Below are positions 1 through 64,000 of a DNA stretch of 64,000 nt, piece after piece; positions within the stretch are counted from its first letter, which is position 1, and each line of letters starts with the position of its first letter. The notes beneath the pieces are model-generated. The model was given only the letters and a program-made list of their open reading frames with translations, did not search any database and was not told the origin of the DNA. A program made the translations under genes and the position numbers. The DNA is from Sphingomonadales bacterium (GTDB lineage Bacteria > Pseudomonadota > Alphaproteobacteria > Sphingomonadales > Sphingomonadaceae), in assembly GCA_009995225.1 (NCBI GenBank), contig JAACPW010000004.1, forward strand, positions 62,001-126,000. Direction: 5' to 3'.

Positions 1-1920
1 ACTCCATTCGGCGCTCTCACCTGACAGCCAATTACCTTTGGTATCCGGGGTCATAGGCTCAACCTGCCAGCGGTCGAAATCCTCGACGCCGTCGAGATAG
101 GCCAGCTTCTCCGCTGCCGTTTCGTCCTCCGGGCGGCGAGCGTAGAAGAGTTTGAAGCCCTTTGCCGCCTTGCGGCGCACCATAAAGGCGACGGTGACGC
201 CCGTCTGGATGCCGAACACATTGTGCTTGGTGCCGCTCAGCTTGGGATTGGCGCGCACGTCGCCGCCCAGATCCATCAGCCAGCATTCGGCGAATTCCTC
301 GGCAATGCTCTTACGGAACCCGTCGAAGGCCACCTTCTCGATAAAGTTACGGTTGGTGACCATGGCGATCACACCATCCTCGGTCAGCCGGTCCGATGCC
401 CAACGCCAGAAACGCACATACATGTCCGACAGCGAATTGGTGTTCTGCGCATTGCTGCGGCGGCGGTAGGTCTGACCGATCCGCTCATCGACGCGGCGAT
501 AAGGCCGGTTGGGGTTGCGCGCGTTATAGTCCTGCTGCCACGCGTTGTAGGGCGGGTTGCCGATAATCAGCTTGATCTTGCCCGAGTTCTGACGCTTCAC
601 CCGCTCAAGGTTCTCGTCGCTGGTGCCACCGAACATGTCTGGCTGGTGCCCGGCGTAGATCGCAAGGCCCGCAGTGTTGTCGAGCGTGTCGACGAAGACG
701 AGACCGGGGAACTCCTCGTAGCTATCGTTGAGGACGGCGAAGGTGTTCTCGATGTTGAGGTTGGCGACGTAGTAGGGGAGGATCGCCACTTCGTTGGCGT
801 GAAGCTCGTTCTGGTATTTGGCCTTGAGCCGCGCCTTGCCCGCCCCCTGCATGTGTTCGAGCAGCTCGACGATGAACGTGCCGGTGCCTGTGGCAGGGTC
901 GAGAATCTCGACGCCTTCATCAGCGAGGGTCTTGCCGAAATGCTTTTCGGTCAGCCATTCAGCGCCGCGGATCATGAAGCGCACGATCTCGCCGGGGGTG
1001 TAGACCACGCCCAGCCGGTCGGCGGCGTTGGGGTCGTAGGTCTTGTAGAAGTCTTCGTAGAGCCGCTTGACGAAGTCCTGCTTGGCGCGCGGATCGGCCA
1101 GCCCGGCAGCAGCGCCACGGATCGCACCATAGTAAGGTCGGAGCAGATCTACGGTCGCGCGGCGGAGCGCGCCGGTGAAGAACTTGGCCTCCAGCTCGCC
1201 CAGCTTGATCGCGATGTTGTTCTCGCGGTGATACTGCGAGTTGTCGAAGACGCTGGTGAAGATTTCTTCGGTCAGGATGTGCTGGATCAGCATTTTCCTG
1301 ACATCATCGCGGGTAACGGCCGGGTTGATCGCCTGCTTGGCGTGCTGAAGGAAAGTATCGAGCGCCCCCACGAAATCAGCGCTGTGGGCCTCGGCCTCGC
1401 CCATCGCCATTTCGAGCGCTTCGAGCACCTGCGGGAGATCCGCGCGGAACTTGGCGGAGGCTGCCTTGAACTCGCTGAGTTCGGGCGGTTCGTGGTCGTA
1501 GAAGGTCTCGATCAGTCTCAGGAGCGCGTCGTCATCCGACAGGGAAATGCGCATGACCTCGCGCCCATCCTGCCTCAGGACGGCGGACTGGGTATCCTCG
1601 TAAATGATGTTGTCATCCGGGTAGCCCTTGGCGATCTTGTCCCGGATTTCGCGGTCGAGATCGTCCTTGCTGTCTTTTGCCTCCCAGTATCCGAACGGCT
1701 TGCGCAGGATCTGGGGGATCAGGGCACCGTCCACGGCGATGTTGTTGCCGCGGGGGCCGCGCCCTTCCCATTCGTTAGTGAAGACCAGATCGTGGGCGCG
1801 GCCTGTGCGTTCGAGCAGTTCGGCGAACGCCTTTCGCAGCACCCGTTCATTCAAGCTACCGGTGACGCGATGCTGTTCGGCCAGCGTGCGCCGGTATGTG
1901 TTGATATGCTGGCGGCTCAT
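1..1920 (-). CDS. Nuclease/N6-adenine DNA methyltransferase fusion (type IIG/ISP-like), 3' end outside window
   Basis: Partial: 640 codons from ATG at 1920, running off the left edge. The N-terminal ~110 residues look like a PD-(D/E)xK nuclease (D64, then E80-A-K82 in GYWEAKDSKDDLD). A helical region follows, then an N6-adenine methyltransferase with motif I DPATGTGTF (D341) and catalytic NPPY at 455-458. The order nuclease-linker-MTase matches single-chain type IIG/ISP-like restriction-modification enzymes; no helicase motif is seen in the visible part. Target recognition would lie in the missing C-terminus. The long ORF on the opposite strand is a high-GC shadow. The enzyme presumably protects the resident element and cuts unmodified DNA. 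The family is sure, the subtype is inferred. Confidence 0.85.
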   Translation of the reverse strand, partial: MSRQHINTYRRTLAEQHRVTGSLNERVLRKAFAELLERTGRAHDLVFTNEWEGRGPRGNNIAVDGALIPQILRKPFGYWEAKDSKDDLDREIRDKIAKGYPDDNIIYEDTQSAVLRQDGREVMRISLSDDDALLRLIETFYDHEPPELSEFKAASAKFRADLPQVLEALEMAMGEAEAHSADFVGALDTFLQHAKQAINPAVTRDDVRKMLIQHILTEEIFTSVFDNSQYHRENNIAIKLGELEAKFFTGALRRATVDLLRPYYGAIRGAAAGLADPRAKQDFVKRLYEDFYKTYDPNAADRLGVVYTPGEIVRFMIRGAEWLTEKHFGKTLADEGVEILDPATGTGTFIVELLEHMQGAGKARLKAKYQNELHANEVAILPYYVANLNIENTFAVLNDSYEEFPGLVFVDTLDNTAGLAIYAGHQPDMFGGTSDENLERVKRQNSGKIKLIIGNPPYNAWQQDYNARNPNRPYRRVDERIGQTYRRRSNAQNTNSLSDMYVRFWRWASDRLTEDGVIAMVTNRNFIEKVAFDGFRKSIAEEFAECWLMDLGGDVRANPKLSGTKHNVFGIQTGVTVAFMVRRKAAKGFKLFYARRPEDETAAEKLAYLDGVEDFDRWQVEPMTPDTKGNWLSGESAEWS

Positions 1921-2062
1921 GCGGCTTCCCCTATTGGCGGCATGATTGGCCGTGCGGCAAGGTGCTGGCAAGGGTGGATTTAATTTGCTGAGTAAGGCCT
2001 TGGCCTTGGAGGCGGGCAACGGCTGGCAAAGTCCGCAGTTGCCGAATCTCGCCGCCAGCACT

Positions 2063-2827
2063 CTACGCTGCCTGCCGATCCTCTCCGATCAGATGTTCCA
2101 AATCGGCGCTATAGGCCTTGAGTTCATTCGCGAGCGGATGATCAGGGCGCTGGCGCAGGAAGGCGCCGATCGTGGCGATCACAGCCGGCTCAAATCGAAG
2201 GCCGGGCGCCCCTTGCGCAATCCGCCATGCAATCATCACGATGGCGGTGACCACGGTGTCTAGCTCGCAATGCCCCGTCAGTAGACGCCATTCAGCGGGG
2301 CTGCGCGTCGGAAAAAAGCGGGCCTTGTCACGCAGCAAGGCGAGCGGGACTCCAATCCGATGCGCGACTTCGCTCAAATGGTGCCAGGTTTTGCCGCCGG
2401 ATTTCATCGCAAGGGACAGATCGAGGTGCATACGGTGACGAGTAGCGGAGGTGCGCTCCTGAAAATGCTGAGGCAACACCAAACCGTATTCCATCGCGGT
2501 GAGCGTCAAGATTTGCTGGTCGGCGGGCACCCCGCCCCACGTGACGACGACGCGGTCGGCGCGTTCGGCAAGGTTGTCGAACAGCGCCTTCGTAACCGCC
2601 AGATCGGTTCTATGCGTGGATTGGCTCCACGATTTCACGGCGCCGAACGCAACCGTGCCGTCCCCAGCGATATCGACGTCGAATAGGGCAGCTGCATTGA
2701 TGATCCGCGATCCGATCCGATTGTGCTCGTAACGTGAGTGGATCATGCGATTCCCGGCGAAAAGATCACGATCCCAGCTGCTTTCAGTGTCCACGAAGGT
2801 GTATGTGAGGGTGCGTTGCGTATCCAT
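2063..2827 (-). CDS. Predicted 3'-5' exonuclease related to the PolB exonuclease domain
   Basis: 254 aa from ATG at 2827, chosen because AAAGGAC lies just upstream; a 26-residue upstream extension has no support. DEDD-type features are visible: D13-T-E15 in FVDTESSW, WGGVPADQQIL in the middle, and HCELDTVVTAIV near residue 190. This fits the DNA_pol_B_exo2-like family (3'-5' exonuclease, RNase H fold). It lies 140 bp downstream of a minus-strand neighbour and 142 bp upstream of the restriction-modification gene, all on one strand. Such exonucleases are frequent in plasmid-like islands, where they may act in DNA processing. The exact substrate cannot be read from the sequence. Confidence 0.65.
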   Translation of the reverse strand: MDTQRTLTYTFVDTESSWDRDLFAGNRMIHSRYEHNRIGSRIINAAALFDVDIAGDGTVAFGAVKSWSQSTHRTDLAVTKALFDNLAERADRVVVTWGGVPADQQILTLTAMEYGLVLPQHFQERTSATRHRMHLDLSLAMKSGGKTWHHLSEVAHRIGVPLALLRDKARFFPTRSPAEWRLLTGHCELDTVVTAIVMIAWRIAQGAPGLRFEPAVIATIGAFLRQRPDHPLANELKAYSADLEHLIGEDRQAA

Positions 2828-2968
2828 TGGTATGTCCTTTTGAGTTTGCAGGCCGAGCCTGCGGTTCTGTGGTGAAGGTTGGAGAGGTTGATGGGATCGG
2901 CCCACGACCGATGGCCAGTCGGCTTAGGAGGGCAGACTGATCCAGCAGACGAGGACCGATAGCGGATT

Positions 2969-3553
2969 TCAGAAGGGTATGGGCCGGGCCTGCTCCAGCA
3001 CGCGCCAAGCGCTGAATGCAGCGAACAGCGTGCGGGCTTCAGGCCTGCGGCAGAACGCGGCGGTGTAGATGGCCCACATGGCCACCGCGGTATCCGGCGC
3101 GCGGCGGCTTCGGCGGATCAGTGCCGATTGCGGCCCAGGCACATCAAGGCCAAGCGGCTCACCCGCAGCGACCAGCTGCTGATCGGTCACAGTCAGAGGC
3201 AATATGGTGAGGCTCGGCAGCTTCCGTCGGATCAGGTCAATGTCTGTGGGCGCGGCGCACTCTGTATTCGTATGGGCAAGCCTTGGATCGGCTTCATTTT
3301 CCGGCATACGATGCAGGCGCACCAGCAATTCGGCACCCTGCGGGATCCTTGAACACAGCCCGTGGATGATGGCGGCACGGGGGGCGTCGGCATCGAATGC
3401 CTTGTGCGTGACGTCGAACCGCGCTTCCCGGCGTTCGATGCGTTCAACCGTAAACAAGGCCAGCGAGCGAATTGCCGATCGCGGTGTGTGCTCCGGACTT
3501 GTTCGGACGACGATAAGCGAAGCCAACACCGGCGGGTGCTGCGAGTATTTCAT
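2969..3553 (-). CDS. Hypothetical protein, 194 aa
   Basis: Start ATG at 3553 with AAGGAAG about 6 nt upstream; the open frame runs further upstream to 3712 but would translate the 3577-3612 hairpin. Not recognised. The protein is basic, with Arg-rich stretches (LIRRSRRAPDTAV) and a C-terminus rich in Ala and aromatic residues (MWAIYTAAFCRRPEARTLF). There is no signal peptide or membrane segment. It belongs to the minus-strand run of island genes between two exonuclease-like genes. The upstream hairpin could control its expression. Confidence 0.55.
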   Translation of the reverse strand: MKYSQHPPVLASLIVVRTSPEHTPRSAIRSLALFTVERIERREARFDVTHKAFDADAPRAAIIHGLCSRIPQGAELLVRLHRMPENEADPRLAHTNTECAAPTDIDLIRRKLPSLTILPLTVTDQQLVAAGEPLGLDVPGPQSALIRRSRRAPDTAVAMWAIYTAAFCRRPEARTLFAAFSAWRVLEQARPIPF

Positions 3554-3576
3554 GGCGACTTCCTTGGGTAGAACGC

Positions 3577-3612
3577 AAGCGGGCGGCTCTCCGCGTGGAG
3601 AACCGCCCGCTT
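3577..3612. terminator. Strong stem-loop in the leader of the 194-aa gene
   Basis: AAGCGGGCGG-C-TCTCC, loop GCGT, GGAGA-A-CCGCCCGCTT: a 16-bp stem with a single C/A mismatch. There is no T-tract on either side. It sits 24 nt upstream of the ATG at 3553 on the minus strand, so it could be an attenuator, an mRNA-stabilising hairpin or a weak terminator for the gene at 3691-4212. Confidence 0.5.
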
Positions 3613-3690
3613 GAGGTGGTGGTAGTTGTAGTGATGGAGCTGCGACCGGCTGCCGGTATGGCTGACAGTCGCTGCGGCTATGCTTGCGAC

Positions 3691-4212
3691 CTAGGCTACG
3701 CGGATTTCCCATGACTCATGCGGCCAGAATTCGTGGCCCACGGCGCTGGCTATCATCCGGCGCTTGAGCTCGCCCCAGCCCCGATCGGCCCCCCGCGATA
3801 CGCTTGAACGTGGCGGCGCCGGCACATCGCTGCTTCGTCCACGCTCATCGAACGCGAAGGCCCGGGTGGCGCAAGCCGACAAGAGAATCATGGCAGCACC
3901 GTCCTTCTCGATGAAAGGGTGCACCGTGGTGATCTCGACCCCCACCAATGTCGGACGCATCAGCACGATGTCGCGGCAGATGCTGGTATAGTCGTCGGCA
4001 AAGCCTGCCATCAGCCACGTGCGACCAGTTTGGGCAGCGATACGGCTGAACATGGCAACGCCTTCATGCAGGTCGCCATTGACGGCAACGACGCCGATGC
4101 CCGGGAATGGCAGCGGCGCATCCAGCGGGCCGGATGGGCACACGAGAGCACGACTCAGGGCATAGGTAATTGCTCGGCGGGGGCAGGCCCCGCCGATGTT
4201 CAAATCGATCAT
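3691..4212 (-). CDS. Hypothetical protein, 173 aa
   Basis: Starts at ATG 4212 preceded by TAAGGA and GAAGA. Not recognised. The N-terminal half has alternating hydrophobic strands and Gly turns (FPGIGVVAVNGDLHEGVAMF, then TWLMAGFADDYTSICRD), suggesting a compact alpha/beta fold. The C-terminal half is polar and basic. There is no signal peptide and no membrane segment. It lies on the minus strand in the island, upstream of the 194-aa gene and downstream of the DnaQ-like exonuclease, probably in one transcription unit. Nothing visible tells its function. Confidence 0.55.
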   Translation of the reverse strand: MIDLNIGGACPRRAITYALSRALVCPSGPLDAPLPFPGIGVVAVNGDLHEGVAMFSRIAAQTGRTWLMAGFADDYTSICRDIVLMRPTLVGVEITTVHPFIEKDGAAMILLSACATRAFAFDERGRSSDVPAPPRSSVSRGADRGWGELKRRMIASAVGHEFWPHESWEIRVA

Positions 4213-4403
4213 TCTTCATATTCCTTATTGGAGTTGCGGACCCCCGCAGGGTGTCCGAAGCCTTTTTTCCTTCACCGGAACGGCTCAATTCTCATGGGCG
4301 AAAGGGCCAAAGCCGAGCGACGCTAGCGCGCTGCCCGGCTTCTTCTTCCTTTCTTGATGTTTGGCAGACGCGATCGGCAAACCCGTCCGGCGTCACTGTT
4401 CGG

Positions 4404-5288
4404 TCAACAGTGCCGATTGAGCCAGGTGATCGGTGTCCTTCTTACCCGGATCTGCGGAAAGTGCCGGTTGATCCAGCTGTGTTCGTAGTCCGCTTGGAAT
4501 TCGGTGGTCTCGATCCACCAGCTCTTGCGCAGCCAATCGAAGCTGTAAGAACGCCGTTTCAGCTCTGCCCTCGCATCGTATATTGGCCCTTCGGCATCGA
4601 CGCGGACCGTGGTGGTCCTCGCATTGACCAGTGCTTCTGCCATAACGGTTCGACCATTGGGCAGGACAGTGGCGGCAAGATTGATTGCTGCCGTGACGTC
4701 ATCGCCTGCCGTATGCGCCTTGGGTGCGAAGAGACCCTGCTGCATGAGCAGATGGCCGAGCGCCCGACCATCGAACCCTGCCCCGAGCCAGTCGATGTCA
4801 TTAAGCGTGCATACCCACGGCAGATGCGTGATGCCGGGCAGTAGCCGGCGGCAAAATCCCGCATCGAATCTGGCACCATGGGCCAGCAGCGCGTCAGCAC
4901 GGCAGAGGAACGCGGTCATCTTGTCGATATCGATCGACCTGCCCTGTAATCGTTCATCGCTGAGCCCGGTGAGCGTCTTGATCCTGGGTGGCAGCGGCCG
5001 GCCGGGATCCTGGAGGCCATAGATTTTGCCGATGATGCCGGTGATCCGCCCTTCGTTATCGGTTTGCACCAGCGCCGCTGCAATCTCGACGACGCTATCG
5101 GTCTCAGGGTCTAACCCCTCGGTCTCTACATCAACTACCGCGATTATCGGACCTTCAGGACCAATCGCGTTTGTGATCGGCCACTCATCCAGCGGCGCAA
5201 TCCGCCGCAGGATGCGCACTTCATTATTCACCTGCGCGGGCTCACCACCGCCAGTGTCGTTATCGCCGATGCTGTTCATTTTGTTCAT
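4404..5288 (-). CDS. DnaQ-like DEDDh 3'-5' exonuclease
   Basis: 294 aa from ATG at 5288 with CGAGG 6 nt upstream. The DEDDh motifs are present: Exo I as D53-V-E55 in AVVDVETEGLD, Exo II in LLAHGARFDAGF, and Exo III as HTAGDDVTAAI with the H and the D five residues later. This is the epsilon-subunit/exonuclease family that degrades DNA or RNA 3' to 5'. After the nuclease domain a ~90-residue C-terminal part (SYSFDWLRKSWWIETTEF) is rich in Trp and Arg and may bind nucleic acid; I do not recognise it. A short polar N-terminal tail precedes the domain. It is a second exonuclease in the same island, so a role in element DNA processing is plausible. Confidence 0.78.
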   Translation of the reverse strand: MNKMNSIGDNDTGGGEPAQVNNEVRILRRIAPLDEWPITNAIGPEGPIIAVVDVETEGLDPETDSVVEIAAALVQTDNEGRITGIIGKIYGLQDPGRPLPPRIKTLTGLSDERLQGRSIDIDKMTAFLCRADALLAHGARFDAGFCRRLLPGITHLPWVCTLNDIDWLGAGFDGRALGHLLMQQGLFAPKAHTAGDDVTAAINLAATVLPNGRTVMAEALVNARTTTVRVDAEGPIYDARAELKRRSYSFDWLRKSWWIETTEFQADYEHSWINRHFPQIRVRRTPITWLNRHC

Positions 5289-5400
5289 GTATTACCTCGT
5301 CGTCACGAGGCCTGCCGAAGGGCAAAATTTTTTTCCTTCTACCAACAGACCTCTCACGGGAGGCGCAGCCGAAAGGTTTTTCCTTCTAATGCGGCATGGC
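5289..5400 (-). promoter_or_regulatory. Leader with repeated GAAGGAAAAA...CTTCGG boxes
   Basis: Read on the minus strand, the leader of the DnaQ-like gene holds AGAAGGAAAAACCTTTCGGC and TAGAAGGAAAAAAATTTT followed by GCCCTTCGGC. A third copy, GAAGGAAAAAAGGCTTCGG, lies in the leader of the 173-aa gene near 4255-4275. The Shine-Dalgarno-like GAAGGA is in each case followed by A-rich sequence and a CTTCGG or TTTCGG element. This suggests a shared leader element, function unknown. Confidence 0.35.
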
Positions 5401-6231
5401 AAGTGCATTTGTGCCGAGCGATGCAATCGCGGCTAACGCTCTTGCCGACAGGCAATGTTCGCGTAATGTTCCAGCCATTTTTCTCATTCGATTCGGCAAG
5501 CGCGGCGTGACGATCTGGCCTTCCCAGTCCGTGTGAAGGTGCGCGTGCCTGACCACGGCCTAGGCAAAACCCTCGACCGCATGACAGTGTGGCTGCGCGA
5601 GAATGCGTCCGCCAAGGGTTATGCCTGTCACAGTTCGCCTGGGGTGGCCTGCAGCACTGCGGCCTTTACTTTTGCGACATCGATGTGGCGCAAAAATTTG
5701 TGCGATCGTTCCCAGAAGTAGAACTAGCGGACGGGATGATTAGCACCAAAAGCAGCAACTAAATTTGTGCGGCTCGCCTACGCTTCGCCACTTTTCTTTC
5801 ACAAAACTTCTACTTTGGCGCAAATGAAAGTTCTATACGCATGATAATGTATTGCTTAATCATGTTTTTACGCTTATACGGATTTTTGTGTTCCGGATTA
5901 AGGTAACAACAAATGTTTGCGTTACTGGCGGCGTTCATTGCGTGGTTCTTAGATCTCATTTTTGGGACAGCCCCACTCGTAGTCACGCCAGCGCCAGTTT
6001 ACCCATTAATCCGTGCAGCAAGCGCATCTCAGGCAAGGCTGGATCGCCATCTGACGCGGCCACCGCTAGTCTGGGCGGCTCCCTAACAAATCGATCTTCG
6101 AGTTGAACCGGCAGGCGAACGCAATCGCGCGCCTGCTCCTTTAACGCTGGGATCGACTGTGTCAGATTACAGGCTGTGCTCACTTGCTGAGCAGCCACGC
6201 ACTTTCGATCTCGCAGCGGCGAGTATCGGAT
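5401..6231. other. Gene-free regulatory region with short inverted repeats
   Basis: About 830 bp with no convincing gene; small ORFs here lack ribosome sites and recognisable features. The left part is GC-rich; the middle (5680-5950) is AT-rich. The centre has nested short repeats: a near-palindrome CGCAAAAATTTGTGCG at 5689-5704, AAATTTGTGCGG at 5761-5772, GGCGCAAAT at 5818-5825, AAGTAGAA (5716-5723) inverted as TTCTACTT (5808-5815), and TAGAACT (5719-5725) inverted as AGTTCTA (5829-5835). Placed just before a KfrA-like gene, this may be an operator, partition or replication-control region. Confidence 0.45.
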
Positions 6232-7065
6232 ATGAATATACATCGAAAAGCGCCGGCCTATGAACAGGCCAGGGCGCGTCTTAATTCCTTTTTTGCCAGA
6301 ACTGGCAAAATCCCCTCCATCCGTGAGTTGAAGGCTGAATGCGGCGGCGCAGGCAGCAACGAGACCTACCAGCAATACCTGAAGCGCTGGCAGGCGGAAC
6401 GCAGCCAGGCGTCTGGCACGATGCCGAGCCTGCTCGCGTTGCGGAATCAGGTTCAGGCAAACGCCGAAATCATGTTCGCCATTATCGACCAAACCATGCA
6501 GCAGCTTGCGCGGCTTGGTTTGCTAGAAGACGGTCAGGATGGTGCTTGTGATGGCGATCTGGACGACACCGAATGCGATGACGGTGATCCCGACTTCGAC
6601 GGTGAGGACATTGGTAGTGCATCGCAAGCAAGGCTGATTGATCAGCCTACAGCAGGCGATGCGGACCAATCTGCCGACAAAGCTGATGCGGCGCGGGCAA
6701 CTGAACATGCGGATGCGCCTGTCATTCCGGCAACCACTGTCGGATTGCGGACGCCTTCGGCGGACGAAATTGCGGCTTTGTCTCACGACTTTGCTGAGCA
6801 AGCCGAGCCGCTTTTCCTTGAGGCAGATGACGCACCGGACATTGACGGGTCTGTTATGCCAATCACTCGGGCGAACGCATACGGCGAACACACCGTGAGC
6901 CGTTCGGCACCCATGCCGATCGATTCGACCGACCCGCTTATGAACGACACGTCGCTCTCTCGGTTTAACGGGGGCGGTCAGCAGACCGCCCTTCCGTTCG
7001 AACCGAACCAGCCCGAACAGGGCGAGAGCGACTCAACGGGAGGATCGGCGAATGGCGCAGCCTGA
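6232..7065 (+). CDS. KfrA-like N-terminal DNA-binding protein
   Basis: 277 aa from ATG at 6232; an in-frame TTG at 6184 is a weaker alternative. Residues ~5-55 (FFARTGKIPSIRELKAECGG, then NETYQQYLKRWQAE) resemble the plasmid replication-region DNA-binding N-terminal domain of KfrA. That family is known for a DNA-binding head followed by a long alpha-helical tail. Here the tail is instead very acidic and low-complexity (DGDLDDTECDDGDPDFDGED, then Ala/Asp-rich), probably disordered. It lies between the repeat-rich region and the relaxase genes, as expected for an accessory or regulatory protein of a mobile element. Binding to the 5689-5835 repeats is a guess. Confidence 0.6.
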   Translation: MNIHRKAPAYEQARARLNSFFARTGKIPSIRELKAECGGAGSNETYQQYLKRWQAERSQASGTMPSLLALRNQVQANAEIMFAIIDQTMQQLARLGLLEDGQDGACDGDLDDTECDDGDPDFDGEDIGSASQARLIDQPTAGDADQSADKADAARATEHADAPVIPATTVGLRTPSADEIAALSHDFAEQAEPLFLEADDAPDIDGSVMPITRANAYGEHTVSRSAPMPIDSTDPLMNDTSLSRFNGGGQQTALPFEPNQPEQGESDSTGGSANGAA

Positions 7066-7163
7066 GACCGATCCGACACGCGGCGGCCGGAAGGCCGCCG
7101 CTGCCCCGGGCCGTGAGGCAAAAGGGGCATTTCTTCGGTATGCATCGTCATACCGACGAGCGG

Positions 7164-7207
7164 GGGGTAATTCGCAGAATTACCCCGGAGTGAGTGTAGT
7201 GTTAATT
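7164..7207 (+). other. Putative origin of transfer (oriT)
   Basis: GGGGTAATTC-GCA-GAATTACCCC (7164-7186) is a perfect 10-bp inverted repeat. It is followed by GTAGTGTTAATTC (7195-7207), whose TAATTC can also pair with the second arm GAATTA. The TAGTG-TTA core recalls the MOBV (pMV158) nic region TAGTGTG/TTA, with two bases missing. It lies 41 bp before the first relaxase-like gene, the usual place for an oriT. The nic position is inferred only. Confidence 0.5.
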
Positions 7208-7247
7208 CAATGCTTAGAGCCGGTTCTGTCCGAGGAACGCGTTCGCC

Positions 7248-7544
7248 ATGGATAGACCCCCTCCCTTCACTATCTCGCGCATCGGCAAAGTCGACAACAT
7301 CGAAATGGTCGATGCACTCGGAAGCTACATCCTGTGCGATATCCCGGCACAATCGGTGGACCTCTTCGTCAGCGCATCATCATATTGGTGTACGAAAGCG
7401 TCCGCCGAACAGTACGCCGAACGGGTCCTTGCGCAGTACAAATTCGCGCAAGAGCAATTTGGCTCCATGGCCGTCTCATCCAATGTCCAGCGGGACAACC
7501 AAACACCGCACGTCCACTTCGTTGGAGGCAGCCATAATGGATAA
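7248..7544 (+). CDS. Short relaxase-like protein (Mob_Pre N-terminal homologue)
   Basis: 98 aa from ATG at 7248. It aligns with the N-terminus of the following relaxase without gaps for the first 33 residues (ISRIGKVDNIEMVDALG versus IMRIGKIHNYTVLDAVE). After an internal deletion of roughly 39 residues it aligns again through the metal-binding segment (AQYKFAQEQFG, then QTPHVHFVG). Residue 27, where the relaxase has its presumed nucleophile His27, is Tyr. The first metal ligand region reads QRDN instead of HLDE, but the PHVH end is intact, whereas the relaxase has PHVQ. Its stop overlaps the relaxase start by 8 nt, and the relaxase ribosome site GGAGG lies inside its last codons, so the two are translationally coupled. 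Either a partial gene duplicate or a small partner subunit. Confidence 0.6.
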   Translation: MDRPPPFTISRIGKVDNIEMVDALGSYILCDIPAQSVDLFVSASSYWCTKASAEQYAERVLAQYKFAQEQFGSMAVSSNVQRDNQTPHVHFVGGSHNG

Positions 7545-9948
7545 GCGCCCATACTATGCCATCATGCGGATTGGAAAAATCCACAATTACACCGTGCTGG
7601 ACGCAGTCGAAGGTCACAACACACGAAAAATACCCACCGGCATCGTTGCTGATCGGCCGGCTCCCATCGACTGGATCAAACACGACGGATCGTTCTCAGA
7701 TCGCGCAAAGCACGTCTTGCGCGACACCGGCGCCGAGTGGGAAAAGGGGAAAATCCTTGCCGTTGAAGTCCTCGTCACGACTTCGCCGGAGTGGTGGAAG
7801 AACGCGTCCCCCGAACAGAAAGCGGGATGGGCCAAAGCAAATTTCGAGTTTGCGCAGGATCGGTTCGGACCGGGGCTCATCTCATTTATCCCGCATCTCG
7901 ATGAGAGCACTCCCCACGTGCAGTTCGTTGGCCTGCCGCTGTATAATGCCAAAAAGGGCACGCCGGGCCCGAAACCATCAAAGCCTGAGAGCATTGCTCG
8001 CCGCGCCAAGGAAGAAGCCGAAGCGCCGGAAATCTGGCGCTTGTCCTATCACGAAAAATTCGGGGGCGATCCGGAGCGACTCGCCAAGCTTCAAACGCGC
8101 TATCACTGCTACGTGGCACACTTGGGCCTCGAACGTGGCAAGGACACCCGCGGCCTGAACATCAGGCATCAGACCTTGAAAGAATACAAACTCAAGCTTC
8201 AACAGGCGGAGCAAAAGCTGTTCGAACAGCAAAAGGCGATCGATGCCCAGTGGGCGAAGATCGCCGAAACCCAGACCATGCTCGAACACTACGATCGGCA
8301 GCTTGCCGAAAAGCACAAGCGATTTGCAGAAGCAAAATCTCAGTTCGATGAGAAACAGCTCAAGCATTTCGCTGAGACAGAGAAGTTCCGGGTCTGGGAG
8401 GAGGCATTCGCACAAAAGGAACACGAGTTCGACAGGCGCCTCAAAGCACTTGCGGCCAATGAAGAAGCAGTTGCCGCGCGCACGGCAGATATCAACCGGC
8501 GTGACGCCCAGATCGCAAAGCGCGAGAAAGAGCTGGACTTGGCCGTGGCTGCGCAGGCTGAAGAACGCCTGCGTCTTTACGAAAAGCTAGTGGAGGTAAG
8601 CGCGAAGGAAGGCACGTTAGAGGATCGCGGTCGCCGCGTCACAGAGCGGGAGACGATCGTGACCAATCGTGAAGCGGTTGTCACGGAACGAGAGAGTTCG
8701 CTCGAAACGACGTTGGCGCAAGTGGCGATCCTGGGGCGCATCATTACCAGGAAAATCGCAGGCACATGGAACAGGACAGATGCAAAGCCAGAATTCACTG
8801 ACGATGCGTTGACCACCGAGGAACGAAAGGCTCTCAGATCTCCATTGCCACCCATCCTCGGCGAAGCGATGCGTCTTGCGGTGGGCTTTGCAGATCAGCG
8901 GAAAAAACTGCGGGCGAAAGCGAAAAAGGCGCTGGCTCGGCTATTTAACAGCAGGGCAGCCGTCACCGAAAGAGAGGCGAGTGCTGCTGCAACCCATACT
9001 GCAGCGTTGGGGATTGTTCGAAACGCAACGGCTGCCCAAGCCGATGCGGACATGCGCATCGCTGAAGTTGAGCGCCGCGAACAGCTGGTCGCCGCCCAGG
9101 AATCGGCCGTAGCCAAAGACAGGCTTGAAGCGGAAGCCATGCTCGACCACGCGGCCACACGCATTGCTGAGGTGAAATCAGCCGAAGCGGCGCTGCCAAC
9201 GCTGACCGCGCAATTAACGCAAACGAGGTCAGAAATCGAAACGGCGAACGCGGATCTCGAACGTGTTCGATCGACAGTTGAAGAAGGGAAAACCGCAGAG
9301 GTTGCAGCGCGAAACAGCGCGGCCGCTGCAGAACGTCAACGCGATGCGGATCTTGCGGCTGCCGATGCAGCCCGGGCAGAGGCCGATGAGGCGCGTGACA
9401 AGGCAATGGCTGAAAAGACCATCCTTGCACAGGTTAAGGCCGATCGAGCCGCACTGGAAGCGGACAAAGCGAGCTTGCAGGGTGACGTCGATACACTTCG
9501 CGCTAACAAGGAGAGCCTTAATCTCGAGAAGCAGTTGTTCGAAAATGAACGTGCCGAATTCGATGAAGTCAAAAACACGCATACGATATCGACGAAGCTA
9601 CTGGCAGGCATCCTCGAATCAAACCAGCACGCCCGCATGAACGAAAACACCCTAGAGGTCTTCGCTCCGGGGCAGATCGACGGGGTTCCTCAAGTGACCG
9701 TGGACGCAACTGGGTTTGCTCCGTGGCTCCCCGCGCTTGTGGACACATACGCAGGATACAATGAGCAATGGTTCTCGCTTGGCAAAATCGAAACACAATT
9801 GGCGGACCAAATTCGGACCTTGGCAGAGCAATTCCCGGAGAAGCGGGCAGAACTGCGGGCGCAGGTTGAACAAATTAAGGCGTCGGCAGCACTGCACCAA
9901 AAGCCAATGTGGTCAACGCGGGACCAGCAGGGAGGGATTGGTGGCTGA
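7537..9948 (+). CDS. MOBV-type relaxase (Mob_Pre family) with long coiled-coil tail
   Basis: 803 aa from ATG at 7537, with GGAGG at 7524-7528; the longer open frame upstream is spurious because it overlaps the short relaxase-like gene. The Mob_Pre domain covers ~1-210. His27 in VEGHNTRK matches the nucleophile HNxR of MobM. H120, E123 and H127 in HLDESTPHVQF match the metal site of MobM (His126, Glu129, His133), but the last ligand (MobM His135) is Gln129. Residues ~210-690 are heptad-like coiled coil rich in Glu, Ala, Arg and Gln. The last ~110 residues form a globular-looking end. Relaxases nick oriT and pilot the strand in conjugation. No mating-pair or coupling gene is visible, so the element is mobilisable at most. 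Confidence 0.8.
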   Translation: MDKRPYYAIMRIGKIHNYTVLDAVEGHNTRKIPTGIVADRPAPIDWIKHDGSFSDRAKHVLRDTGAEWEKGKILAVEVLVTTSPEWWKNASPEQKAGWAKANFEFAQDRFGPGLISFIPHLDESTPHVQFVGLPLYNAKKGTPGPKPSKPESIARRAKEEAEAPEIWRLSYHEKFGGDPERLAKLQTRYHCYVAHLGLERGKDTRGLNIRHQTLKEYKLKLQQAEQKLFEQQKAIDAQWAKIAETQTMLEHYDRQLAEKHKRFAEAKSQFDEKQLKHFAETEKFRVWEEAFAQKEHEFDRRLKALAANEEAVAARTADINRRDAQIAKREKELDLAVAAQAEERLRLYEKLVEVSAKEGTLEDRGRRVTERETIVTNREAVVTERESSLETTLAQVAILGRIITRKIAGTWNRTDAKPEFTDDALTTEERKALRSPLPPILGEAMRLAVGFADQRKKLRAKAKKALARLFNSRAAVTEREASAAATHTAALGIVRNATAAQADADMRIAEVERREQLVAAQESAVAKDRLEAEAMLDHAATRIAEVKSAEAALPTLTAQLTQTRSEIETANADLERVRSTVEEGKTAEVAARNSAAAAERQRDADLAAADAARAEADEARDKAMAEKTILAQVKADRAALEADKASLQGDVDTLRANKESLNLEKQLFENERAEFDEVKNTHTISTKLLAGILESNQHARMNENTLEVFAPGQIDGVPQVTVDATGFAPWLPALVDTYAGYNEQWFSLGKIETQLADQIRTLAEQFPEKRAELRAQVEQIKASAALHQKPMWSTRDQQGGIGG

Positions 9949-9967
9949 CGTGCACATTGCGTCGTCC

Positions 9968-10018
9968 GCTTTCGGGAGGGCGATCCGGCCTGGTCTATGA
10001 CTGCAACTGGGTGGATAG
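9968..10018 (+). repeat. 51-bp interspersed repeat, copy 1
   Basis: GCTTTCGGG... ATGACTGC...TGGGTGGATAG. It matches copy 2 (17908-17958) at 38 of 51 positions by hand alignment, same orientation and no gaps. The consensus (ATGACTGCnnnTGGGTGGATAG) resembles small intergenic repeats I associate with sphingomonads. Confidence 0.55.
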
Positions 10019-11017
10019 GCGAATGGCCACTTTCGGGTGACAGAACGCGATAGCTGCCGTTGATCCCAGCCGAGTAATGCGTCGTCTCCCGACCAGACTC
10101 AGTCGTTCACGAAAGCCACCATGAAGGTCCGCTCACGGCGTAAGCTGCTGATCGGATACGTCGAAGCCGAGGTTCAATATAGCGCCCTTATCTGAGTCAG
10201 TAGACCAGTCGCCCGCGCTTCCCGAAAGCGGGCACAGGCTGTGCGGCAGCAATTTCCGCTTAAGATCGACGCATGCCTGTCGGCAAGTGTTCTTCCTTTT
10301 TGGCTAATGACTGCCAAGGGTAACGGCAATAACCGGCTCCCAGCTTGACCACGCCGCCTCGCGTTGCAGAACCGCGTGGCGTTTACAAGAGCAACATCCA
10401 GCAGAGGAGCATGCCGCGTCGGCCGCAGTCTCCGGACATCGTCGGGACTATGAAAAGCGCCCCGCCGTGCGCTCGGCGGCAGTGTACGTGTTCGCAGGGC
10501 AGAAGAATCGTCTTGAGCAGTTCATCCACACCACGAGCATCGTCCGCGCGCGAATTAAAATCGGCGGCAATTTCCTCCTGATCTTTGAGAAGACGATAAA
10601 GCAGGGCCGAGTGGCACGATCATCTGTGTTCGCGCCGGGACACACAGCGAGCTCTTCAAATGAGCGCGACCGCCTGATCCTTCCACCGGGATAGGAGCGC
10701 CTGCAGTTTCGCGGCCCATGCGTCGAGCGCTCTTTGCTTCGCGTTTGCGGCAAAAACACGATTCTAAGGGCGCCTTCAGCGGACCGCCACGTAAACTTCC
10801 GGCATTGCTTTTGATCAAGCTCCACGCCCTTCTATGGCATAGCCGCTCGTCAAGCGCCACTGGCTGATTTCTATCAACCACTTTTAAGGACGGACGCTAA
10901 CAGAAGCTTCAAATCTCAAGTCAACATCTTCGACCGCTCCTGCTTCGCCTTAAATAAGCCTCTCAAATAAACGGCATTATCTCCGTCGGGATCCGACAGC
11001 GGGCGCATGGTTTGCGC
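10019..11017. other. Mostly gene-free stretch with transposase debris
   Basis: About 1 kb between the relaxase and the export operon. Apart from the IS5-type relic at 10437-10610, no frame has a ribosome site, recognisable motif or plausible composition. It looks like decayed insertion DNA, and composition falls to lower GC toward 10,880-11,017. No promoter for the minus-strand operon is expected here because that operon ends at 11018. Confidence 0.5.
10437..10610 (+). pseudogene. IS5-family transposase relic (C-terminal fragment)
   Basis: In the frame through 10467 the sequence reads VRSAAVYVFAGQKNRL, then FIHTTSIVRARIKIGGN. IS5-type transposases end with a segment like R-x-x-VEHVFAxQKxR, xFIRTIGIxRAxxKIGxANL. 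The order and spacing agree over about 45 residues. The rest of the gene is absent and no terminal inverted repeats were found, so this is a decayed remnant. Identification is by memory of the family motif. Confidence 0.5.
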
Positions 11018-11617
11018 TCAGTGCGCCTTGGTATTCTCACATGACCCAAGGTATGAGTCTGACAAGATATCTGAAAATACCACATCGTCCAATTCAGGCC
11101 TGTCCAAGTCAGTTATGTTAAAATTGATATTCTTCTGAAAAAAATTCCCGAGATTACGATTCTGAGATTTGTCAACCAGAAAGCTCCGGACCCTAGCATT
11201 ATCATCTACGACATAATAAATAATTTCTCTTTCATCAGACGATAAAATATAGTCTTGAACAAAAATTCCCGAATGATGTATCTTACGATTGTAGTATCCG
11301 ACGATCCGCGCGTTAATTTTATTGAAGGCTAATATGTCGCCAACTTCACCTTGCGGTCCACAATTCCGCCTCCAGATTATTTTTAGTTCTGAACTGCTGA
11401 GACAAAACATGTCGCCCGCTGAACAATCGTCAATTGGACGGCTTACAACCCTATCTGCTACCGGAGAAATTATAGAACCTTCTTTCAGATCAATTTGGAA
11501 AGCTGGTATAACAGTATATCGATCTATTGAAATATTCTTTGAAGCTATTACTTGATGAGGAAACGTCATCACTACAAGAAAGCTGAAAAATTTAGTAAAT
11601 TTTATTCGAGTGGGCAT
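11018..11617 (-). CDS. Small exported protein at the end of the C39-export operon
   Basis: 199 aa from ATG at 11617, chosen for GGGAGG 5 nt upstream. Residues 1-~26 (KFTKFFSFLVVMTFPHQVIA) look like a Sec signal peptide ending in an AxxA-like site. The mature part has two Cys (MFCLSSSE, WRRNCGPQGE) that could form a disulphide in the periplasm, and mixed beta-strand character. Not recognised. It is clearly AT-richer than the rest of the window, as expected for transferred DNA. It is the last gene of the export operon, separated from the double-glycine-leader gene by a perfect hairpin, and could be an immunity, receptor or accessory protein. That role is a guess from position only. Confidence 0.6.
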   Translation of the reverse strand: MPTRIKFTKFFSFLVVMTFPHQVIASKNISIDRYTVIPAFQIDLKEGSIISPVADRVVSRPIDDCSAGDMFCLSSSELKIIWRRNCGPQGEVGDILAFNKINARIVGYYNRKIHHSGIFVQDYILSSDEREIIYYVVDDNARVRSFLVDKSQNRNLGNFFQKNINFNITDLDRPELDDVVFSDILSDSYLGSCENTKAH

Positions 11618-11645
11618 GATAACCTCCCAAGATCTTATGGATGTC

Positions 11646-11673
11646 GGAGACGCCGAAGTTGTTCGGCGTCTCC
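11646..11673. terminator. Perfect 12-bp hairpin between substrate and last operon gene
   Basis: GGAGACGCCGAA-GTTG-TTCGGCGTCTCC, with no T-tract. It lies just after the stop of the 330-aa gene on the minus strand and 29 nt before the ATG of the 199-aa gene. Most likely it partially terminates transcription or protects the 3' end of the upstream message, so that the two genes are expressed at different levels. Confidence 0.6.
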
Positions 11674-11679
11674 CGTTAA

Positions 11680-12672
11680 TCAATGCAGGTTTACATCGGG
11701 ACTACTGGTACCACCTCCGCCGCCACCACCATAGCCACCGCTTCCGGACGAAGAGCCACCCGAAGGCGGTGTGCCGCCGCTGGTTGATGATCCACTGGCG
11801 CCGCCGCATTCGTTTGCTAGATCAGCCCCAGCCTGGCCAGCCCCTGGCTCAATGGATAGGGTCAACGTAAGCGTCGCATTATACCCCGCTCCGGGACTCG
11901 ACCAGAAGCTGGAGATTCCGGCTGCACCAAGTATTGTTCTCCCGACAGAATTATTCATGCTCTCTAGCTGAGAGAAGGTACTCGTCTGCTGCCATCGCTC
12001 AGTCACCTGCTCGGCACTTAGTCCAGCTAAACTTTGGCTATTGTCCGCCGCCCATTGTTGAAATTGACCGTTTGTAAGAGACTCAACTGCTCGCAATTGA
12101 TGTCCGACCTCGTGAACGATCAGCCAGTCCGCAATGTCACTATTTATGTTCTGACCCTGAATGGTTGGCGTATTAATCAAATCAAGGAGAGACGGATCGA
12201 CAACAGCAAAATCGTCAAAGCTTCCGCCAGCGCCATTTGTTGTTGTAAGGCTTGAAGAGAATACGAAATCATATCCGTCGAGAATTTCAAGTAACTCACC
12301 TGCGCTGAAAGCAATTTCAAAATTTTGACCGTCTATGGTGACCTGTCCTCTGAACACTGTATCCGGATTGATTGAGCCGAGCTGGCCTTTGATTTGGTTC
12401 AAGCGGTCTTCAAATGCCTGCTTCTTATTATTATCGAGGTTTGGGTCATCCTCCGGCGCTGTCTCATCATCACAAAAGGTTTCATCACTCATCGGCGGTG
12501 GTTCATCGCCACCGCCACTTCCGCCATAGGTGCCAGTCTCAAAACCCCCTCCACTGCCGCCAAACAGATTATCAAATTCCCATCCTGACGGTCTCCATCT
12601 ATGCACGACAATGCCACCGCTTACGATCTCAAGTTCTTCGTCGGTCAGTGGTCTGAATAGATTATTCACCAT
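11680..12672 (-). CDS. Double-glycine-leader protein with HEVGH motif: putative substrate of the C39 exporter
   Basis: 330 aa from ATG at 12672 with AAAGGAGCGAG just before it. Residues 9-20, LTDEELEIVSGG, fit the bacteriocin-type leader at every key position (L-12, T-11, E-8, L-7, V-4, G-2, G-1), so a C39 peptidase should cut after G20. The mature part has a Gly-rich linker (~38-56), an acidic segment, a central domain and H187-E-V-G-H191 in ADWLIVHEVGHQLRA, a zinc-metallopeptidase signature preceded by hydrophobic helix residues. The C-terminus is a Ser/Gly tail (GSGGYGGGGGGG). It is far longer than usual leader peptides of this class. Third zinc ligand and fold are not identified, so protease activity is unproven. 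Lower GC than the flanks. Confidence 0.75.
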   Translation of the reverse strand: MVNNLFRPLTDEELEIVSGGIVVHRWRPSGWEFDNLFGGSGGGFETGTYGGSGGGDEPPPMSDETFCDDETAPEDDPNLDNNKKQAFEDRLNQIKGQLGSINPDTVFRGQVTIDGQNFEIAFSAGELLEILDGYDFVFSSSLTTTNGAGGSFDDFAVVDPSLLDLINTPTIQGQNINSDIADWLIVHEVGHQLRAVESLTNGQFQQWAADNSQSLAGLSAEQVTERWQQTSTFSQLESMNNSVGRTILGAAGISSFWSSPGAGYNATLTLTLSIEPGAGQAGADLANECGGASGSSTSGGTPPSGGSSSGSGGYGGGGGGGTSSPDVNLH

Positions 12673-12692
12673 CTCGCTCCTTTACATTTCAT

Positions 12693-13490
12693 TTAGCGGA
12701 TACTAATTGCTCGCAATGAGCAATATTTGGTTTTTATTATTGCAGCATTCATGAACTCAAATAAAGGAATGGGATTCGAGTGGAGTTCCCATTCCCATAA
12801 TGCGCAAAGAAAGATTCTCTGGTTGACTAGGATTGCGGGTCGAAGTGGAAGAATCGGTGCGTTGAGAAAACCTTTCGAGTAAAGGAACGTCTGCAAAAGC
12901 ATCCGCGCAGTTCGTCCGTTACCGTCACTGAAAGGGTGTGCAATTAGAAAATCGACAAAAAGCCAGATTGCACGCTCCAATACTTGATCAGCTGCGCATG
13001 TTTCTGAGAAGGCGTCCAGCCATTCCGTGAGAAACGCCTCTGGAGGCGCGTTGCAGTCAAACAGCACCTTGTGACCGGACTTGAAAGGGGTAGTGCTGAT
13101 GCGGCCGTGCCGGAGCTCCTCGCTCCCTCCCAGCACTCGATTGATGTTGATCACAGCAGACACGTCAAGCGTTCCTGTTCCGACGGCCTGCCACGCCGCG
13201 AAAGCGCCGAGCTCGCTTGGAGGTCGCGCGTGAAATGGCGCACCGAGGCCGGATTCATAGTCTACGCCGAGAAACGCCAGAGTGTCGTTCATGCGGAGGG
13301 CAATGGGGAGCAAATGAGAGAAATGCCGATAGAGGTCTGCTTCGAGACCCACCGGCCAGCAATCTTTGCCAAGTCCTTCGATCACAAGTTCGGAAAGCGA
13401 GATGTTTGAGAACTTGACCTTCAGACAGTCGGGCAAGCACGGCTTAGGTTGCCGGCGGATCTGGAACGCGTTAGGATTAGTTTGCAACAT
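12693..13490 (-). CDS. Fic-domain protein (putative AMPylase)
   Basis: 265 aa from ATG at 13490, inside the 3' end of the sulfotransferase gene (14-nt overlap), with GAAGAG upstream; a TTG at 13505 is an alternative. H185-PFSDGNGR-TA-R196 is the complete Fic motif HPFx(D/E)GNGRxxR, so the nucleotidyl-transfer site should be active. Fic enzymes usually move AMP from ATP onto Ser, Thr or Tyr hydroxyls of proteins. I see no clear (S/T)xxxE(G/N) autoinhibitory helix at either end and no adjacent small antitoxin gene. Its place between the sulfotransferase and the secreted protein, in the same operon, suggests it modifies the exported protein or an operon partner rather than acting as a toxin-antitoxin module. 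That is inference. Confidence 0.8.
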   Translation of the reverse strand: MLQTNPNAFQIRRQPKPCLPDCLKVKFSNISLSELVIEGLGKDCWPVGLEADLYRHFSHLLPIALRMNDTLAFLGVDYESGLGAPFHARPPSELGAFAAWQAVGTGTLDVSAVININRVLGGSEELRHGRISTTPFKSGHKVLFDCNAPPEAFLTEWLDAFSETCAADQVLERAIWLFVDFLIAHPFSDGNGRTARMLLQTFLYSKGFLNAPILPLRPAILVNQRIFLCALWEWELHSNPIPLFEFMNAAIIKTKYCSLRAISIR

Positions 13491-14061
13491 AACCGAACTC
13501 TTCAATAGTCGCTCGATCTAATTCAGCGATGATCGCTTTCGATCGATCGTTGAGTTGTTCCGTGAAGGCCCTACCGGAAGCTTTGGAAGCATTTTCGTGA
13601 GGAACTGCCACAGTGGAACCGAACCTTGCTGCAAGCTCCTGCATTGCGGCCTCAATATCTTCGAACCGAAAGACAGTGGTTACGCCCTCCCACCATCGCT
13701 TCTGGTCAATGCCGAACCAGTTTGCCTTGGCCTCAGACATTGCGTTGTACTCGATCCAATCGTTAAGTCCGAACCGACCGGCGATTAATGACGAAAGGTT
13801 GTTGCGGAGCATTGCAGCGTACATAGGGCTCCGCTGGAACTTGTAGAGTGAGACGTATCGCTCCCATGGATTGCGTACGACACAGAATGAGAAGAACTGA
13901 TCCCAGTCATCCTGAAGAAATTTGCTGCGGATCGTACTCGCGTAAACATGTGCGAAACGAAAAGAATCAGCATCGTCGAGACGTAGCAGTCGCACGATGG
14001 AGCGCCCGGCTGTCTTTGGGTTGTGAACGAAGACCAGCTTCTTGGGGTGATCAAGATACAT
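13477..14061 (-). CDS. Sulfotransferase (Sulfotransfer_2-like)
   Basis: 194 aa from ATG at 14061, overlapping the end of the exporter gene by 11 nt. The PAPS-binding 5'-phosphosulfate loop is VHNPKTAGRSI (residues ~12-22) and the 3'-phosphate-binding segment is CVVRNPWERYVSLY (~60-73), both typical of PAPS-dependent sulfotransferases. It is short but both cofactor motifs are intact. It would transfer sulfate to an acceptor hydroxyl. In Xanthomonas RaxST sulfates a Tyr of the RaxX peptide exported by RaxA/RaxB; the present protein sits in a comparable operon but belongs to a different sulfotransferase branch, so its acceptor (Tyr of the substrate, a glycan or a lipid) is open. Confidence 0.75.
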   Translation of the reverse strand: MYLDHPKKLVFVHNPKTAGRSIVRLLRLDDADSFRFAHVYASTIRSKFLQDDWDQFFSFCVVRNPWERYVSLYKFQRSPMYAAMLRNNLSSLIAGRFGLNDWIEYNAMSEAKANWFGIDQKRWWEGVTTVFRFEDIEAAMQELAARFGSTVAVPHENASKASGRAFTEQLNDRSKAIIAELDRATIEEFGYVAN

Positions 14062-16312
14062 CGGAACGGACTCCCCTGTCCAAGTTCAGAAAATCGGGGG
14101 CCGTGACCACTGGCCCTTTAGGATCAGGCGACGGGCTAGTATCTGCTGAAAAAGGACGAAATGGCACGATAGACTGGTCGCCTGATGGTGCAGCGCTCCT
14201 CTTGGATACGCTACCGTGCCGGCACTCAATGACACGTAAGGCCGCTTCGAGCGTTGCCGGCCGATGCGCAACCGCGATGCGGGTAATGTTTAGTGCTTTG
14301 AGAACATCGAGGATCTTACCCTCGTTCTCTGCATCGAGATTTGCTGTTCCCTCGTCGAGGATCAGAACCTTCGGTTCAGGATAGAGCGCCCTTGCCAAAA
14401 GCACGCGCTGGAGCTGTCCACCTGACAGCACCGAGCCCATGTCGCCAACGAGCGTCTCGTAACCCATAGGCGTGGCCTCGATCTCGGCGTCAATCTGCGC
14501 CATGCGGGCAACCTCGCGAACGCGCTCCATATCGATTTCAGGATCGAAGAAGGCAATGTTTTCAGCCAGCGAACCGGCATAGAGCATGTCGCCCTGCGCA
14601 ACCGAGCCGATGCTGCGGCGATATTTTCCTTTGCGATAAGAGGAGATCGGCCGCTCGCCGAGCCGGATAGCCCCGCTCGTCGGGTTGAACAGGCCCATAA
14701 GAATCTTCATCAGCGTGGTCTTGCCGCCACCCGAAGGACCCGTGATCGCAATGAACTCGCCAGGCTCGATGGTGAGGCTCACCCCGTTCAGCACCATCGG
14801 CTCGTTGGTGCCGTAACGATAGAATACCCGGTCAAGCACCAGCGGCTTGCTAAAGTCCGGTTCCTCATTACTCCTTTCGGCCTCGCCCTCCTCGGTTGGC
14901 GTGAGGGCAATGTCGGCAATGCGGGTGAGGTGAACCTTGACGATCTGGTAGTTGATTGCCTGCTCCGTGATCCGCATGCCTGCATCGAGGAACTGCTGCT
15001 TGTAGGCTTGGAATGCGAAGATCATGCCGACTGTCAGAACGCTGTCGAATGCAAGACTGATCGCCACATAGACGAACACCACGCGCTCGGCGCCGATCAC
15101 GAACTGGCCGAGGGCGTCGAACCCAGCGGTGAGACGCCCGAGCTTGACCTGTGCATTGACCGCATCGGCCTTGCTCTTCTGCCACAGCCGCTGGCGATTG
15201 CCTTCCTGCCCGAACGCCTTGATCGCCGCTATGCCGCGCACGCTCTCGATAAAGTTGGAGTTCTCTTTCGCCATCGTGGTGATAACGTCGAGATTGCGGA
15301 GCTTGATCGCCTGCAAGAAGGCAAGACGCAGGGCGACGTAGAACCCGAGGGCGACACAGGCGACACCGCCCAGTATTGGCGAGTAGACAAACATCAGCGC
15401 CAGCGTCAGCATCGCCATCAGCCCATCGATGAAGGCCGCGATCATCCCCTGGCTGATCAGCTGGCTGATGGGCTGGGTCGAACCGAACCGCGAGATGATG
15501 TCGCCCACGTGCCGTTTCTCGAAATAGTCGAGGGGCAAGCGCATCAGGTGCCGGAACAGGTTGACGATCACTTGATAGGCGAGCGAGTTCGACAGGGTCA
15601 CCAGGATCAGCGAACGCAGCCAGCTCGCCATGAGGTTGATCACCGTGAGCCCGCCGAACCCCAGCGCCAGCATCAGCAGCAGGTCGCTGTCGAAGGCGGG
15701 GAACACCGTGTCGATCGAGATTTGCAGAAAGAATGGTGTTGCCAGCAGCACCAGCTGCATCACCAGCGACAGTAGCACGACATGACGGATTGTGCCCCAG
15801 AAGCCAGTCATCTTCGACCAGAGCTGGGTGATGTTGAGCTGACGCTGCTCAATCTTCGGCTTGAAGCTCTCCGAGCGCAGCAGATCGAGCGCGACCCCTG
15901 TCCATGAGCGGGATACGTCGGCTTCGCTCAGCACCAGGGCACCGCGTGCTGGATCGTGGATATGATAGCGCCGTCCACGGATACCGCCCGTGATCGCGGT
16001 CAGGACCACGAAGTGGTTGAGGTTCCAATGCAGGATCGCTGGCATGGCGAGATGCGGCAGATTCTTGATCTCGCCCCGCAGTGGGCGGGCATTGAACCCG
16101 ATGTCCTCAGCAACCTGCATCACCTGCTTGAGGTTTGCGCCCTTGAGGCTCATCCCGTAGCGCTGGCGCAGCGTGATGAGATCGGTCTTGTAGCCGTGGA
16201 ACCCGGCCACCATTGCCAGACACGCAAGAGCGCATTCGCTGGCCTCGCCTTGTGGAATATAGGGGGTCCGTTGCCGCCCGGAAAACTCCACAAGGTCGAG
16301 CGGGTTGTTCAT
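14051..16312 (-). CDS. Peptidase-containing ABC exporter (C39, CvaB/RaxB type)
   Basis: 753 aa from ATG at 16312, overlapping the adaptor gene stop by ATGA. The N-terminal C39 peptidase is complete: Q21 and C27 in PQGEASECALACLAM, H100 in WNLNHFVVL, D120 in HIHDPARG. A six-helix ABC membrane domain covers ~170-450. The ATPase domain has Walker A GPSGGGKTT, signature LSGGQ and Walker B VLILDEGTANLD, followed by AHRP. The protein should cut double-glycine leaders and export the cargo. A ~45-residue Pro/Ser-rich tail after the ATPase is unusual. Its obvious partner is the 330-aa leader protein two genes downstream. Confidence 0.92.
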   Translation of the reverse strand: MNNPLDLVEFSGRQRTPYIPQGEASECALACLAMVAGFHGYKTDLITLRQRYGMSLKGANLKQVMQVAEDIGFNARPLRGEIKNLPHLAMPAILHWNLNHFVVLTAITGGIRGRRYHIHDPARGALVLSEADVSRSWTGVALDLLRSESFKPKIEQRQLNITQLWSKMTGFWGTIRHVVLLSLVMQLVLLATPFFLQISIDTVFPAFDSDLLLMLALGFGGLTVINLMASWLRSLILVTLSNSLAYQVIVNLFRHLMRLPLDYFEKRHVGDIISRFGSTQPISQLISQGMIAAFIDGLMAMLTLALMFVYSPILGGVACVALGFYVALRLAFLQAIKLRNLDVITTMAKENSNFIESVRGIAAIKAFGQEGNRQRLWQKSKADAVNAQVKLGRLTAGFDALGQFVIGAERVVFVYVAISLAFDSVLTVGMIFAFQAYKQQFLDAGMRITEQAINYQIVKVHLTRIADIALTPTEEGEAERSNEEPDFSKPLVLDRVFYRYGTNEPMVLNGVSLTIEPGEFIAITGPSGGGKTTLMKILMGLFNPTSGAIRLGERPISSYRKGKYRRSIGSVAQGDMLYAGSLAENIAFFDPEIDMERVREVARMAQIDAEIEATPMGYETLVGDMGSVLSGGQLQRVLLARALYPEPKVLILDEGTANLDAENEGKILDVLKALNITRIAVAHRPATLEAALRVIECRHGSVSKRSAAPSGDQSIVPFRPFSADTSPSPDPKGPVVTAPDFLNLDRGVRSDVS

Positions 16313-17565
16313 GCCGTCCGGTTCAACACGGCATTGAGTGGCTGCAAAAGCCAGGCAAGAAACGTCTGACGCTCAAGCACAATGTTGGCCTGAAGCGTCA
16401 TTCCTGCCTGCAGCGGGCTGGGGTCGCCGAACGCATCGATGCGCTGCCGATCAAGCGAGACTTTGATCCGGTAAACCGGCTCCTCGAACGGGAACGGGAT
16501 GTCTGTCTCACGCGGGTCGACTGCGATCCGCGAGATATTGGCCACCTTTCCGCCGAAGCTCCCGAAGCGCTGGTAGGGGAAAGCGTCATAGAGGAGCCGG
16601 GTTTCCTTCCCTGCTTCCACAAATCCAACCGCGCGGGTCGGGGCATACAGTTCGGCAACTAGCTCCGCACCGTCAGGCACGATTACCATCACGGGGCGGG
16701 ATGCGTTGACCGAGCGGCCCACGCCGGCAGCCAAGGCTGTCACCCGCCCGTCTATAGGCGCACTGATGATGTAGCTCTGTTCGCCCTCAAGCCTGGCTTG
16801 CTCCGCATTCAGCGCCTGCAAGCTCTCGCGGATTTGCGAGACGCCCTGTTCGGCCTCAATGGCGACGCTGGCGAGTTGAGCACGTGCCTGCTGCGCCTCA
16901 GAAGTTCTCGCGGTCAGCTGCTGGCGGAGGTTGGCAAGGCTCTGCTGTGATGACAGTAGGGTCTGGCGGCGACGCTCCAACTCGACCTTGGTGACGAACC
17001 CGCGTTCGACCACCGCTGTGACCTGATCGAACATCAGCTGATTCGAGGCAACCACCTGTTCCTGCAGCGCGATCTGATCGCGCAGGCTGAGCGCCTGCTG
17101 CTCGGCCGAGGCGATGATGGTGGTCAGCCGACCACGTTCGGCAGTCGCCCTACCGTCTGCCATTGCAACCTGAGCCTCGGTCAGCTGCTGCCTGGCGGCA
17201 AGCGCTCCAAGCCCCCTCCCAGCGACATCCCCGCCGCCGGTCGACCCGCGGTCCGAATTGATCACCAGAAGCCGATCGCCCTTGCGGACCAGCTGACCTT
17301 CCAGCACCGCAAGTTCGCTCACTACCCCGGGCTGCAGCGCCACGACCTTGGCACTGGGAACGCTGGTCACGAGCATCCCTGGCACGGTCTCGATCCGCGC
17401 GTATGTGCCGACGCTGACCCAGACAGCCGCAATTGCGATTATGCCAAAAAGCGAACCCGCAAACAGCTTAGTGGACAGCGGCTGAGTAAAGACGACTTCG
17501 CCGTGCAGGCGGTCGTTTTGCTGCTCAAGCGCTTCTATCCGGAATAACGTCAAGTGCGACCTCAC
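16309..17565 (-). CDS. HlyD-family periplasmic adaptor (CvaA/RaxA type)
   Basis: 418 aa from ATG at 17565. Residues ~35-58 (FAGSLFGIIAIAAVWVSVG) form one membrane anchor. A split lipoyl/barrel-sandwich domain follows (VVALQPGVVSELAVLEGQ). Residues ~130-250 form a long alpha-helical hairpin rich in Gln, Ala and Arg, and a beta-barrel ends the protein (IDGRVTALAAGVG). It joins the inner-membrane exporter to an outer-membrane TolC, for which no gene is present here. First gene of the operon. The promoter should lie in 17566-17750, but no clear -35/-10 pair stood out. Confidence 0.9.
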   Translation of the reverse strand: MRSHLTLFRIEALEQQNDRLHGEVVFTQPLSTKLFAGSLFGIIAIAAVWVSVGTYARIETVPGMLVTSVPSAKVVALQPGVVSELAVLEGQLVRKGDRLLVINSDRGSTGGGDVAGRGLGALAARQQLTEAQVAMADGRATAERGRLTTIIASAEQQALSLRDQIALQEQVVASNQLMFDQVTAVVERGFVTKVELERRRQTLLSSQQSLANLRQQLTARTSEAQQARAQLASVAIEAEQGVSQIRESLQALNAEQARLEGEQSYIISAPIDGRVTALAAGVGRSVNASRPVMVIVPDGAELVAELYAPTRAVGFVEAGKETRLLYDAFPYQRFGSFGGKVANISRIAVDPRETDIPFPFEEPVYRIKVSLDRQRIDAFGDPSPLQAGMTLQANIVLERQTFLAWLLQPLNAVLNRTA

Positions 17566-18103
17566 GTTTCAAACCAACATGAAGCTCACCGATGTCGGTC
17601 AATTAGGCAAATGAAAAATTTACACTTTTCTAGAATCGCAGAAATCTGCGCCTTTCGGCTGACAATTTCACACATGCACGAGACCCGATAAGCCGAAGTT
17701 GCGCACACGAATCGAATTGAGGCTAACCGACATCTAGCACCCAACTGGCAGGAACTTCGCGGCGTCTTTTCTCGCAAGCAGTTCACGGCTTTGGTGCCTC
17801 GGCGTCAGCAGGGCAGCGGTTGCTTTTCGATCGGCAGCTAATGTCTGAATCGGGGTCGGTTTCAGAATTTCCGCTGCTGGCACGAAACCCGTTGAAGCTG
17901 CCCGGCAGCTTTCGGGGCCGCGCACCGGTCCGGCTCATGACTGCTCATGGGTGGATAGCTGCCCTCATTCGCAAATTGCCCGACAGGATCGGTAGCACGG
18001 TACAGGAGTCGGTCATGGCAAAGGCGCGCACAATTGGATTGTATCTTGAGATGAATAGCCCCTCTTCCAAAGGCGGGACTCAATCTCTTAAATCTAAACA
18101 GGC
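17566..18103. other. Gene-free stretch with repeat copy 2
   Basis: 538 bp between the adaptor gene start and the 3' end of the ATP-grasp gene. Short ORFs here lack ribosome sites or recognisable content. The stretch holds the 51-bp repeat at 17908-17958 and presumably the export-operon promoter near its left end. It is probably the right border zone of the island, since genes to the right look chromosomal. Confidence 0.45.
17908..17958 (+). repeat. 51-bp interspersed repeat, copy 2
   Basis: Same length and orientation as copy 1 at 9968-10018; 38 of 51 bases agree, with near-perfect identity over ATGACTGC and TGGGTGGATAG. The two copies lie either side of the IS relic and the whole export operon. 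Confidence 0.55.
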
Positions 18104-19942
18104 TTATGGCTTCACTCGATAGTCGGAGGTCTGGATCGTGATCCAGCGCGCCAAATCTTGTGTCCGCAACCAAAGCGCATCGGCATGCGGCACGGAATTG
18201 GTCATCGCGTAGAAAGCTCGGGCCTGATCGGCGGTCATTCCCATCTCCTCGTAGTAATCAAGATAGAGCCGGTTTTCAGGCGCATCTTGGGCAAAGTCGG
18301 CAGGCTCGCGCCCTAGTTGGTCTCGCCAGGAATGCACCGCGAGCATTGCACCGGGGTCCAGTGTTCGGCGCGTGCCAGCAAGAAACAGCTCGACGGCGCC
18401 CGATCGCACCGATCGGCCAGGGGGCACTCGGGTGGTTAGGCCAGCGGCACGGATTGCTCGGCCTAGCGTGAGATTCGCCAGATCATCGCTAGTCCCCGGC
18501 GCATCGGCAAACTCTAGCTCTTCCAGATCCGGAAACGAGGCCAGCATTGCGGCAAAGGCTTGAGGGCTGGCGGCATCAGTCGAGGCATCCAGCGCGGCTC
18601 GCTTGTTATCGATCACGCGGAACGGGCCGAACCGTGCGATCCCAGCTTGCTCAGCCGCGGTGTGCGGCGTTTGCGCAATGAAACGCCCTTTACGCTCGAT
18701 AATTGTCTCAGTGACGACAATGCCAGTGCTGCCGAAACGGGAATGTTTCGTGGCCAAGACCGCGGCCGAAGGCACACTGACGGACCGATCATCCACGCGC
18801 ACCCATCGCTGGCTGGCAGAATCCCATTTCTCGACCCAATCCACCTGTTCAACCACGCGCGGGCCCACCTGCGCATGGGTCGGTGCCTCAGGTATCAGCA
18901 GTGCAGCGGCAACAAGCAAGAGGGCAACGGCACGACCCATACCCGCGCCGATCGGAGGGTTCCATAGCCGCCCAAACTGACCTGCTTGAGTGCGAACGAA
19001 CTTATTGACAGCGGCTAGTGTTCGCACGTTTCTAAGCCTGTTGTCACTTTTGCGGCCCTGTGCGGAGAATTGGCGCGGGCTTCTGCGGTCGCGCAATGCC
19101 CGTTCAGCCTGCGCCACCCGGCCCGCCAGCCCTGCGGCGTTGACATTCTGAATCTCCAGCCCGGGATAGGCATTGCATTCTAGCACCTGCACCCCGCGGG
19201 CCTCGTCTATTACGAGATCGACCCCGACATAGCCCAACCCCAGCGCCGCCGAACAACGTCGCGCGGCCGCGACCGCTTCGTGCCAGAAGGGGATCGCCTC
19301 GCCGATCAGGCTCGCGCCCGTCGAGGGGTGAACTGCGATCTCGTCCTGCCCTAGCACGGCGCGGAAAATCGAGCCGCCCGCAAAGTCGATCGCTGCCCCC
19401 ACGGCCCCCTGATGCAGGTTCGCCCTGCCCCGCGATTCCACTGTCGGCAAGCGGGTCATTGCCATCAGCGGAATATCGCCAAAACAGATGATGCGGATAT
19501 CGGGAAGGCCATAGGGCACGAGCCGCGCAAAATCGGGATGGGTGCGTATGAGCGGCTCGAACAGCGCAGCATCCGCATTGCTGCCTTCCAGCGACAATTC
19601 ACCCGCCATAATGCGGCGCACGTGGCGCGTCAGCATTGCAGGGGTCAGCACCTCGCCGTTCAATTGTCGCCAGCCACCGTCGACCCGGCCATCAACCAAG
19701 ATGACGCCCTCTCCGCGTCGCCCGCGGTCGGGCTTGACCGCAAAGGCATCGGGAAGGCTGGTAAAATCGCAATTGGCGAGCGCGCCCTCATCCCCGATCA
19801 GAGCCAGGGTCGGCGGCACCGGCACCCCGGCAGCGGCAAGCCGTTCCTTGGTCTCGAACTTCTGGTTCACCCCCGTGATCGCTTCACGGGGGTTGAGCCG
19901 GGCGATGAGGGCGTTGCGACGATTCATTCCGAGAACGGGCAT
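18104..19942 (-). CDS. ATP-grasp (RimK-like) ligase fused to a membrane-anchored C-terminal domain
   Basis: 612 aa from ATG at 19942, with GGAGCC upstream. Residues 1-~285 match alpha-L-glutamate-ligase-like ATP-grasp proteins: GMNRRN start, DAFAVKPDRGRRGEGV phosphate-binding loop, and VQVLECNAYPGLEIQ metal-binding end. This class joins an amino acid to a carboxylate using ATP. A helix at ~337-352 (AVALLLVAAALLIPEA) is followed by ~255 residues resembling predicted periplasmic COG3904-type proteins (MLAVHSWRDQ, YLDYYEEMGM). A cytosolic ligase and a probably periplasmic domain in one chain is notable. It follows the 7TM gene, as in known ligase/7TM operons. Confidence 0.7.
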   Translation of the reverse strand: MPVLGMNRRNALIARLNPREAITGVNQKFETKERLAAAGVPVPPTLALIGDEGALANCDFTSLPDAFAVKPDRGRRGEGVILVDGRVDGGWRQLNGEVLTPAMLTRHVRRIMAGELSLEGSNADAALFEPLIRTHPDFARLVPYGLPDIRIICFGDIPLMAMTRLPTVESRGRANLHQGAVGAAIDFAGGSIFRAVLGQDEIAVHPSTGASLIGEAIPFWHEAVAAARRCSAALGLGYVGVDLVIDEARGVQVLECNAYPGLEIQNVNAAGLAGRVAQAERALRDRRSPRQFSAQGRKSDNRLRNVRTLAAVNKFVRTQAGQFGRLWNPPIGAGMGRAVALLLVAAALLIPEAPTHAQVGPRVVEQVDWVEKWDSASQRWVRVDDRSVSVPSAAVLATKHSRFGSTGIVVTETIIERKGRFIAQTPHTAAEQAGIARFGPFRVIDNKRAALDASTDAASPQAFAAMLASFPDLEELEFADAPGTSDDLANLTLGRAIRAAGLTTRVPPGRSVRSGAVELFLAGTRRTLDPGAMLAVHSWRDQLGREPADFAQDAPENRLYLDYYEEMGMTADQARAFYAMTNSVPHADALWLRTQDLARWITIQTSDYRVKP

Positions 19943-19944
19943 TG

Positions 19945-20709
19945 TCAGGCTCCTTTAGCGGCGCGGAAGCGTGCAAGTTCGGAGAAACGCAGGCCATTGT
20001 AGCGGCCCAACAGGATCATCAGGACGACTGCAATCAGCGGCAGAGCAAGTGGCGCTTCGGTCGCCAGCCACACCATCAGCGGAGCCGCCACCAGCATCTG
20101 GATCACCAGCGCGACGGCCAGCGTCATCGCGGTCATGCGTATCGCCTTGGTCGGGCCATCGGCCTCCCACGCGTTCCACCATCGCTCGACGATCAGCGCG
20201 GTTACGACCACGGGAAAGGCGCTGGCGAGCGCAGGCTGGTGAAATTGCAGCGCCATTGCGCCAAGCGCCGACACCACGATTGCGATCAACGTGCCAAGAA
20301 ATGCCACGCGCGACAGGTTAAGCCGTTTCAGGAAGGGCGCAGCGGCCATGCCAATCAAAATGGCCGTCGTCGAAATCACCGGCCCGGCAATCGGCCCGGA
20401 TTGCAGATAGGCCAGCGCCAGAAGCATCGGTGTGAACAGGCCGAAAGTCTTCCATCCCAGCACAGAACGCACGAACACCACCACCACGGCAGCCACGGGC
20501 ATCGTCAGGAGCAGGTGCACATCCGACAAGGCCCAGAGGCGCGACGGATCGCCGAACACAGCCATCACGCTGCTGGTGATGACATTCTGCGAGCGGTCAA
20601 ACAGCGTCCAGACAATCGCGCAAAAGGCGACACCCAATAAAACGGCTAAGGCATAGCCGGCGCGCCGCAGCGTGATATCGCCGGGCAGCGTCTGATCATC
20701 AGAACGCAT
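19945..20709 (-). CDS. 7TM membrane protein (transglutaminase-associated 7TM family)
   Basis: 254 aa from ATG at 20709, whose GGAGG ribosome site lies in the last codons of the upstream barrel gene (11-nt overlap). Seven hydrophobic segments are visible; the core VVVFVRSVLGWKTFGLFTPMLLALAY is the family signature of the 7TM domain usually fused to an inactive transglutaminase. Here the transglutaminase part is missing. In other bacteria this domain sits beside the ATP-grasp ligase, as here, and the pair is thought to make or export a peptide-like product. The product is unknown. Confidence 0.7.
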   Translation of the reverse strand: MRSDDQTLPGDITLRRAGYALAVLLGVAFCAIVWTLFDRSQNVITSSVMAVFGDPSRLWALSDVHLLLTMPVAAVVVVFVRSVLGWKTFGLFTPMLLALAYLQSGPIAGPVISTTAILIGMAAAPFLKRLNLSRVAFLGTLIAIVVSALGAMALQFHQPALASAFPVVVTALIVERWWNAWEADGPTKAIRMTAMTLAVALVIQMLVAAPLMVWLATEAPLALPLIAVVLMILLGRYNGLRFSELARFRAAKGA

Positions 20710-21700
20710 GGCTAGCCTCCAGTTCGAAACGGTAACCCGAACGGTCGAAGTCAGGGGTGTTGGAGTTACGGACAATGTAGCGCGCCTCGGCCGCGATCCG
20801 CCACGGGCCGGGGCTCCAGATCAGAGTAAGTTCCGGCCAGAACAGTTCGTCCTGGCGGGTGCCGCCCGTGGTCAGCACGCGGCCGCCGAAATCGAGTTGC
20901 TGATAGGACAGCTCACCGCGCACTCGCAGATCGCGGGCAATCGGCCGTTGGTAGCTTGCCTCGGCCAGCCAGCGGCTGAGATTGCGGCGCGCTTCGTCCG
21001 ACTTGATCTCGTCAAACCGGCCGCGCAGGAATGCATAGTGGTTAGCGCCGAAGCGATAGCGATATTCGCCGTCGACACGCATGCCACTGCCGGTCGATCC
21101 GACGGTGTCGTCGTAGCTGCGATCCCGCCAGCTTGCCCCGACAGCGACACGGTTTGCGCGGTCAAAACTGTGTTCGATCTCGCCGCCGAACTCCCATTCG
21201 TCGGTCGAGGTGAACTCAGCCGCCAGCAGGTTGTCGCTTCGTTCGCCGAAGGCGGCGACGGTTGTCGCATCGGACAGGTCGAACCGTGTCGTAAGCCGCG
21301 CCGAATTTTGCCAGCGGTCGATCCGATCCGGGTCTTCGAATTCAAGCCGGGTGGTAGCGTTGCGCAAGGTCACTTCGACATCGTCATTGGTCAATACCAA
21401 CGAGGGCGTTACAACTGCACCCAGCGCATTGCCGTCGATCACTTCGTCTTCGCCCGGCGCGGTCGAGCGGGCCGAAACGCCGCGCGCGGTGACACGCAAG
21501 CCAGGCTCCAGCCGCCAGCCCGAAACAGCCTTGCGGGCAGCCGCTTCCTCTTCTTCATCGATTTCGATGCCACTGCCCTGTTCGGGCTGATCGTTGCTGG
21601 TTTCTCCTGCGAAGGCGGCGGCGGCGAAGCAAAGCGCCGGGATGCAGAGCGCCAGCGCCTGCGCCAGTCTGGCGGTGATGAATGTGTTGGTGGGGTTCAC
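20699..21700 (-). CDS. Putative outer-membrane beta-barrel protein
   Basis: 333 aa from GTG at 21700, preferred for AGGAGC just upstream; a longer frame starts at 21730. Residues 1-~30 form a signal peptide ending in AAAAFA. The mature protein starts with an acidic linker (GIEIDEEEEAAARKA). Alternating polar and hydrophobic strands follow to the end, which finishes ELEASHAF with a terminal Phe, typical of outer-membrane barrels. First gene of the barrel-7TM-ligase operon; all three are translationally coupled. It may be the exit pore or surface anchor of that pathway. Confidence 0.7.
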   Translation of the reverse strand: MNPTNTFITARLAQALALCIPALCFAAAAFAGETSNDQPEQGSGIEIDEEEEAAARKAVSGWRLEPGLRVTARGVSARSTAPGEDEVIDGNALGAVVTPSLVLTNDDVEVTLRNATTRLEFEDPDRIDRWQNSARLTTRFDLSDATTVAAFGERSDNLLAAEFTSTDEWEFGGEIEHSFDRANRVAVGASWRDRSYDDTVGSTGSGMRVDGEYRYRFGANHYAFLRGRFDEIKSDEARRNLSRWLAEASYQRPIARDLRVRGELSYQQLDFGGRVLTTGGTRQDELFWPELTLIWSPGPWRIAAEARYIVRNSNTPDFDRSGYRFELEASHAF

Positions 21701-21868
21701 GATAATGCTCCTGCTGTGCACCGGCATCACGGCCGGTTCGAGGGAGCAAACGGGATGGCGGGTGCGCTTATTCCGGCATCTTCAACAAAAATTAATTGTG
21801 CAGATCGGCGGGAATAACGGGCACCGCCGGCCCGTTTGCATCGTGAACTTTCCCGCAGGAGACCCCCG

Positions 21869-22960
21869 ATGCTTATCCAGGAATTCGCCACCACCCCTGG
21901 CACCGATCGCACCCAGCGCCTCAGAATCCGACTTGATGCGGCAAAGCGGGCATTTACCACCCGCAATGTCGACCTGGGTGAAGCCACGCGGATCAGCCGC
22001 TCGGGCCGCAAGCCGCAGGCCGGCGATGTGATCCTTGCGCGGGTCACAGCGCTCGGTCAGCATCGCCGCATCGAAAATGTGCATGGCCGGCGCGGCGATC
22101 TGTATGTCGGGGACGAAATCATCGTCGCTTACGGCAACCGTTATGCGCCTGATCAGTTCGAGGCTTACGTGCCTGAAGACCTTGGCCCGTGCCATCTAGT
22201 GGCAGGCGGCGGGGTCGCGGCACGCGCCATGGCGCGCCACGCCGGAGTAAAGCCGGCTACGCAAATCGAAGTGGTTGGCGTTCTGACGCGGGCCGACGGA
22301 CGGGCAATCAACCTGGCCGAATTTGTCCGCGTTATCCCAACACGACTGCGTCCGGCGCGAGTAATTGCGGTGGTCGGCAGTTCAATGAATGCCGGCAAGA
22401 CTACCACGGTCGCAGGACTCGTCCACGGGCTGACCCGTGCGGGCTTCCGGGTCGGCGCCGCCAAATTGACCGGCACCGGATCAGGCGGCGATTTGTGGTC
22501 GATGCGCGATGCGGGCGCGATTGCGGCGGCCGACTTCACCGATGCGGGCCATGCCTCCACCTTCGGGGTCGCTTCGGGGGAGCTTGGCCAGATAACGCAA
22601 GGCCTGCTCGCCCACCTTGCCGGCGCCGAAGCGGATATTGCCGTGGTCGAGATTGCCGACGGGCTCCTCCATGCTGAAACTTCGCAATTGATTGCCATGG
22701 GTCATACGCGCGGCTGGTTTGACGCCTGCGTGTTTGCAGCCGCTGATGCGATGGGCGCGGCGTTTGGCTGCGGCTGGCTTGTGCAGCGTGGAATTGTCCC
22801 GTTGGCCGTATCGGGCCTGGTCTCGGCCTCCCCGCTTGCCGCGCGTGAAGCACAAGCGGCGACAGGAATTGCAATCGCCACGCTGGCCGAGTTGCGCGAT
22901 CCAATTGCTGCGGCGCGGATCGCCTTTAGCGAACCTGCCACTCAACAGGTCGCGGCATGA
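21869..22960 (+). CDS. P-loop NTPase of a DUF1611/MobB-like type
   Basis: 363 aa from ATG at 21869 with AGGAG 8 nt upstream. Residues ~1-165 form a beta-rich N-terminal domain (GDVILARVTALGQHRRIE). A P-loop domain follows with GSSMNAGKTT (Walker A, ~172-181) and VVEIADGLLHAE as the probable Walker B region. The GTGSGGDLWSMRDAGA stretch after the P-loop recalls DUF1611-type and MobB-type proteins, but I cannot assign it to either. It heads a four-gene plus-strand operon divergent from the barrel-7TM-ligase operon and overlaps the next gene by ATGA. Confidence 0.55.
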   Translation: MLIQEFATTPGTDRTQRLRIRLDAAKRAFTTRNVDLGEATRISRSGRKPQAGDVILARVTALGQHRRIENVHGRRGDLYVGDEIIVAYGNRYAPDQFEAYVPEDLGPCHLVAGGGVAARAMARHAGVKPATQIEVVGVLTRADGRAINLAEFVRVIPTRLRPARVIAVVGSSMNAGKTTTVAGLVHGLTRAGFRVGAAKLTGTGSGGDLWSMRDAGAIAAADFTDAGHASTFGVASGELGQITQGLLAHLAGAEADIAVVEIADGLLHAETSQLIAMGHTRGWFDACVFAAADAMGAAFGCGWLVQRGIVPLAVSGLVSASPLAAREAQAATGIAIATLAELRDPIAAARIAFSEPATQQVAA

Positions 22961-24012
22961 GCGCGGTGCCGCCGCTGCTGGTGGGCAAGCGCCGCCGGCT
23001 GGCAGCGTTGCTTGCACTGCTGGCTCTGGGCGAGGCGCTGCTTGCCGTGCTGTTTGCCGCCGCGCTTGACCGGGTGCTGGCCTCCGCCAACGCATCTTTG
23101 ATACCTTTGCTGGTCGCGGGCGGCTGCGCGGCGATGCTGGCGGTGAGCATGTTGCTGGCCCGTTGGGTTGGGGAAAACTTCGCACAGGACTTCGTGGCGG
23201 ATTGCCGCGCTGCCATCTTTGCCAAAGTCACCCGCCAAACCACCGTCGATCCCGCGGCAGCCAGCCGTGATGCACGATGGTTGACTGTGCTGCTCAACGA
23301 CATGGCGGCGCTGCGAAATTATGCGCTTCGTGGAACGGTCAGATTGTGGACAAGCGTGCTTGCAGGCGGCGCCGCAGCAGGATGGATCGCGCTGACCATG
23401 CCACTGCTGCGGCCCGCATTGCTACCGCTGCTGCTGGCAGCGAGCGGTATTATTGTGCTGCTGTGGCCGCTGACCCAAGCGATCACCGCCCAGCGCCGCG
23501 CACGCGGCAAGATCAACCGCTTCCTCATCCGCCGGGTGCGAGCCGAACTGGCAGGCGCAGTGTCGCCGAAGGGCCACGGGTTCCGCAAGCTGACCACACT
23601 GTCTGGTGAACTGTCTGACGCTTCCGTCCGGCGAGCGCGGCAAGCCGGCGTTATGGACGCAATTGCAACCTTTGCCGGACTGGCCGCAGCCCTTGCGGCT
23701 GTTTGGGAAGCGCACAATACCGCTGCTGGCCGCGCCGGCATTGCCGGAGCCTTGACGCTGCTTGGCTTTGTGGCCGCACGCTTGCTTGAGGCGGCCCGTG
23801 CGCTCCATGCCCGCGCCGGGGGACGGATCGCGCTGGTGCGGTTGGCACAACTACTTGATCCAGAGCCGAAGAATATCGCCCGCTTTGCCTTGCACACCTG
23901 GGCAGCGGGATGGAAACAGAAGGCAGCGGCCGTGCTGGGATCGTCTGGCCAAACGCCACGTCTTCCCGCCCCTGTTCATCCGACTGCCACTTCTCAGGAG
24001 CCCTCCAAATGA
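22957..24012 (+). CDS. ABC-transporter membrane domain without ATPase domain
   Basis: 351 aa. Five to six hydrophobic helices (LAALLALLALGEALLAVLF; LIPLLVAGGCAAMLAVSML; LLPLLLAASGIIVLLWPL; GALTLLGFVAARLLEA) in exporter-type order, including the cytosolic loop region FAKVTRQTTVDPAAASRD. The sequence ends after the last helix and a ~60-residue tail with no Walker A, signature or Walker B. No ATPase gene lies next to it. The stand-alone form suggests partnership with an ATPase encoded elsewhere, perhaps the preceding P-loop protein, or loss of transport function. Coupled by ATGA overlaps on both sides. Confidence 0.6.
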   Translation: MSAVPPLLVGKRRRLAALLALLALGEALLAVLFAAALDRVLASANASLIPLLVAGGCAAMLAVSMLLARWVGENFAQDFVADCRAAIFAKVTRQTTVDPAAASRDARWLTVLLNDMAALRNYALRGTVRLWTSVLAGGAAAGWIALTMPLLRPALLPLLLAASGIIVLLWPLTQAITAQRRARGKINRFLIRRVRAELAGAVSPKGHGFRKLTTLSGELSDASVRRARQAGVMDAIATFAGLAAALAAVWEAHNTAAGRAGIAGALTLLGFVAARLLEAARALHARAGGRIALVRLAQLLDPEPKNIARFALHTWAAGWKQKAAAVLGSSGQTPRLPAPVHPTATSQEPSK

Positions 24013-24830
24013 CGAACAGCGCTTTTCTCGCTTTCCGCGCTGCCACCGCCCCCGAAGTGCCCGGTTGCTTCATCGCCAATGCACGACCGGGGCAAAGCGT
24101 GCTTGTCGCCGTCCACGGCATCAGCCGCAACGCTGCCGAGATTGCCATGCGCTTTGCTGCCCATCCAGACTTTGCTCAAACCACGATCATCGCGCCGGTG
24201 TTCGACAAGGCGGGTTTTGGCCAATACCAGCAGCTGGAAGCGCGCAAGGCAGGGCAGACGCGCGCCGATACCGCGTTGATCGCGCTGCTGGATGCGTTGG
24301 CGGCGAGCGACGACCTGCCGACGGCCCACATCTCGCTGTTCGGCTTTTCCGGCGGGGCACAGATGGCGCACCGATTCGCCATGCTGCACCCGGACCGTGT
24401 GGCCCGGCTCTGCGTGGTCTCTGCGGGATGGTATGCCATGCCCGATCCGGCGATCGCTTGGCCTTATGGAATTGGCGATGGCGCCGGCGCGGCATTGGTG
24501 GGGCCGGAGTTCTTCGACATCCCGTCTACGGTGATCGTCGGCAACCGTGATACCCGCGTCGATGCCTCGGTGCGGCAGGACGTGCAGATTCTGGAGCACC
24601 AAGGCCGCAATCGCCTACGCCGGGCGCGCTGCTATGTCCGCGCCGCCGCCGCTTACGCTGAGCGCATGGGCACAGCCACTCGCCCGCAATTACTGACGCT
24701 CCATGGCGTGTCGCATGACTTCACCCAATGCGTGATCGAGGGCGACCTTATCACTGTCGCCGCACCAGTATTGCTGGACAGCAATGTTTCGTTTAACGGC
24801 CCCGCCGGGGCAAATCATAAAAGAGATTAA
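24009..24830 (+). CDS. Alpha/beta hydrolase
   Basis: 273 aa from ATG at 24009 (AGGAG upstream, ATGA overlap). The features of the fold are present: oxyanion-hole region VAVHGISRNA (~34-43), nucleophile elbow LFGFSGGAQMA (Ser within GFSGG), an acid near IVGNRDTRVD and the catalytic His probably in LHGVSHDF. No signal peptide, so it is likely cytosolic. Probably an esterase or peptidase; the substrate is unknown. Third gene of the P-loop/ABC operon, followed within 2 nt by the porin gene. Confidence 0.75.
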   Translation: MTNSAFLAFRAATAPEVPGCFIANARPGQSVLVAVHGISRNAAEIAMRFAAHPDFAQTTIIAPVFDKAGFGQYQQLEARKAGQTRADTALIALLDALAASDDLPTAHISLFGFSGGAQMAHRFAMLHPDRVARLCVVSAGWYAMPDPAIAWPYGIGDGAGAALVGPEFFDIPSTVIVGNRDTRVDASVRQDVQILEHQGRNRLRRARCYVRAAAAYAERMGTATRPQLLTLHGVSHDFTQCVIEGDLITVAAPVLLDSNVSFNGPAGANHKRD

Positions 24831-24831
24831 G

Positions 24832-25902
24832 ATGCTGGATCATAGATTCTTGCGCAATGCTGCGCGGATCGGTTTTGCTGGTGCGTTGCTGGCGGCTGCA
24901 CCGGCAGTTCATGCCGACGAAGGTTTGCCGCGGATCGAATTTCAGTGGGAGGGCTTCGACATCCGCCTGAGCGGGGGCGCTGCATCGCAAGCTGCGGTGT
25001 TCGATGACGATGATTCGCGCACCGATTCGCCTGATGCCAAGGTCGATCTGTTCGCCCGGTTGAACGCGCAGTGGACCTCTCCCGGCGGGATCATCATCGG
25101 CGCCAATGTCGAACAAAACAGCCGCCGCCGTGCCTCTGAAGTGCTGGAAGCAGGCGAGATCTACGGTTTTGTCGCCAGTGATTATGGCCGGCTTGAGGTC
25201 GGCCTGCAGGACGGGCCAGCCGATACACTTGCCTTTGCGGCACCGCTCGTCGCGCTTGGCCAGGTGCGCGGGGAATTTTCACGCTATGCCGGAACGCAGG
25301 CCTTGCTGCGTGCGCTCGATACGCAGGACGCTTTCAAGGTCATCTACCTCTCGCCCCCTATCGGGGGCCTGCGCGGCGGGGTGTCCTATTCGCCCAAGGT
25401 GCGCCGCAATGCGACCGCAGTGGACTCGCGCGAACGCATTTCAGTCAACAACGCCTTCGAGTTCGGTTTGCAATATCAGCAGCCTGTCGGCGATTGGATC
25501 TTGGGGGCGAGCGGCGGCTATGTAACCGGCAATGCAGACGCCGTGACCACCCGCGCCGACCTGCGCAGCTGGAGCGTGGGCGCAGAGGCGCGACGTGGGC
25601 CATTGCGGATCGGCGGGGCTTATGTGGATCGCGGCGATTCCAACCGGCTCGACAGGGATTTCGATCAGTGGGAGATCAACGGGGGGGTCGGTTGGATCAC
25701 GCCCATCTGGGGCGTGGCGGGCAGTGTGGCCTATACCAACGCGTCTGACCGCAAGAACCGCCTATTCGGCGTGGGCGGGTTTTATCGCATTCACCCCAAC
25801 GTCGAACTGCGCGCCGACGTAGTCAAATTCCGTGAAGAACGGCTGCCGATCGCGGTCGATGATGGGATCGCCAGCGTGATCGAAGTGACGTTCATCATCT
25901 GA
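24832..25902 (+). CDS. Outer-membrane porin
   Basis: 356 aa from ATG at 24832, with AAAGAG upstream, directly after the hydrolase stop. The signal peptide ends AAAPAVHA at residue ~27. The mature part is a run of amphipathic strands with gram-negative porin features (DGLEVGLQDGP-like segment near YGRLEVGLQDG; AFEFGLQYQQPVGDW; WEINGGVGW) and ends in hydrophobic EVTFII instead of the usual Phe. It probably forms a diffusion channel. Being last in the operon, it may serve uptake or release of the compound handled by its neighbours. Confidence 0.8.
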   Translation: MLDHRFLRNAARIGFAGALLAAAPAVHADEGLPRIEFQWEGFDIRLSGGAASQAAVFDDDDSRTDSPDAKVDLFARLNAQWTSPGGIIIGANVEQNSRRRASEVLEAGEIYGFVASDYGRLEVGLQDGPADTLAFAAPLVALGQVRGEFSRYAGTQALLRALDTQDAFKVIYLSPPIGGLRGGVSYSPKVRRNATAVDSRERISVNNAFEFGLQYQQPVGDWILGASGGYVTGNADAVTTRADLRSWSVGAEARRGPLRIGGAYVDRGDSNRLDRDFDQWEINGGVGWITPIWGVAGSVAYTNASDRKNRLFGVGGFYRIHPNVELRADVVKFREERLPIAVDDGIASVIEVTFII

Positions 25903-25927
25903 CGCTACACCCGGACGAGACACGAGA

Positions 25928-25959
25928 AAGCCCGAGGGATCATCAGATCCCCCGGGCTT
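25928..25959. terminator. Bidirectional terminator hairpin
   Basis: AAGCCCGAGGGATC-ATCA-GATCCCCCGGGCTT: 14-bp stem with one A/C mismatch. It lies between the convergent porin and anti-sigma genes, so it can serve both. Confidence 0.8.
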
Positions 25960-25977
25960 CTTCGTGTGTGGGTGGGA

Positions 25978-26802
25978 CTACTTTTTACCGAGCTCAGCCA
26001 GCTCATCCGCACCCACCAGCGGATCGCTGTCAATGATGGCATCGACCGCCGCGACCACGCCGGGCGCAGCGTCGCCGCCGGCCAGCTTCATCTCGCCCAC
26101 GGGTGCAGCACGGCGGCCGAAGGCTTCGACCTGCCAGCCGCCATCCGCTCCCGCGCAGGCAAGCGCATCGCTGGTGGCTCCGCCATGTTCGAGCATGAAC
26201 TGGCGGCACAGCGCGCCATCGCTGTTGCGGAATGTCAGCATCACCTCGCCAGTGCCCAGATTGGCGAGATCGACCGCCTGCCCGCTCGGTGCGGTATCAA
26301 GCATGGCGGCAATAGCAGAAGGCGGAACTGCACCTTCGGCAGTGGCCAGCACCAGCGAACCGTCTCCGGCACCGCTACCAACGCCGCCGGTCAGCAGCGG
26401 CCCGCCGATCAGCAGCGGCCCGCCGATCATAACGCCCAGGGCGAGGCTGGCGGCCATCGCGCCGAAATGTGGCCAGCGCCAGCTTCCGCCGGTATCATTG
26501 GCCGGGGCGGGAAGCAGAGGCTTTGCCACGCGTGCGGCGGCCAGATCGACCACCTCGGCACCGGCCGGCGCAGGCGCGAGGATCGCTGTCAGGCGTTCTG
26601 GCACGGGCGCATCCAGCACAGGGGCAAACGCATCACGCACCGCGATTGCGGCGTTGTCATCTCCTGCGGCCAGCGCCTCGACCCGCGTGGCCAGCGCCGG
26701 GTCGGCGTTGATTGCCGCCTCGATCTGGTCGAGCAGGGCTTCATTCGCGATTGTGCCATCAAGAAAGGCCAGCAGCTGTGCGTCGGTAAAAGGCTGGCTC
26801 AT
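25978..26802 (-). CDS. Membrane-anchored anti-sigma factor
   Basis: 274 aa; start overlaps the sigma gene stop by ATGA. The N-terminal ~60 residues (DAQLLAFLDGTIANEALLDQ) have the helical form of anti-sigma domains. One membrane segment lies at ~112-140 (MAASLALGVMIGGPLLIGG). A periplasmic domain with two Cys (GALCRQFM, DALACAG) follows and could sense redox or cell-envelope state. It should hold the ECF sigma factor at the membrane until a signal arrives. The pairing is inferred from the operon and from domain order. Confidence 0.75.
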   Translation of the reverse strand: MSQPFTDAQLLAFLDGTIANEALLDQIEAAINADPALATRVEALAAGDDNAAIAVRDAFAPVLDAPVPERLTAILAPAPAGAEVVDLAAARVAKPLLPAPANDTGGSWRWPHFGAMAASLALGVMIGGPLLIGGPLLTGGVGSGAGDGSLVLATAEGAVPPSAIAAMLDTAPSGQAVDLANLGTGEVMLTFRNSDGALCRQFMLEHGGATSDALACAGADGGWQVEAFGRRAAPVGEMKLAGGDAAPGVVAAVDAIIDSDPLVGADELAELGKK

Positions 26803-27320
26803 TGCACGCCTCCTGCGCTCGCCATCATTCTTGCCAGCGCTGCCTTGGCGCGCGAGAGCCGGCTCATGACTGTGCCGATAGGAAGGCCCAACATGTCGGC
26901 CGCCTCGCGGTAGCTCATCTCTTCCAGCATCACGAGCACGACCACATCGCGCTGTTCGGGCGGCAATGCATCCACGGCCGCGCGCACCATCCGCGCTTCG
27001 GCGCTGGCTTCGATAATGGCCATGCCGTCATCTCCGGCAAGGTCTATCATTTCGGCAATGTCGTCATGCCCCTTGCTGTTATGCGCGCGGCGGCGATCAT
27101 CGATCCAGGTGTTGCGGGCAATCCGGAAGACCCAAGCATCAAGCCGGGTGCCGGGTTGCCATTGATCCAAATTCAGCATCGCTTTCTCCAGACACGCCTG
27201 CACGACATCGTCTGCATCGGCCTGATTGCCGGTCAATACCCGGGCAAAACGGCGCAGGCGCGGGATCAGCGCGATCAGCGTCTGCCTTGTCGTTTCGTCC
27301 GGGATCATCGGGCGTGTCAT
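26799..27320 (-). CDS. ECF-type RNA polymerase sigma factor
   Basis: 173 aa. Region 2 is IPRLRRFARVLTGNQADADDVVQACLEKA with the -10-binding part LDAWVFRIARNTWIDDRRR. Region 4 is LPPEQRDVVVLVMLEEMSYREAADML with a helix-turn-helix ending GTVMSRLSRAKAAL. Regions 1 and 3 are absent, as in ECF factors. There is no obvious ribosome site before ATG 27320; an in-frame ATG at 27308 is possible. Divergent from the subtilase gene, which is a natural target candidate. GGAAT at ~27346 with CGTT 17 nt later on the minus strand could be an autoregulated ECF promoter, but it would leave almost no leader. Confidence 0.88.
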   Translation of the reverse strand: MTRPMIPDETTRQTLIALIPRLRRFARVLTGNQADADDVVQACLEKAMLNLDQWQPGTRLDAWVFRIARNTWIDDRRRAHNSKGHDDIAEMIDLAGDDGMAIIEASAEARMVRAAVDALPPEQRDVVVLVMLEEMSYREAADMLGLPIGTVMSRLSRAKAALARMMASAGGVQ

Positions 27321-27469
27321 GGTGCCAACGGTTCAGCTACTGGAAATATTCCGTCCATAGACAGGACGCTGGGATAAAAGAACAGCCTGTTTCGTATGTC
27401 TTAGGATACGAGGAACGAGACAGTCCGCGCTGCTTTTGCAGACGGAGCCTAAAGAACAGGGATCAATCC

Positions 27470-29101
27470 ATGCAAGCGAGAATCATCATCGCCTATCTGC
27501 TGATGCTGGCGATGACGCTCGCACCGGCTTCTGTGCTTTTGCACGCGCCGCTATCTGCACAAGATGCGGATGGTGGTGACGACGACGATGGGGACGATGA
27601 CGATGGGGAGGAAGACATCGATGATCCCGACGATGAAGATCCGGGTGACGACGTTGGGGGAGACGATGACGTAGGGGGGAATGATGACGTTGATGGCGGC
27701 GACGATGTCGGTGGCGACGACTTTGACGCAGGGAGCGATGACGACGTGGGCGGCGACGATGACGCGGGCAGCGACGATGACGCGGGCGGTGATGACGACG
27801 CGGGCGGCGATGACGACGCGGGCGGCGACGATGACGCAGGCGGCGATGACGACGCGGGCGGCGATGACGACGCGGGCGGCGATGACGACGCGGGCGGCGA
27901 TGACGACGCGGGCGGCGATGACGACGCCGGAAATGATGACATCAACGAAGAAAGAGATGACTCCGACGACGCGGGGGATGATGACCCTGTGGACGATCCT
28001 GGCAACTGGGAACTGGTTGGCGGCGAAAGTGAAACTGCCCGTGCCGAACTGGACGCGCGAGATCGGATCGAACGGGATGATGACGGCTTTCGGTATCGCC
28101 GTGGCGAATTCATCGCACTCGACCTTTCGCGCGAAGATCTCGAAGAGTTGACCAGCAACGGTTTTGAAGTGATCGCAAGCGAACAGCTTGCCACCGTAGA
28201 TGGCACCTTGCTGCTGCTACGCGGTCCACGGCAGTTGAGGGGTGAGGCCGCACTCGATTCGCTCGAAGCCATGGCGGACCCCGATAGCGTTGGTTACAAT
28301 CACCTGTTCGATAGTTCATCGGTGCAGACCAAACGCACGCGTGCCAGCGCACCGCCCGAACGTCAGGCCTGCGGCTGCAATATTGGACTTATCGATACCG
28401 GGGTCGCGACCAACCTTGCCTATTTCAAGCACGTCACATTGGTGCAACGTGCTTTCAATGCCAAGACCCCCCTGCCAAAGCTGCATGGCACTGCAGTGGC
28501 GCATCTCATGGCGGGGACCAAACGCAGCCGGGCAGGGGCGACCAGGATATTCGTCGCTGATATTTTCGGCGGACCGCGTGAAACTTCGGGGTCCAGTTTC
28601 GCACTCATCAAGGCGCTTGATTGGCTCGCCGCACAAAACGTGCCGGTGATCAATATTAGCCTATCCGGCCCGCGTAACCCAGCAGTTGCCAAGGCGATCG
28701 CGCGGGTCAGCGCAAAAGGCCATACAATCGTCGCCGCAGCCGGGAATGATGGCCCCGCCGCTCCCCCGGTGTTCCCGGGCGCTTATCAGGGTGTGATCGG
28801 GGTTACGGCGGTCGATGGCGCAAACCGAATCTATCGCTACGCCAATCGCGGCACCTACGTCGATTTCTCGGCGCGAGGCGTCGCAGTGCCCGCGATTGAT
28901 GCCAAGGGAGCGGTGCGTGATGCCACCGGCACATCCTTTGCCGCCCCCATCATCGCTGCCCGACTGGCACGAGAACTGCGTGCACCCGACAGTGCAGCGG
29001 CGCAAAAAGCAATTCGCACATTGGAAGCCGAAGCGCGTGATCTCGGCCCGCCAGGGCGCGATACGATCTATGGTGCTGGCCTGATCTCTGGAGACAATTG
29101 A
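27470..29101 (+). CDS. Secreted subtilisin-like (S8) serine protease with Asp/Gly repeat region
   Basis: 543 aa from ATG at 27470. Signal peptide to ~A29 (IIIAYLLMLAMTLAPASVLL). Residues ~30-180 are an extremely acidic Gly/Asp tract with about ten tandem GDDDAG units. A linker domain follows, then the catalytic domain with D309 in GLIDTGV, H339 in KLHGTAVAHLMAG, N in AAAGNDGP and S489 in GTSFAAPI, so the triad is complete. The acidic tract may bind calcium or keep the enzyme soluble. Divergent from the ECF sigma pair; coupled by 1-nt overlap to the next gene. Confidence 0.88.
   Translation: MQARIIIAYLLMLAMTLAPASVLLHAPLSAQDADGGDDDDGDDDDGEEDIDDPDDEDPGDDVGGDDDVGGNDDVDGGDDVGGDDFDAGSDDDVGGDDDAGSDDDAGGDDDAGGDDDAGGDDDAGGDDDAGGDDDAGGDDDAGGDDDAGGDDDAGNDDINEERDDSDDAGDDDPVDDPGNWELVGGESETARAELDARDRIERDDDGFRYRRGEFIALDLSREDLEELTSNGFEVIASEQLATVDGTLLLLRGPRQLRGEAALDSLEAMADPDSVGYNHLFDSSSVQTKRTRASAPPERQACGCNIGLIDTGVATNLAYFKHVTLVQRAFNAKTPLPKLHGTAVAHLMAGTKRSRAGATRIFVADIFGGPRETSGSSFALIKALDWLAAQNVPVINISLSGPRNPAVAKAIARVSAKGHTIVAAAGNDGPAAPPVFPGAYQGVIGVTAVDGANRIYRYANRGTYVDFSARGVAVPAIDAKGAVRDATGTSFAAPIIAARLARELRAPDSAAAQKAIRTLEAEARDLGPPGRDTIYGAGLISGDN
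27745..27935 (+). repeat. Tandem 18-bp repeat inside the protease gene
   Basis: About ten units of the form GGCGATGACGACGCGGGC (encoding GDDDAG), with a few silent changes and early units reading GCGGGCAGC. The 18-bp length keeps the frame, so copy number can vary by recombination without inactivating the gene. Confidence 0.85.
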
Positions 29102-29757
29102 TGTTTGCTCTCATCGCTGTCGCGGCTGCCCTGCCCGCCCCCATCACGATGCCGGCCTACAAGCCGGGAGACGCCTTTGTTTTTTCCGATGGCCGAGTCG
29201 AGCGGGTCATTCGGACCGAGGGCGAGCAGGTTGTTTGGGCGGGGTTGTCCGGTGCGAGTTATAAACGCAGCCGCAACTTCATTGTGCCTGTGCTCGAATG
29301 GCGCAGCGGTCGCGGCAGTGGCACCCGACAGGTGCGCGGCAATCCGGATGCGCTATGGCCGATCAGCGTTGGGAAAAACGGCGGAAAATCAGCCCGGTTC
29401 CGAGCCATCACTGAAACACGTGCAAATGCGCAAGCCGCTGCTAAACGGTCGGTCAGCCTGTGGATGTGCAGCACGTCGAGGTTGAAGCAATTCACGGTGC
29501 CAGCGGGAACCTACAGCGCCATCCCGGTCAAATGCGACCGATATTCATCCACCACGATGCGCCTGATCGAACAGCGGGAATGGGACTACGCGCCCGACCT
29601 TGGCCATTACATCAGGCGGGTGACAGTGAATTACCTGCGGGGCACCACACGCAAGGTCGAACTGGTGGCGGCACTTTCGGGCCCGGCGGCCAACAAGGCC
29701 CGGCTGACCGCATTGGCTCGTAAGGCCAAGGCTTCGTCGCGAACGATCCGAAATTAG
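29101..29757 (+). CDS. Hypothetical exported protein downstream of the protease
   Basis: 218 aa; its ATG (29101) shares one base with the protease stop, and GGAG lies 9 nt upstream. A short hydrophobic N-terminus (MFALIAVAAALPAPITM) may be a signal peptide. The mature part has strand-rich stretches and one pair of Cys (SLWMCSTSRL, IPVKCDRYSS). Not recognised. Tight coupling to the subtilase suggests a partner such as an inhibitor, chaperone or a second secreted factor of the same regulon. Confidence 0.6.
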   Translation: MFALIAVAAALPAPITMPAYKPGDAFVFSDGRVERVIRTEGEQVVWAGLSGASYKRSRNFIVPVLEWRSGRGSGTRQVRGNPDALWPISVGKNGGKSARFRAITETRANAQAAAKRSVSLWMCSTSRLKQFTVPAGTYSAIPVKCDRYSSTTMRLIEQREWDYAPDLGHYIRRVTVNYLRGTTRKVELVAALSGPAANKARLTALARKAKASSRTIRN

Positions 29758-29929
29758 ATCAAGACTTCGCTTCATACGGCGGCTGGTGTCACAACGTTAA
29801 CAGCTTTGACCGCCGCTAACTCCAGTACACAGGATTGTTTGCTATCTTAGAGGAATCGCCAACGTGCCGCGCACGCGCGTTGCCCGTAGCGGACCGCCCG
29901 TAACAAAGCAGTAGCGCGGCCATCTGTAT

Positions 29930-30403
29930 CTATGCGCGCCCGAGGCTCGGCAAATCAAATGAAGCCAGGTGCGCAAGAATTCGCTTCAATGCCGCAATAT
30001 TGCCAGCATCCTCGGCGGTTTCGAGTGCTTCTTGCAGAACCGAGCGAATGTCATCGGCCTCAACGTGCTCCATTTCCCAATGCGGGTACAGCCGCTCGCG
30101 TTTCTCGATATTGCGATCGAGGGTGACGATGTCATGATGCCGCTGATCATGGTAAAGATTTGAAATCAAGTCCTTAACTTCGGCGGGTGGCCCTTCGACC
30201 CACTGAAAAAACACCCCGCTGCCGAACACCAGAACGCCAGTAATACCTCGCGCCACGTTGCGAGCTTGCGAAAATTCGATGATTCGTCCGACTTCCGCAG
30301 CGTCGATGCTGTCTGCGGCACGACTGCAATACACGAATGTTTCCAGCGTAATCGCTTCATGCTCCAGATCGTCGTCTTCCGGGAGGTTCGTTTCATCAAA
30401 CAT
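29930..30403 (-). CDS. BLUF-domain blue-light photoreceptor (short)
   Basis: 157 aa from ATG at 30403; a TTG at 30496 that overlaps the upstream stop would give 188 aa. The BLUF domain occupies most of the protein: LETFVYCSRA (flavin-contacting Tyr), ARNVARGITGVL (Asn before ITG), VFFQWVEGPP (Gln of the light switch), DQRHHDIVTL and a C-terminal YPHWEME. The family binds FAD and changes its hydrogen-bond network under blue light. No output domain is fused, only a ~45-residue helical tail, so it probably acts on a partner protein. It lies about 1 kb from a larger BLUF gene on the other strand. Confidence 0.85.
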   Translation of the reverse strand: MFDETNLPEDDDLEHEAITLETFVYCSRAADSIDAAEVGRIIEFSQARNVARGITGVLVFGSGVFFQWVEGPPAEVKDLISNLYHDQRHHDIVTLDRNIEKRERLYPHWEMEHVEADDIRSVLQEALETAEDAGNIAALKRILAHLASFDLPSLGRA

Positions 30404-30492
30404 AGGCAAATTCGATAATCCTTCAAACGCAGAAGCGGATGCTGCCCCCCCTACGCGGACTTGCCAAAACTTGCACCCCCTGCCGGGCGCTA

Positions 30493-30750
30493 TCAATTTG
30501 GTTCGACCACCAACGCAAACAAATCATCCAAGTTGGCCTGGATATCCTGAACATGCGGATTTTCAGCATATTGCGGTAAGCCCAGTGGCAGGCTCATGCT
30601 TTCATGGACGGCCGACACCTCGGCGGCGTTCAGCAAACCGCGCTTGCGCAGAATATTGGCGAGGCTGACAATGCCGTTGATCGCGGAAATGTCGGATGCC
30701 TTGTGCGCTTCTAGGAGGTTTCTTGCGTCGATGCTGTCGGCGTCGATCAT
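30493..30750 (-). CDS. Hypothetical 85-aa protein upstream of the short BLUF gene
   Basis: 85 aa from ATG at 30750; a longer frame to 30792 is possible. Helical, acidic (MIDADSIDARNLLEAHKASD, later QDIQANLDDLFALV), no Cys, no membrane segment. Not recognised. Same strand and immediately upstream of the BLUF gene, whose alternative TTG start overlaps this stop. It may be the BLUF partner, since short BLUF proteins act through separate proteins, but there is no direct evidence. Confidence 0.5.
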   Translation of the reverse strand: MIDADSIDARNLLEAHKASDISAINGIVSLANILRKRGLLNAAEVSAVHESMSLPLGLPQYAENPHVQDIQANLDDLFALVVEPN

Positions 30751-31385
30751 AGTGTTTGCTTTTATGATAGGCCGCCACGCGCGCGTCCGCATCGTTCGGT
30801 CTAGGCAAACGCTGCGACTTGAAGCGAGGCGGATAGGAATGATTCGTGCTTGGCGTCGAAACGACGATTCTGATCACAATCAAGAGCGCTCAAACAGACC
30901 CAGAAGTATGGTTCGGGATTGCCGCTGAGGGTCGCACGTTTTTGCCATTTGTCAAACCCTAACGCCTTGGGCGCAGGTCGGGTGATAGCGGCTATTTCCC
31001 TCCCTTGGCACTCGTTCGGTTCCCCGAATTTGCTGGGCTAACCCGTGCCAACACGATCAACAGGCGCCTTCGTGATACGTTGTGAGTTTAACAAACAATC
31101 GGGTTGCACCATCACGAAGTGCTGCGCGTTTTCGTGATGGGTTGCACTTTTTGGCCTGTGCCGGTTGCATGCTTGTCACTTGACGGATTCGTCGAGATGG
31201 AAGAAATTCGTCGAAGGCGACCGAGTCAAAAAGAGGCCGCGAAATGCAATGCCTCCATCCCGTTACAGACGGGAGCGTTGCATTCATAGTGGCGGATGGG
31301 GATCATCTGCCGGGTAGTACTGGCCGTGTCTTCCATCGTTCAGATTTGCCGTTGATCCCCGCCCCCTCAGCGAAGGGATGTGAGG
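30751..31385. other. Long intergenic region between the divergent BLUF genes
   Basis: About 635 bp with no convincing gene. It contains the TTCGTGAT/GGTTGCAC repeat array at 31068-31147, and promoters for both divergent transcription units are expected here. The rest shows nothing recognisable. Confidence 0.5.
31068..31147. promoter_or_regulatory. Inverted/direct repeat array, putative operator
   Basis: GGGTTGCAC (31101-31109) and CATCACGAA (31110-31118) are mirrored after 12 nt by TTCGTGATG (31131-31139), followed by a second GGGTTGCAC (31139-31147). A further TTCGTGAT half-site lies at ~31070. The 9-bp arms match perfectly. The array lies ~240 bp before the long BLUF gene and looks like a binding site for a dimeric regulator. 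Confidence 0.5.
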
Positions 31386-32453
31386 ATGTTACAAAACTCG
31401 TCCAACAATGCGGCAAGCGATGGCTGGATCGCATGCCTCACCTACAAAAGCCTCGCGACAGCGGCGCCCAGCGCGTCTGACTTGCAGGTGTTGGTTCGAC
31501 GAGCGCGGGCGCGCAACCGGCAACTTGGCGTCACGGGGATGCTGATTTACGAGGGTGGCACTTTTCTGCAGACGCTCGAAGGCCCGACCGACAAGTTGAA
31601 TGGCTTGTGGTCATCGATCAAGAAAGACACGCGCCACGATCATATTGAGGTTCTGAGCGAACATATTGTCCCCACCCGGTTGTTTTCGGATTGGGATCTG
31701 ATGCTTCACAGCCGCACTGACGACGCGCCCGCTGCGAAAGCGAAACGGCAATCACCGCGTGCCATCAAATCGCATATCGAAAATCTTACCGGTCTGGCGC
31801 TCAATGCCGATGACATTCGCATCAACACCTTTATCGCATCGCTGCAAGACGAAGGGTGGACCAGCGACGCCATTGTATTGTTGTTGATCGAGCCGACCGC
31901 ACGCGCGCTGGGCGACGCATGGTTGGCCGATGAATGCAGCGAGTTCGATCTCACCATTGGCCTTAGTATGCTGCAACTGGCCGGACATGCCGTGCGCCAT
32001 TACAAAGACGCGAATGCGATCCGGAACACGCAATACAAGATCCTTCTGGCTACCGCTCCTGGTGAACAGCATATTCTTGGCACGACCATGCTTGCAGACC
32101 AGTTTACCGATGCAGGGTGGCGGGTCGACATGGCGTTCCCCGACACCAAAGAGGCATTGGCAAATCAGTTGAGCGCGCAGCACCCTGATGCGCTAGACAT
32201 CGGCCTTTCCGACGCAATGCCGCGAACCCACGTCGTGCCGCGTCTGCGCGCAACGATTGATTATACGCGACTGGCGGTATCAGATCATCCTACGGTCATC
32301 TCCGTAGGGGGAAGACTGTTTGCCGAAGCGGCGGCAACGGCCGGCTCGGTCGGCGCCGATCACGCGCGATTGACGGCAGCGGGTGCCAGCATCCGGATGG
32401 CCGAACTGGTCCGGCAAAGCCGGGCACGCCGGGCGATGTCCGAACAGCCCTAA
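31386..32453 (+). CDS. BLUF photoreceptor with AppA-like C-terminal cobalamin/heme-type domain
   Basis: 355 aa from ATG at 31386 with AAGGG upstream; GTG at 31380 is an alternative. Residues ~15-110 are BLUF (WIACLTYKSLAT, RARNRQLGVTGMLIY, GTFLQTLEGP, DTRHDHIEVL, LFSDWDLML). Residues ~130-340 resemble the B12-binding-like helical bundle and Rossmann domains of AppA/PpaA (WTSDAIVLLLIEPTARALGDAW; ILLATAPGEQHILGTTMLAD). In Rhodobacter AppA integrates light and redox signals and counters PpsR. No photosynthesis gene and no PpsR gene is in view, so the target is open. Confidence 0.85.
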   Translation: MLQNSSNNAASDGWIACLTYKSLATAAPSASDLQVLVRRARARNRQLGVTGMLIYEGGTFLQTLEGPTDKLNGLWSSIKKDTRHDHIEVLSEHIVPTRLFSDWDLMLHSRTDDAPAAKAKRQSPRAIKSHIENLTGLALNADDIRINTFIASLQDEGWTSDAIVLLLIEPTARALGDAWLADECSEFDLTIGLSMLQLAGHAVRHYKDANAIRNTQYKILLATAPGEQHILGTTMLADQFTDAGWRVDMAFPDTKEALANQLSAQHPDALDIGLSDAMPRTHVVPRLRATIDYTRLAVSDHPTVISVGGRLFAEAAATAGSVGADHARLTAAGASIRMAELVRQSRARRAMSEQP

Positions 32454-32511
32454 GGCCCAACCGGTGAATGCCACTTTGCGACAGGGCCCGTCACACGCCT
32501 TCGCGCCGCGC

Positions 32512-33747
32512 TCACGGTAATTTCTGCGCGATCGCGCGATCGGCTTCGCGTGCATCGTGGTCGGCAATATGTAGCACCCGTGCGGCCCATTTTATGGTCG
32601 GCCCCTGTAGCAGGCTGGACAGCAGCACGACGAAGAACACGATGTTGAAAATGGCAAAGGCGCCCGGCACGCCGGCCACCATCGGGAAGGTGGCAAGCAC
32701 GATCGGCACGGCCCCGCGCAGGCCGCCCCATGAAACGAAAAGTTTGGCTCGCCAGCCAAATTGTCTGAAAGGCGCAAGGCATAAAAACACGCTGACCGGA
32801 CGGGCCACGAACAGCAAAATACCGGTGGTCACCAGTCCGGGGACGATCACAGGCCCCAGCTCCGAAGGGGTCACCAGCAAGCCAAGCGTGAGGAACATCG
32901 TAACCTGCGCCAACCAGGCCATCCCGTCCTGAAAGCTGGAAATCGTTCGCTTTGCGGCATAGCTCCGATTGCCGGCAACCAGCCCAGCAAGATAGCTGGC
33001 AAGAAAGCCGTTGCCTGACAACAGATGCGCCGTTCCGAACGCAATCAGCGCCGCGGCGATCGAGATCACGAATGCCAGCCCGCCCTGGCGATACCCTCCC
33101 CGCTTGAGCAGCAATGGCATCGCAAAACCGACCCCCAGGCCAACCACGGTCCCCATTGCCATTTGCACAACAAACTCAGGGATAAGGGCCAAAGCCGAGG
33201 CATCTTCGGTGGTGATAAACATCAACACCGCCCCAACCAGAAATATTGCCATGGGATCGTTGGAGCCGGACTCGACTTCAATCAAAGCCGGAACGTCACC
33301 ATGCAAATCCAACCCTGTCGAACGCAAAATAGCAAAGACTGCGGCCGCATCCGTCGACGCAATGATCGCGCCCAGCAATGCCGCTTGGTACACGCCCAGC
33401 CCCAGCAGCCCGATAGCGGCGGCCGCAACAATGCCGGCGCTCACCAAAACGCCAACCGTTGCCAGACTCAGGGCAGGCGCCGCGACCCGGCGAACGTCTT
33501 GCCACGAAGTGTCCATCCCGCCGGAAAACAGGATGAAGATCAGCGATGCGGTTCCCACCGATTGTGCGGTCGAAAAATTGCTGAAGGCAATGCCGCCAGG
33601 CCCCTCCACGCCGGCCAGCATCCCAAGACCGAGAAAGCCGATCAAGGCCGGAAGCCCAAATCGGCTGGACAGGGTTCCGGCCATAACCGTGGTCAACAGC
33701 AAGATGCCGATCAGGAGAAGGGTCGCTTCGGTGTCGAGAAAAAGCAT
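32512..33747 (-). CDS. Cation/proton antiporter (CPA1, NhaP2/CvrA-like)
   Basis: 411 aa, ATG at 33747. About twelve membrane helices. Family motifs are visible: GLPALIGFLGLGMLAG, the conserved ASTDAAAVFAILR and EVESGSNDPMAIFLV in the transport core, and FVSWGGLRGAVPIVLA near the C-terminus. It exchanges K+ or Na+ for protons across the inner membrane. It ends soon after the last helix, without the cytosolic RCK_C (TrkA_C) domain found in long family members, so regulation by nucleotides is unlikely. Isolated gene. Confidence 0.88.
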   Translation of the reverse strand: MLFLDTEATLLLIGILLLTTVMAGTLSSRFGLPALIGFLGLGMLAGVEGPGGIAFSNFSTAQSVGTASLIFILFSGGMDTSWQDVRRVAAPALSLATVGVLVSAGIVAAAAIGLLGLGVYQAALLGAIIASTDAAAVFAILRSTGLDLHGDVPALIEVESGSNDPMAIFLVGAVLMFITTEDASALALIPEFVVQMAMGTVVGLGVGFAMPLLLKRGGYRQGGLAFVISIAAALIAFGTAHLLSGNGFLASYLAGLVAGNRSYAAKRTISSFQDGMAWLAQVTMFLTLGLLVTPSELGPVIVPGLVTTGILLFVARPVSVFLCLAPFRQFGWRAKLFVSWGGLRGAVPIVLATFPMVAGVPGAFAIFNIVFFVVLLSSLLQGPTIKWAARVLHIADHDAREADRAIAQKLP

Positions 33748-33876
33748 CGAAGCCCATTAGCACGTCATTGCGGTCTGTCAGTCCCCGACCGCCCGAAATC
33801 ACCCGCGCACCACCATCGCCTTGCCTGCCCTTGCGAACAGGTTTCGGATTAGGACCGCGCGCGAAGAATTTACGGG

Positions 33877-34626
33877 CTACGGCCGCGCAAGTTTTGCAGC
33901 TTCCGCTGGCGTTTCCACGGGTTCATCGCGATCCTTGCGCTCGGAATACCGATCAACAAGCCGGACAGCATGCGGGCGCGTTAAAATGGTGAACCGCACC
34001 AACTCTTCCACCACATCGACGATCCGATCGTAATAGCTCGACGGCAGCATGCGGCCTGCTTCGTCAAACTCCTGATAGGCCTTGGCAACCGAGGACTGGT
34101 TGGGGATCGTGAACATCCGCATCCAGCGCCCAAGGATCCGCAGAGTGTTGACGGTGTTGAAGCTCTGCGATCCGGCGCAGACCTGCATGACCGCCAGCGT
34201 GCGCCCCTGCGTGGGCCGCTGGCCCTTGAAGGCAAGGGGCAGGTGGTCGATCTGCGCCTTCATGATTCCGGTGATAGTACCGTGGCGTTCCGGGCTGCAC
34301 CAGACCTGGCCTTCCGACCACAGTGAATGGTCCCGCAATTCGTGAACCGCCGGGTGATCATCGTCCGGGACTGCATCGGGCATCGGCAGATCACGCGGAT
34401 CAAAAATGCGGGTTTCGCATCCATAGAACTGCAGCAACCGCGCCGCTTCCTCGACAACGAGGCGCGAGAACGACCGCTCTCGCAGTGAACCATACAACAG
34501 CAGAATGCGCGGTGGCGGATCGAGCGGACCTAATCCAAGCGCCGGACGAGCGTGCGCATATTCGGGTTTGAGCGCAGGCAGGTGATCGGCATCGTCAAGC
34601 GCGCGTAGATACTGAAACTGTGCCAT
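33877..34626 (-). CDS. arsH: ArsH, NADPH-dependent FMN reductase-like organoarsenical resistance protein
   Basis: 249 aa. Flavodoxin-like fold: [25 protein letters not shown] binds FMN phosphate, and [22 protein letters not shown] is the typical ArsH segment. The family oxidises trivalent organoarsenicals and reduces chromate or quinones with NADPH. Last gene of the ars operon, 15 bp after ynfA. Confidence 0.93.
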
Positions 34627-34641
34627 TGCTGGTTACTTCCT

Positions 34642-34983
34642 TCACGTGGCTCGCGGTGCGAACAGGATCACGCCTGCACCTACCAGACAGATCGCCGCGC
34701 CAAGCAGGTCCCAGCGATCCGGCGCCTGGCGTTCTATCAACGACAGCCACACCAGCGAAGCCGCGATGTAAACACCGCCATAGACAGCGTAGGCACGCCC
34801 TGCCGCCTCTGTTGGCGCAAAGGTCAGCAGCCAGGCGAACATCAACAGCGCCGCAACACCGGGTGCCGCCCACCACACGGATCTGCCCAATCGCAGCCAG
34901 GCATAGAACGCGTAACAACCAGCAATCTCGAAGAAGGCAGCCGCCACGAAGATCGCCAAAGCTGAAAGGGATGGGATGGTCAC
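34642..34983 (-). CDS. ynfA: YnfA/UPF0060 family membrane protein
   Basis: 113 aa, four helices, SMR-like size. Family signature [16 protein letters not shown] at residues ~15-30 and [19 protein letters not shown] in the middle. YnfA proteins are small efflux-type pumps of unclear substrate. Start overlaps the acr3 stop by ATGA; insertion in the ars operon suggests a role in arsenical or related export. Confidence 0.9.
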
Positions 34984-36044
34984 ATTGCATCACCGGCAAA
35001 GCGGCTTCGGGTCCGGTTGGCGAAGGCAACCAGAGACAGCATCACGGGCACTTCGACCAGCACGCCGACCACAGTCGCCAAGGCAGCACCGCTCGACAAA
35101 CCGAACAGGCCAATGGCAACAGCGACCGCCAATTCGAAGAAATTGGATGTGCCAATCATCGCACAAGGCGCCGCGATGTTGTGCGGCACCTTCCATGCAA
35201 ACGCCCAGGCATAGGCAATCGCAAAAATGCCGTAAGACTGGATAATGATCGGAATCGCGATCAGCACGATCAGCAGCGGATTGGAAACGATCGTGCTCGC
35301 CTGAAACGCAAACAGCAAAACCACCGTCGCCAGCAGCCCGATCACCGACCACGGCTTCAGTCGGGCCGTAAAGGTGTCGACCGCCGATTCATCCCCGCCC
35401 TGCGCCGCAATGATCCGGTTTCTTGCCACAGCGCCGGCGACCAGCGGGATCACAACATAAAGCACCACCGAAAGCAGCAGGGTTTCCCACGGCACGACAA
35501 TGTCCGTGACACCCAGTAGCAGCGCCACGATCGGCGCAAAAGCGATAATCATCACCAGATCGTTCACCGACACCTGCACCAGCGTATAGGCGGGATCGCC
35601 CTTGGTCATCTGCGACCAGACGAACACCATCGCTGTGCAGGGCGCCGCGCCCAGCAGGATCAGCCCAGCGATGTATTGCTGCGCATCACCGCGCGGCATT
35701 ATTCCGGCGTAGAGATAGTTGAAGAACAAGACTGCGATGGCCGCCATCGTGAACGGCTTGACCAGCCAGTTGATCACCAGCGTGATGACAAGGCCCTTGG
35801 GCTTGCGCCCAATGTCACGAATGCTGCCGAAATCGACGCCGACCATCATCGGGAAGATCATTGCCCAGATCAGCACGGCCACCACCAGATTGACCGAAGC
35901 GACCTCCAACGCGGCAAGCGTGCCGATGGCACCGGGCATCAGATTCCCAAGCACTATGCCCACTGCAATCGCCAAGGCGACCCACACCGACAACCAGCGT
36001 TCAAACAGACCGAGCGGCGATGCGGCCTGCGGCTCTTGCGTCAT
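34980..36044 (-). CDS. acr3: ACR3-type arsenite efflux permease
   Basis: 354 aa, ten helices. Family motifs are visible: [38 protein letters not shown] (with the conserved Cys required for arsenite transport) and [20 protein letters not shown]. It expels arsenite from the cell using the proton gradient. Four nt after arsC and overlapping ynfA. Confidence 0.93.
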
Positions 36045-36047
36045 GGT

Positions 36048-36482
36048 TCAACTTCCCGGCGAAATGCGCTGACCTGCAGCATCGATAACCCGTTCGCCAT
36101 CTTCCTTGGCAAATTCACCGCTTTGACTGGCCGGAATCAAATCGAGCACTTCCTCGGATGGGCGACACAGCTTTACACCCAGCGGCGACACGACCAGCGG
36201 GCGGTTGATCAGGATAGGGTGCGCCATCATGGCGTCGACCAGCTGGGCGTCCGTGAGTTCGGGATGGTCCAGTCCGAGATCGGCATAGGGCGTGCCTTTC
36301 TCACGGAGTATGGCGCGCGGGGACATGCCAGCGCGCTCGATCAGACTTTCCAGCAGAGCGCGAGATGGCGGGGTTTTGAGATATTCGACGACATGCGGCT
36401 CGATCCCCGCATTGCGGATCATGGCCAGCGCATTGCGCGATGTGCCGCATTCGGGGTTATGGTAGATCACGATATCGGTCAT
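36048..36482 (-). CDS. arsC: Arsenate reductase, glutaredoxin type
   Basis: 144 aa from ATG at 36482, overlapping arsR by ATGA. Catalytic Cys in YHNPECGTSRNAL (~Cys12); the arsenate-binding Arg residues are likely in NRPLVVSPLGVKLCRP. It reduces arsenate to arsenite with glutathione and glutaredoxin, feeding the Acr3 pump. Length is normal for the family. Confidence 0.93.
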   Translation of the reverse strand: MTDIVIYHNPECGTSRNALAMIRNAGIEPHVVEYLKTPPSRALLESLIERAGMSPRAILREKGTPYADLGLDHPELTDAQLVDAMMAHPILINRPLVVSPLGVKLCRPSEEVLDLIPASQSGEFAKEDGERVIDAAGQRISPGS

Positions 36483-36859
36483 GCATCTGGCCTCGTGTTG
36501 GCGGCTTGGGATTGCGGAGCTTCGCAGGAAAGATTGGCGAAAAGATCGCCGCACATTTCCGGCACGCCCTGGCAGCAATCCTGCATCAGGAACGTCAGCA
36601 GGCGGCGCATTCCGGGAAAATCGGCGCGGTAATGAATGAGGCGGCTTTGCCGCTCGGACTGCACCAGCCCGGCGCGCTCAAGGGTCGCCAGGTGATGCGA
36701 CATGGTGGACGGCGGAACACCCTGACGCTCGGCAATGGCGCCTGCGATCATGCCCTCATGGCCGGCCATGACCAGCATCCTAAACACGCGCAGCCGTGTT
36801 TCATGCGCAAGCGCACCCAACGCATCGACCGCCCAGATTTGCGTGCTGGCCTCGTACAT
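36479..36859 (-). CDS. arsR: ArsR-family metalloregulatory repressor
   Basis: 126 aa from ATG at 36859 with AGGTGGGG upstream. Winged helix: RLRVFRMLVMAGHEGMIAGAIAERQGVPPSTMSHHLATLERAGLV. A C-terminal CC...C group (LMQDCCQGVPEMC) is a likely arsenite-binding site, similar in placement to ArsR proteins whose thiols lie outside the DNA-binding helix. It represses its own operon until arsenite binds. Confidence 0.92.
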   Translation of the reverse strand: MYEASTQIWAVDALGALAHETRLRVFRMLVMAGHEGMIAGAIAERQGVPPSTMSHHLATLERAGLVQSERQSRLIHYRADFPGMRRLLTFLMQDCCQGVPEMCGDLFANLSCEAPQSQAANTRPDA

Positions 36860-36880
36860 TGCCCCACCTTTCTAGAAGTA

Positions 36881-36940
36881 TCGAAATAGCGGCACTTCGA
36901 ACCGTGTCAATTGGCAATATGAAAGGCATCGAAACGATGC
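36881..36940 (-). promoter_or_regulatory. ars operon promoter and candidate ArsR operators
   Basis: On the minus strand TTGACA (36905-36910) and TATTTC (36883-36888) are 16 bp apart. TTCGA...TCGAA (36881-36900) overlaps the -10 region. A perfect dyad GCATCG-AAA-CGATGC (36926-36940) lies just upstream of the -35. Both dyads are plausible ArsR sites. Confidence 0.55.
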
Positions 36941-36992
36941 AGCAAATCAATCCGTATGGACACGCCCACCCAGGGTGTCGCTTGCAAATCCG

Positions 36993-38027
36993 CTATTCCG
37001 TGTTGGCATTGGTGTGTTCGAGAACCCAATCGGCAATGGCCTCCTGCCGCAAATCGGCATGTTCGAAGCCGTGTGCGCGAACGGCGTCATAGCGGTCGCG
37101 CGGCGCATAGTCGGCGGGCCGCTGAACAAACACCTTGCCCTGCGTCTCGGCCAAAATCGCAAGCCCCCGCACCCCATCTGCGCCACTTCCGGTGAGCAAG
37201 CCGCCCAGTGCCAGCAGTCCACTGCGCGCAAGGCTGCCCAGCAACAGGTCTGCAGAGGGGCGACACCCGTTAACCGGATCGCGATCCACCAGCCGCAACC
37301 GCGGCGGTGCGCCCGCTTCCACAACAACATGGCGTGTCGGATCATGCGCCAACCACACCTTGCCGGCTTCCAGCGAGACGCCATCCACCGCATCGCCCAG
37401 CTGACAGGGAAGCGAATGGCGCATCGCCCGCACCGCGTTTTCCACTACGGCAGGGTCTGCATCGAACAGAACAATGGTGGGCGGACAGGCCGCATCATAG
37501 GCTGCGAGCACCTGGCGTGCGCTTTCGATACCGGCTGCTCCGCAAGCAAGCACCACAATCCGCCCATCGCTGCGATAGCGCGTCCCACTCTCTCCCGATC
37601 CGGCGTCCTCGCCGCCGGGCGTCAGTTCCCCCGCCGCCGCCTTGAGCACGATATCCCCCAACTGCCGCACGGTCGCATCAAACTCCTCGCGCGAGGTGTG
37701 CAAGGGTTTGGGAAAACAATGCACTGCGCCCAATTCCAGCGCGCGGCGCGCGGTGCCGGTTCCGGCCTGGGTAATGCTGGAGAGCATGATGACCGGCATC
37801 GGCCGGGTTTCCATCACCTCTTCGAGAAACTCCATCCCGCTTTTCCCCGGCATCTCGACATCGAGCGTCAGCACATCGGGCTTGAGCTTTTCCAGTTGTT
37901 CGCGCGCGTCATCGGCATTCTTGGCCGTTCCGCAAACGGTCACGCCCTTGGCATTGTCCAGGATGTCGCAGAACAACGCCCGCATCGCGGCCGAATCGTC
38001 GACCACCAATACTCTTACATTGGCCAT
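36993..38027 (-). CDS. Receiver plus degenerate CheB-like domain (pseudo-methylesterase)
   Basis: 344 aa from ATG at 38027. The receiver is intact: VLVVDDSAAMR, phospho-Asp in VLTLDVEMPG, MLSS and Lys in FPKPLH. The second domain keeps the CheB fold pattern (GIESARQVLAAYDA; LLTGSGADGVRGL), but GASTGG with the catalytic Ser is replaced by ACGAAG, and the QHM segment with the catalytic His is replaced by LFDADP. Only the Asp-containing GxGxDG loop remains. It should not remove receptor methyl groups. Divergent from the chemotaxis operon, which has its own intact CheB. It may bind receptors or act as a phosphate sink. Confidence 0.75.
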   Translation of the reverse strand: MANVRVLVVDDSAAMRALFCDILDNAKGVTVCGTAKNADDAREQLEKLKPDVLTLDVEMPGKSGMEFLEEVMETRPMPVIMLSSITQAGTGTARRALELGAVHCFPKPLHTSREEFDATVRQLGDIVLKAAAGELTPGGEDAGSGESGTRYRSDGRIVVLACGAAGIESARQVLAAYDAACPPTIVLFDADPAVVENAVRAMRHSLPCQLGDAVDGVSLEAGKVWLAHDPTRHVVVEAGAPPRLRLVDRDPVNGCRPSADLLLGSLARSGLLALGGLLTGSGADGVRGLAILAETQGKVFVQRPADYAPRDRYDAVRAHGFEHADLRQEAIADWVLEHTNANTE

Positions 38028-38284
38028 GATGTGCTGAGCCTTTCGGTTTCGATCCTGATCGGGCTTCGCGCAGCCCGGCACGCCTGCCGTCGTGCTCTGT
38101 GCGGCTGACATAATGGGCGAGCCGCAAACAAATTCGCGCCAGTCGTTTAAGGGCTTGCGCATAGGCGCCCGGCACGGTGGCGCGCCAAGGCGGCTGTGTA
38201 AGGGCTTGCTCCTAGTCCTTCGGCAAACAGCCTTTCAGAACCCGCCGCTACGACGTTCAACCAGATCGTCACCGAGGACTCCCC

Positions 38285-39802
38285 ATGATCACCTGGTTCC
38301 AGAAAAACGCTCCCATTCGCCAGAAGTTTACTGTGCTGATCGCTGCAACGGGCATTATCGGCCTGACAAACCTGATAGGCAGCGCCCTGTTGCTGTCCGG
38401 GTTTATCAGCGCGACTGTGATGGGTGTGCTTTCGGTCATCGATCTGGTGATCGCCATTGCGCTGATGGTGGCGGCCAAGGAATTGATCTGCACACCCTAC
38501 GTCAACACCGTGGTCCGCATGGAACGGCTTGCTGCAGGCGATCTGACATCGCCGATCAACCACACCGATCACCACGATTGCGTGGGGCGGATGACCAAGG
38601 CGATGGACACGTTCCGCGCCAATGCGCTGCGGGCGCAAGAAGCCGAGGCCGATCAATCGACCAAGGTGGTGGAAACGCTGACCGCCGCGCTCGACCGGTT
38701 GGCCGAAGGCGACCTCACGCACCGTATTACGCAAATGCCCACAGGCGCGCATGAGCGTTTGCAGGAGGCCTTCAATGCGTCCGTCGCGCGGCTTGAAGGC
38801 ATGATCAAAGCCGTTCGTGCCACCGCCAGCGGCGTGCGCACCAGTTCCGACGAGATCCGCGCCGCCAGCGAAGACCTGGCCCTGCGCAATGAACAGCAAG
38901 CGGCCAGCCTTGAAGAAACCGCCGCCTCGGTGGGCGAGGCCACCAATCTCACGCGTCGTTCTGCCGAAAGCGCCATCACCGCCCGCACCGCGATTGCGCA
39001 AACGCACCAGCGCGCCACTGAAGGCGGCGCCGTGGTGGGCAAAGCCGTCGCCGCAATGGGCGCGATCGAACAATCGGCGCGCGAGATCACGCAGATCATC
39101 GACGTGATCGATGGCATCGCATTCCAGACCAATCTGCTCGCCCTGAATGCAGGCGTCGAAGCGGCACGGGCGGGCGAGGCAGGCAAGGGCTTTGCCGTGG
39201 TCGCCAACGAAGTGCGCGCCCTTGCCCAGCGATCAGCCGACGCGGCGCGCGACATCAAGACGCTGATCGGCAAGTCCACCGCCCATGTAGGCGACGGCGT
39301 AAATCTGGTGGGCGAAACCGGCACCCTGCTGGCCGAGATTGTCGCGCAGGTCGGTGCCGTGACACAGCAAGTCAATGCCATCGCCGAGACGACGGCCACG
39401 CAGACAAGCAACCTTGAACAGGTCAATATTGCGGTCGGCACGATTGACCGGATGACCCAGCAAAACGCCGCGATGGTCGAACAAGCGACCGCCGCCACCC
39501 GCAGCCTTTCCACCGAGGCGCAACGACTGGGCGAAATGGTCGCGCAGTTCCGGGTCAGTGGGACAGACCAACCGGTCAAGGCCACGGCGCCTGCTCTCGC
39601 CGCGCCGCGAACGTTTGCGAACAAAGCCCCCAACACGGTTACGCACCCAGCGCGGAACACGACCACGAACAAGCCTGCGCCCGCGCGCAAAATGGCGGCT
39701 TCCCAGACTGCCTCGCCGCCACCGTTCACCGGTAATCTTGCGCGCAAAACGGCCCCGGCTTCCGCTCAGATCACTGACGAAAACGATTGGAGCGAATTCT
39801 GA
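38285..39802 (+). CDS. Methyl-accepting chemotaxis protein with C-terminal tether
   Basis: 505 aa from ATG at 38285, GAGGA upstream. Two hydrophobic helices within residues ~15-75, almost no periplasmic part, then HAMP repeats ([26 protein letters not shown]). The signalling tip is canonical: [38 protein letters not shown] ~80-residue Ala/Pro linker ends ENDWSEF, a pentapeptide-like CheR/CheB tether (compare NWETF). First gene of the che operon; probably senses an intracellular or membrane cue. Confidence 0.9.
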
Positions 39803-39849
39803 AGCCCTGCCGTTCCGCCTGCACACCAAATCGCAAAAGGTCCGCACCA

Positions 39850-40107
39850 ATGATCACGCTACCCACAATCTGCGATCGCAGCGCGACTATCGCGCTTTTC
39901 CCCGAATTTGTGGAATCGCTAGGGCCTGCACCGTTAGCGGTCGACGCTGCCCGTGTTGAGCGGATCGGTCAGGCCATGCTGCAACTGCTGATTTCGGCCG
40001 CGCGCAGCGAAGGCGGGATCGCCATCCACCACCCCAGCCCGGCTTTCACCTCTGCCGTTGCGCTCACCGGGCTCGATCATGTCATAATGGAAGGGGCGGC
40101 TGCATGA
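39850..40107 (+). CDS. Small STAS-like protein of the chemotaxis operon
   Basis: 85 aa from ATG at 39850 (AAAGG upstream). Layout fits a STAS domain: a first strand with LPTICDRSATIALFPEF, then LAVDAARVERIGQAMLQLLISAARSEGG and a last strand-helix IHHPSPAFTSAVALTGL. It lacks the usual Ser/Thr phosphorylation site of SpoIIAA in a clear form. Overlaps cheA by ATGA. STAS proteins at this position are common in alphaproteobacterial che operons. Confidence 0.6.
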   Translation: MITLPTICDRSATIALFPEFVESLGPAPLAVDAARVERIGQAMLQLLISAARSEGGIAIHHPSPAFTSAVALTGLDHVIMEGAAA

Positions 40108-42215
40108 CCGAAGATGATATCAAGCAGATCTTCTTCGTCGAATGCGAAGAATCCCTCGAAGCCGCGGAGAATGGCCTGGCCGCCTGCCGCGAGGGCACCC
40201 ACGATGGCGAAACGATCAACGCGATTTTTCGTGCGGTGCATTCGATCAAGGGCGGCGCGGGCGCATTCGGGCATACATCGCTGGCAGCTTACACCCATGG
40301 CTTTGAAAATCTCTTGGGCGAAATCCGCGAAGGCAGGGTGCCGCTGGATCCTGCGCTGGTCGATCTGCTGCTGCTGGCACTTGATTGCCTGCGCGATCAT
40401 GTCGAGGCGGCACGCGGCGAAGGCGCCGCGCCCGACGACGCCGATCTGCTGGCCCGACTGGAAGCTGCACAGGCTGGTGGCAGTGGCGGTGCAGCTCCAG
40501 CCTCGGTGACTACGTCTGGACCTGTGTCTGCACCGGCTTTCAATGATCTTGACGCGCTGCTGAACGAACTGGGCGCCCCCGCCCCCTCTCCTTCCCCCGC
40601 GCCTGAAAGCTGGCTGGTCCACATCCGGCCTCATGCCGGCGCAATGACCAAGGGCAGTGAACCCTTGCTATGGCTGCGCGAACTGACCGATCTCGGCGCA
40701 ACGTGTGAGGTGTGCGACATATCGGCGATCCCCACGATCGAGCACATGGCCGTGGAGCAAGGTTATCTGGGCTGGACCTTCCGGATGCCTGGCCATGTTA
40801 CGCCCGACGCCGTAGCGGAAATCTTCGACTTTGTGGGCGACGATGTGGCGCTCGCCTACGGCCCGGATGGTGTCATGCCGCCAGCGCGGATCGCGGCCCC
40901 ATCTGCCGCGCGCGGTGCATCCGAAGCACAATCGAGGCCCGTCATGGCCAAGACTGAACCTGCCCCAGGTGCCCCCATGCATCCAGCCGCTCCGGCCGTT
41001 GCGGCTGCTGCGGCTGCAGCCCCCGCCACCCAATCTGTGCGAATCGACCTCAAGAAGCTCGACATTCTGATCGATGGCGTGGGTGAGTTGGTGATCGCGC
41101 AGGCCATGCTGGCCCAGCGCCTTACCAATGAAAATCTCGCCCATGTCGAAGAGCTGGCGCTGATCGACGGGCTGGTGCGCGACATTCAGGAACACGCCAT
41201 GGCGTTCCGCGCCCAGCCGATCAGTTCGGTCTTCGGGCGCGTACCGCGTCTGCTGCGCGAACTTGGCATCAGCACCGGCAAGCACGTGAAGCTGGAAGTG
41301 TCCGGCGAAATGACAGAGCTCGACAAGACCGTGATCGAACGCCTGTCCGAGCCGATGACGCACCTGATCCGCAACGCGGTCGACCACGGAATCGAAAGCC
41401 CCGAAGAACGCCGTGCCGCGGGCAAAGACCCCGAAGGCACCCTGACCCTTTCCGCCGAACAGAAAGCCGGGCGCATCATCATCCGTATCGCTGATGACGG
41501 GCGCGGGATCGATCGTGAGCGGGTGCTGGCAAAGGCCATCGCCAACGGCCTTGTCACGCCCGAGGCGCAGCTTTCCGACGACGAGATCAATCTGCTTATC
41601 TTCGCGCCGGGCTTTTCCACCGCAGCGCAGGTTTCCAATATCTCGGGCCGCGGCGTGGGCATGGATGTGGTGAAGCAAAACGTGAAGGAACTCGGCGGGC
41701 GCGTCACCATCGAAAGCACGCCGGGCAAAGGCACCACCTTTGCGCTGGCTCTGCCGCTGACTCTGGCGATTTCGGACGGAATGATCGTGCAGGTCGGCGA
41801 TCAGTCGCTGGTGATCCCGCTAACGCACGTAATCGAAAGCCTCAGGCCCACACCAACAGATGTAAAGGGAATGGGCACATCCGCGCAGGTACTGAACACC
41901 AGAGGCAGCTTCGTACCGATCATCACCCTAGGCTTGCTGACGGGCGCGCATGACGCAGTGACGAACCCGTGCGAAGGTGTGCTGGTGCTGGTAGAAACCG
42001 AAGGTCACGGCCGCGCCGCGCTTTTGGTGGATGCGATCACCGATCAGCGTCAATTCGTCATCAAGGCGCTCGACACCCATTACCGCCAGATCGACAGTGT
42101 GGCTGGCGCCACGATTCTGGGCGATGGCAAAGTTGCCCTGATTGTTGATGTTGATTTCATCGCCAGCACCGCTGCGCGCAATCACGGCGTCACCGCGCTT
42201 GCGGTCGCCGCCTGA
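40104..42215 (+). CDS. cheA: Chemotaxis histidine kinase CheA
   Basis: 703 aa. Hpt domain with phospho-His46 in FRAVHSIKGGAGAFGH. A linker and a poorly conserved segment (~130-310) stand where P2 would be. Dimerisation domain from ~315 (VRIDLKKLDILIDGVGELVIAQ). ATPase with N box HLIRNAVDHGIE, G1 IADDGRGID and G2 GRGVGMDVVKQ. The CheW-like P5 domain ends at 703. It phosphorylates CheY and CheB in response to receptors. Overlaps the STAS gene and abuts cheR. Confidence 0.95.
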   Translation: MTEDDIKQIFFVECEESLEAAENGLAACREGTHDGETINAIFRAVHSIKGGAGAFGHTSLAAYTHGFENLLGEIREGRVPLDPALVDLLLLALDCLRDHVEAARGEGAAPDDADLLARLEAAQAGGSGGAAPASVTTSGPVSAPAFNDLDALLNELGAPAPSPSPAPESWLVHIRPHAGAMTKGSEPLLWLRELTDLGATCEVCDISAIPTIEHMAVEQGYLGWTFRMPGHVTPDAVAEIFDFVGDDVALAYGPDGVMPPARIAAPSAARGASEAQSRPVMAKTEPAPGAPMHPAAPAVAAAAAAAPATQSVRIDLKKLDILIDGVGELVIAQAMLAQRLTNENLAHVEELALIDGLVRDIQEHAMAFRAQPISSVFGRVPRLLRELGISTGKHVKLEVSGEMTELDKTVIERLSEPMTHLIRNAVDHGIESPEERRAAGKDPEGTLTLSAEQKAGRIIIRIADDGRGIDRERVLAKAIANGLVTPEAQLSDDEINLLIFAPGFSTAAQVSNISGRGVGMDVVKQNVKELGGRVTIESTPGKGTTFALALPLTLAISDGMIVQVGDQSLVIPLTHVIESLRPTPTDVKGMGTSAQVLNTRGSFVPIITLGLLTGAHDAVTNPCEGVLVLVETEGHGRAALLVDAITDQRQFVIKALDTHYRQIDSVAGATILGDGKVALIVDVDFIASTAARNHGVTALAVAA

Positions 42216-43108
42216 TGATGGCCGCACCTTCTTCCGAGACCGCAGCCGACAGCATGGTGCCCGGCGTCAGCCCCGCGATTTACAGCGAGGCCGATTTTCG
42301 GCGCATTGCGGCGCTGATCCACGCCGAAACGGGCATTGTGCTGAGCGAGCGAAAGCGGATGCTTGCCTATTCGCGCCTTGCCCCGCTGGTCAGGCACAGC
42401 GGGCTGACAAGTTTCGGCGCCTTTCTCGACACGCTCGATTCCGATGACCATGCGCTGACCGAAGTCACCACCGCGCTCACCACCAACCACACCTATTTCC
42501 ACCGCGAGCCGCATCATTTCGACCATTTCGAAACCGAGCTGCGGCCTGATCTGGTGGCCCGCGCACTGGCAGGAGAACAGGTGCGCATCTGGTCTGCAGG
42601 CTGTTCAAGCGGTGAGGAAATCTGGACGCTGCTGATGGTGCTGCTGGGTGCTGATCGCGAAGCGGGGCTAAGGATCGCGCGCAGCAAGGTGCTGGCACTG
42701 GCCAGCGACATTTCAGTAACCGCGCTCGCCAGTGGGCGGGCAGCGATCTACCCGCCGAGCGCGCTCGATGCGCTACCCCAGGCGCTGCGCCGGTTGTGGT
42801 TTGTGCCTGTCGATGATGCTGGCGAACCGCGTCTCGCCATCGATCCGGCGCTGCAGGCGATGGTCCGGTTCCGGATGCTCAACCTGATGGGCGACTGGCC
42901 GATGCGCACCCCCTTCGACGTCATTTTCTGCCGCAATGTCATGATCTATTTCGATGCACCGACCAAGGAGCGGCTGGTGGAACGTTTCGCCCGCCAGATG
43001 GTGCCCGGCGGCTATCTTTACATTGGCCATTCCGAGCGTGTCAGCGGTCCTGCGACGGCCTTGCTCGAACCCGTTGGCCCGACCATCTACCGCCGGAGGG
43101 TGACATGA
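42215..43108 (+). CDS. cheR: Chemotaxis protein methyltransferase CheR
   Basis: 297 aa; ATG shares a base with the cheA stop. N-terminal helical domain (IAALIHAETGIVLSERKRML), then the AdoMet domain with RIWSAGCSSGEEIWTLLM and PFDVIFCRNVMIYFD. It methylates receptor glutamates. Overlaps cheB by ATGA. Confidence 0.95.
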   Translation: MMAAPSSETAADSMVPGVSPAIYSEADFRRIAALIHAETGIVLSERKRMLAYSRLAPLVRHSGLTSFGAFLDTLDSDDHALTEVTTALTTNHTYFHREPHHFDHFETELRPDLVARALAGEQVRIWSAGCSSGEEIWTLLMVLLGADREAGLRIARSKVLALASDISVTALASGRAAIYPPSALDALPQALRRLWFVPVDDAGEPRLAIDPALQAMVRFRMLNLMGDWPMRTPFDVIFCRNVMIYFDAPTKERLVERFARQMVPGGYLYIGHSERVSGPATALLEPVGPTIYRRRVT

Positions 43109-44172
43109 CCATCCGTGTCCTGATTGTCGACGATTCCGCGCTGATGCGCGCGCTGCTTCAGCACCGGTTGGAGCGCGAGGCCGATATCACTGTTGTCGGC
43201 ACCGCCGCCCATGCGGCCGAAGCGCGCCAACTGATCAAGGCGCTCGATCCCGATGTGGTAACGCTGGATATCGAAATGCCGGGGATGGACGGCCTGTCCT
43301 TCCTTGAAAAAATCATGCAGCTTCGCCCGACACCGGTGGTCCTCGTATCCGGCGCGACCGAGGCCGGCGCGAGCGCGACCGCACGCGGACTGCAACTGGG
43401 CGCGGTCGGCTGCATCGCCAAGTCGCAGCTCAGCATGGCAAAAGGCGCCGCCGATGATTCCGCATTGGTCGAAATGGTGCGCGAAGCGGCCAGGGTACGG
43501 CTAAAATCTGCACAGGCCCGATCCGCCCTGCTGATGCCTGCGGCAGCCCCAGGCCCCGCCCAGAGTGCCAACGCCCGCCCCGATGTGATCGTGATCGGTT
43601 CGTCGACCGGCGGCGTTGAGGCTCTGCACACGGTTCTCGGCCAGTTTCCGCATGATTGCCCGCCGACCCTTATCGTTCAACACATCAATGGCTGTTTTGC
43701 GGGTGCGATTGCCCAATCCTTCGACCGTGCCGTCCGCCCGCGGGTGAGGTTGGCGCAAAGCGATATGCCGCTGGAACAGGGCACTGTCCTGCTGGCGCCG
43801 GGCAATGATCGCCATCTCCAGATCGCCAGCGGGGGTGCGCTTGGTCTGCGCTGCGTGCTGCGGGATGGCGACCCTGTCAGCGGCCACCGTCCCAGCGTCG
43901 ACCGGCTGTTTGCATCTCTCGCCGCCACGCTTGGCGCAGCGCGGGGGCACCGGGCGCTCGGTGTCCTGCTCACCGGCATGGGTCAGGATGGCGCGCAAGG
44001 CATGATGCAGCTTGCCAGCATCGGCGCGCGCACCATTGCGCAGGATCAGGCAAGCTGTGTCGTCTTCGGGATGCCGCGCGCCGCCATCGAACTGGGGGCC
44101 GCGCGCGAGGTGCTGCCGCTCGACCGGATTGGCACGGCAATCTTCGCGCCCGCCAAGGCCCCTGTGACATGA
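43105..44172 (+). CDS. cheB: Chemotaxis methylesterase CheB (intact)
   Basis: 355 aa. Receiver: VLIVDDSALMR, phospho-Asp in VVTLDIEMPGMDG. Methylesterase: VIGSSTGGVEAL (catalytic Ser), LIVQHINGCF (His) and LLTGMGQDGAQGM (Asp). All three residues are present, in contrast to the CheB-like gene at 36993-38027. It removes methyl groups from receptors and deamidates Gln. Confidence 0.95.
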   Translation: MTIRVLIVDDSALMRALLQHRLEREADITVVGTAAHAAEARQLIKALDPDVVTLDIEMPGMDGLSFLEKIMQLRPTPVVLVSGATEAGASATARGLQLGAVGCIAKSQLSMAKGAADDSALVEMVREAARVRLKSAQARSALLMPAAAPGPAQSANARPDVIVIGSSTGGVEALHTVLGQFPHDCPPTLIVQHINGCFAGAIAQSFDRAVRPRVRLAQSDMPLEQGTVLLAPGNDRHLQIASGGALGLRCVLRDGDPVSGHRPSVDRLFASLAATLGAARGHRALGVLLTGMGQDGAQGMMQLASIGARTIAQDQASCVVFGMPRAAIELGAAREVLPLDRIGTAIFAPAKAPVT

Positions 44173-44738
44173 CCGCCCTACCCCCGCTGACCGCCGAGTT
44201 TGCAGTCCCGTCCGAGATCATCCGCATGACCATCGTGCAGGGCGAAGCCAAGGCGAGCGCCGATGCACGGGTAGAGATGAGCACTATTCTGGGCAGCTGC
44301 GTGGCCACCTGTCTGTTCGATCCCGTTGCCCGTGTGGGCGGCATGAACCACTTCCTGCTTGCCGAACCGCCCGCCCATGTCCGCAGTCAGGCTTTCGACA
44401 GCGACTACGGCCTGTTCCTGATGGAGTTGCTGATCAACGAGATGCTTGGGCTTGGCGCACGCAAGACACGGATGCGGGCGCGCCTTTACGGCGGCGCCAA
44501 TCTCAATCCCGATCTCAGCCCCATCGGCACAGCTAATGCCGCTTTTGCCCGCCAGTTCCTTGAACGCGAAGGCATTCCTTGCGTGTTCGCAGATCTTGAA
44601 GGCACCCAGGCGCGCCGCATTCAGTTCCGCCCTGTCAGCGGGCAGGTCCGCGCGCGGCTGGTGCCGGCTGAAACCGCCCCTACGCAAAAACCTCTGGGGC
44701 GGCCGCAATCGGCGCTTGGGACGGTTGAGCTATTCTAG
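44169..44738 (+). CDS. cheD: Receptor glutamine deamidase CheD
   Basis: 189 aa. Catalytic Cys in TILGSCVATCLFD and His in GGMNHFLL, followed by the family segment RARLYGGANL. It deamidates receptor Gln to Glu, so receptors here are probably made with Gln at methylation sites. Overlaps cheB by ATGA. Confidence 0.93.
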   Translation: MTALPPLTAEFAVPSEIIRMTIVQGEAKASADARVEMSTILGSCVATCLFDPVARVGGMNHFLLAEPPAHVRSQAFDSDYGLFLMELLINEMLGLGARKTRMRARLYGGANLNPDLSPIGTANAAFARQFLEREGIPCVFADLEGTQARRIQFRPVSGQVRARLVPAETAPTQKPLGRPQSALGTVELF

Positions 44739-44756
44739 ACCCAAATGGAGCCTATC

Positions 44757-45140
44757 ATGGAAGCCAGCAGTCCCCCCTCTATTCGTGTCCTCACGGTCGA
44801 TGACAGCGCCAGTATGCGCGCCCTGCTACGCGGGGCACTGACCTCGCGCGGGTTCGCAGTCGAGCAGTGCGAAGACGGTCAGGAGGCGCTCGAATGGCTC
44901 GCCTCGAACGAGGTCGACGTGATCATCACCGATATCAACATGCCGCGCCTCGACGGATTCGGCCTGATCGAGAAACTGCGCACCAGCGCACTTCATTCGG
45001 AACGGCCGATCCTGGTGCTGACCACGGAAAGCTCCGACGAGAAAAAGCAGCGCGCCCGCAATGCCGGAGCGACAGGCTGGATCGTCAAGCCGTTCGACGC
45101 CGACAAGCTGACCGCTGCGCTGCGCCGCGTGATCCACTGA
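44757..45140 (+). CDS. cheY: Response regulator CheY
   Basis: 127 aa from ATG at 44757 (GGAG upstream; ATG 44745 also in frame). Single receiver domain: VDDSASMR, phospho-Asp in VIITDINMPRLDG, Thr in LVLTTE and Lys in WIVKPFD. No output domain, so it should diffuse to a motor or other target, or act as phosphate sink. Confidence 0.93.
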   Translation: MEASSPPSIRVLTVDDSASMRALLRGALTSRGFAVEQCEDGQEALEWLASNEVDVIITDINMPRLDGFGLIEKLRTSALHSERPILVLTTESSDEKKQRARNAGATGWIVKPFDADKLTAALRRVIH

Positions 45141-45179
45141 CCCTGCCCGCCAAGCCCTGAAGCCAACGGAACCTGTCCC

Positions 45180-45620
45180 ATGCGCCACGAACTCATTACC
45201 TTCGGTATCGCCAGCCAGCGCTTCGGCATCGACATCATGACCGTGCGAGAGATCCGCGCCTGGTCCCCCGTCACCCGCCTGCCGCGCGTGCCTGATTACG
45301 TCGCGGGCGTCGTCAACCTGCGCGGCGCGGTGCTGCCCGTCATCGACCTTGCCGCGCGGCTCGGCTGGACGCCGACCGATGCGACCCCGCGCAACCCGAT
45401 CATCGTGATCGAGCATGATGGCCAGATGCGCGGTCTGATCGTGCATGAAGTCGCCGATATCGTCTCGATCGAGGCTGGTACGCTCCAGCAACCCGATGCG
45501 ATGGGTCATGAAAGCATCACCCATTTCCTCGAAGGTATCGCACCTTTGGGTGAAGACATGGTGATGGTGCTCGATCTGGCGCGCCTGATGACTGACGAAC
45601 CGATCGAACTGGCGGCCTGA
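45180..45620 (+). CDS. cheW: Coupling protein CheW
   Basis: 146 aa. SH3-like CheW fold: FGIASQRFGIDIMTVREI, RVPDYVAGVVNLRGAVLPVIDLA and LIVHEVADIVSIE. It links receptors to CheA. RBS-like GGAACC is weak before ATG 45180. Confidence 0.94.
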   Translation: MRHELITFGIASQRFGIDIMTVREIRAWSPVTRLPRVPDYVAGVVNLRGAVLPVIDLAARLGWTPTDATPRNPIIVIEHDGQMRGLIVHEVADIVSIEAGTLQQPDAMGHESITHFLEGIAPLGEDMVMVLDLARLMTDEPIELAA

Positions 45621-45622
45621 GC

Positions 45623-45913
45623 GTGAGCCCCTCCGCCCCTCAGTCCAGCCCAGATCATTCGCCAGTGCTTCTCGCTGCCATCGCCGCGCACTTGAGTGCA
45701 CTGGCCGAGGAGGCTGAGGAATTCGGCCTGGTCCTGTGCAGTGATGCCGAAGTTGCCGGTCGATACCTTGTCCAATTGCAGCAGATCGACCGGCTGGCGC
45801 AATCCTTGCGTGAGGTGGGGATGGTGCTGTCCTCTGGCGATCCCGATGCAGCCGTGTCTGCGATCCGGCTGGGCGAATTGCGCCACGCATTGGAGAACGT
45901 CAGTGCGCTCTGA
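45623..45913 (+). CDS. Small unknown protein of the che operon (GTG start)
   Basis: 96 aa from GTG at 45623, 2 nt after the cheW stop. Mostly helical (VLLAAIAAHLSALAEEAEEF; QQIDRLAQSLREVG). Not recognised. Overlaps the next gene by 11 nt, so the pair is translationally coupled. It may be a phosphatase or scaffold component, but no CheZ-type motif is present. Confidence 0.5.
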   Translation: MSPSAPQSSPDHSPVLLAAIAAHLSALAEEAEEFGLVLCSDAEVAGRYLVQLQQIDRLAQSLREVGMVLSSGDPDAAVSAIRLGELRHALENVSAL

Positions 45914-46214
45914 CGTCGCATTGCTGACCCTGCAGGGCGGTGCCGCAGCCTTTGCGCTGATCGCCGCAGTGGCCTGGCCGCGCGCTGGCGAGGCTGCACT
46001 CCTGATGCCGGTGGGCGGGCAAGAGCTACCCAGTGTGCTCAATTTTGCCGCCAGCCACGACGTTCGCCTGATCGCCATCGACAGCGCCAAGGGCCGCGTC
46101 ATCGCCCGCATCGACGATCGGCACAGCATCTTTGCCAGCCTTGCCGCTGGCATCGTGCCGATTGGCGTCAGCACAAAAGGCTGTTCGTCCGAGAACTACC
46201 GGGGGCGCTTATGA
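45903..46214 (+). CDS. Second small unknown protein of the che operon (GTG start)
   Basis: 103 aa from GTG at 45903. A hydrophobic start ([19 protein letters not shown]) may be a membrane anchor or signal peptide. The rest has alternating strands ([24 protein letters not shown]). Not recognised. Ends with an ATGA overlap with the following MCP gene, suggesting that it works with that receptor. Confidence 0.5.
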
Positions 46215-47743
46215 AACTGTGCGAGATGAGCGAGCTGCGGGAAACCGGCGCGCGCCTGGTCACGATCGTTGAAGCGTTGGTGTGCACCATCATCGTCGCA
46301 TGGAGCCTGAGCGCGGGCGAACCGATCATCGGTATCAGTGCCGTTCTGCTGGTGGCGGCGCCCATCGGTTTTGCCTTGCAGCGCCGGGCAGACGGGATCG
46401 CGCGCCTTTCGATCGCGGTGAGCCTGCCGTTACTTGGAGGACTGCTGCTGGCGCTGGCACGGACCACCGGCTGGCTGATCGATATGCACATGGTCTTTTT
46501 CGCCTTCCTGGCGGTGCTCGTTGTCATGGCGTGCTGGCGCGTCGTTGTGGCCGCCACGCTGACCATCGCTTTGCATCACTTTCTGCTCAACGTGACCGTG
46601 CCTGCCTATGTTTTCCCCGAAGGCGGCGACCTGGGCCGCGTGCTGTTTCATGCCGTCGTGGTGCTGGTTGAGGCCGGCGTGCTGATCGTGCTGTGCAGGC
46701 GGTTCGAGACACTGGTGCGCGGGCTGACTGCGGCCCGCGCGGCGCAAGAAGCGGTGGATGCCGAACGCAATGCCGAGCGGGAGGCCGTCAGCGCCGAACA
46801 GCGCGTTGTTTTGACGGCCCTTTCAAACCGTCTCCGCGCGCTGTCTTCGGGGGATCTGGCAAGCCAGCTGACAACGCCTTTTCCCGGCGACTACGAAGCG
46901 GCGCGCACGATGCTCAACCAATCCTGCACCGAACTGGATCAGTTGGTCGGTGCTGTCGCGCAGACCGCCGTCAAGGTGGCGCATGGCGCGCACGAATTGC
47001 GTGAAGCCTCTACCAATCTTGCCAGCAAGACCGAGGAACAATCCGCCGCCATCGAAAGCGTCACGCGCACCGCCCGGACAATGGTGCAGGATATCGAGAC
47101 TGACGCAAACCTATGGGCCGCCACCCGCAGCACCGCGATCGAGGCCAAGAGTGATGCCGACGACGGCTCTGCCGACATTGCCGGCGCGGCCGAGGCCATG
47201 ACCCGGATCGAGGCATCTTCGGCCAAGATCGGCGAAATGATCGCGTTCATCGATGACATCGCCTTCCAGACCAACCTGCTTGCCCTGAACGCTGGCGTCG
47301 AAGCGGCGCGGGCGGGAGAATCGGGCAAGGGCTTTGCCGTGGTCGCAGGGGAAGTGCGCGAACTGGCCCAGCGCTCGGCCCAGTCGGCCAATGCCATCAA
47401 GCAGCTGGTTGCAAATTCGAAGGATGAAGTCGCCGTGGGCGTTGCCCGTGTTCAGCATCTGACCAATCTGCTCGCAACGCTGGTCGCGCGGTTTTCCGAC
47501 ATTGCCGGACAGGTGGATCGGATCACATCGGGATCGCAAGCAACGCTCGATGCGGTCCGGCAGATCAACGCGGCAATGACCATGCTCGATCAGGCGATGC
47601 AGCAGAATGCCGCCATGGCCGAACAAACCAGCGCCGCCGCCGTCGAATTGCTGCGCGGCGCCAGCGATCTTGACAGCCAGGTCGCGCCGTTCCGCCACGA
47701 TCATAGCCGAACAACTACCCCGCCAGAACGCCGGGCCGCCTGA
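46211..47743 (+). CDS. Multi-TM methyl-accepting chemotaxis protein
   Basis: 510 aa. Residues ~15-185 hold about six membrane helices with [23 protein letters not shown] as a conserved loop, a membrane-embedded sensor type rather than a periplasmic ligand domain. HAMP-like [11 protein letters not shown] follows. The signalling tip is [37 protein letters not shown]. There is no C-terminal tether. It may sense membrane-linked cues such as redox or lipid-soluble ligands. Confidence 0.88.
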
Positions 47744-47802
47744 AGAAAACAAGCAATTCACACCTCCCCTCACACGCCCTCTTCAATCCCAGGAGCATCA
47801 AC

Positions 47803-49254
47803 ATGTCTGCCAACCCGTTACAGGAGCGTCTTGATTACTACGGCCTGGACCACCTTCCCCAGGCCACGATGACCGGCGTGAGCCGCGCTCTCAAACGTCA
47901 ACTCGACCCTGCACTCGATGAATTTTACCGCGTGATTGCGCAGCGGCGCGAGCTTTCGGCTCATTTCGAAAGCCCGCAACAGATGGCGCGCGCCAAGGCG
48001 ATGCAGGCCGAACATTGGACAGCGGTGTTCCGCGACGGCGTGGATGATCGCTTTTTCCAGCGCGCCACCCGGATCGGCAACGTGCACGCCCGGATCGGCC
48101 TCGAACCCAAATGGTATGTGGGTGCCTATGGGCTGGTGCTCGATGAACTGATCACAGCGATCATCGCACCCGGCTGGCAGCGCTGGCTCCCCTGGCGGCG
48201 CGCCAAAGCGCGGCAGGTGGCGACATTGGTCAAGATCGCGCTGCTGGATATTGACCTGGCGCTATCGGGCTATTTCCACAATTCCGAAGAACGCGTGCGC
48301 GCCATTGTCAGCGACAAGATGGGCACCGCGTTGAAGCAGGTTTCGGCCGGTGATCTGACCACGCGGATCGATGGTTTCCCATCGGAATACCAACAGGTCG
48401 AAACCGATTTCAATGCCGCCTTCACCATCCTGTGCCAGACGCTCGGCAACCTGATGGCCGGGATGGAATCGATGACCAGCGGGGCGACCGAGATCCGCTC
48501 GGCCGCCGATGACCTGTCGCGCCGGACCGAGGAACAGGCCGCCAATCTGGAAGAAACGGCGAGCGCGATCACTGCAATCAATGCCAGCGTGCAGGAAAGC
48601 GCCGCGACCAGTGCCAGCGCACGCAAGACGATTGCCGAAACCACCACCCGCGCAAATGACGGGGCCCAGATCGTGACCGAAGCGGTAGGAGCGATGCAGC
48701 AGATCGAAAGCTCCTCGCAGGAAATCACGTCGATCATCGCGGTGATCGAATCGATCTCGTTCCAGACCAACCTGCTGGCCTTGAACGCAGGAGTCGAAGC
48801 TGCGCGTGCGGGCGAAGCGGGCAAGGGCTTTGCAGTCGTTGCCAATGAGGTCCGCGCGCTGGCCCAACGCTGCGCCGATGCGGCAGACGAAGTCAAGGCG
48901 CTGATCTCGGCCAGTTCGGTTCAGGTCAGCCGCGGGGTGGATCTTGTCGGGCGCAGCGGTGATGCCTTTGCTGCGATCACCCGCGATGTCAGCGCACTTT
49001 CGGGCGCCATTCAGACAATTGCGACTTCGGCTGCAGCGCAAGCGGAGAACCTGTCGCAGATCAACGCAGTGGTGGGCGAGCTTGACCGTTCAACCCAGCA
49101 GAACGCCGCGATGGCCGAACAATGCACCGCCGCCGCCACATCGCTGACGCGCGAAGCAAGCTTGCTCAACGACGCGCTGGCGAACTTCTCGGTGCATCAG
49201 GGGTCACGGTCATTCGATTCTGCGATAGACCTCCGCTTCAACCAGGCCGCCTGA
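47803..49254 (+). CDS. Globin-coupled methyl-accepting chemotaxis protein
   Basis: 483 aa from ATG at 47803. Residues 1-~165 form a protoglobin domain with proximal His95 in [19 protein letters not shown] and distal-side [12 protein letters not shown], as in HemAT-type oxygen sensors. A HAMP-like segment ([11 protein letters not shown]) and the signalling tip [36 protein letters not shown] follow. No membrane segment, so a cytosolic aerotaxis sensor binding heme. Last gene of the che locus. Confidence 0.9.
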
Positions 49255-49266
49255 TGCGGCGCGCGA

Positions 49267-50682
49267 TTACTGCCCCTGCATGATCGGCGGCGCCGAGGGA
49301 ATCGGGCCGCCGGTCTGGATTGATGTGCTTTCGTTGGCGAGGATCCCGACGACCTGCGTCCAGACCGCAACGTTCTGGCGAAGCTGGACAATGTCGATCT
49401 TGTCGAGCGTATCGTCAGGCGTGTGGTGCAGGTCGAAATAGCGGGTGCCGTCCTGCTGCAGATCGATCAGCGCGCCTCTCTGGTCGCGCACGATGTTGAG
49501 ATCGGCGCCGCCGGTGGCAGCTTCGGTGCCAGCCGAAACGCCGAAGCGCGCAACGGCGGCCGCGATGCGCTTGTGCAACGCGGGGTTGGTTTCGCGGAAA
49601 TTGCTGTCGAAGCGCCAGATGCGGTCAGCGCCGAAATCGCTTTCGATGCCGACGGCCATGGGTTCGTTGATGTGCGCGGTGCTATAGGCCTTGCTCCCCC
49701 ACAAGCCGGTTTCCTCGGCGCCCGCCATCAGCACACGAATGGTGCGCAGCGGTTGGCCTGCCTTGGCCGCATTCAGCGCCGCAGCGGCGATGATGCCGCA
49801 GCCTGCACCATCGTCAAAGGCACCAGGCGCGTTCCACCAGCTGTCGATGTGGCAGGCAAGCAGCACCGGCGGGAGCATCGGATTGCTGCCCACGATTTCG
49901 CCCACGACATTACCGCTGCGCATCTGGCCGACCTGGCGCGGATTCATCTCGAGCTTCATCGTGATCGGACGCCCTTCGGCACGGGCGAACATCCGTTCAA
50001 GGTTCTCGGCATCGGGAAGACTGAGAGCGCCAGCCGGGGTTGGCGTCACACCTTCGGGAAAGCTGGTGCCGCCCGTATGGGGATTGCGATGGTGGTCTGT
50101 GCCGACCGACTTGATGACGGTGCCAATCGCGCCCTTGCTTGCCGCAATGCCCGCTCCAACCCAGCGCGCCGGGCCGGCAAAGCCGTAATGCGATCCGTCC
50201 TGTGCGGGGCGCATCTGGTGGCTGATATAGGCGATCTTGCCAGCAAGGCTGCCAGCCTGTGCGGCGCGCAGGTCATCGAAAGTTCGGAAGAACACCACCT
50301 CGCCCTCGATCCCACCTTGGGGCGTTGCGGCCGAATTGCCCAGCGGCAACACCGTCAGATCCTGCGCGAACGGAGCGGTCACGCGGGCACGGGCGATGTC
50401 GCCCGGCAGCCAGGTATCCATCATGAAGGCTTCATCTGCGACATTGGCAAAGCCGTGCTTGGCAAGCCACGCCATCGCCCACGCCCGTCCGCGCGCTTCA
50501 GCTTCGGTTCCCGCCTGCCGCGGGCCGACTTCGGTGGTGATCCCTTCCACAAAGTCCCAGGCATAGGCATCGCCTTCCAACGCCGCTTCGGCCTGCGCTT
50601 CAAGCGGCGGGGTCTGGGCCGATGCGGCGGTTGAGAGCAAGGCGAGCGAAATGGCGGCTAGCGCGGGTCTGAAGCTGTTCAT
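49267..50682 (-). CDS. Secreted M28-family zinc aminopeptidase
   Basis: 471 aa. Signal peptide to ~A22 (LAAISLALLSTAASA). A PA-like insert lies near ~120-250. The metal site is ACHIDSWWNAPGAFDDGAG (His and bridging Asp), AGAEETGLWGSKA (catalytic Glu and metal Glu), IESDFGAD (Asp) and DLHHTPDDTLDK (His). It should remove N-terminal residues in the periplasm. Convergent with the globin MCP gene. Confidence 0.9.
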   Translation of the reverse strand: MNSFRPALAAISLALLSTAASAQTPPLEAQAEAALEGDAYAWDFVEGITTEVGPRQAGTEAEARGRAWAMAWLAKHGFANVADEAFMMDTWLPGDIARARVTAPFAQDLTVLPLGNSAATPQGGIEGEVVFFRTFDDLRAAQAGSLAGKIAYISHQMRPAQDGSHYGFAGPARWVGAGIAASKGAIGTVIKSVGTDHHRNPHTGGTSFPEGVTPTPAGALSLPDAENLERMFARAEGRPITMKLEMNPRQVGQMRSGNVVGEIVGSNPMLPPVLLACHIDSWWNAPGAFDDGAGCGIIAAAALNAAKAGQPLRTIRVLMAGAEETGLWGSKAYSTAHINEPMAVGIESDFGADRIWRFDSNFRETNPALHKRIAAAVARFGVSAGTEAATGGADLNIVRDQRGALIDLQQDGTRYFDLHHTPDDTLDKIDIVQLRQNVAVWTQVVGILANESTSIQTGGPIPSAPPIMQGQ

Positions 50683-50803
50683 GCCGAAGGTGCTATCTCC
50701 GCCCCGCCTGCAAGTCTAGCCGCTTGCCCTTGTCTCTCCCCTTCCCTATCTGCGCACCCAAACATCCAGACCGCAATATCCCGTTCCCAAAAGGACTCAT
50801 CCG

Positions 50804-52483
<1,680 letters not shown>

Positions 52484-52488
52484 TGATA

Positions 52489-52518
52489 CTGCGGCCGGAC
52501 TTGCGCGTCCGGCCGCAG
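52489..52518. terminator. Hairpin after ettA
   Basis: CTGCGGCCGGAC-TTGCGC-GTCCGGCCGCAG: perfect 12-bp stem right after the ettA stop. The T-tract is missing, but position and strength fit a terminator. Confidence 0.65.
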
Positions 52519-52652
52519 CGTAAGATCACTGCGATTGCAGATTGCCTTGCGCAATATTCTTATCGGTCGTGGGCTGCCTTTACGATCCCTTAAGCAGAGC
52601 TACGTCACTCTCCCTATAGAAAAACAGGTCGCATAGGGAATCACGGGGCGTG

Positions 52653-53318
52653 ATGATGGGGATTGAGATGCCGCTGGAATGGGCGGTGCTGCTCAGCGTG
52701 ATGTGCGCTTTTATGGGTGTCCGGGCCGGCCAGATTCGCGCACGGCGCAATCCTGGTCTGCAGCTTGATCCCATGCGCGAACTGTTGCATCCCACGGTCT
52801 TGGCCAGCGCCATCGATCTTGCCGCCCGCCGCGATGCGCGGCGACAAGGATCGCACGCGGTAATGCATGGCCGGATCGATCAGCTTTCCGGACGTGATCG
52901 CAATTGGAGCGCCGATACCCGCGATCAGGTGCGCGAGCATGTCGCCGCCGTGATGCGCGCCGGTCTGCGCCGCGGTGATCGGATGGTGCTGGGCGCGGCT
53001 GAACATGATCTCGATGGCTTCACGATCCTGATCCCCGGCGCAGACGAGCGCGCAGCGGTGCGCATTGCCAACCGGCTTCGCGAATTGCTGACCCATCTTC
53101 GGATGCCGCAGTTAGGCAGCAATGCGCATCTGACTGCCAGCTTCGGAGTTGCTGCCAATCGTTTTGGCGAAACCGGAGCGGGCCTCGATGACCGCGCGCA
53201 GTGCGCCCTTGCTGCGGCAGTCGCAAAGGGCCGCGATCACGTGGTCCCGGCAAGCGAGATCGAGGAAGTGCTGTTCTTGCCCGCCCCCGCGCCTTCTGAG
53301 ATGGTCACGGCTGCCTGA
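52653..53318 (+). CDS. Membrane-anchored degenerate GGDEF-like protein
   Basis: 221 aa; start uncertain among GTG 52650, ATG 52653 and ATG 52656. One N-terminal helix (LEWAVLLSVMCAFMGV), then a diguanylate-cyclase-like fold. DLDGFTILIPGADERAAVRIANRLRELL matches the region where GGDEF would be, and LTASFGVAANR matches the following strand. The GGDEF signature itself is absent (AEHDLDGF), so no cyclase activity is expected. It may bind a nucleotide or be a relic. Confidence 0.6.
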   Translation: MMGIEMPLEWAVLLSVMCAFMGVRAGQIRARRNPGLQLDPMRELLHPTVLASAIDLAARRDARRQGSHAVMHGRIDQLSGRDRNWSADTRDQVREHVAAVMRAGLRRGDRMVLGAAEHDLDGFTILIPGADERAAVRIANRLRELLTHLRMPQLGSNAHLTASFGVAANRFGETGAGLDDRAQCALAAAVAKGRDHVVPASEIEEVLFLPAPAPSEMVTAA

Positions 53319-53332
53319 TCGTAGATTTGCGC

Positions 53333-53917
53333 TCAGGGCGTAACCCAGAGCCCCGCCCAATTTCCCGATGGCTCCCGCGCGAACTGCGCGCGAACATGGC
53401 CGGTATGCGCCAGGTAAAGCCAATCGAACGCAGTAAGGTTGATCCGCAACAACGCGAAATTGTCGCGTGCAGGGGCAAGCTGCGCGTCATCGGGTTCGGC
53501 ACCCTCAAACTCGGGGGGCAAGCCTGATGTGGGCATTTCCGAGCCCGTGCCCGGCCCATGCCCCAGATAACAGCGCCGCGCGAAATTGGTGCTTGCAGAC
53601 CATGCCGCGTCGACCTGTTCGCCGGTGGTAAGAATGACACCCGTTCCGCGCGCACGGATCTGAATTTTTGATCCTTTGTCGTAAAACAACACCGCGATGC
53701 GCGGATCGGCGGCCACCACCTGCGCCTTGGGTGCGCGCGCATCGGTGTGAAACCGCAGCGCCCAATTCTGGGTGTCGAAGGCGCGCAGCACCATGACCCG
53801 CGCATCGACATCGCCGGTCACGACCACCGGCGTGTGCATCGGAGACTTGCGATCGCGGGGCGCGCGGATCAGCCGATTGCGGCAGTCATTCAGGACATCA
53901 TCGAGTGTTTCGAACAT
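53333..53917 (-). CDS. Pyridoxamine-5'-phosphate-oxidase-like flavin protein
   Basis: 194 aa from ATG at 53917; upstream in-frame ATGs at 53929 and 54013 are possible. Split-barrel flavin fold: RVMVLRAFDTQNWALRFHTDARAPKA, then RIAVLFYDKGSKIQIRARGTG, as in PNPOx-related proteins of unknown substrate. The C-terminus is Trp-rich (NLTAFDWLYLAH). It probably reduces a small molecule with FMN. Convergent with the GGDEF-like gene. Confidence 0.75.
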   Translation of the reverse strand: MFETLDDVLNDCRNRLIRAPRDRKSPMHTPVVVTGDVDARVMVLRAFDTQNWALRFHTDARAPKAQVVAADPRIAVLFYDKGSKIQIRARGTGVILTTGEQVDAAWSASTNFARRCYLGHGPGTGSEMPTSGLPPEFEGAEPDDAQLAPARDNFALLRINLTAFDWLYLAHTGHVRAQFAREPSGNWAGLWVTP

Positions 53918-54095
53918 CCCGCATGCCATTGGCGGCAACGGCGCAGGCGTCAAGCGTCCGCATGAGCGTTCATATTTTATGCCATTTTTATGAATATCGC
54001 TGGGTTGGTTCATGCTTGCGACAGTCTGCCCGGATTAGACAGCATCATCTCAACAAGCCGCTTGTGGTGGGCTGGCATTTCTGGAGGCAGTTACA

Positions 54096-55229
54096 ATGAT
54101 GACCTTCTTTTCAAGAGGCGGATCGCTGGCGGCTTTGGCCGTTGCGCTTACGCTTTCCCTGCCCGCCGCCCCTGCTGCTGCGCAGGATTTTCAAAACGGC
54201 CGGGCCGAAGCGCGTGCTCAGGCCAAGATGCAGCGTCAACAAATGCGGGTCGAAAACCGCAGGGGTCCGGCGCGCGAGCAGGTAGAGCGGCCGCAAGCGC
54301 CGCGCGCCGCACGGGTCGAGGCCCCTCGCGCTGAGCGGGTCGTCGCGGTGCGCGCTCAAGCCGCCAACCGTCCTGACCGCCGTAATGATGTTCGCGCTGA
54401 CCGGATTGATCGGCGCAGCGAGGTTCGTGCCAATCAGGTCGATCGCCGTAGCGAACGGCGCGCCGATACCATTGACCGGCGCAGCGAAGTGCGGGCCAAC
54501 CGCGTCGAACGGCAGGGCGATATCCGTGCACGCCAGCTTGACCAGCGTGGACGCGATGGCGCTGCCGTGCGGGTGGACCGCCGCACCGATGCGCGAGCCA
54601 ACCGGATCGAAAATCGCGGCGACCGCCGGGCAAATCAGGTCGAAAATCGTGCTGACCGCCGGGCTGACCGGATTGAGAATCGCGGAGATCGCCGCGCTGA
54701 TCGGGTCGATGGTCGCAATGACACCTGGCGCAACAACCGGGCCGATAATCGTGGCGGGGTCTTCACCAATCAGGTGCGCGAGATCCGGCGTGATGTGCGC
54801 CGTGCGGACGTACGCGGTGCAGCCCGTTATGACCGCGCACGCGACAATCGCAACTGGCGCCAGAATGATTGGCGGCATGGCTGGAACGGCCGTCCGGGCT
54901 GGGACAACCGCGATTTTCGCCGGTGGAACAACGGCTGGCGCAATGACCGGCGCTATGGTTGGAATGATTACCGGCGCAGCAACCAGATCCTGTTCCGGCC
55001 CGGCCGTTACTATGCACCATTCCAGGCGCATCGTTATAGTCGACTGCAATCAGGCTTTTTTCTCGACAGCCTGTTCTTCCAGCCGCGTTACTTCCTGAAC
55101 GATCCGTACCAATACCGACTGCCATCAGTTTACGGACCGTATAAGTGGGTTAGGTATTATGACGATGTCGCGCTGGTGGATATTTACACCGGCGAAGTGG
55201 TTGACGTGATCCACGATTTTTTCTGGTAG
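54096..55229 (+). CDS. RcnB-like periplasmic protein with Arg-rich repeats
   Basis: 377 aa from ATG at 54096, GGAGG 11 nt upstream. Signal peptide to ~A29. Residues ~85-220 are a run of Arg/Asp/Asn repeats (DRRADRIENRGDRRADR). The C-terminal ~70 residues fit the RcnB domain: YQYRLPSVYGPYKWVRYYDDVALVDIYTGEVVDVIHDFFW. RcnB proteins modulate Ni/Co homeostasis in E. coli; the long basic repeat is an addition with unknown purpose. Confidence 0.75.
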   Translation: MMTFFSRGGSLAALAVALTLSLPAAPAAAQDFQNGRAEARAQAKMQRQQMRVENRRGPAREQVERPQAPRAARVEAPRAERVVAVRAQAANRPDRRNDVRADRIDRRSEVRANQVDRRSERRADTIDRRSEVRANRVERQGDIRARQLDQRGRDGAAVRVDRRTDARANRIENRGDRRANQVENRADRRADRIENRGDRRADRVDGRNDTWRNNRADNRGGVFTNQVREIRRDVRRADVRGAARYDRARDNRNWRQNDWRHGWNGRPGWDNRDFRRWNNGWRNDRRYGWNDYRRSNQILFRPGRYYAPFQAHRYSRLQSGFFLDSLFFQPRYFLNDPYQYRLPSVYGPYKWVRYYDDVALVDIYTGEVVDVIHDFFW

Positions 55230-55248
55230 GTCTTCGCCGGAAACATCA

Positions 55249-55280
55249 AGCCCCGTCGGAGCGATCCGGCGGGGCTTTTT
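55249..55280 (+). terminator. Rho-independent terminator after the RcnB-like gene
   Basis: AGCCCCGTCGGA-GCGA-TCCGGCGGGGCT followed by TTTTT: GC-rich stem with one mismatch and a U-tract, 20 nt after the stop. Confidence 0.88.
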
Positions 55281-55336
55281 CGCTGACGCAGTCGCCGCTT
55301 GGCCCTGAAGCAGCGGATTGCTACAGGCCCCCGAAC

Positions 55337-55999
55337 ATGCCCGCGGACATCCCTGATATGGAAGCGCTCGCGCGATTTGGCGCGCACGTACGCAAGCGAC
55401 TGGCAGGCAATGCCGCAGTCTACCGGGTGCCCTCCGATGCGGTCGAAATTTTCGCGATCGGCGATTTCCTCAGCGGGGATGAATGCGCCCGGCTGTGCGC
55501 AATGATCGACGAGATTGCCCGGCCATCGGCGTTGCACGAAGTTGATTATGAAAGCGGATTTCGTACGTCCTATTCAGGCGACCTCGATCCGCATGATGCG
55601 TTTGTGGCGGGTATCTCGGGCCGTATTGATGATGTGCTGGGCGTGGAACCGGCATTCGGAGAGGCGGTGCAGGGCCAGCGATACCTCCCAGGCCAGCAGT
55701 TCAAGCCGCATAATGACTGGTTCTATACCTCTGAAGGCTACTGGCCGCAGGAACAAGCGCGTGGCGGGCAGCGCAGTTGGACCGCGATGGCCTATCTCAG
55801 CACAGTCGACGCAGGCGGTATGACAGACTTCACAACGCTCGGCATCCAGATCGAACCCAAGCCGGGCGTCCTGCTTCTGTGGAACAATGCCCTGCCCGAT
55901 GGGCGCCCGAACGAGGCGACCCTTCACGCAGGGATGCCGGTGGAGCAAGGCGCGAAATACGTCATCACCAAGTGGTATCGCACCCGGCAGTGGACGTAA
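55337..55999 (+). CDS. 2-oxoglutarate/Fe(II) oxygenase, prolyl-4-hydroxylase type
   Basis: 220 aa. The double-stranded beta-helix metal site is QQFKPHNDWFYT (His and Asp) and ATLHAGMPVEQGAKYVITKWYR (distal His and 2OG-binding Lys). GVLLLWNNALPDGR lies between. The family hydroxylates proteins or small molecules. Isolated gene, convergent with lysK. Confidence 0.85.
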   Translation: MPADIPDMEALARFGAHVRKRLAGNAAVYRVPSDAVEIFAIGDFLSGDECARLCAMIDEIARPSALHEVDYESGFRTSYSGDLDPHDAFVAGISGRIDDVLGVEPAFGEAVQGQRYLPGQQFKPHNDWFYTSEGYWPQEQARGGQRSWTAMAYLSTVDAGGMTDFTTLGIQIEPKPGVLLLWNNALPDGRPNEATLHAGMPVEQGAKYVITKWYRTRQWT

Positions 56000-56009
56000 G
56001 GCCGTCGGC

Positions 56010-57626
56010 TCAAGCCTTGGCCAGCGCCTCGGCAATCAACTGACGGGTCGGCGCGATGCCGTAGAGCGCGATGAAGCTGCCCATGCGCGGGCCTTGCTCG
56101 CTGCCCAGCAGGGTTTCGTAGAGCGCCTTGAACCAGTCTCGCAGGCTCTCGAACCCGAAGCCTTCGACCTTGCCGATTTCATAAACGATGGTCTGCAGGT
56201 CTTCTGCGCTGGTGGCCGGATCAGCGTCCGCCAGCGCCGCATCGAGCGCCTGCAAGGCCGCCACTTCGCCGGCAACGGGTGCGCGCTTGGTCAGCGTCGG
56301 TGCGACAAAATCGCGATTATAGGCGAGCGCCTTGTCTACCAGCGTATCGAGCGCCGGGTGCGCAGCAGGATTAGCCCCTTCGACATAATTGCCGAGGTAG
56401 GACCACACCGCTTCCCGCGTTGCGCCCGCGCCCAGCACGCCCACAAGATTGAGCAGCAGGCTGAACGGCACCGGCAAGGTATCGCCCGCCCCCGGAGCCT
56501 CGGCACCTTCAAGTCGGGCATTGGCGCGCAGCAGGTGCCACACCGGGTTGCCGAGCTGCTTGTCGATTTCCTGCCCCGGCAATGCCGTGCGGAACTGCCA
56601 GTAATCGTCCACCGCCTTGGGGATGACGCCGCCGTGCAGTTGCTTGGCACTGCGCGGGTTGGCGAAGATGTAATAGCCAAGGCTCTCCTCGCTGCCATAT
56701 TGCAGCCAGTCCTCGATCGAGAGGCCATTGCCCTTGGACTTGGAGATCTTCTCGCCCTTGCCATCAAGAAACAGCTCGTAGATCAGGCCTTCGGGCTTGT
56801 GGCCGCCCAGCACGCGGGCGATCTTGCCCGACTGGATGCCGCTATCGGTCAAATCCTTGCCGTACATCTCGTAATCGACACCCAGCGCCACCCAGCGCAT
56901 CGCCCAGTCGACCTTCCACTGGCACTTGGCCAAGCCGCCCAATGCCGATTGTTCGACGGTGCTGCCGTCTTCGTCGGTAAAGCGGATGATGCCTGCGGCC
57001 GCATCCACCACCTCGATCGGCACCTGAAGCACCGCGCCGGTCGTGGGCGAAACGGGCATGACGGGGGAATAGGTCTGGCGGCGTTCCTCACCCAGCGTCG
57101 GCAGCATGATGTCGAGAATCGCCTGAAAATTCGCCAGCACGCCCTTCAGCGCCGTGTCGAACTTGCCGCCGTTGTAACATTCCGACGAACTGACGAATTC
57201 ATACTCGAACCCGAAACGATCCAGAAAGTCGCGCAGCATCGCATTGTTGTGCGCCGCGAAGCTTTCGAACTTTTCGAACGGATCGGGGATGCGCGACAGG
57301 GGCTTGCCGAGATGCTGGCCCAGCATTTCGCGGTTCGGGACGTTGTCCGGCACCTTGCGCAGGCCGTCCATATCGTCCGAAAATGCGACCAGCCGCGTGG
57401 GCGCACCGCCGGTCAGCGCCTCGTAGGCACGGCGCACCAGCGTGGTGCGCAACACCTCCTGAAACGTGCCGATATGCGGCAGGCCTGATGGGCCATAGCC
57501 CGTTTCGAACAACACACCGCCGGGCTTGCCTTCAGGCAGCCGCTTGGCGAGGCGCTGGGCCTCCTGAAACGGCCAGGCCTTTGAGGTTTGTGCAGCGGCG
57601 ATGAGAGCGTCAGGAGTGATGGTCAT
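56010..57626 (-). CDS. lysK: Class I lysyl-tRNA synthetase LysK
   Basis: 538 aa from ATG at 57626; the frame stays open to 58394 but that extension is spurious. Class I motifs: GLPHIGTFQ (HIGH box) and KISKSKGNG (KMSKS box). Charges tRNA-Lys; the class I form is typical for alphaproteobacteria and archaea in place of LysS. Divergent from the helicase gene. Confidence 0.95.
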   Translation of the reverse strand: MTITPDALIAAAQTSKAWPFQEAQRLAKRLPEGKPGGVLFETGYGPSGLPHIGTFQEVLRTTLVRRAYEALTGGAPTRLVAFSDDMDGLRKVPDNVPNREMLGQHLGKPLSRIPDPFEKFESFAAHNNAMLRDFLDRFGFEYEFVSSSECYNGGKFDTALKGVLANFQAILDIMLPTLGEERRQTYSPVMPVSPTTGAVLQVPIEVVDAAAGIIRFTDEDGSTVEQSALGGLAKCQWKVDWAMRWVALGVDYEMYGKDLTDSGIQSGKIARVLGGHKPEGLIYELFLDGKGEKISKSKGNGLSIEDWLQYGSEESLGYYIFANPRSAKQLHGGVIPKAVDDYWQFRTALPGQEIDKQLGNPVWHLLRANARLEGAEAPGAGDTLPVPFSLLLNLVGVLGAGATREAVWSYLGNYVEGANPAAHPALDTLVDKALAYNRDFVAPTLTKRAPVAGEVAALQALDAALADADPATSAEDLQTIVYEIGKVEGFGFESLRDWFKALYETLLGSEQGPRMGSFIALYGIAPTRQLIAEALAKA

Positions 57627-57707
57627 GGTCGTTGCGCTATTAGGGATGGCGGACAGGCTTGCAAGCGTGCGTTTACAAGTGCGGCGCACTCCCCCATCTA
57701 CCGACGC

Positions 57708-60458
57708 GTGACCTCCCCCACGCCTTTGCCTGACGCTCTTGCTCTCCCGGCGCTCCATGCGAGCCACGGGGGACACTGGTTGCGTGACGGATCTGGCCGC
57801 ACCACGGCGGTGTCCAAAGGCGATGCGATCATGGCCGCCGCCGATACGCCGGTGCTGATGCTCAATGCGCCGCTGGTGGCAAGCCGACTGGGCTATCCCG
57901 ATCTTTCCGGCCTCGATCTGCTGGAGGCTTTCGCCTTCATCCACCCCGCGCGTTTTTGTGTGCCCACCCCGCGCGGACTGGCCGAGGCGCTGGGCCTGCC
58001 CGTACCCGGAACTGATGCTGACGTTCCGGAAATGCTCCAGCGCGCAGGCGGGGCGTTGATTGCGACCTGCAAAGACCCCGCATGGCTCGAGCGTGAAGGC
58101 GCGTGGAGCGCGGTGCAATCGCTCGAACGCTTGCGCTGGCCATGGGCGCAGGTGCTGCGCCCCCACATCGCCAAACCCGAAAAGGCCGAACGCTGGCTGT
58201 TCGCCAAGCTGCCTGAATGGGAAGAAACCGGCGAGCGACCTGCTCCTCGACAGGTGGAACTGCCCGCCCCCGCGGTTGAGGCGCAATTGGCTCGGCTGAC
58301 CGGCGAAGGGTCCGAACAGCGCGATGGGCAGCGCGCCTATGCCAAGGATGCGGCGCGCATCTTCGCCCCGCGCCACCGCGAAGGCCGCCCGCATCTGGCG
58401 CTCGCGCAGGCGGGGACGGGCATCGGCAAAACGCTGGGCTATCTCGCCCCGGCATCGCTGTGGTCAGAGCAGAGCGGGGGGACGGTGTGGGTGTCGACCT
58501 TCACCAAGAACCTGCAACGCCAGCTGCGTGCGGAAAGCCGCAGGGCGTGGCCAGCAAAGCGCACCGACGGTTCGCCCCCTGTGGTCGTGCGCAAGGGGCG
58601 GGAGAATTATCTCTGCCTGCTCAATCTGGAAGACGCGCTGCAAGGCGGCTTTGCCGGGCGCGCGGCGATACTTGCGCAATTGGTGGCGCGCTGGGGCGCT
58701 TACACCCGCGATGGTGACATGGTGGGCGGCGACCTGCCCGGTTGGCTGGGCACGCTGTTCAGAAAGCGCGGGATCGCCGCGCTCACCGATCAGCGCGGCG
58801 AATGTATCTATGCCGGCTGCCCGCATTATCGGAAGTGCTTCATCGAACGGGCGGCACGCGATTCGGCGCAGGCCGATCTCGTCATCGCCAACCACGCGCT
58901 CGTGATGATCAACGCGGCCCGCGCCCGCGACCCGAACCAGCGCCCGACCCGCCTGATTTTCGATGAAGGCCATCATGTATTCGACGCAGCGGATTCGACC
59001 TTTGCGGCGACCCTGAGCGGTCAGGAAACGATTGAACTGCGCCGCTGGATCATTGGCCCCGAACGCGAAGCGCGCGGGCGCAGGCGGGGCCTTGCTGCGC
59101 GACTTGCCGATATTGCCAGCTATGACGAGCCCGGCGCGGAAGCCATCGCTGCGGCCTGCAAGGCGGGGCAATTGCTCCCCAGCGACGGTTGGCTCCAGCG
59201 CCTTGGCGAAAATGCGCCGTTAGGACCCGTTGAAGCCCTGCTCGCCGCCGTACGCACCGCCACCTATGCCCGCGATGAAAGCGGCGGAATCGACGCTGGC
59301 TACGGCATCGAGACCGAGGCTGCGGGCCTGCCCGGCGACGTCATCGAAGCCGCCAGCGCCGCTGCCGAGGCGCTCGCCAGCGTTCGCGTGCCGCTGATCC
59401 GGCTGGGCGGGCGGCTGGAAGCGATCTTGGCCGATCCGCCCGACTGGCTCGACGCGCAGGGCCGCGCACGGATCGAAGGCGCGCGGTTTTCACTGGCCTG
59501 GCGGATTGACCTGATCGCCGCTTGGGAGGCTCTTCTGGCGCGGCTAGGCGGACCGGCGGACCCCGATTTCGTCGATTGGCTTGCGGTTGATCGCTCTGAT
59601 GCGCGCGAATTCGATGTCGCGATCCATCGCCGCTGGCTTGACCCGATGAAGCCCTTTGCCCGTGTCGTGCTGGAATCCGCGCATGGCGTGATGCTGACCA
59701 GCGCCACTCTGACAGACCGCACCACGACCGACGACGTATGGGCGAGCGCGATCCAGCGGTCGGGCGCGGCCCATGTCGAGGTTGACCCGCTGCTGTCGGC
59801 GGCAGAAAGCCCGTTCGATTACGCGGCGCGGGCCGAGGTGCTGATCGTCACCGACATTGCCAAGGGCGATCTGCCCGCGCTGGCAGGCGCCTATGCCCGC
59901 ATCATCGAGGCCAGCGGCGGCGGCGTGCTCGGGCTGTTCACGGCGATCCGGCGGCTGCGCGCGGTGCAGGGACGGATTGCCGACCGGCTCGCGCGGGCGG
60001 GCCTGCCGGTCTATGCCCAGCACGTCGACCCGATCGACACCGGCACGCTGGTGGATATCTTCCGCGACGATCCGCGCGCCAGCCTGATCGGCACCGACGC
60101 CCTGCGTGATGGCGTGGACGTGCCAGGCCATTCGCTGCGCTGCGTGGTGCTGGAGCAGGTGCCGTGGCCCCGCCCCGATATCCTCCACAAGGCAAGGCGG
60201 CTTGCAGGCGGTGGCAGCCAGTATGACGACCGCATCATCCGGGCCAAGCTGGCACAGGCCTTCGGGCGGCTGATCCGGTCAAAGGATGATGCGGGGCATT
60301 TCATCGTGCTCTCGCCTGCCTTCCCCTCGCGCCTGCTGTCGGCCTTCCCGCCCGGCACCCCGGTGCTGCGCGTCACGCTCGATCAGGCTTTACAACGCGT
60401 CGCGGCTGGTGTTTCGCAAGGGTCTGACGTTCCCGTGCGAGGTGCCTTGCTGCCATGA
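57708..60458 (+). CDS. XPD/DinG-family iron-sulfur DNA helicase
   Basis: 916 aa from GTG at 57708; ATGs further upstream lie in the lysK promoter zone. Walker A QAGTGIGKTLGY, four Cys of the Fe-S cluster (ENYLCLLN and GECIYAGCPHYRKCF), DEGHH as the DEAH box, and RIIRAKLAQAFGRLIRSKDD as motif VI. It unwinds 5'-tailed DNA in repair. An N-terminal ~250-residue part before the Walker A (HASHGGHWLRDG...) is not recognised. Overlaps sixA by ATGA. Confidence 0.9.
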   Translation: MTSPTPLPDALALPALHASHGGHWLRDGSGRTTAVSKGDAIMAAADTPVLMLNAPLVASRLGYPDLSGLDLLEAFAFIHPARFCVPTPRGLAEALGLPVPGTDADVPEMLQRAGGALIATCKDPAWLEREGAWSAVQSLERLRWPWAQVLRPHIAKPEKAERWLFAKLPEWEETGERPAPRQVELPAPAVEAQLARLTGEGSEQRDGQRAYAKDAARIFAPRHREGRPHLALAQAGTGIGKTLGYLAPASLWSEQSGGTVWVSTFTKNLQRQLRAESRRAWPAKRTDGSPPVVVRKGRENYLCLLNLEDALQGGFAGRAAILAQLVARWGAYTRDGDMVGGDLPGWLGTLFRKRGIAALTDQRGECIYAGCPHYRKCFIERAARDSAQADLVIANHALVMINAARARDPNQRPTRLIFDEGHHVFDAADSTFAATLSGQETIELRRWIIGPEREARGRRRGLAARLADIASYDEPGAEAIAAACKAGQLLPSDGWLQRLGENAPLGPVEALLAAVRTATYARDESGGIDAGYGIETEAAGLPGDVIEAASAAAEALASVRVPLIRLGGRLEAILADPPDWLDAQGRARIEGARFSLAWRIDLIAAWEALLARLGGPADPDFVDWLAVDRSDAREFDVAIHRRWLDPMKPFARVVLESAHGVMLTSATLTDRTTTDDVWASAIQRSGAAHVEVDPLLSAAESPFDYAARAEVLIVTDIAKGDLPALAGAYARIIEASGGGVLGLFTAIRRLRAVQGRIADRLARAGLPVYAQHVDPIDTGTLVDIFRDDPRASLIGTDALRDGVDVPGHSLRCVVLEQVPWPRPDILHKARRLAGGGSQYDDRIIRAKLAQAFGRLIRSKDDAGHFIVLSPAFPSRLLSAFPPGTPVLRVTLDQALQRVAAGVSQGSDVPVRGALLP

Positions 60459-60994
60459 AGATTCTCGGCCTGTTGCGCCACGCCAAGTCCGATTGGGACG
60501 ACACCAGCCAGCGCGATTTCGACCGCGGGCTAAATGCGCGCGGGCGCAAGGGCGCGGAACTCATCGGTCAACATATCCGCAACCACGGCGTGAAGTGGGA
60601 CAGGCTGATCGCCAGCCCAGCCGAGCGCGTAAAGCTGACGCTGGAAGGCGCGCTGCCGGACGTGGAACCGATCTATGACCAGCGGCTGTATCTCGCCAGC
60701 TTCGACACCATCGTCGAGACGATCGAAGCCCATGCGGGAACCGGCGATAACGAGGCGAAGACCATCCTCATCTCCGGGCACAATCCCGGTCTTCAGGATG
60801 TGCTGCTGGAACTCGTCGCGCCCGGCAAGGAGAACGCGCTGTTCAAGGAAGCGGTCGTCAAGTTCCCGACCGCCGCCTACGCCGTGCTCGAATGCGAGAT
60901 CGAACACTGGGCCGATCTCAAGCGTTACTGCGCCGAGCTCGTCCATCTCGCCCGCCCGCGTGATCTCGATCCGGAATTGGGGCCAGAAGGCTGA
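60455..60994 (+). CDS. sixA: SixA-like phosphohistidine phosphatase
   Basis: 179 aa. Histidine phosphatase fold: LGLLRHAKSDWDD (RH motif), ASPAERVKLTLEGAL, and ILISGHNPGLQDVLLE (second His). Removes phosphate from phosphohistidine proteins. Family assignment is good, the exact target unknown. Confidence 0.85.
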   Translation: MKILGLLRHAKSDWDDTSQRDFDRGLNARGRKGAELIGQHIRNHGVKWDRLIASPAERVKLTLEGALPDVEPIYDQRLYLASFDTIVETIEAHAGTGDNEAKTILISGHNPGLQDVLLELVAPGKENALFKEAVVKFPTAAYAVLECEIEHWADLKRYCAELVHLARPRDLDPELGPEG

Positions 60995-61021
60995 CCTGAC
61001 CGCTTCGGCGAGTCTCGCGGC

Positions 61022-61651
61022 CTAGAGCAGGCCGGGCTGGCTTATCGCGCCCTTTACCCAAGGTTGATCGGTTCGATCGATCGCGAGCTGCCCCTCCCAT
61101 GCACGGCAAAGCGCCAAAGCCTCGTCCGGTGTGCCACCCGTCCATGCGGCCTGATCTTCAGGCGTTAGCAGAACCGGCATCCGGCTGTGGACGCTGGCGG
61201 CATCCGACCCTTCGGCCTCGGTCATCACCATCGCATAGCACGCGCCCCATTCATCGCTCTGCCGCCACACTGCGGCAGCAGCGAACATCGGCGCATCAGG
61301 CAGCGATAGCCACGTCCGCGTCATCTGCCCCTTGGCGCCCTCTGCCTCGGCCCATGCGGTCAAGGGAATGAGACAGCGGCGTTCCGCGAAAGCGTGGCGC
61401 CAGAAGAAGGTCGTGAGCTTGTCGGTGCGGGCATTGTTGACCGGCTTGGGTTTCAGGGGCTGGCCCTTGGCGCCCTTCAGCACCAACGGAAACCCCCATG
61501 TCATGGCCTTCACCGCGCCCCCGGCAACCACCAGACCGGGATAGCCAGGATAGACCTCCACGCCAAGATTCGCGCCCTCGGCGGCCGCAACCGCATCGAA
61601 CCACGCAGCAACCTCGCTTACGTTCTTGGTCATGCGATAAAGGTTGCACAT
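61022..61651 (-). CDS. SRAP-family abasic-site protein (HMCES/YedK-like)
   Basis: 209 aa. Met1 is followed by catalytic Cys2 (MCNLYRM), which forms the DNA-protein crosslink to abasic sites. The other conserved parts are VNNARTDKL, CLIPLTAWAEAEG and HSRMPVLL with the catalytic His. Its start abuts the ubiA stop, so they form an operon. Confidence 0.92.
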   Translation of the reverse strand: MCNLYRMTKNVSEVAAWFDAVAAAEGANLGVEVYPGYPGLVVAGGAVKAMTWGFPLVLKGAKGQPLKPKPVNNARTDKLTTFFWRHAFAERRCLIPLTAWAEAEGAKGQMTRTWLSLPDAPMFAAAAVWRQSDEWGACYAMVMTEAEGSDAASVHSRMPVLLTPEDQAAWTGGTPDEALALCRAWEGQLAIDRTDQPWVKGAISQPGLL

Positions 61652-62553
61652 CAGGCGTTCCCCACCACGAAACAGGCCACAGCCATCAGCGCGCCTGCCC
61701 AGCGGTTTGACCGGAACCGGGCGAGCGGGCTGTCAGGATCATTAGCGTCCAGCGTGGCCACCTGCCACAGCAGATGACCTGCCACGGGCACCAGCGCCAG
61801 CAGTGCCAGCGGGTCCGGACGATAGAGCCAGAACCCCAGCCCCCACAGCGCGATCGCGGCGGCGTAGAATCCCGCGATGCCCCCCTGCACCCGCGCGCCC
61901 ATCGCAAGCGCCGATGATCGGATGCCGACCATCGCGTCATCCTCGCGGTCTTGCAGGGCATAGATCGTGTCGTAGCCGATTACCCAGCAGATGCACCCGG
62001 CATAGACCGCCGCCAGCGCCAGCCAATTGTCGAACCGAAGCTGTGTCCAGCCGACCAGCAGACCCCAATTGAACACCATCCCCAGCCATGCCTGCGGCCA
62101 CCAGGTAATGCGCTTCATGAAGGGATAGGCCGCAACCAGCGCCAGACTGCCGAGCGCGACCAATTGCGCCTCAAATCGCAGTTGCAGCAACACGATCAAA
62201 CCGAGGACGCACAGCGCCAGCAGCCACGCCCACGCGATTCTCTTCGACACCCGCCCGCTCGCCACCGGACGCAGCGCCGTGCGTGCCACCTTTGCGTCAA
62301 GATCGGCATCGACGATATCGTTGTAGACGCACCCCGCCCCGCGCATCGCAATGCTGCCGAGCAGCATCCAGCCTAGCAATACCCATTGCACTCCAGCACC
62401 GGCCAGCCACACCCCGAACACGCAGGGCCAGAACAACAGCCACCAACCAATCGGCCGGTCGAACCGCGCCAGCAGAGCCAGGTCTCGCGGAAGCTGCGGC
62501 AGACGGGCGACCAGCCCGCGGTGCTCACTATCGGGGACGATGTGTTCGCTCAT
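61651..62553 (-). CDS. ubiA: 4-hydroxybenzoate polyprenyltransferase UbiA
   Basis: 300 aa from ATG at 62553; the frame stays open to 62697. Eight to nine membrane helices. Two Asp-rich Mg sites: AGCVYNDIVDADLDAKVART and GYDTIYALQDREDDAM. Adds the polyprenyl chain in ubiquinone synthesis. Divergent from rsmE. Confidence 0.93.
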   Translation of the reverse strand: MSEHIVPDSEHRGLVARLPQLPRDLALLARFDRPIGWWLLFWPCVFGVWLAGAGVQWVLLGWMLLGSIAMRGAGCVYNDIVDADLDAKVARTALRPVASGRVSKRIAWAWLLALCVLGLIVLLQLRFEAQLVALGSLALVAAYPFMKRITWWPQAWLGMVFNWGLLVGWTQLRFDNWLALAAVYAGCICWVIGYDTIYALQDREDDAMVGIRSSALAMGARVQGGIAGFYAAAIALWGLGFWLYRPDPLALLALVPVAGHLLWQVATLDANDPDSPLARFRSNRWAGALMAVACFVVGNA

Positions 62554-62592
62554 GGCTTGCTCCCTAGCGCCCGCAGCGCCTAGAGCAAAGCC

Positions 62593-63336
62593 ATGCCCGC
62601 CACTCCCGCCTGGCCTCCGAAAAGCGCGCCGCGCCTGTTTGTCAGCGAGACGCTGGCCGAGCGTGCCCTCGTCCGGATCGAAGGCAACCCGGCGCATTAC
62701 CTTGTCCGCGTCATGCGCGCTGCACCCGGGGATGCCGTGATCTTGTGCGACGATACGACCGGCGAATGGGCCGCGCGCGTCAGCGAGACAGGCAAACGCG
62801 ACGTGGTGCTGGAAGTGGTCGAAAAACTGCGGGAACGCGAAGCGGTGCCCGATCTGTGGCTCTGCCCCGCCCTTTTGAAGAAGGACCGCTTCGATCTAAT
62901 TCTGGAAAAGGCGACAGAACTGGGCGCGGCCCGTATCCAGCCGGTCCTCACCCGGCGGTGCGTTGCCGACAAGCTCAACCTTGAACGCGCCCGGTCGATC
63001 ACCACCGAAGCTGCCGAACAATGCGCACGCACCGCGCTGCCCGAACTGGGCGAGCCCATGAAGCTCGATAGTTTGCTGGCAAACTGGCCCGATGATCGCG
63101 CCCTGTTCTTTGCGGACGAGAATGGCGGCGAACCTGCGGCCAAAGCCTTCGCAGCCCATACCGGCCCCGCAGCGATCCTCACCGGCCCCGAAGGCGGCTT
63201 CGACGATGCCGAACGGGCCGCGATCCGCGCGCATCCTGCCGCCCGTGCCATAACGCTCGGTCCGCGAATCCTGCGCGGTGAAACCGCTGCCATCGCCGCG
63301 CTTGCCACATGGATGGCCACCGCCGGGGACTGGTAG
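62593..63336 (+). CDS. rsmE: 16S rRNA m3U1498 methyltransferase RsmE
   Basis: 247 aa. PUA-like N-terminus (LVRIEGNPAHYLVRVMRAAPGD), then SPOUT domain with ATELGAARIQPVLTRRCVA, GPEGGFDDAERAAIRA and ITLGPRILRGETAAIAAL, the trefoil-knot AdoMet site. Family length is normal. Confidence 0.95.
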   Translation: MPATPAWPPKSAPRLFVSETLAERALVRIEGNPAHYLVRVMRAAPGDAVILCDDTTGEWAARVSETGKRDVVLEVVEKLREREAVPDLWLCPALLKKDRFDLILEKATELGAARIQPVLTRRCVADKLNLERARSITTEAAEQCARTALPELGEPMKLDSLLANWPDDRALFFADENGGEPAAKAFAAHTGPAAILTGPEGGFDDAERAAIRAHPAARAITLGPRILRGETAAIAALATWMATAGDW

Positions 63337-63423
63337 CCGCGCATCATGCGGGCAAACGCGTTTTGCGCTTCCCACCGGCAATCGGGTTTCCTAAGGCAAC
63401 CGACCAAAGAGGGCACCCTTTCG

Positions 63424-64000
63424 ATGAGCACACGCGAAGCTTCCAATGCCGACGATCCGGTGATCGAAAGCCTCGACCAACTGGTCTTCCCGATGGTTAA
63501 AGGCGAAAAGCCCCCCGCCGACTGGCGCATCGGCACCGAGCACGAAAAACTGGTTTACAAGCGCAGCGATCACCGGGCGCCATCCTACGACGAGCCTTGC
63601 GGCATCCGCGACCTTTTGGGCGGGCTGGAGCGTTTCGGCTGGGAGCCGGTCGAAGAAGGCGGAAACGTGATTGCCCTCAAGGGCGAGGACGGCGCTGTCA
63701 GCCTCGAACCGGCAGGCCAGCTCGAGCTGTCGGGCGCGCCGCTGGAAAACCTGCACCAGACCTGCGCCGAAACCGGACGACATCTGGAACAGGTCAAGGC
63801 CGTCGGCGAAAAATGCGGGGTCGGTTATCTCGGCCTCGGAATGTGGCCCGACAAGACCCGCGCAGAACTCCCGATCATGCCCAAGGGCCGCTATGACATC
63901 ATGCTGCGGCATATGCCGCGCGTAGGCACCATGGGCCTCGACATGATGCTGCGCACCTGCACGATCCAGGTGAACCTCGATTACCAGTCCGAGGCTGACA
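63424..64000 (+). CDS. gshA: Glutamate-cysteine ligase, GCS2/plant type (5' part)
   Basis: 192 codons from ATG at 63424 to the window edge; the 3' end is missing. DWRIGTEHEKLVY is the N-terminal glutamate-binding signature and VSLEPAGQLELSGAPL is the catalytic strand pair. MGLDMMLRTCTIQVNLDY is the central substrate motif. First step of glutathione synthesis. Confidence 0.93.
   Translation, partial: MSTREASNADDPVIESLDQLVFPMVKGEKPPADWRIGTEHEKLVYKRSDHRAPSYDEPCGIRDLLGGLERFGWEPVEEGGNVIALKGEDGAVSLEPAGQLELSGAPLENLHQTCAETGRHLEQVKAVGEKCGVGYLGLGMWPDKTRAELPIMPKGRYDIMLRHMPRVGTMGLDMMLRTCTIQVNLDYQSEAD

What the first reader, a model, noticed from the sequence alone, without database searches (positions are those of the whole stretch)
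11018..17565. RaxSTAB-like export operon with an added Fic enzyme: candidate undescribed system
Six minus-strand genes, most overlapping: HlyD adaptor, C39 ABC exporter, sulfotransferase, Fic protein, a double-glycine-leader protein and a small exported protein. Established knowledge: in Xanthomonas RaxST sulfates RaxX, and RaxA/RaxB process and export it. Here the same kinds of parts occur in an alphaproteobacterial island with a different sulfotransferase branch, a Fic enzyme and a 330-residue substrate. Inference: the exported protein may be sulfated and/or AMPylated before or during leader removal.
Basis: partly seen in the sequence, partly recalled or inferred. Interest (0 to 1): 0.9.

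Follow-up and report, generated by a model that had tools for sequence, protein, structure and literature searches.

The report
Export operon with paired Fic and sulfotransferase
A bacterium carries an export operon in which a sulfotransferase and a Fic enzyme sit beside an exported protein; the same pair recurs in a few relatives and once beside a different exporter, so it may be an undescribed way of chemically decorating a secreted protein.

Summary
The six genes are real: HlyD adaptor, C39 exporter, Sulfotransfer_2 enzyme (ST), Fic enzyme, double-glycine-leader protein, small signal-peptide protein. ST and Fic behave as an optional module. Three species of the genus carry exporter-ST-Fic-leader protein in that order. 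A genome of another family carries Fic and ST beside a different C39 exporter, with a JmjC protein and two short leader peptides. Of 10 other exporters at least 65% identical, 9 have neither gene in the operon. In cellular genomes every ST of this family has a Fic next to it (4 of 4 loci), but phage contigs hold tandem STs at 32-34% identity without Fic. Catalytic motifs are intact. Best reading: both enzymes modify the leader-bearing cargo before C39 cleavage and export, like RiPP maturation. Shown: genes, pairing, recurrence. Inferred: substrate, chemistry, function. A tyrosine in the glycine-rich stretch behind the leader is the best candidate site, from a post hoc comparison. RaxSTAB is an analogue; membership is not supported. 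My literature searches found no precedent.

The parts
16309..17565 (-). HlyD-type periplasmic adaptor (418 aa as listed; homologues begin about 4 residues later)
   Evidence: Pfam HlyD_3 2.1e-17; 82% identical to G023, 70% to G018 homologue
14051..16312 (-). C39 peptidase-ABC exporter (753 aa); C39 residues C27, H100, D120 present (triad recalled)
   Evidence: Pfam; motif check; 88% identical to G023, 84% to G018, 43-44% to G132
13477..14061 (-). Sulfotransferase ST (194 aa): 5'-PSB HNPKTAGRS at 13-21, H38, 3'-PB RNPWERYVS at 63-71
   Evidence: Sulfotransfer_2 1.3e-8; H38, R63 and S71 invariant and K16, T17 nearly so in 11 aligned relatives; model pLDDT 76.6, best Foldseek hits all sulfotransferases but none at E<=0.001
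12693..13490 (-). Fic enzyme, motif HPFSDGNGRTAR; likely start ATG 13490 (ORF listed from TTG 13505)
   Evidence: Pfam Fic 5.5e-12; alignment with homologues; motif check; nearest solved relatives FICD homologue and SoFic
11680..12672 (-). Exported leader protein (cargo), 330 aa
   Evidence: Leader conserved with G018 and G023; body residues 78-277 found only in itself in 198 genomes and in no plasmid record
12613..12672 (-). Double-glycine leader, residues 1-20 (LTDEELEIVSGG)
12493..12612 (-). Glycine-rich stretch behind the leader, residues 21-60
12526..12528 (-). Tyr49 in glycine-rich context, candidate modification site (inference)
   Evidence: Such a Tyr in 3 of 3 module-bearing genus cargos, 1 of 9 module-less, 0 of 2 G132 peptides; post hoc
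12100..12114 (-). HEVGH (HExxH-type motif) in the cargo body, residues 187-191; possible zinc-protease-like site, untested
   Evidence: sequence
11018..11617 (-). Small protein with an N-terminal signal-like stretch (199 aa from ATG 11617); possible immunity or partner protein
   Evidence: no Pfam match; start from ribosome site; signal stretch judged by eye
11646..11673 (-). Perfect 12-bp hairpin between cargo and small gene
   Evidence: fold z-score -4.2

Best explanation
The ST-Fic pair is an optional maturation module of a C39 double-glycine export system. The cargo is made with a leader; in the cytoplasm the sulfotransferase (donor PAPS) and the Fic enzyme (probably donor ATP, moving AMP) modify it, most likely in the glycine-rich stretch just behind the leader, where a tyrosine is kept in the three genus copies. 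The C39 domain then cuts after GG and the HlyD/ABC pair, with a chromosomal outer-membrane channel, exports the decorated protein. Cargo bodies change from strain to strain like bacteriocin or polymorphic-toxin bodies, and a small exported protein follows in the window. Shown: the genes, intact motifs, the conserved order, recurrence on a second exporter lineage. Inferred: that the cargo is the substrate, the chemistry, the order of steps, the antibacterial role.
For: Order exporter-ST-Fic-leader protein with overlapping or near-touching genes in the window, G018 and G023. Pairing: the ST search found 3 of 114 genus genomes at E<=1e-100 and, with a model lacking G132, G132 at 2.7e-47 in the order while every other hit besides own and G018 was weaker than 1e-13; all four have a Fic directly beside the ST. 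G132 has HlyD, C39 exporter, leader peptide, JmjC protein, second leader peptide, Fic, ST, i.e. short peptides among several modifying enzymes, as in a RiPP cluster. The exporter tree needs at least 2 changes of the module label. No other window ORF of 100 aa or more matches the flanks held of G018 and G023. Fic and ST are under purifying selection where dS is measurable: Fic dN/dS 0.20 and 0.26, ST 0.04 with dS 3.1, i.e. near saturation. APS kinase, hence PAPS supply, in 3 of 4 module genomes; the fourth is 72% complete. Glycine-rich Tyr in 3 of 3 versus 1 of 9, p 0.018, chosen after looking. A further relative exporter, in G136, lies near a relative of the G132 JmjC protein (24% over 192 aa, 6e-12) and a GG peptide, suggesting other enzyme sets on the same chassis.
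Against: No substrate or product was tested. The Fic of G132 is only 28% identical, and in a search with the window Fic alone it scored 6.4e-9, hardly apart from unrelated Fics (next 2.2e-7), so it may be another Fic line recruited separately; its high score is by construction. In G132 the two genes are in the opposite order and the glycine-rich Tyr criterion fails for both peptides. Most exporters of this type do without the module. G251 lacks ST yet has a glycine-rich Tyr cargo. STs as similar as that of G132 occur as tandem pairs in phage contigs with no Fic or C39 exporter found, so the ST line is not tied to Fic everywhere. Only four cellular examples are known to me.
Confidence: 0.6

Rival explanations
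1. ST and Fic are linked to the exporter but act on something else: for example Fic modifies a host protein for self-protection or regulation, and ST a surface sugar or small molecule.
For: Sulfotransfer_2 is a broad family, and heparan sulfate sulfotransferases are among the Foldseek hits. Many exporters of the type work without either gene.
Against: Recurrence with a second exporter lineage and with short leader peptides plus a JmjC protein; tight operon spacing.
Confidence: 0.2
2. Only the sulfotransferase matters for the cargo (RaxST-like tyrosine sulfation); Fic is a toxin or regulatory passenger.
For: The RaxX precedent (PMC6637879, passages). ST is more conserved than Fic: 78 and 60% against 68 and 45%.
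Against: Fic kept beside ST in 4 of 4 cellular loci, no antitoxin gene seen beside it, Fic under purifying selection.
Confidence: 0.1
3. An ordinary bacteriocin or contact-killing export cassette of the Cdz kind, in which ST and Fic are chance insertions of an island.
For: Variable cargo bodies, some with glycine- and alanine-rich stretches, and module-less copies; MobV relaxase gene next door.
Against: Same insertion order in three genomes and recurrence on a second exporter; purifying selection.
Confidence: 0.1

Closest known systems
Xanthomonas raxX-raxSTAB
   Same: Sulfotransferase, HlyD-type RaxA, C39 exporter RaxB and a GG-leader substrate in one cluster; RaxST sulfates RaxX before leader removal (PMC6637879, passages)
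   Different: Extra Fic enzyme; cargo of 169-330 aa in three loci; ST motif spacing of about 50 residues against Arg-11 to Ser-118 in RaxST (paper passage). That paper found the complete rax cluster only in Xanthomonas
Caulobacter Cdz contact-dependent killing system
   Same: Alphaproteobacterial type I exporter with small glycine-rich exported proteins and an immunity protein (PMC5380434, passages)
   Different: The authors judged CdzC and CdzD likely not modified; they are 86 and 84 aa; no ST or Fic in the five-gene cluster
RiPP clusters with C39 (LanT-type) exporters
   Same: Leader-bearing precursor, maturation enzymes, leader removal during export (established knowledge, recalled)
   Different: Fic and Sulfotransfer_2 as the pair of maturation enzymes, and large cargo proteins
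Fic adenylyltransferases SoFic and FICD
   Same: Fic core and HPFx[DE]GNGRxxR motif; nearest solved relatives
   Different: Different N-terminal part; the recalled inhibitory motif [ST]xxxE[GN] is matched in only 1 of 4

Membership tests
raxX-raxSTAB | C39 exporter plus HlyD adaptor plus sulfotransferase in one cluster | tested here: met
raxX-raxSTAB | RaxST-type tyrosylprotein sulfotransferase | tested here: inconclusive
   No RaxST sequence was compared; motif spacing differs from that in PMC6637879; activity not testable here
raxX-raxSTAB | about 60-residue RaxX precursor with sulfated tyrosine | tested here: not met
   Substrate is 330, 169 or 270 aa in the genus loci and 131/82 aa in G132; similarity to RaxX was not tested
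Fic enzymes | Fic domain with catalytic motif HPFx[DE]GNGRxxR | tested here: met
   4 of 4 loci
Fic enzymes | AMP transfer to a protein | not testable with these tools
   needs assay or mass spectrometry
Sulfotransferases | PAPS-binding 5'-PSB and 3'-PB motifs and fold | tested here: met
   Pfam; conserved residues; fold hits one search are consistent but none at E<=0.001
C39 GG-leader export | C39 peptidase domain and GG leader on an adjacent gene product | tested here: met
   in G018 my third motif pattern did not match
RiPP cluster | precursor modified by clustered enzymes, shown chemically | not testable with these tools
   gene content only
Cdz-like killing systems | short glycine-zipper cargo of about 85 aa with a membrane immunity protein | tested here: not met
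   Window cargo 330 aa; downstream protein has a signal-like stretch rather than three membrane helices, judged by eye

The most novel reading that the evidence does not exclude
Fic and ST act in series on one residue: Fic attaches a nucleotide to a residue behind the leader and the sulfotransferase, of a family that includes sugar sulfotransferases, sulfates the attached ribose or the neighbouring tyrosine, giving a sulfo-nucleotidylated secreted protein or peptide, a RiPP class not described so far. Pairing in all four cellular loci and the absence of either alone there would follow from such dependence.
Probability: 0.12. Interest if true: 0.92.

Novelty: new variant of a known kind. Interest (0 to 1): 0.68.

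Why it matters
If right, Fic enzymes, known mainly as toxins, effectors and chaperone regulators (recalled), would have a third job as maturation enzymes of exported proteins, paired with bacterial sulfation, which has one well-studied example in this setting (RaxX). The four loci give a small, cloneable test set with natural controls: nine related exporter loci without the module and one with short peptides that suit mass spectrometry.

Tried and rejected
Fic as an isolated toxin-antitoxin gene: rejected as first choice, because it sits between ST and cargo in three genomes and beside ST in a fourth. More distant ST relatives as further examples: the 7 loci examined (L113-L119) have no C39 exporter, HlyD or Fic match and only chance-looking leader patterns. 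Plasmid records: no Fic match; two ST matches at 24.6% in Pseudoalteromonas, one of them looked at (L113). Viral contigs: 49 ST loci and 34 Fic loci; none combined ST, Fic and exporter. One locus (L193) had a Fic (2.1e-7) and a generic ABC match (27.7%), taken as unrelated. Cargo body: no relative in 198 genomes or in plasmids, no solved relative. Autoinhibition of Fic by structure: the model was too poor (pLDDT 49.9). ST acceptor type from structure: Foldseek hits weak and mixed. Promoters and terminators: no more than shuffles give. The single genome-contig scan used patterns drawn from the three genus Fics and found only G018 and G023 equivalents; it would not reach G132-like loci, so absence elsewhere is not shown. 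Exporter search scored two candidates per genome, so its counts are lower bounds.

Full report
What is there. The first four overlap and the cargo gene follows Fic by 20 nt. Fic probably starts at ATG 13490 and the small gene at ATG 11617. Downstream of the cargo gene, G+C falls to 46% against 58-62% in the exporter, and a MobV-type relaxase gene lies beyond it, which fits an island.

Same unit elsewhere. A search of 150 relatives with the window Fic gave two near full-length relatives, G023 (69%) and G018 (46%), both of the same genus; next came G132 at 6.4e-9 and others from 2.2e-7 down. In both, the order is exporter-ST-Fic-leader protein. A scan of 84,980 named species genomes with the three-Fic alignment returned only two loci, whose contig lengths equal those of G018 and G023: Erythrobacter rubeus KMU-140 and a Porphyrobacter MAG. 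With the three-ST alignment, 396 genomes of the order gave own, G018 and G132 (2.7e-47), then nothing better than 6.9e-13. In the genus, 3 of 114 genomes have the ST at E<=1e-100 and a fourth hit, G066, scores 2.5e-18; the G066 locus has no exporter or Fic (L117). In the family of G132, 1 of 29; in the class, own plus one weak hit among 385, that one without exporter or Fic (L114).

A second exporter lineage. G132 belongs to another family of the order. Its cluster reads HlyD, C39 exporter (43-44% identical), an 82-aa leader peptide, a 501-aa JmjC_2 protein (1.8e-23), a 131-aa ORF with a second leader peptide, Fic, ST. The two peptides share 93% over 30 N-terminal residues, so the second probably starts 23 residues later than listed. 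Short leader peptides among three candidate modifying enzymes look like a RiPP cluster. The ST (36%) stands clear of all other STs in the order; the Fic (28%) does not stand clear of other Fics when searched with the window sequence alone, so it may have been recruited separately. Either way the association recurs. The gene order of Fic and ST is reversed relative to the genus loci.

Exporters without the module. Of the 10 other exporters at 65% identity or more in 396 genomes, G018 has the module and 9 do not (G009, G080, G038, G065, G027, G021, G225, G251, G265); there the leader-bearing gene follows the ABC gene directly. G021 is a damaged copy, and G225 lies on an 8.9-kb contig. G251 has an unrelated-looking Fic (36% over 92 aa) on the other strand 1.6 kb away, beside an integrase-like gene; it is also the third-best Fic in the order search (4.1e-15), which I cannot explain and take as chance. 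In trees of 21 exporters and 16 adaptors the module label needs at least two changes on well-supported branches; two long rows there (G401, G000b) are unsurely placed. Outside the exporter, ST and Fic genes, no window ORF of 100 aa or more matches the held flanks of G018 or G023, so the unit sits in different places; for G023 one flank is only 1.3 kb.

Are the enzymes alive? In the ST, H38, R63 and S71 are invariant and K16, T17 nearly so among 11 relatives. The Fic motif is intact in 4 of 4 and the recalled inhibitory motif is matched in 1 of 4. The C39 residues are in place in the window, G023 and G132; in G018 my third pattern did not match. dN/dS for window versus G023 is 0.20 for Fic and 0.04 for ST, the latter with saturated dS. 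APS kinase, needed for PAPS, is found in 3 of 4 module genomes.

What is modified. Cargo bodies differ among loci; similarity is mostly confined to the leader and the start of the glycine-rich stretch, with one weak body match between G018 and G027 (40% over 48 residues, E 0.04) and one between G251 and G265 (E 0.003). A tyrosine with at least 6 glycines in 13 residues occurs in 3 of 3 genus cargos with the module and 1 of 9 without (p 0.018), and in 0 of 2 G132 peptides; I set that criterion after looking. So the glycine-rich tyrosine is a lead, not a result. The window cargo also holds HEVGH (residues 187-191), which may be a zinc-protease-like site.

Against the reading. The ST line is not confined to these operons: three viral contigs (two of them nearly alike) hold two tandem STs each; the first ST of each pair is 32-34% identical to the window's. 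In the one contig read more widely (L131) they sit by what look like capsid genes of a T4-like phage; no Fic or exporter was found. They are about as close to the window ST as that of G132. The number of cellular examples is four, and no chemistry has been tested.

Comparison. RaxSTAB works with the same kinds of parts minus Fic. The paper passages I read place the complete rax cluster only in Xanthomonas and say most raxST homologues elsewhere are not beside raxA or raxB (PMC6637879). Cdz is an alphaproteobacterial type I export system whose small cargo is thought not to be modified (PMC5380434, passages). Searches for papers joining Fic, sulfotransferase and leader-peptide export returned none that describes such a system (listings only; open-licence PMC papers only, no preprints).

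Verdict. The unit is real and optional, and modification of the exported protein is the best explanation at about 0.6. It is a new variant of a known kind unless chemistry shows a linked Fic-ST product.

Noticed in passing
L130, L131, L132 (viral contigs): Tandem pairs of about 190-aa sulfotransferases, 32-34% identical to the window ST; in L131 they lie just after a 434-aa capsid-like gene of a T4-like phage (judged by eye). Possible source of the module ST or a phage virion-modification pair.
   Followed up: partly
11646-11673: Perfect 12-bp hairpin between cargo and small gene without a T run (fold z -4.2); perhaps an attenuator or processing signal.
   Followed up: no
L107 (G136): Related C39 exporter near a 349-aa protein that looks ATP-grasp-like by eye (no Pfam hit), a GG-leader peptide and a relative of the G132 JmjC protein: possibly another modifying set.
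   Followed up: partly
L098:7444-8256: Fic gene next to an integrase-like gene, 1.6 kb from a module-less exporter cargo; third-best Fic of the order search.
   Followed up: partly
L091, L092, L094 downstream of cargo: The gene behind the cargo has a signal-like start and SPGG...SAC-type motifs reminiscent of ClpP-like proteases (by eye; no Pfam hit).
   Followed up: no
7210-9948: MobV-family relaxase-like ORF (Mob_Pre 6.1e-13; NCBIfam MobV below its cut-off) beside the cluster.
   Followed up: no
18104-19942: One ORF joins an ATP-grasp ligase-like domain (ATPgrasp_ST 1.3e-55) to an exported-looking C-terminal part; seems a separate gene group from the export operon.
   Followed up: no
L110 (G000:C21): The same genome holds a second C39 exporter of this type (45% identical) without ST or Fic nearby, with transposase-like genes around it (by eye).
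   Followed up: no
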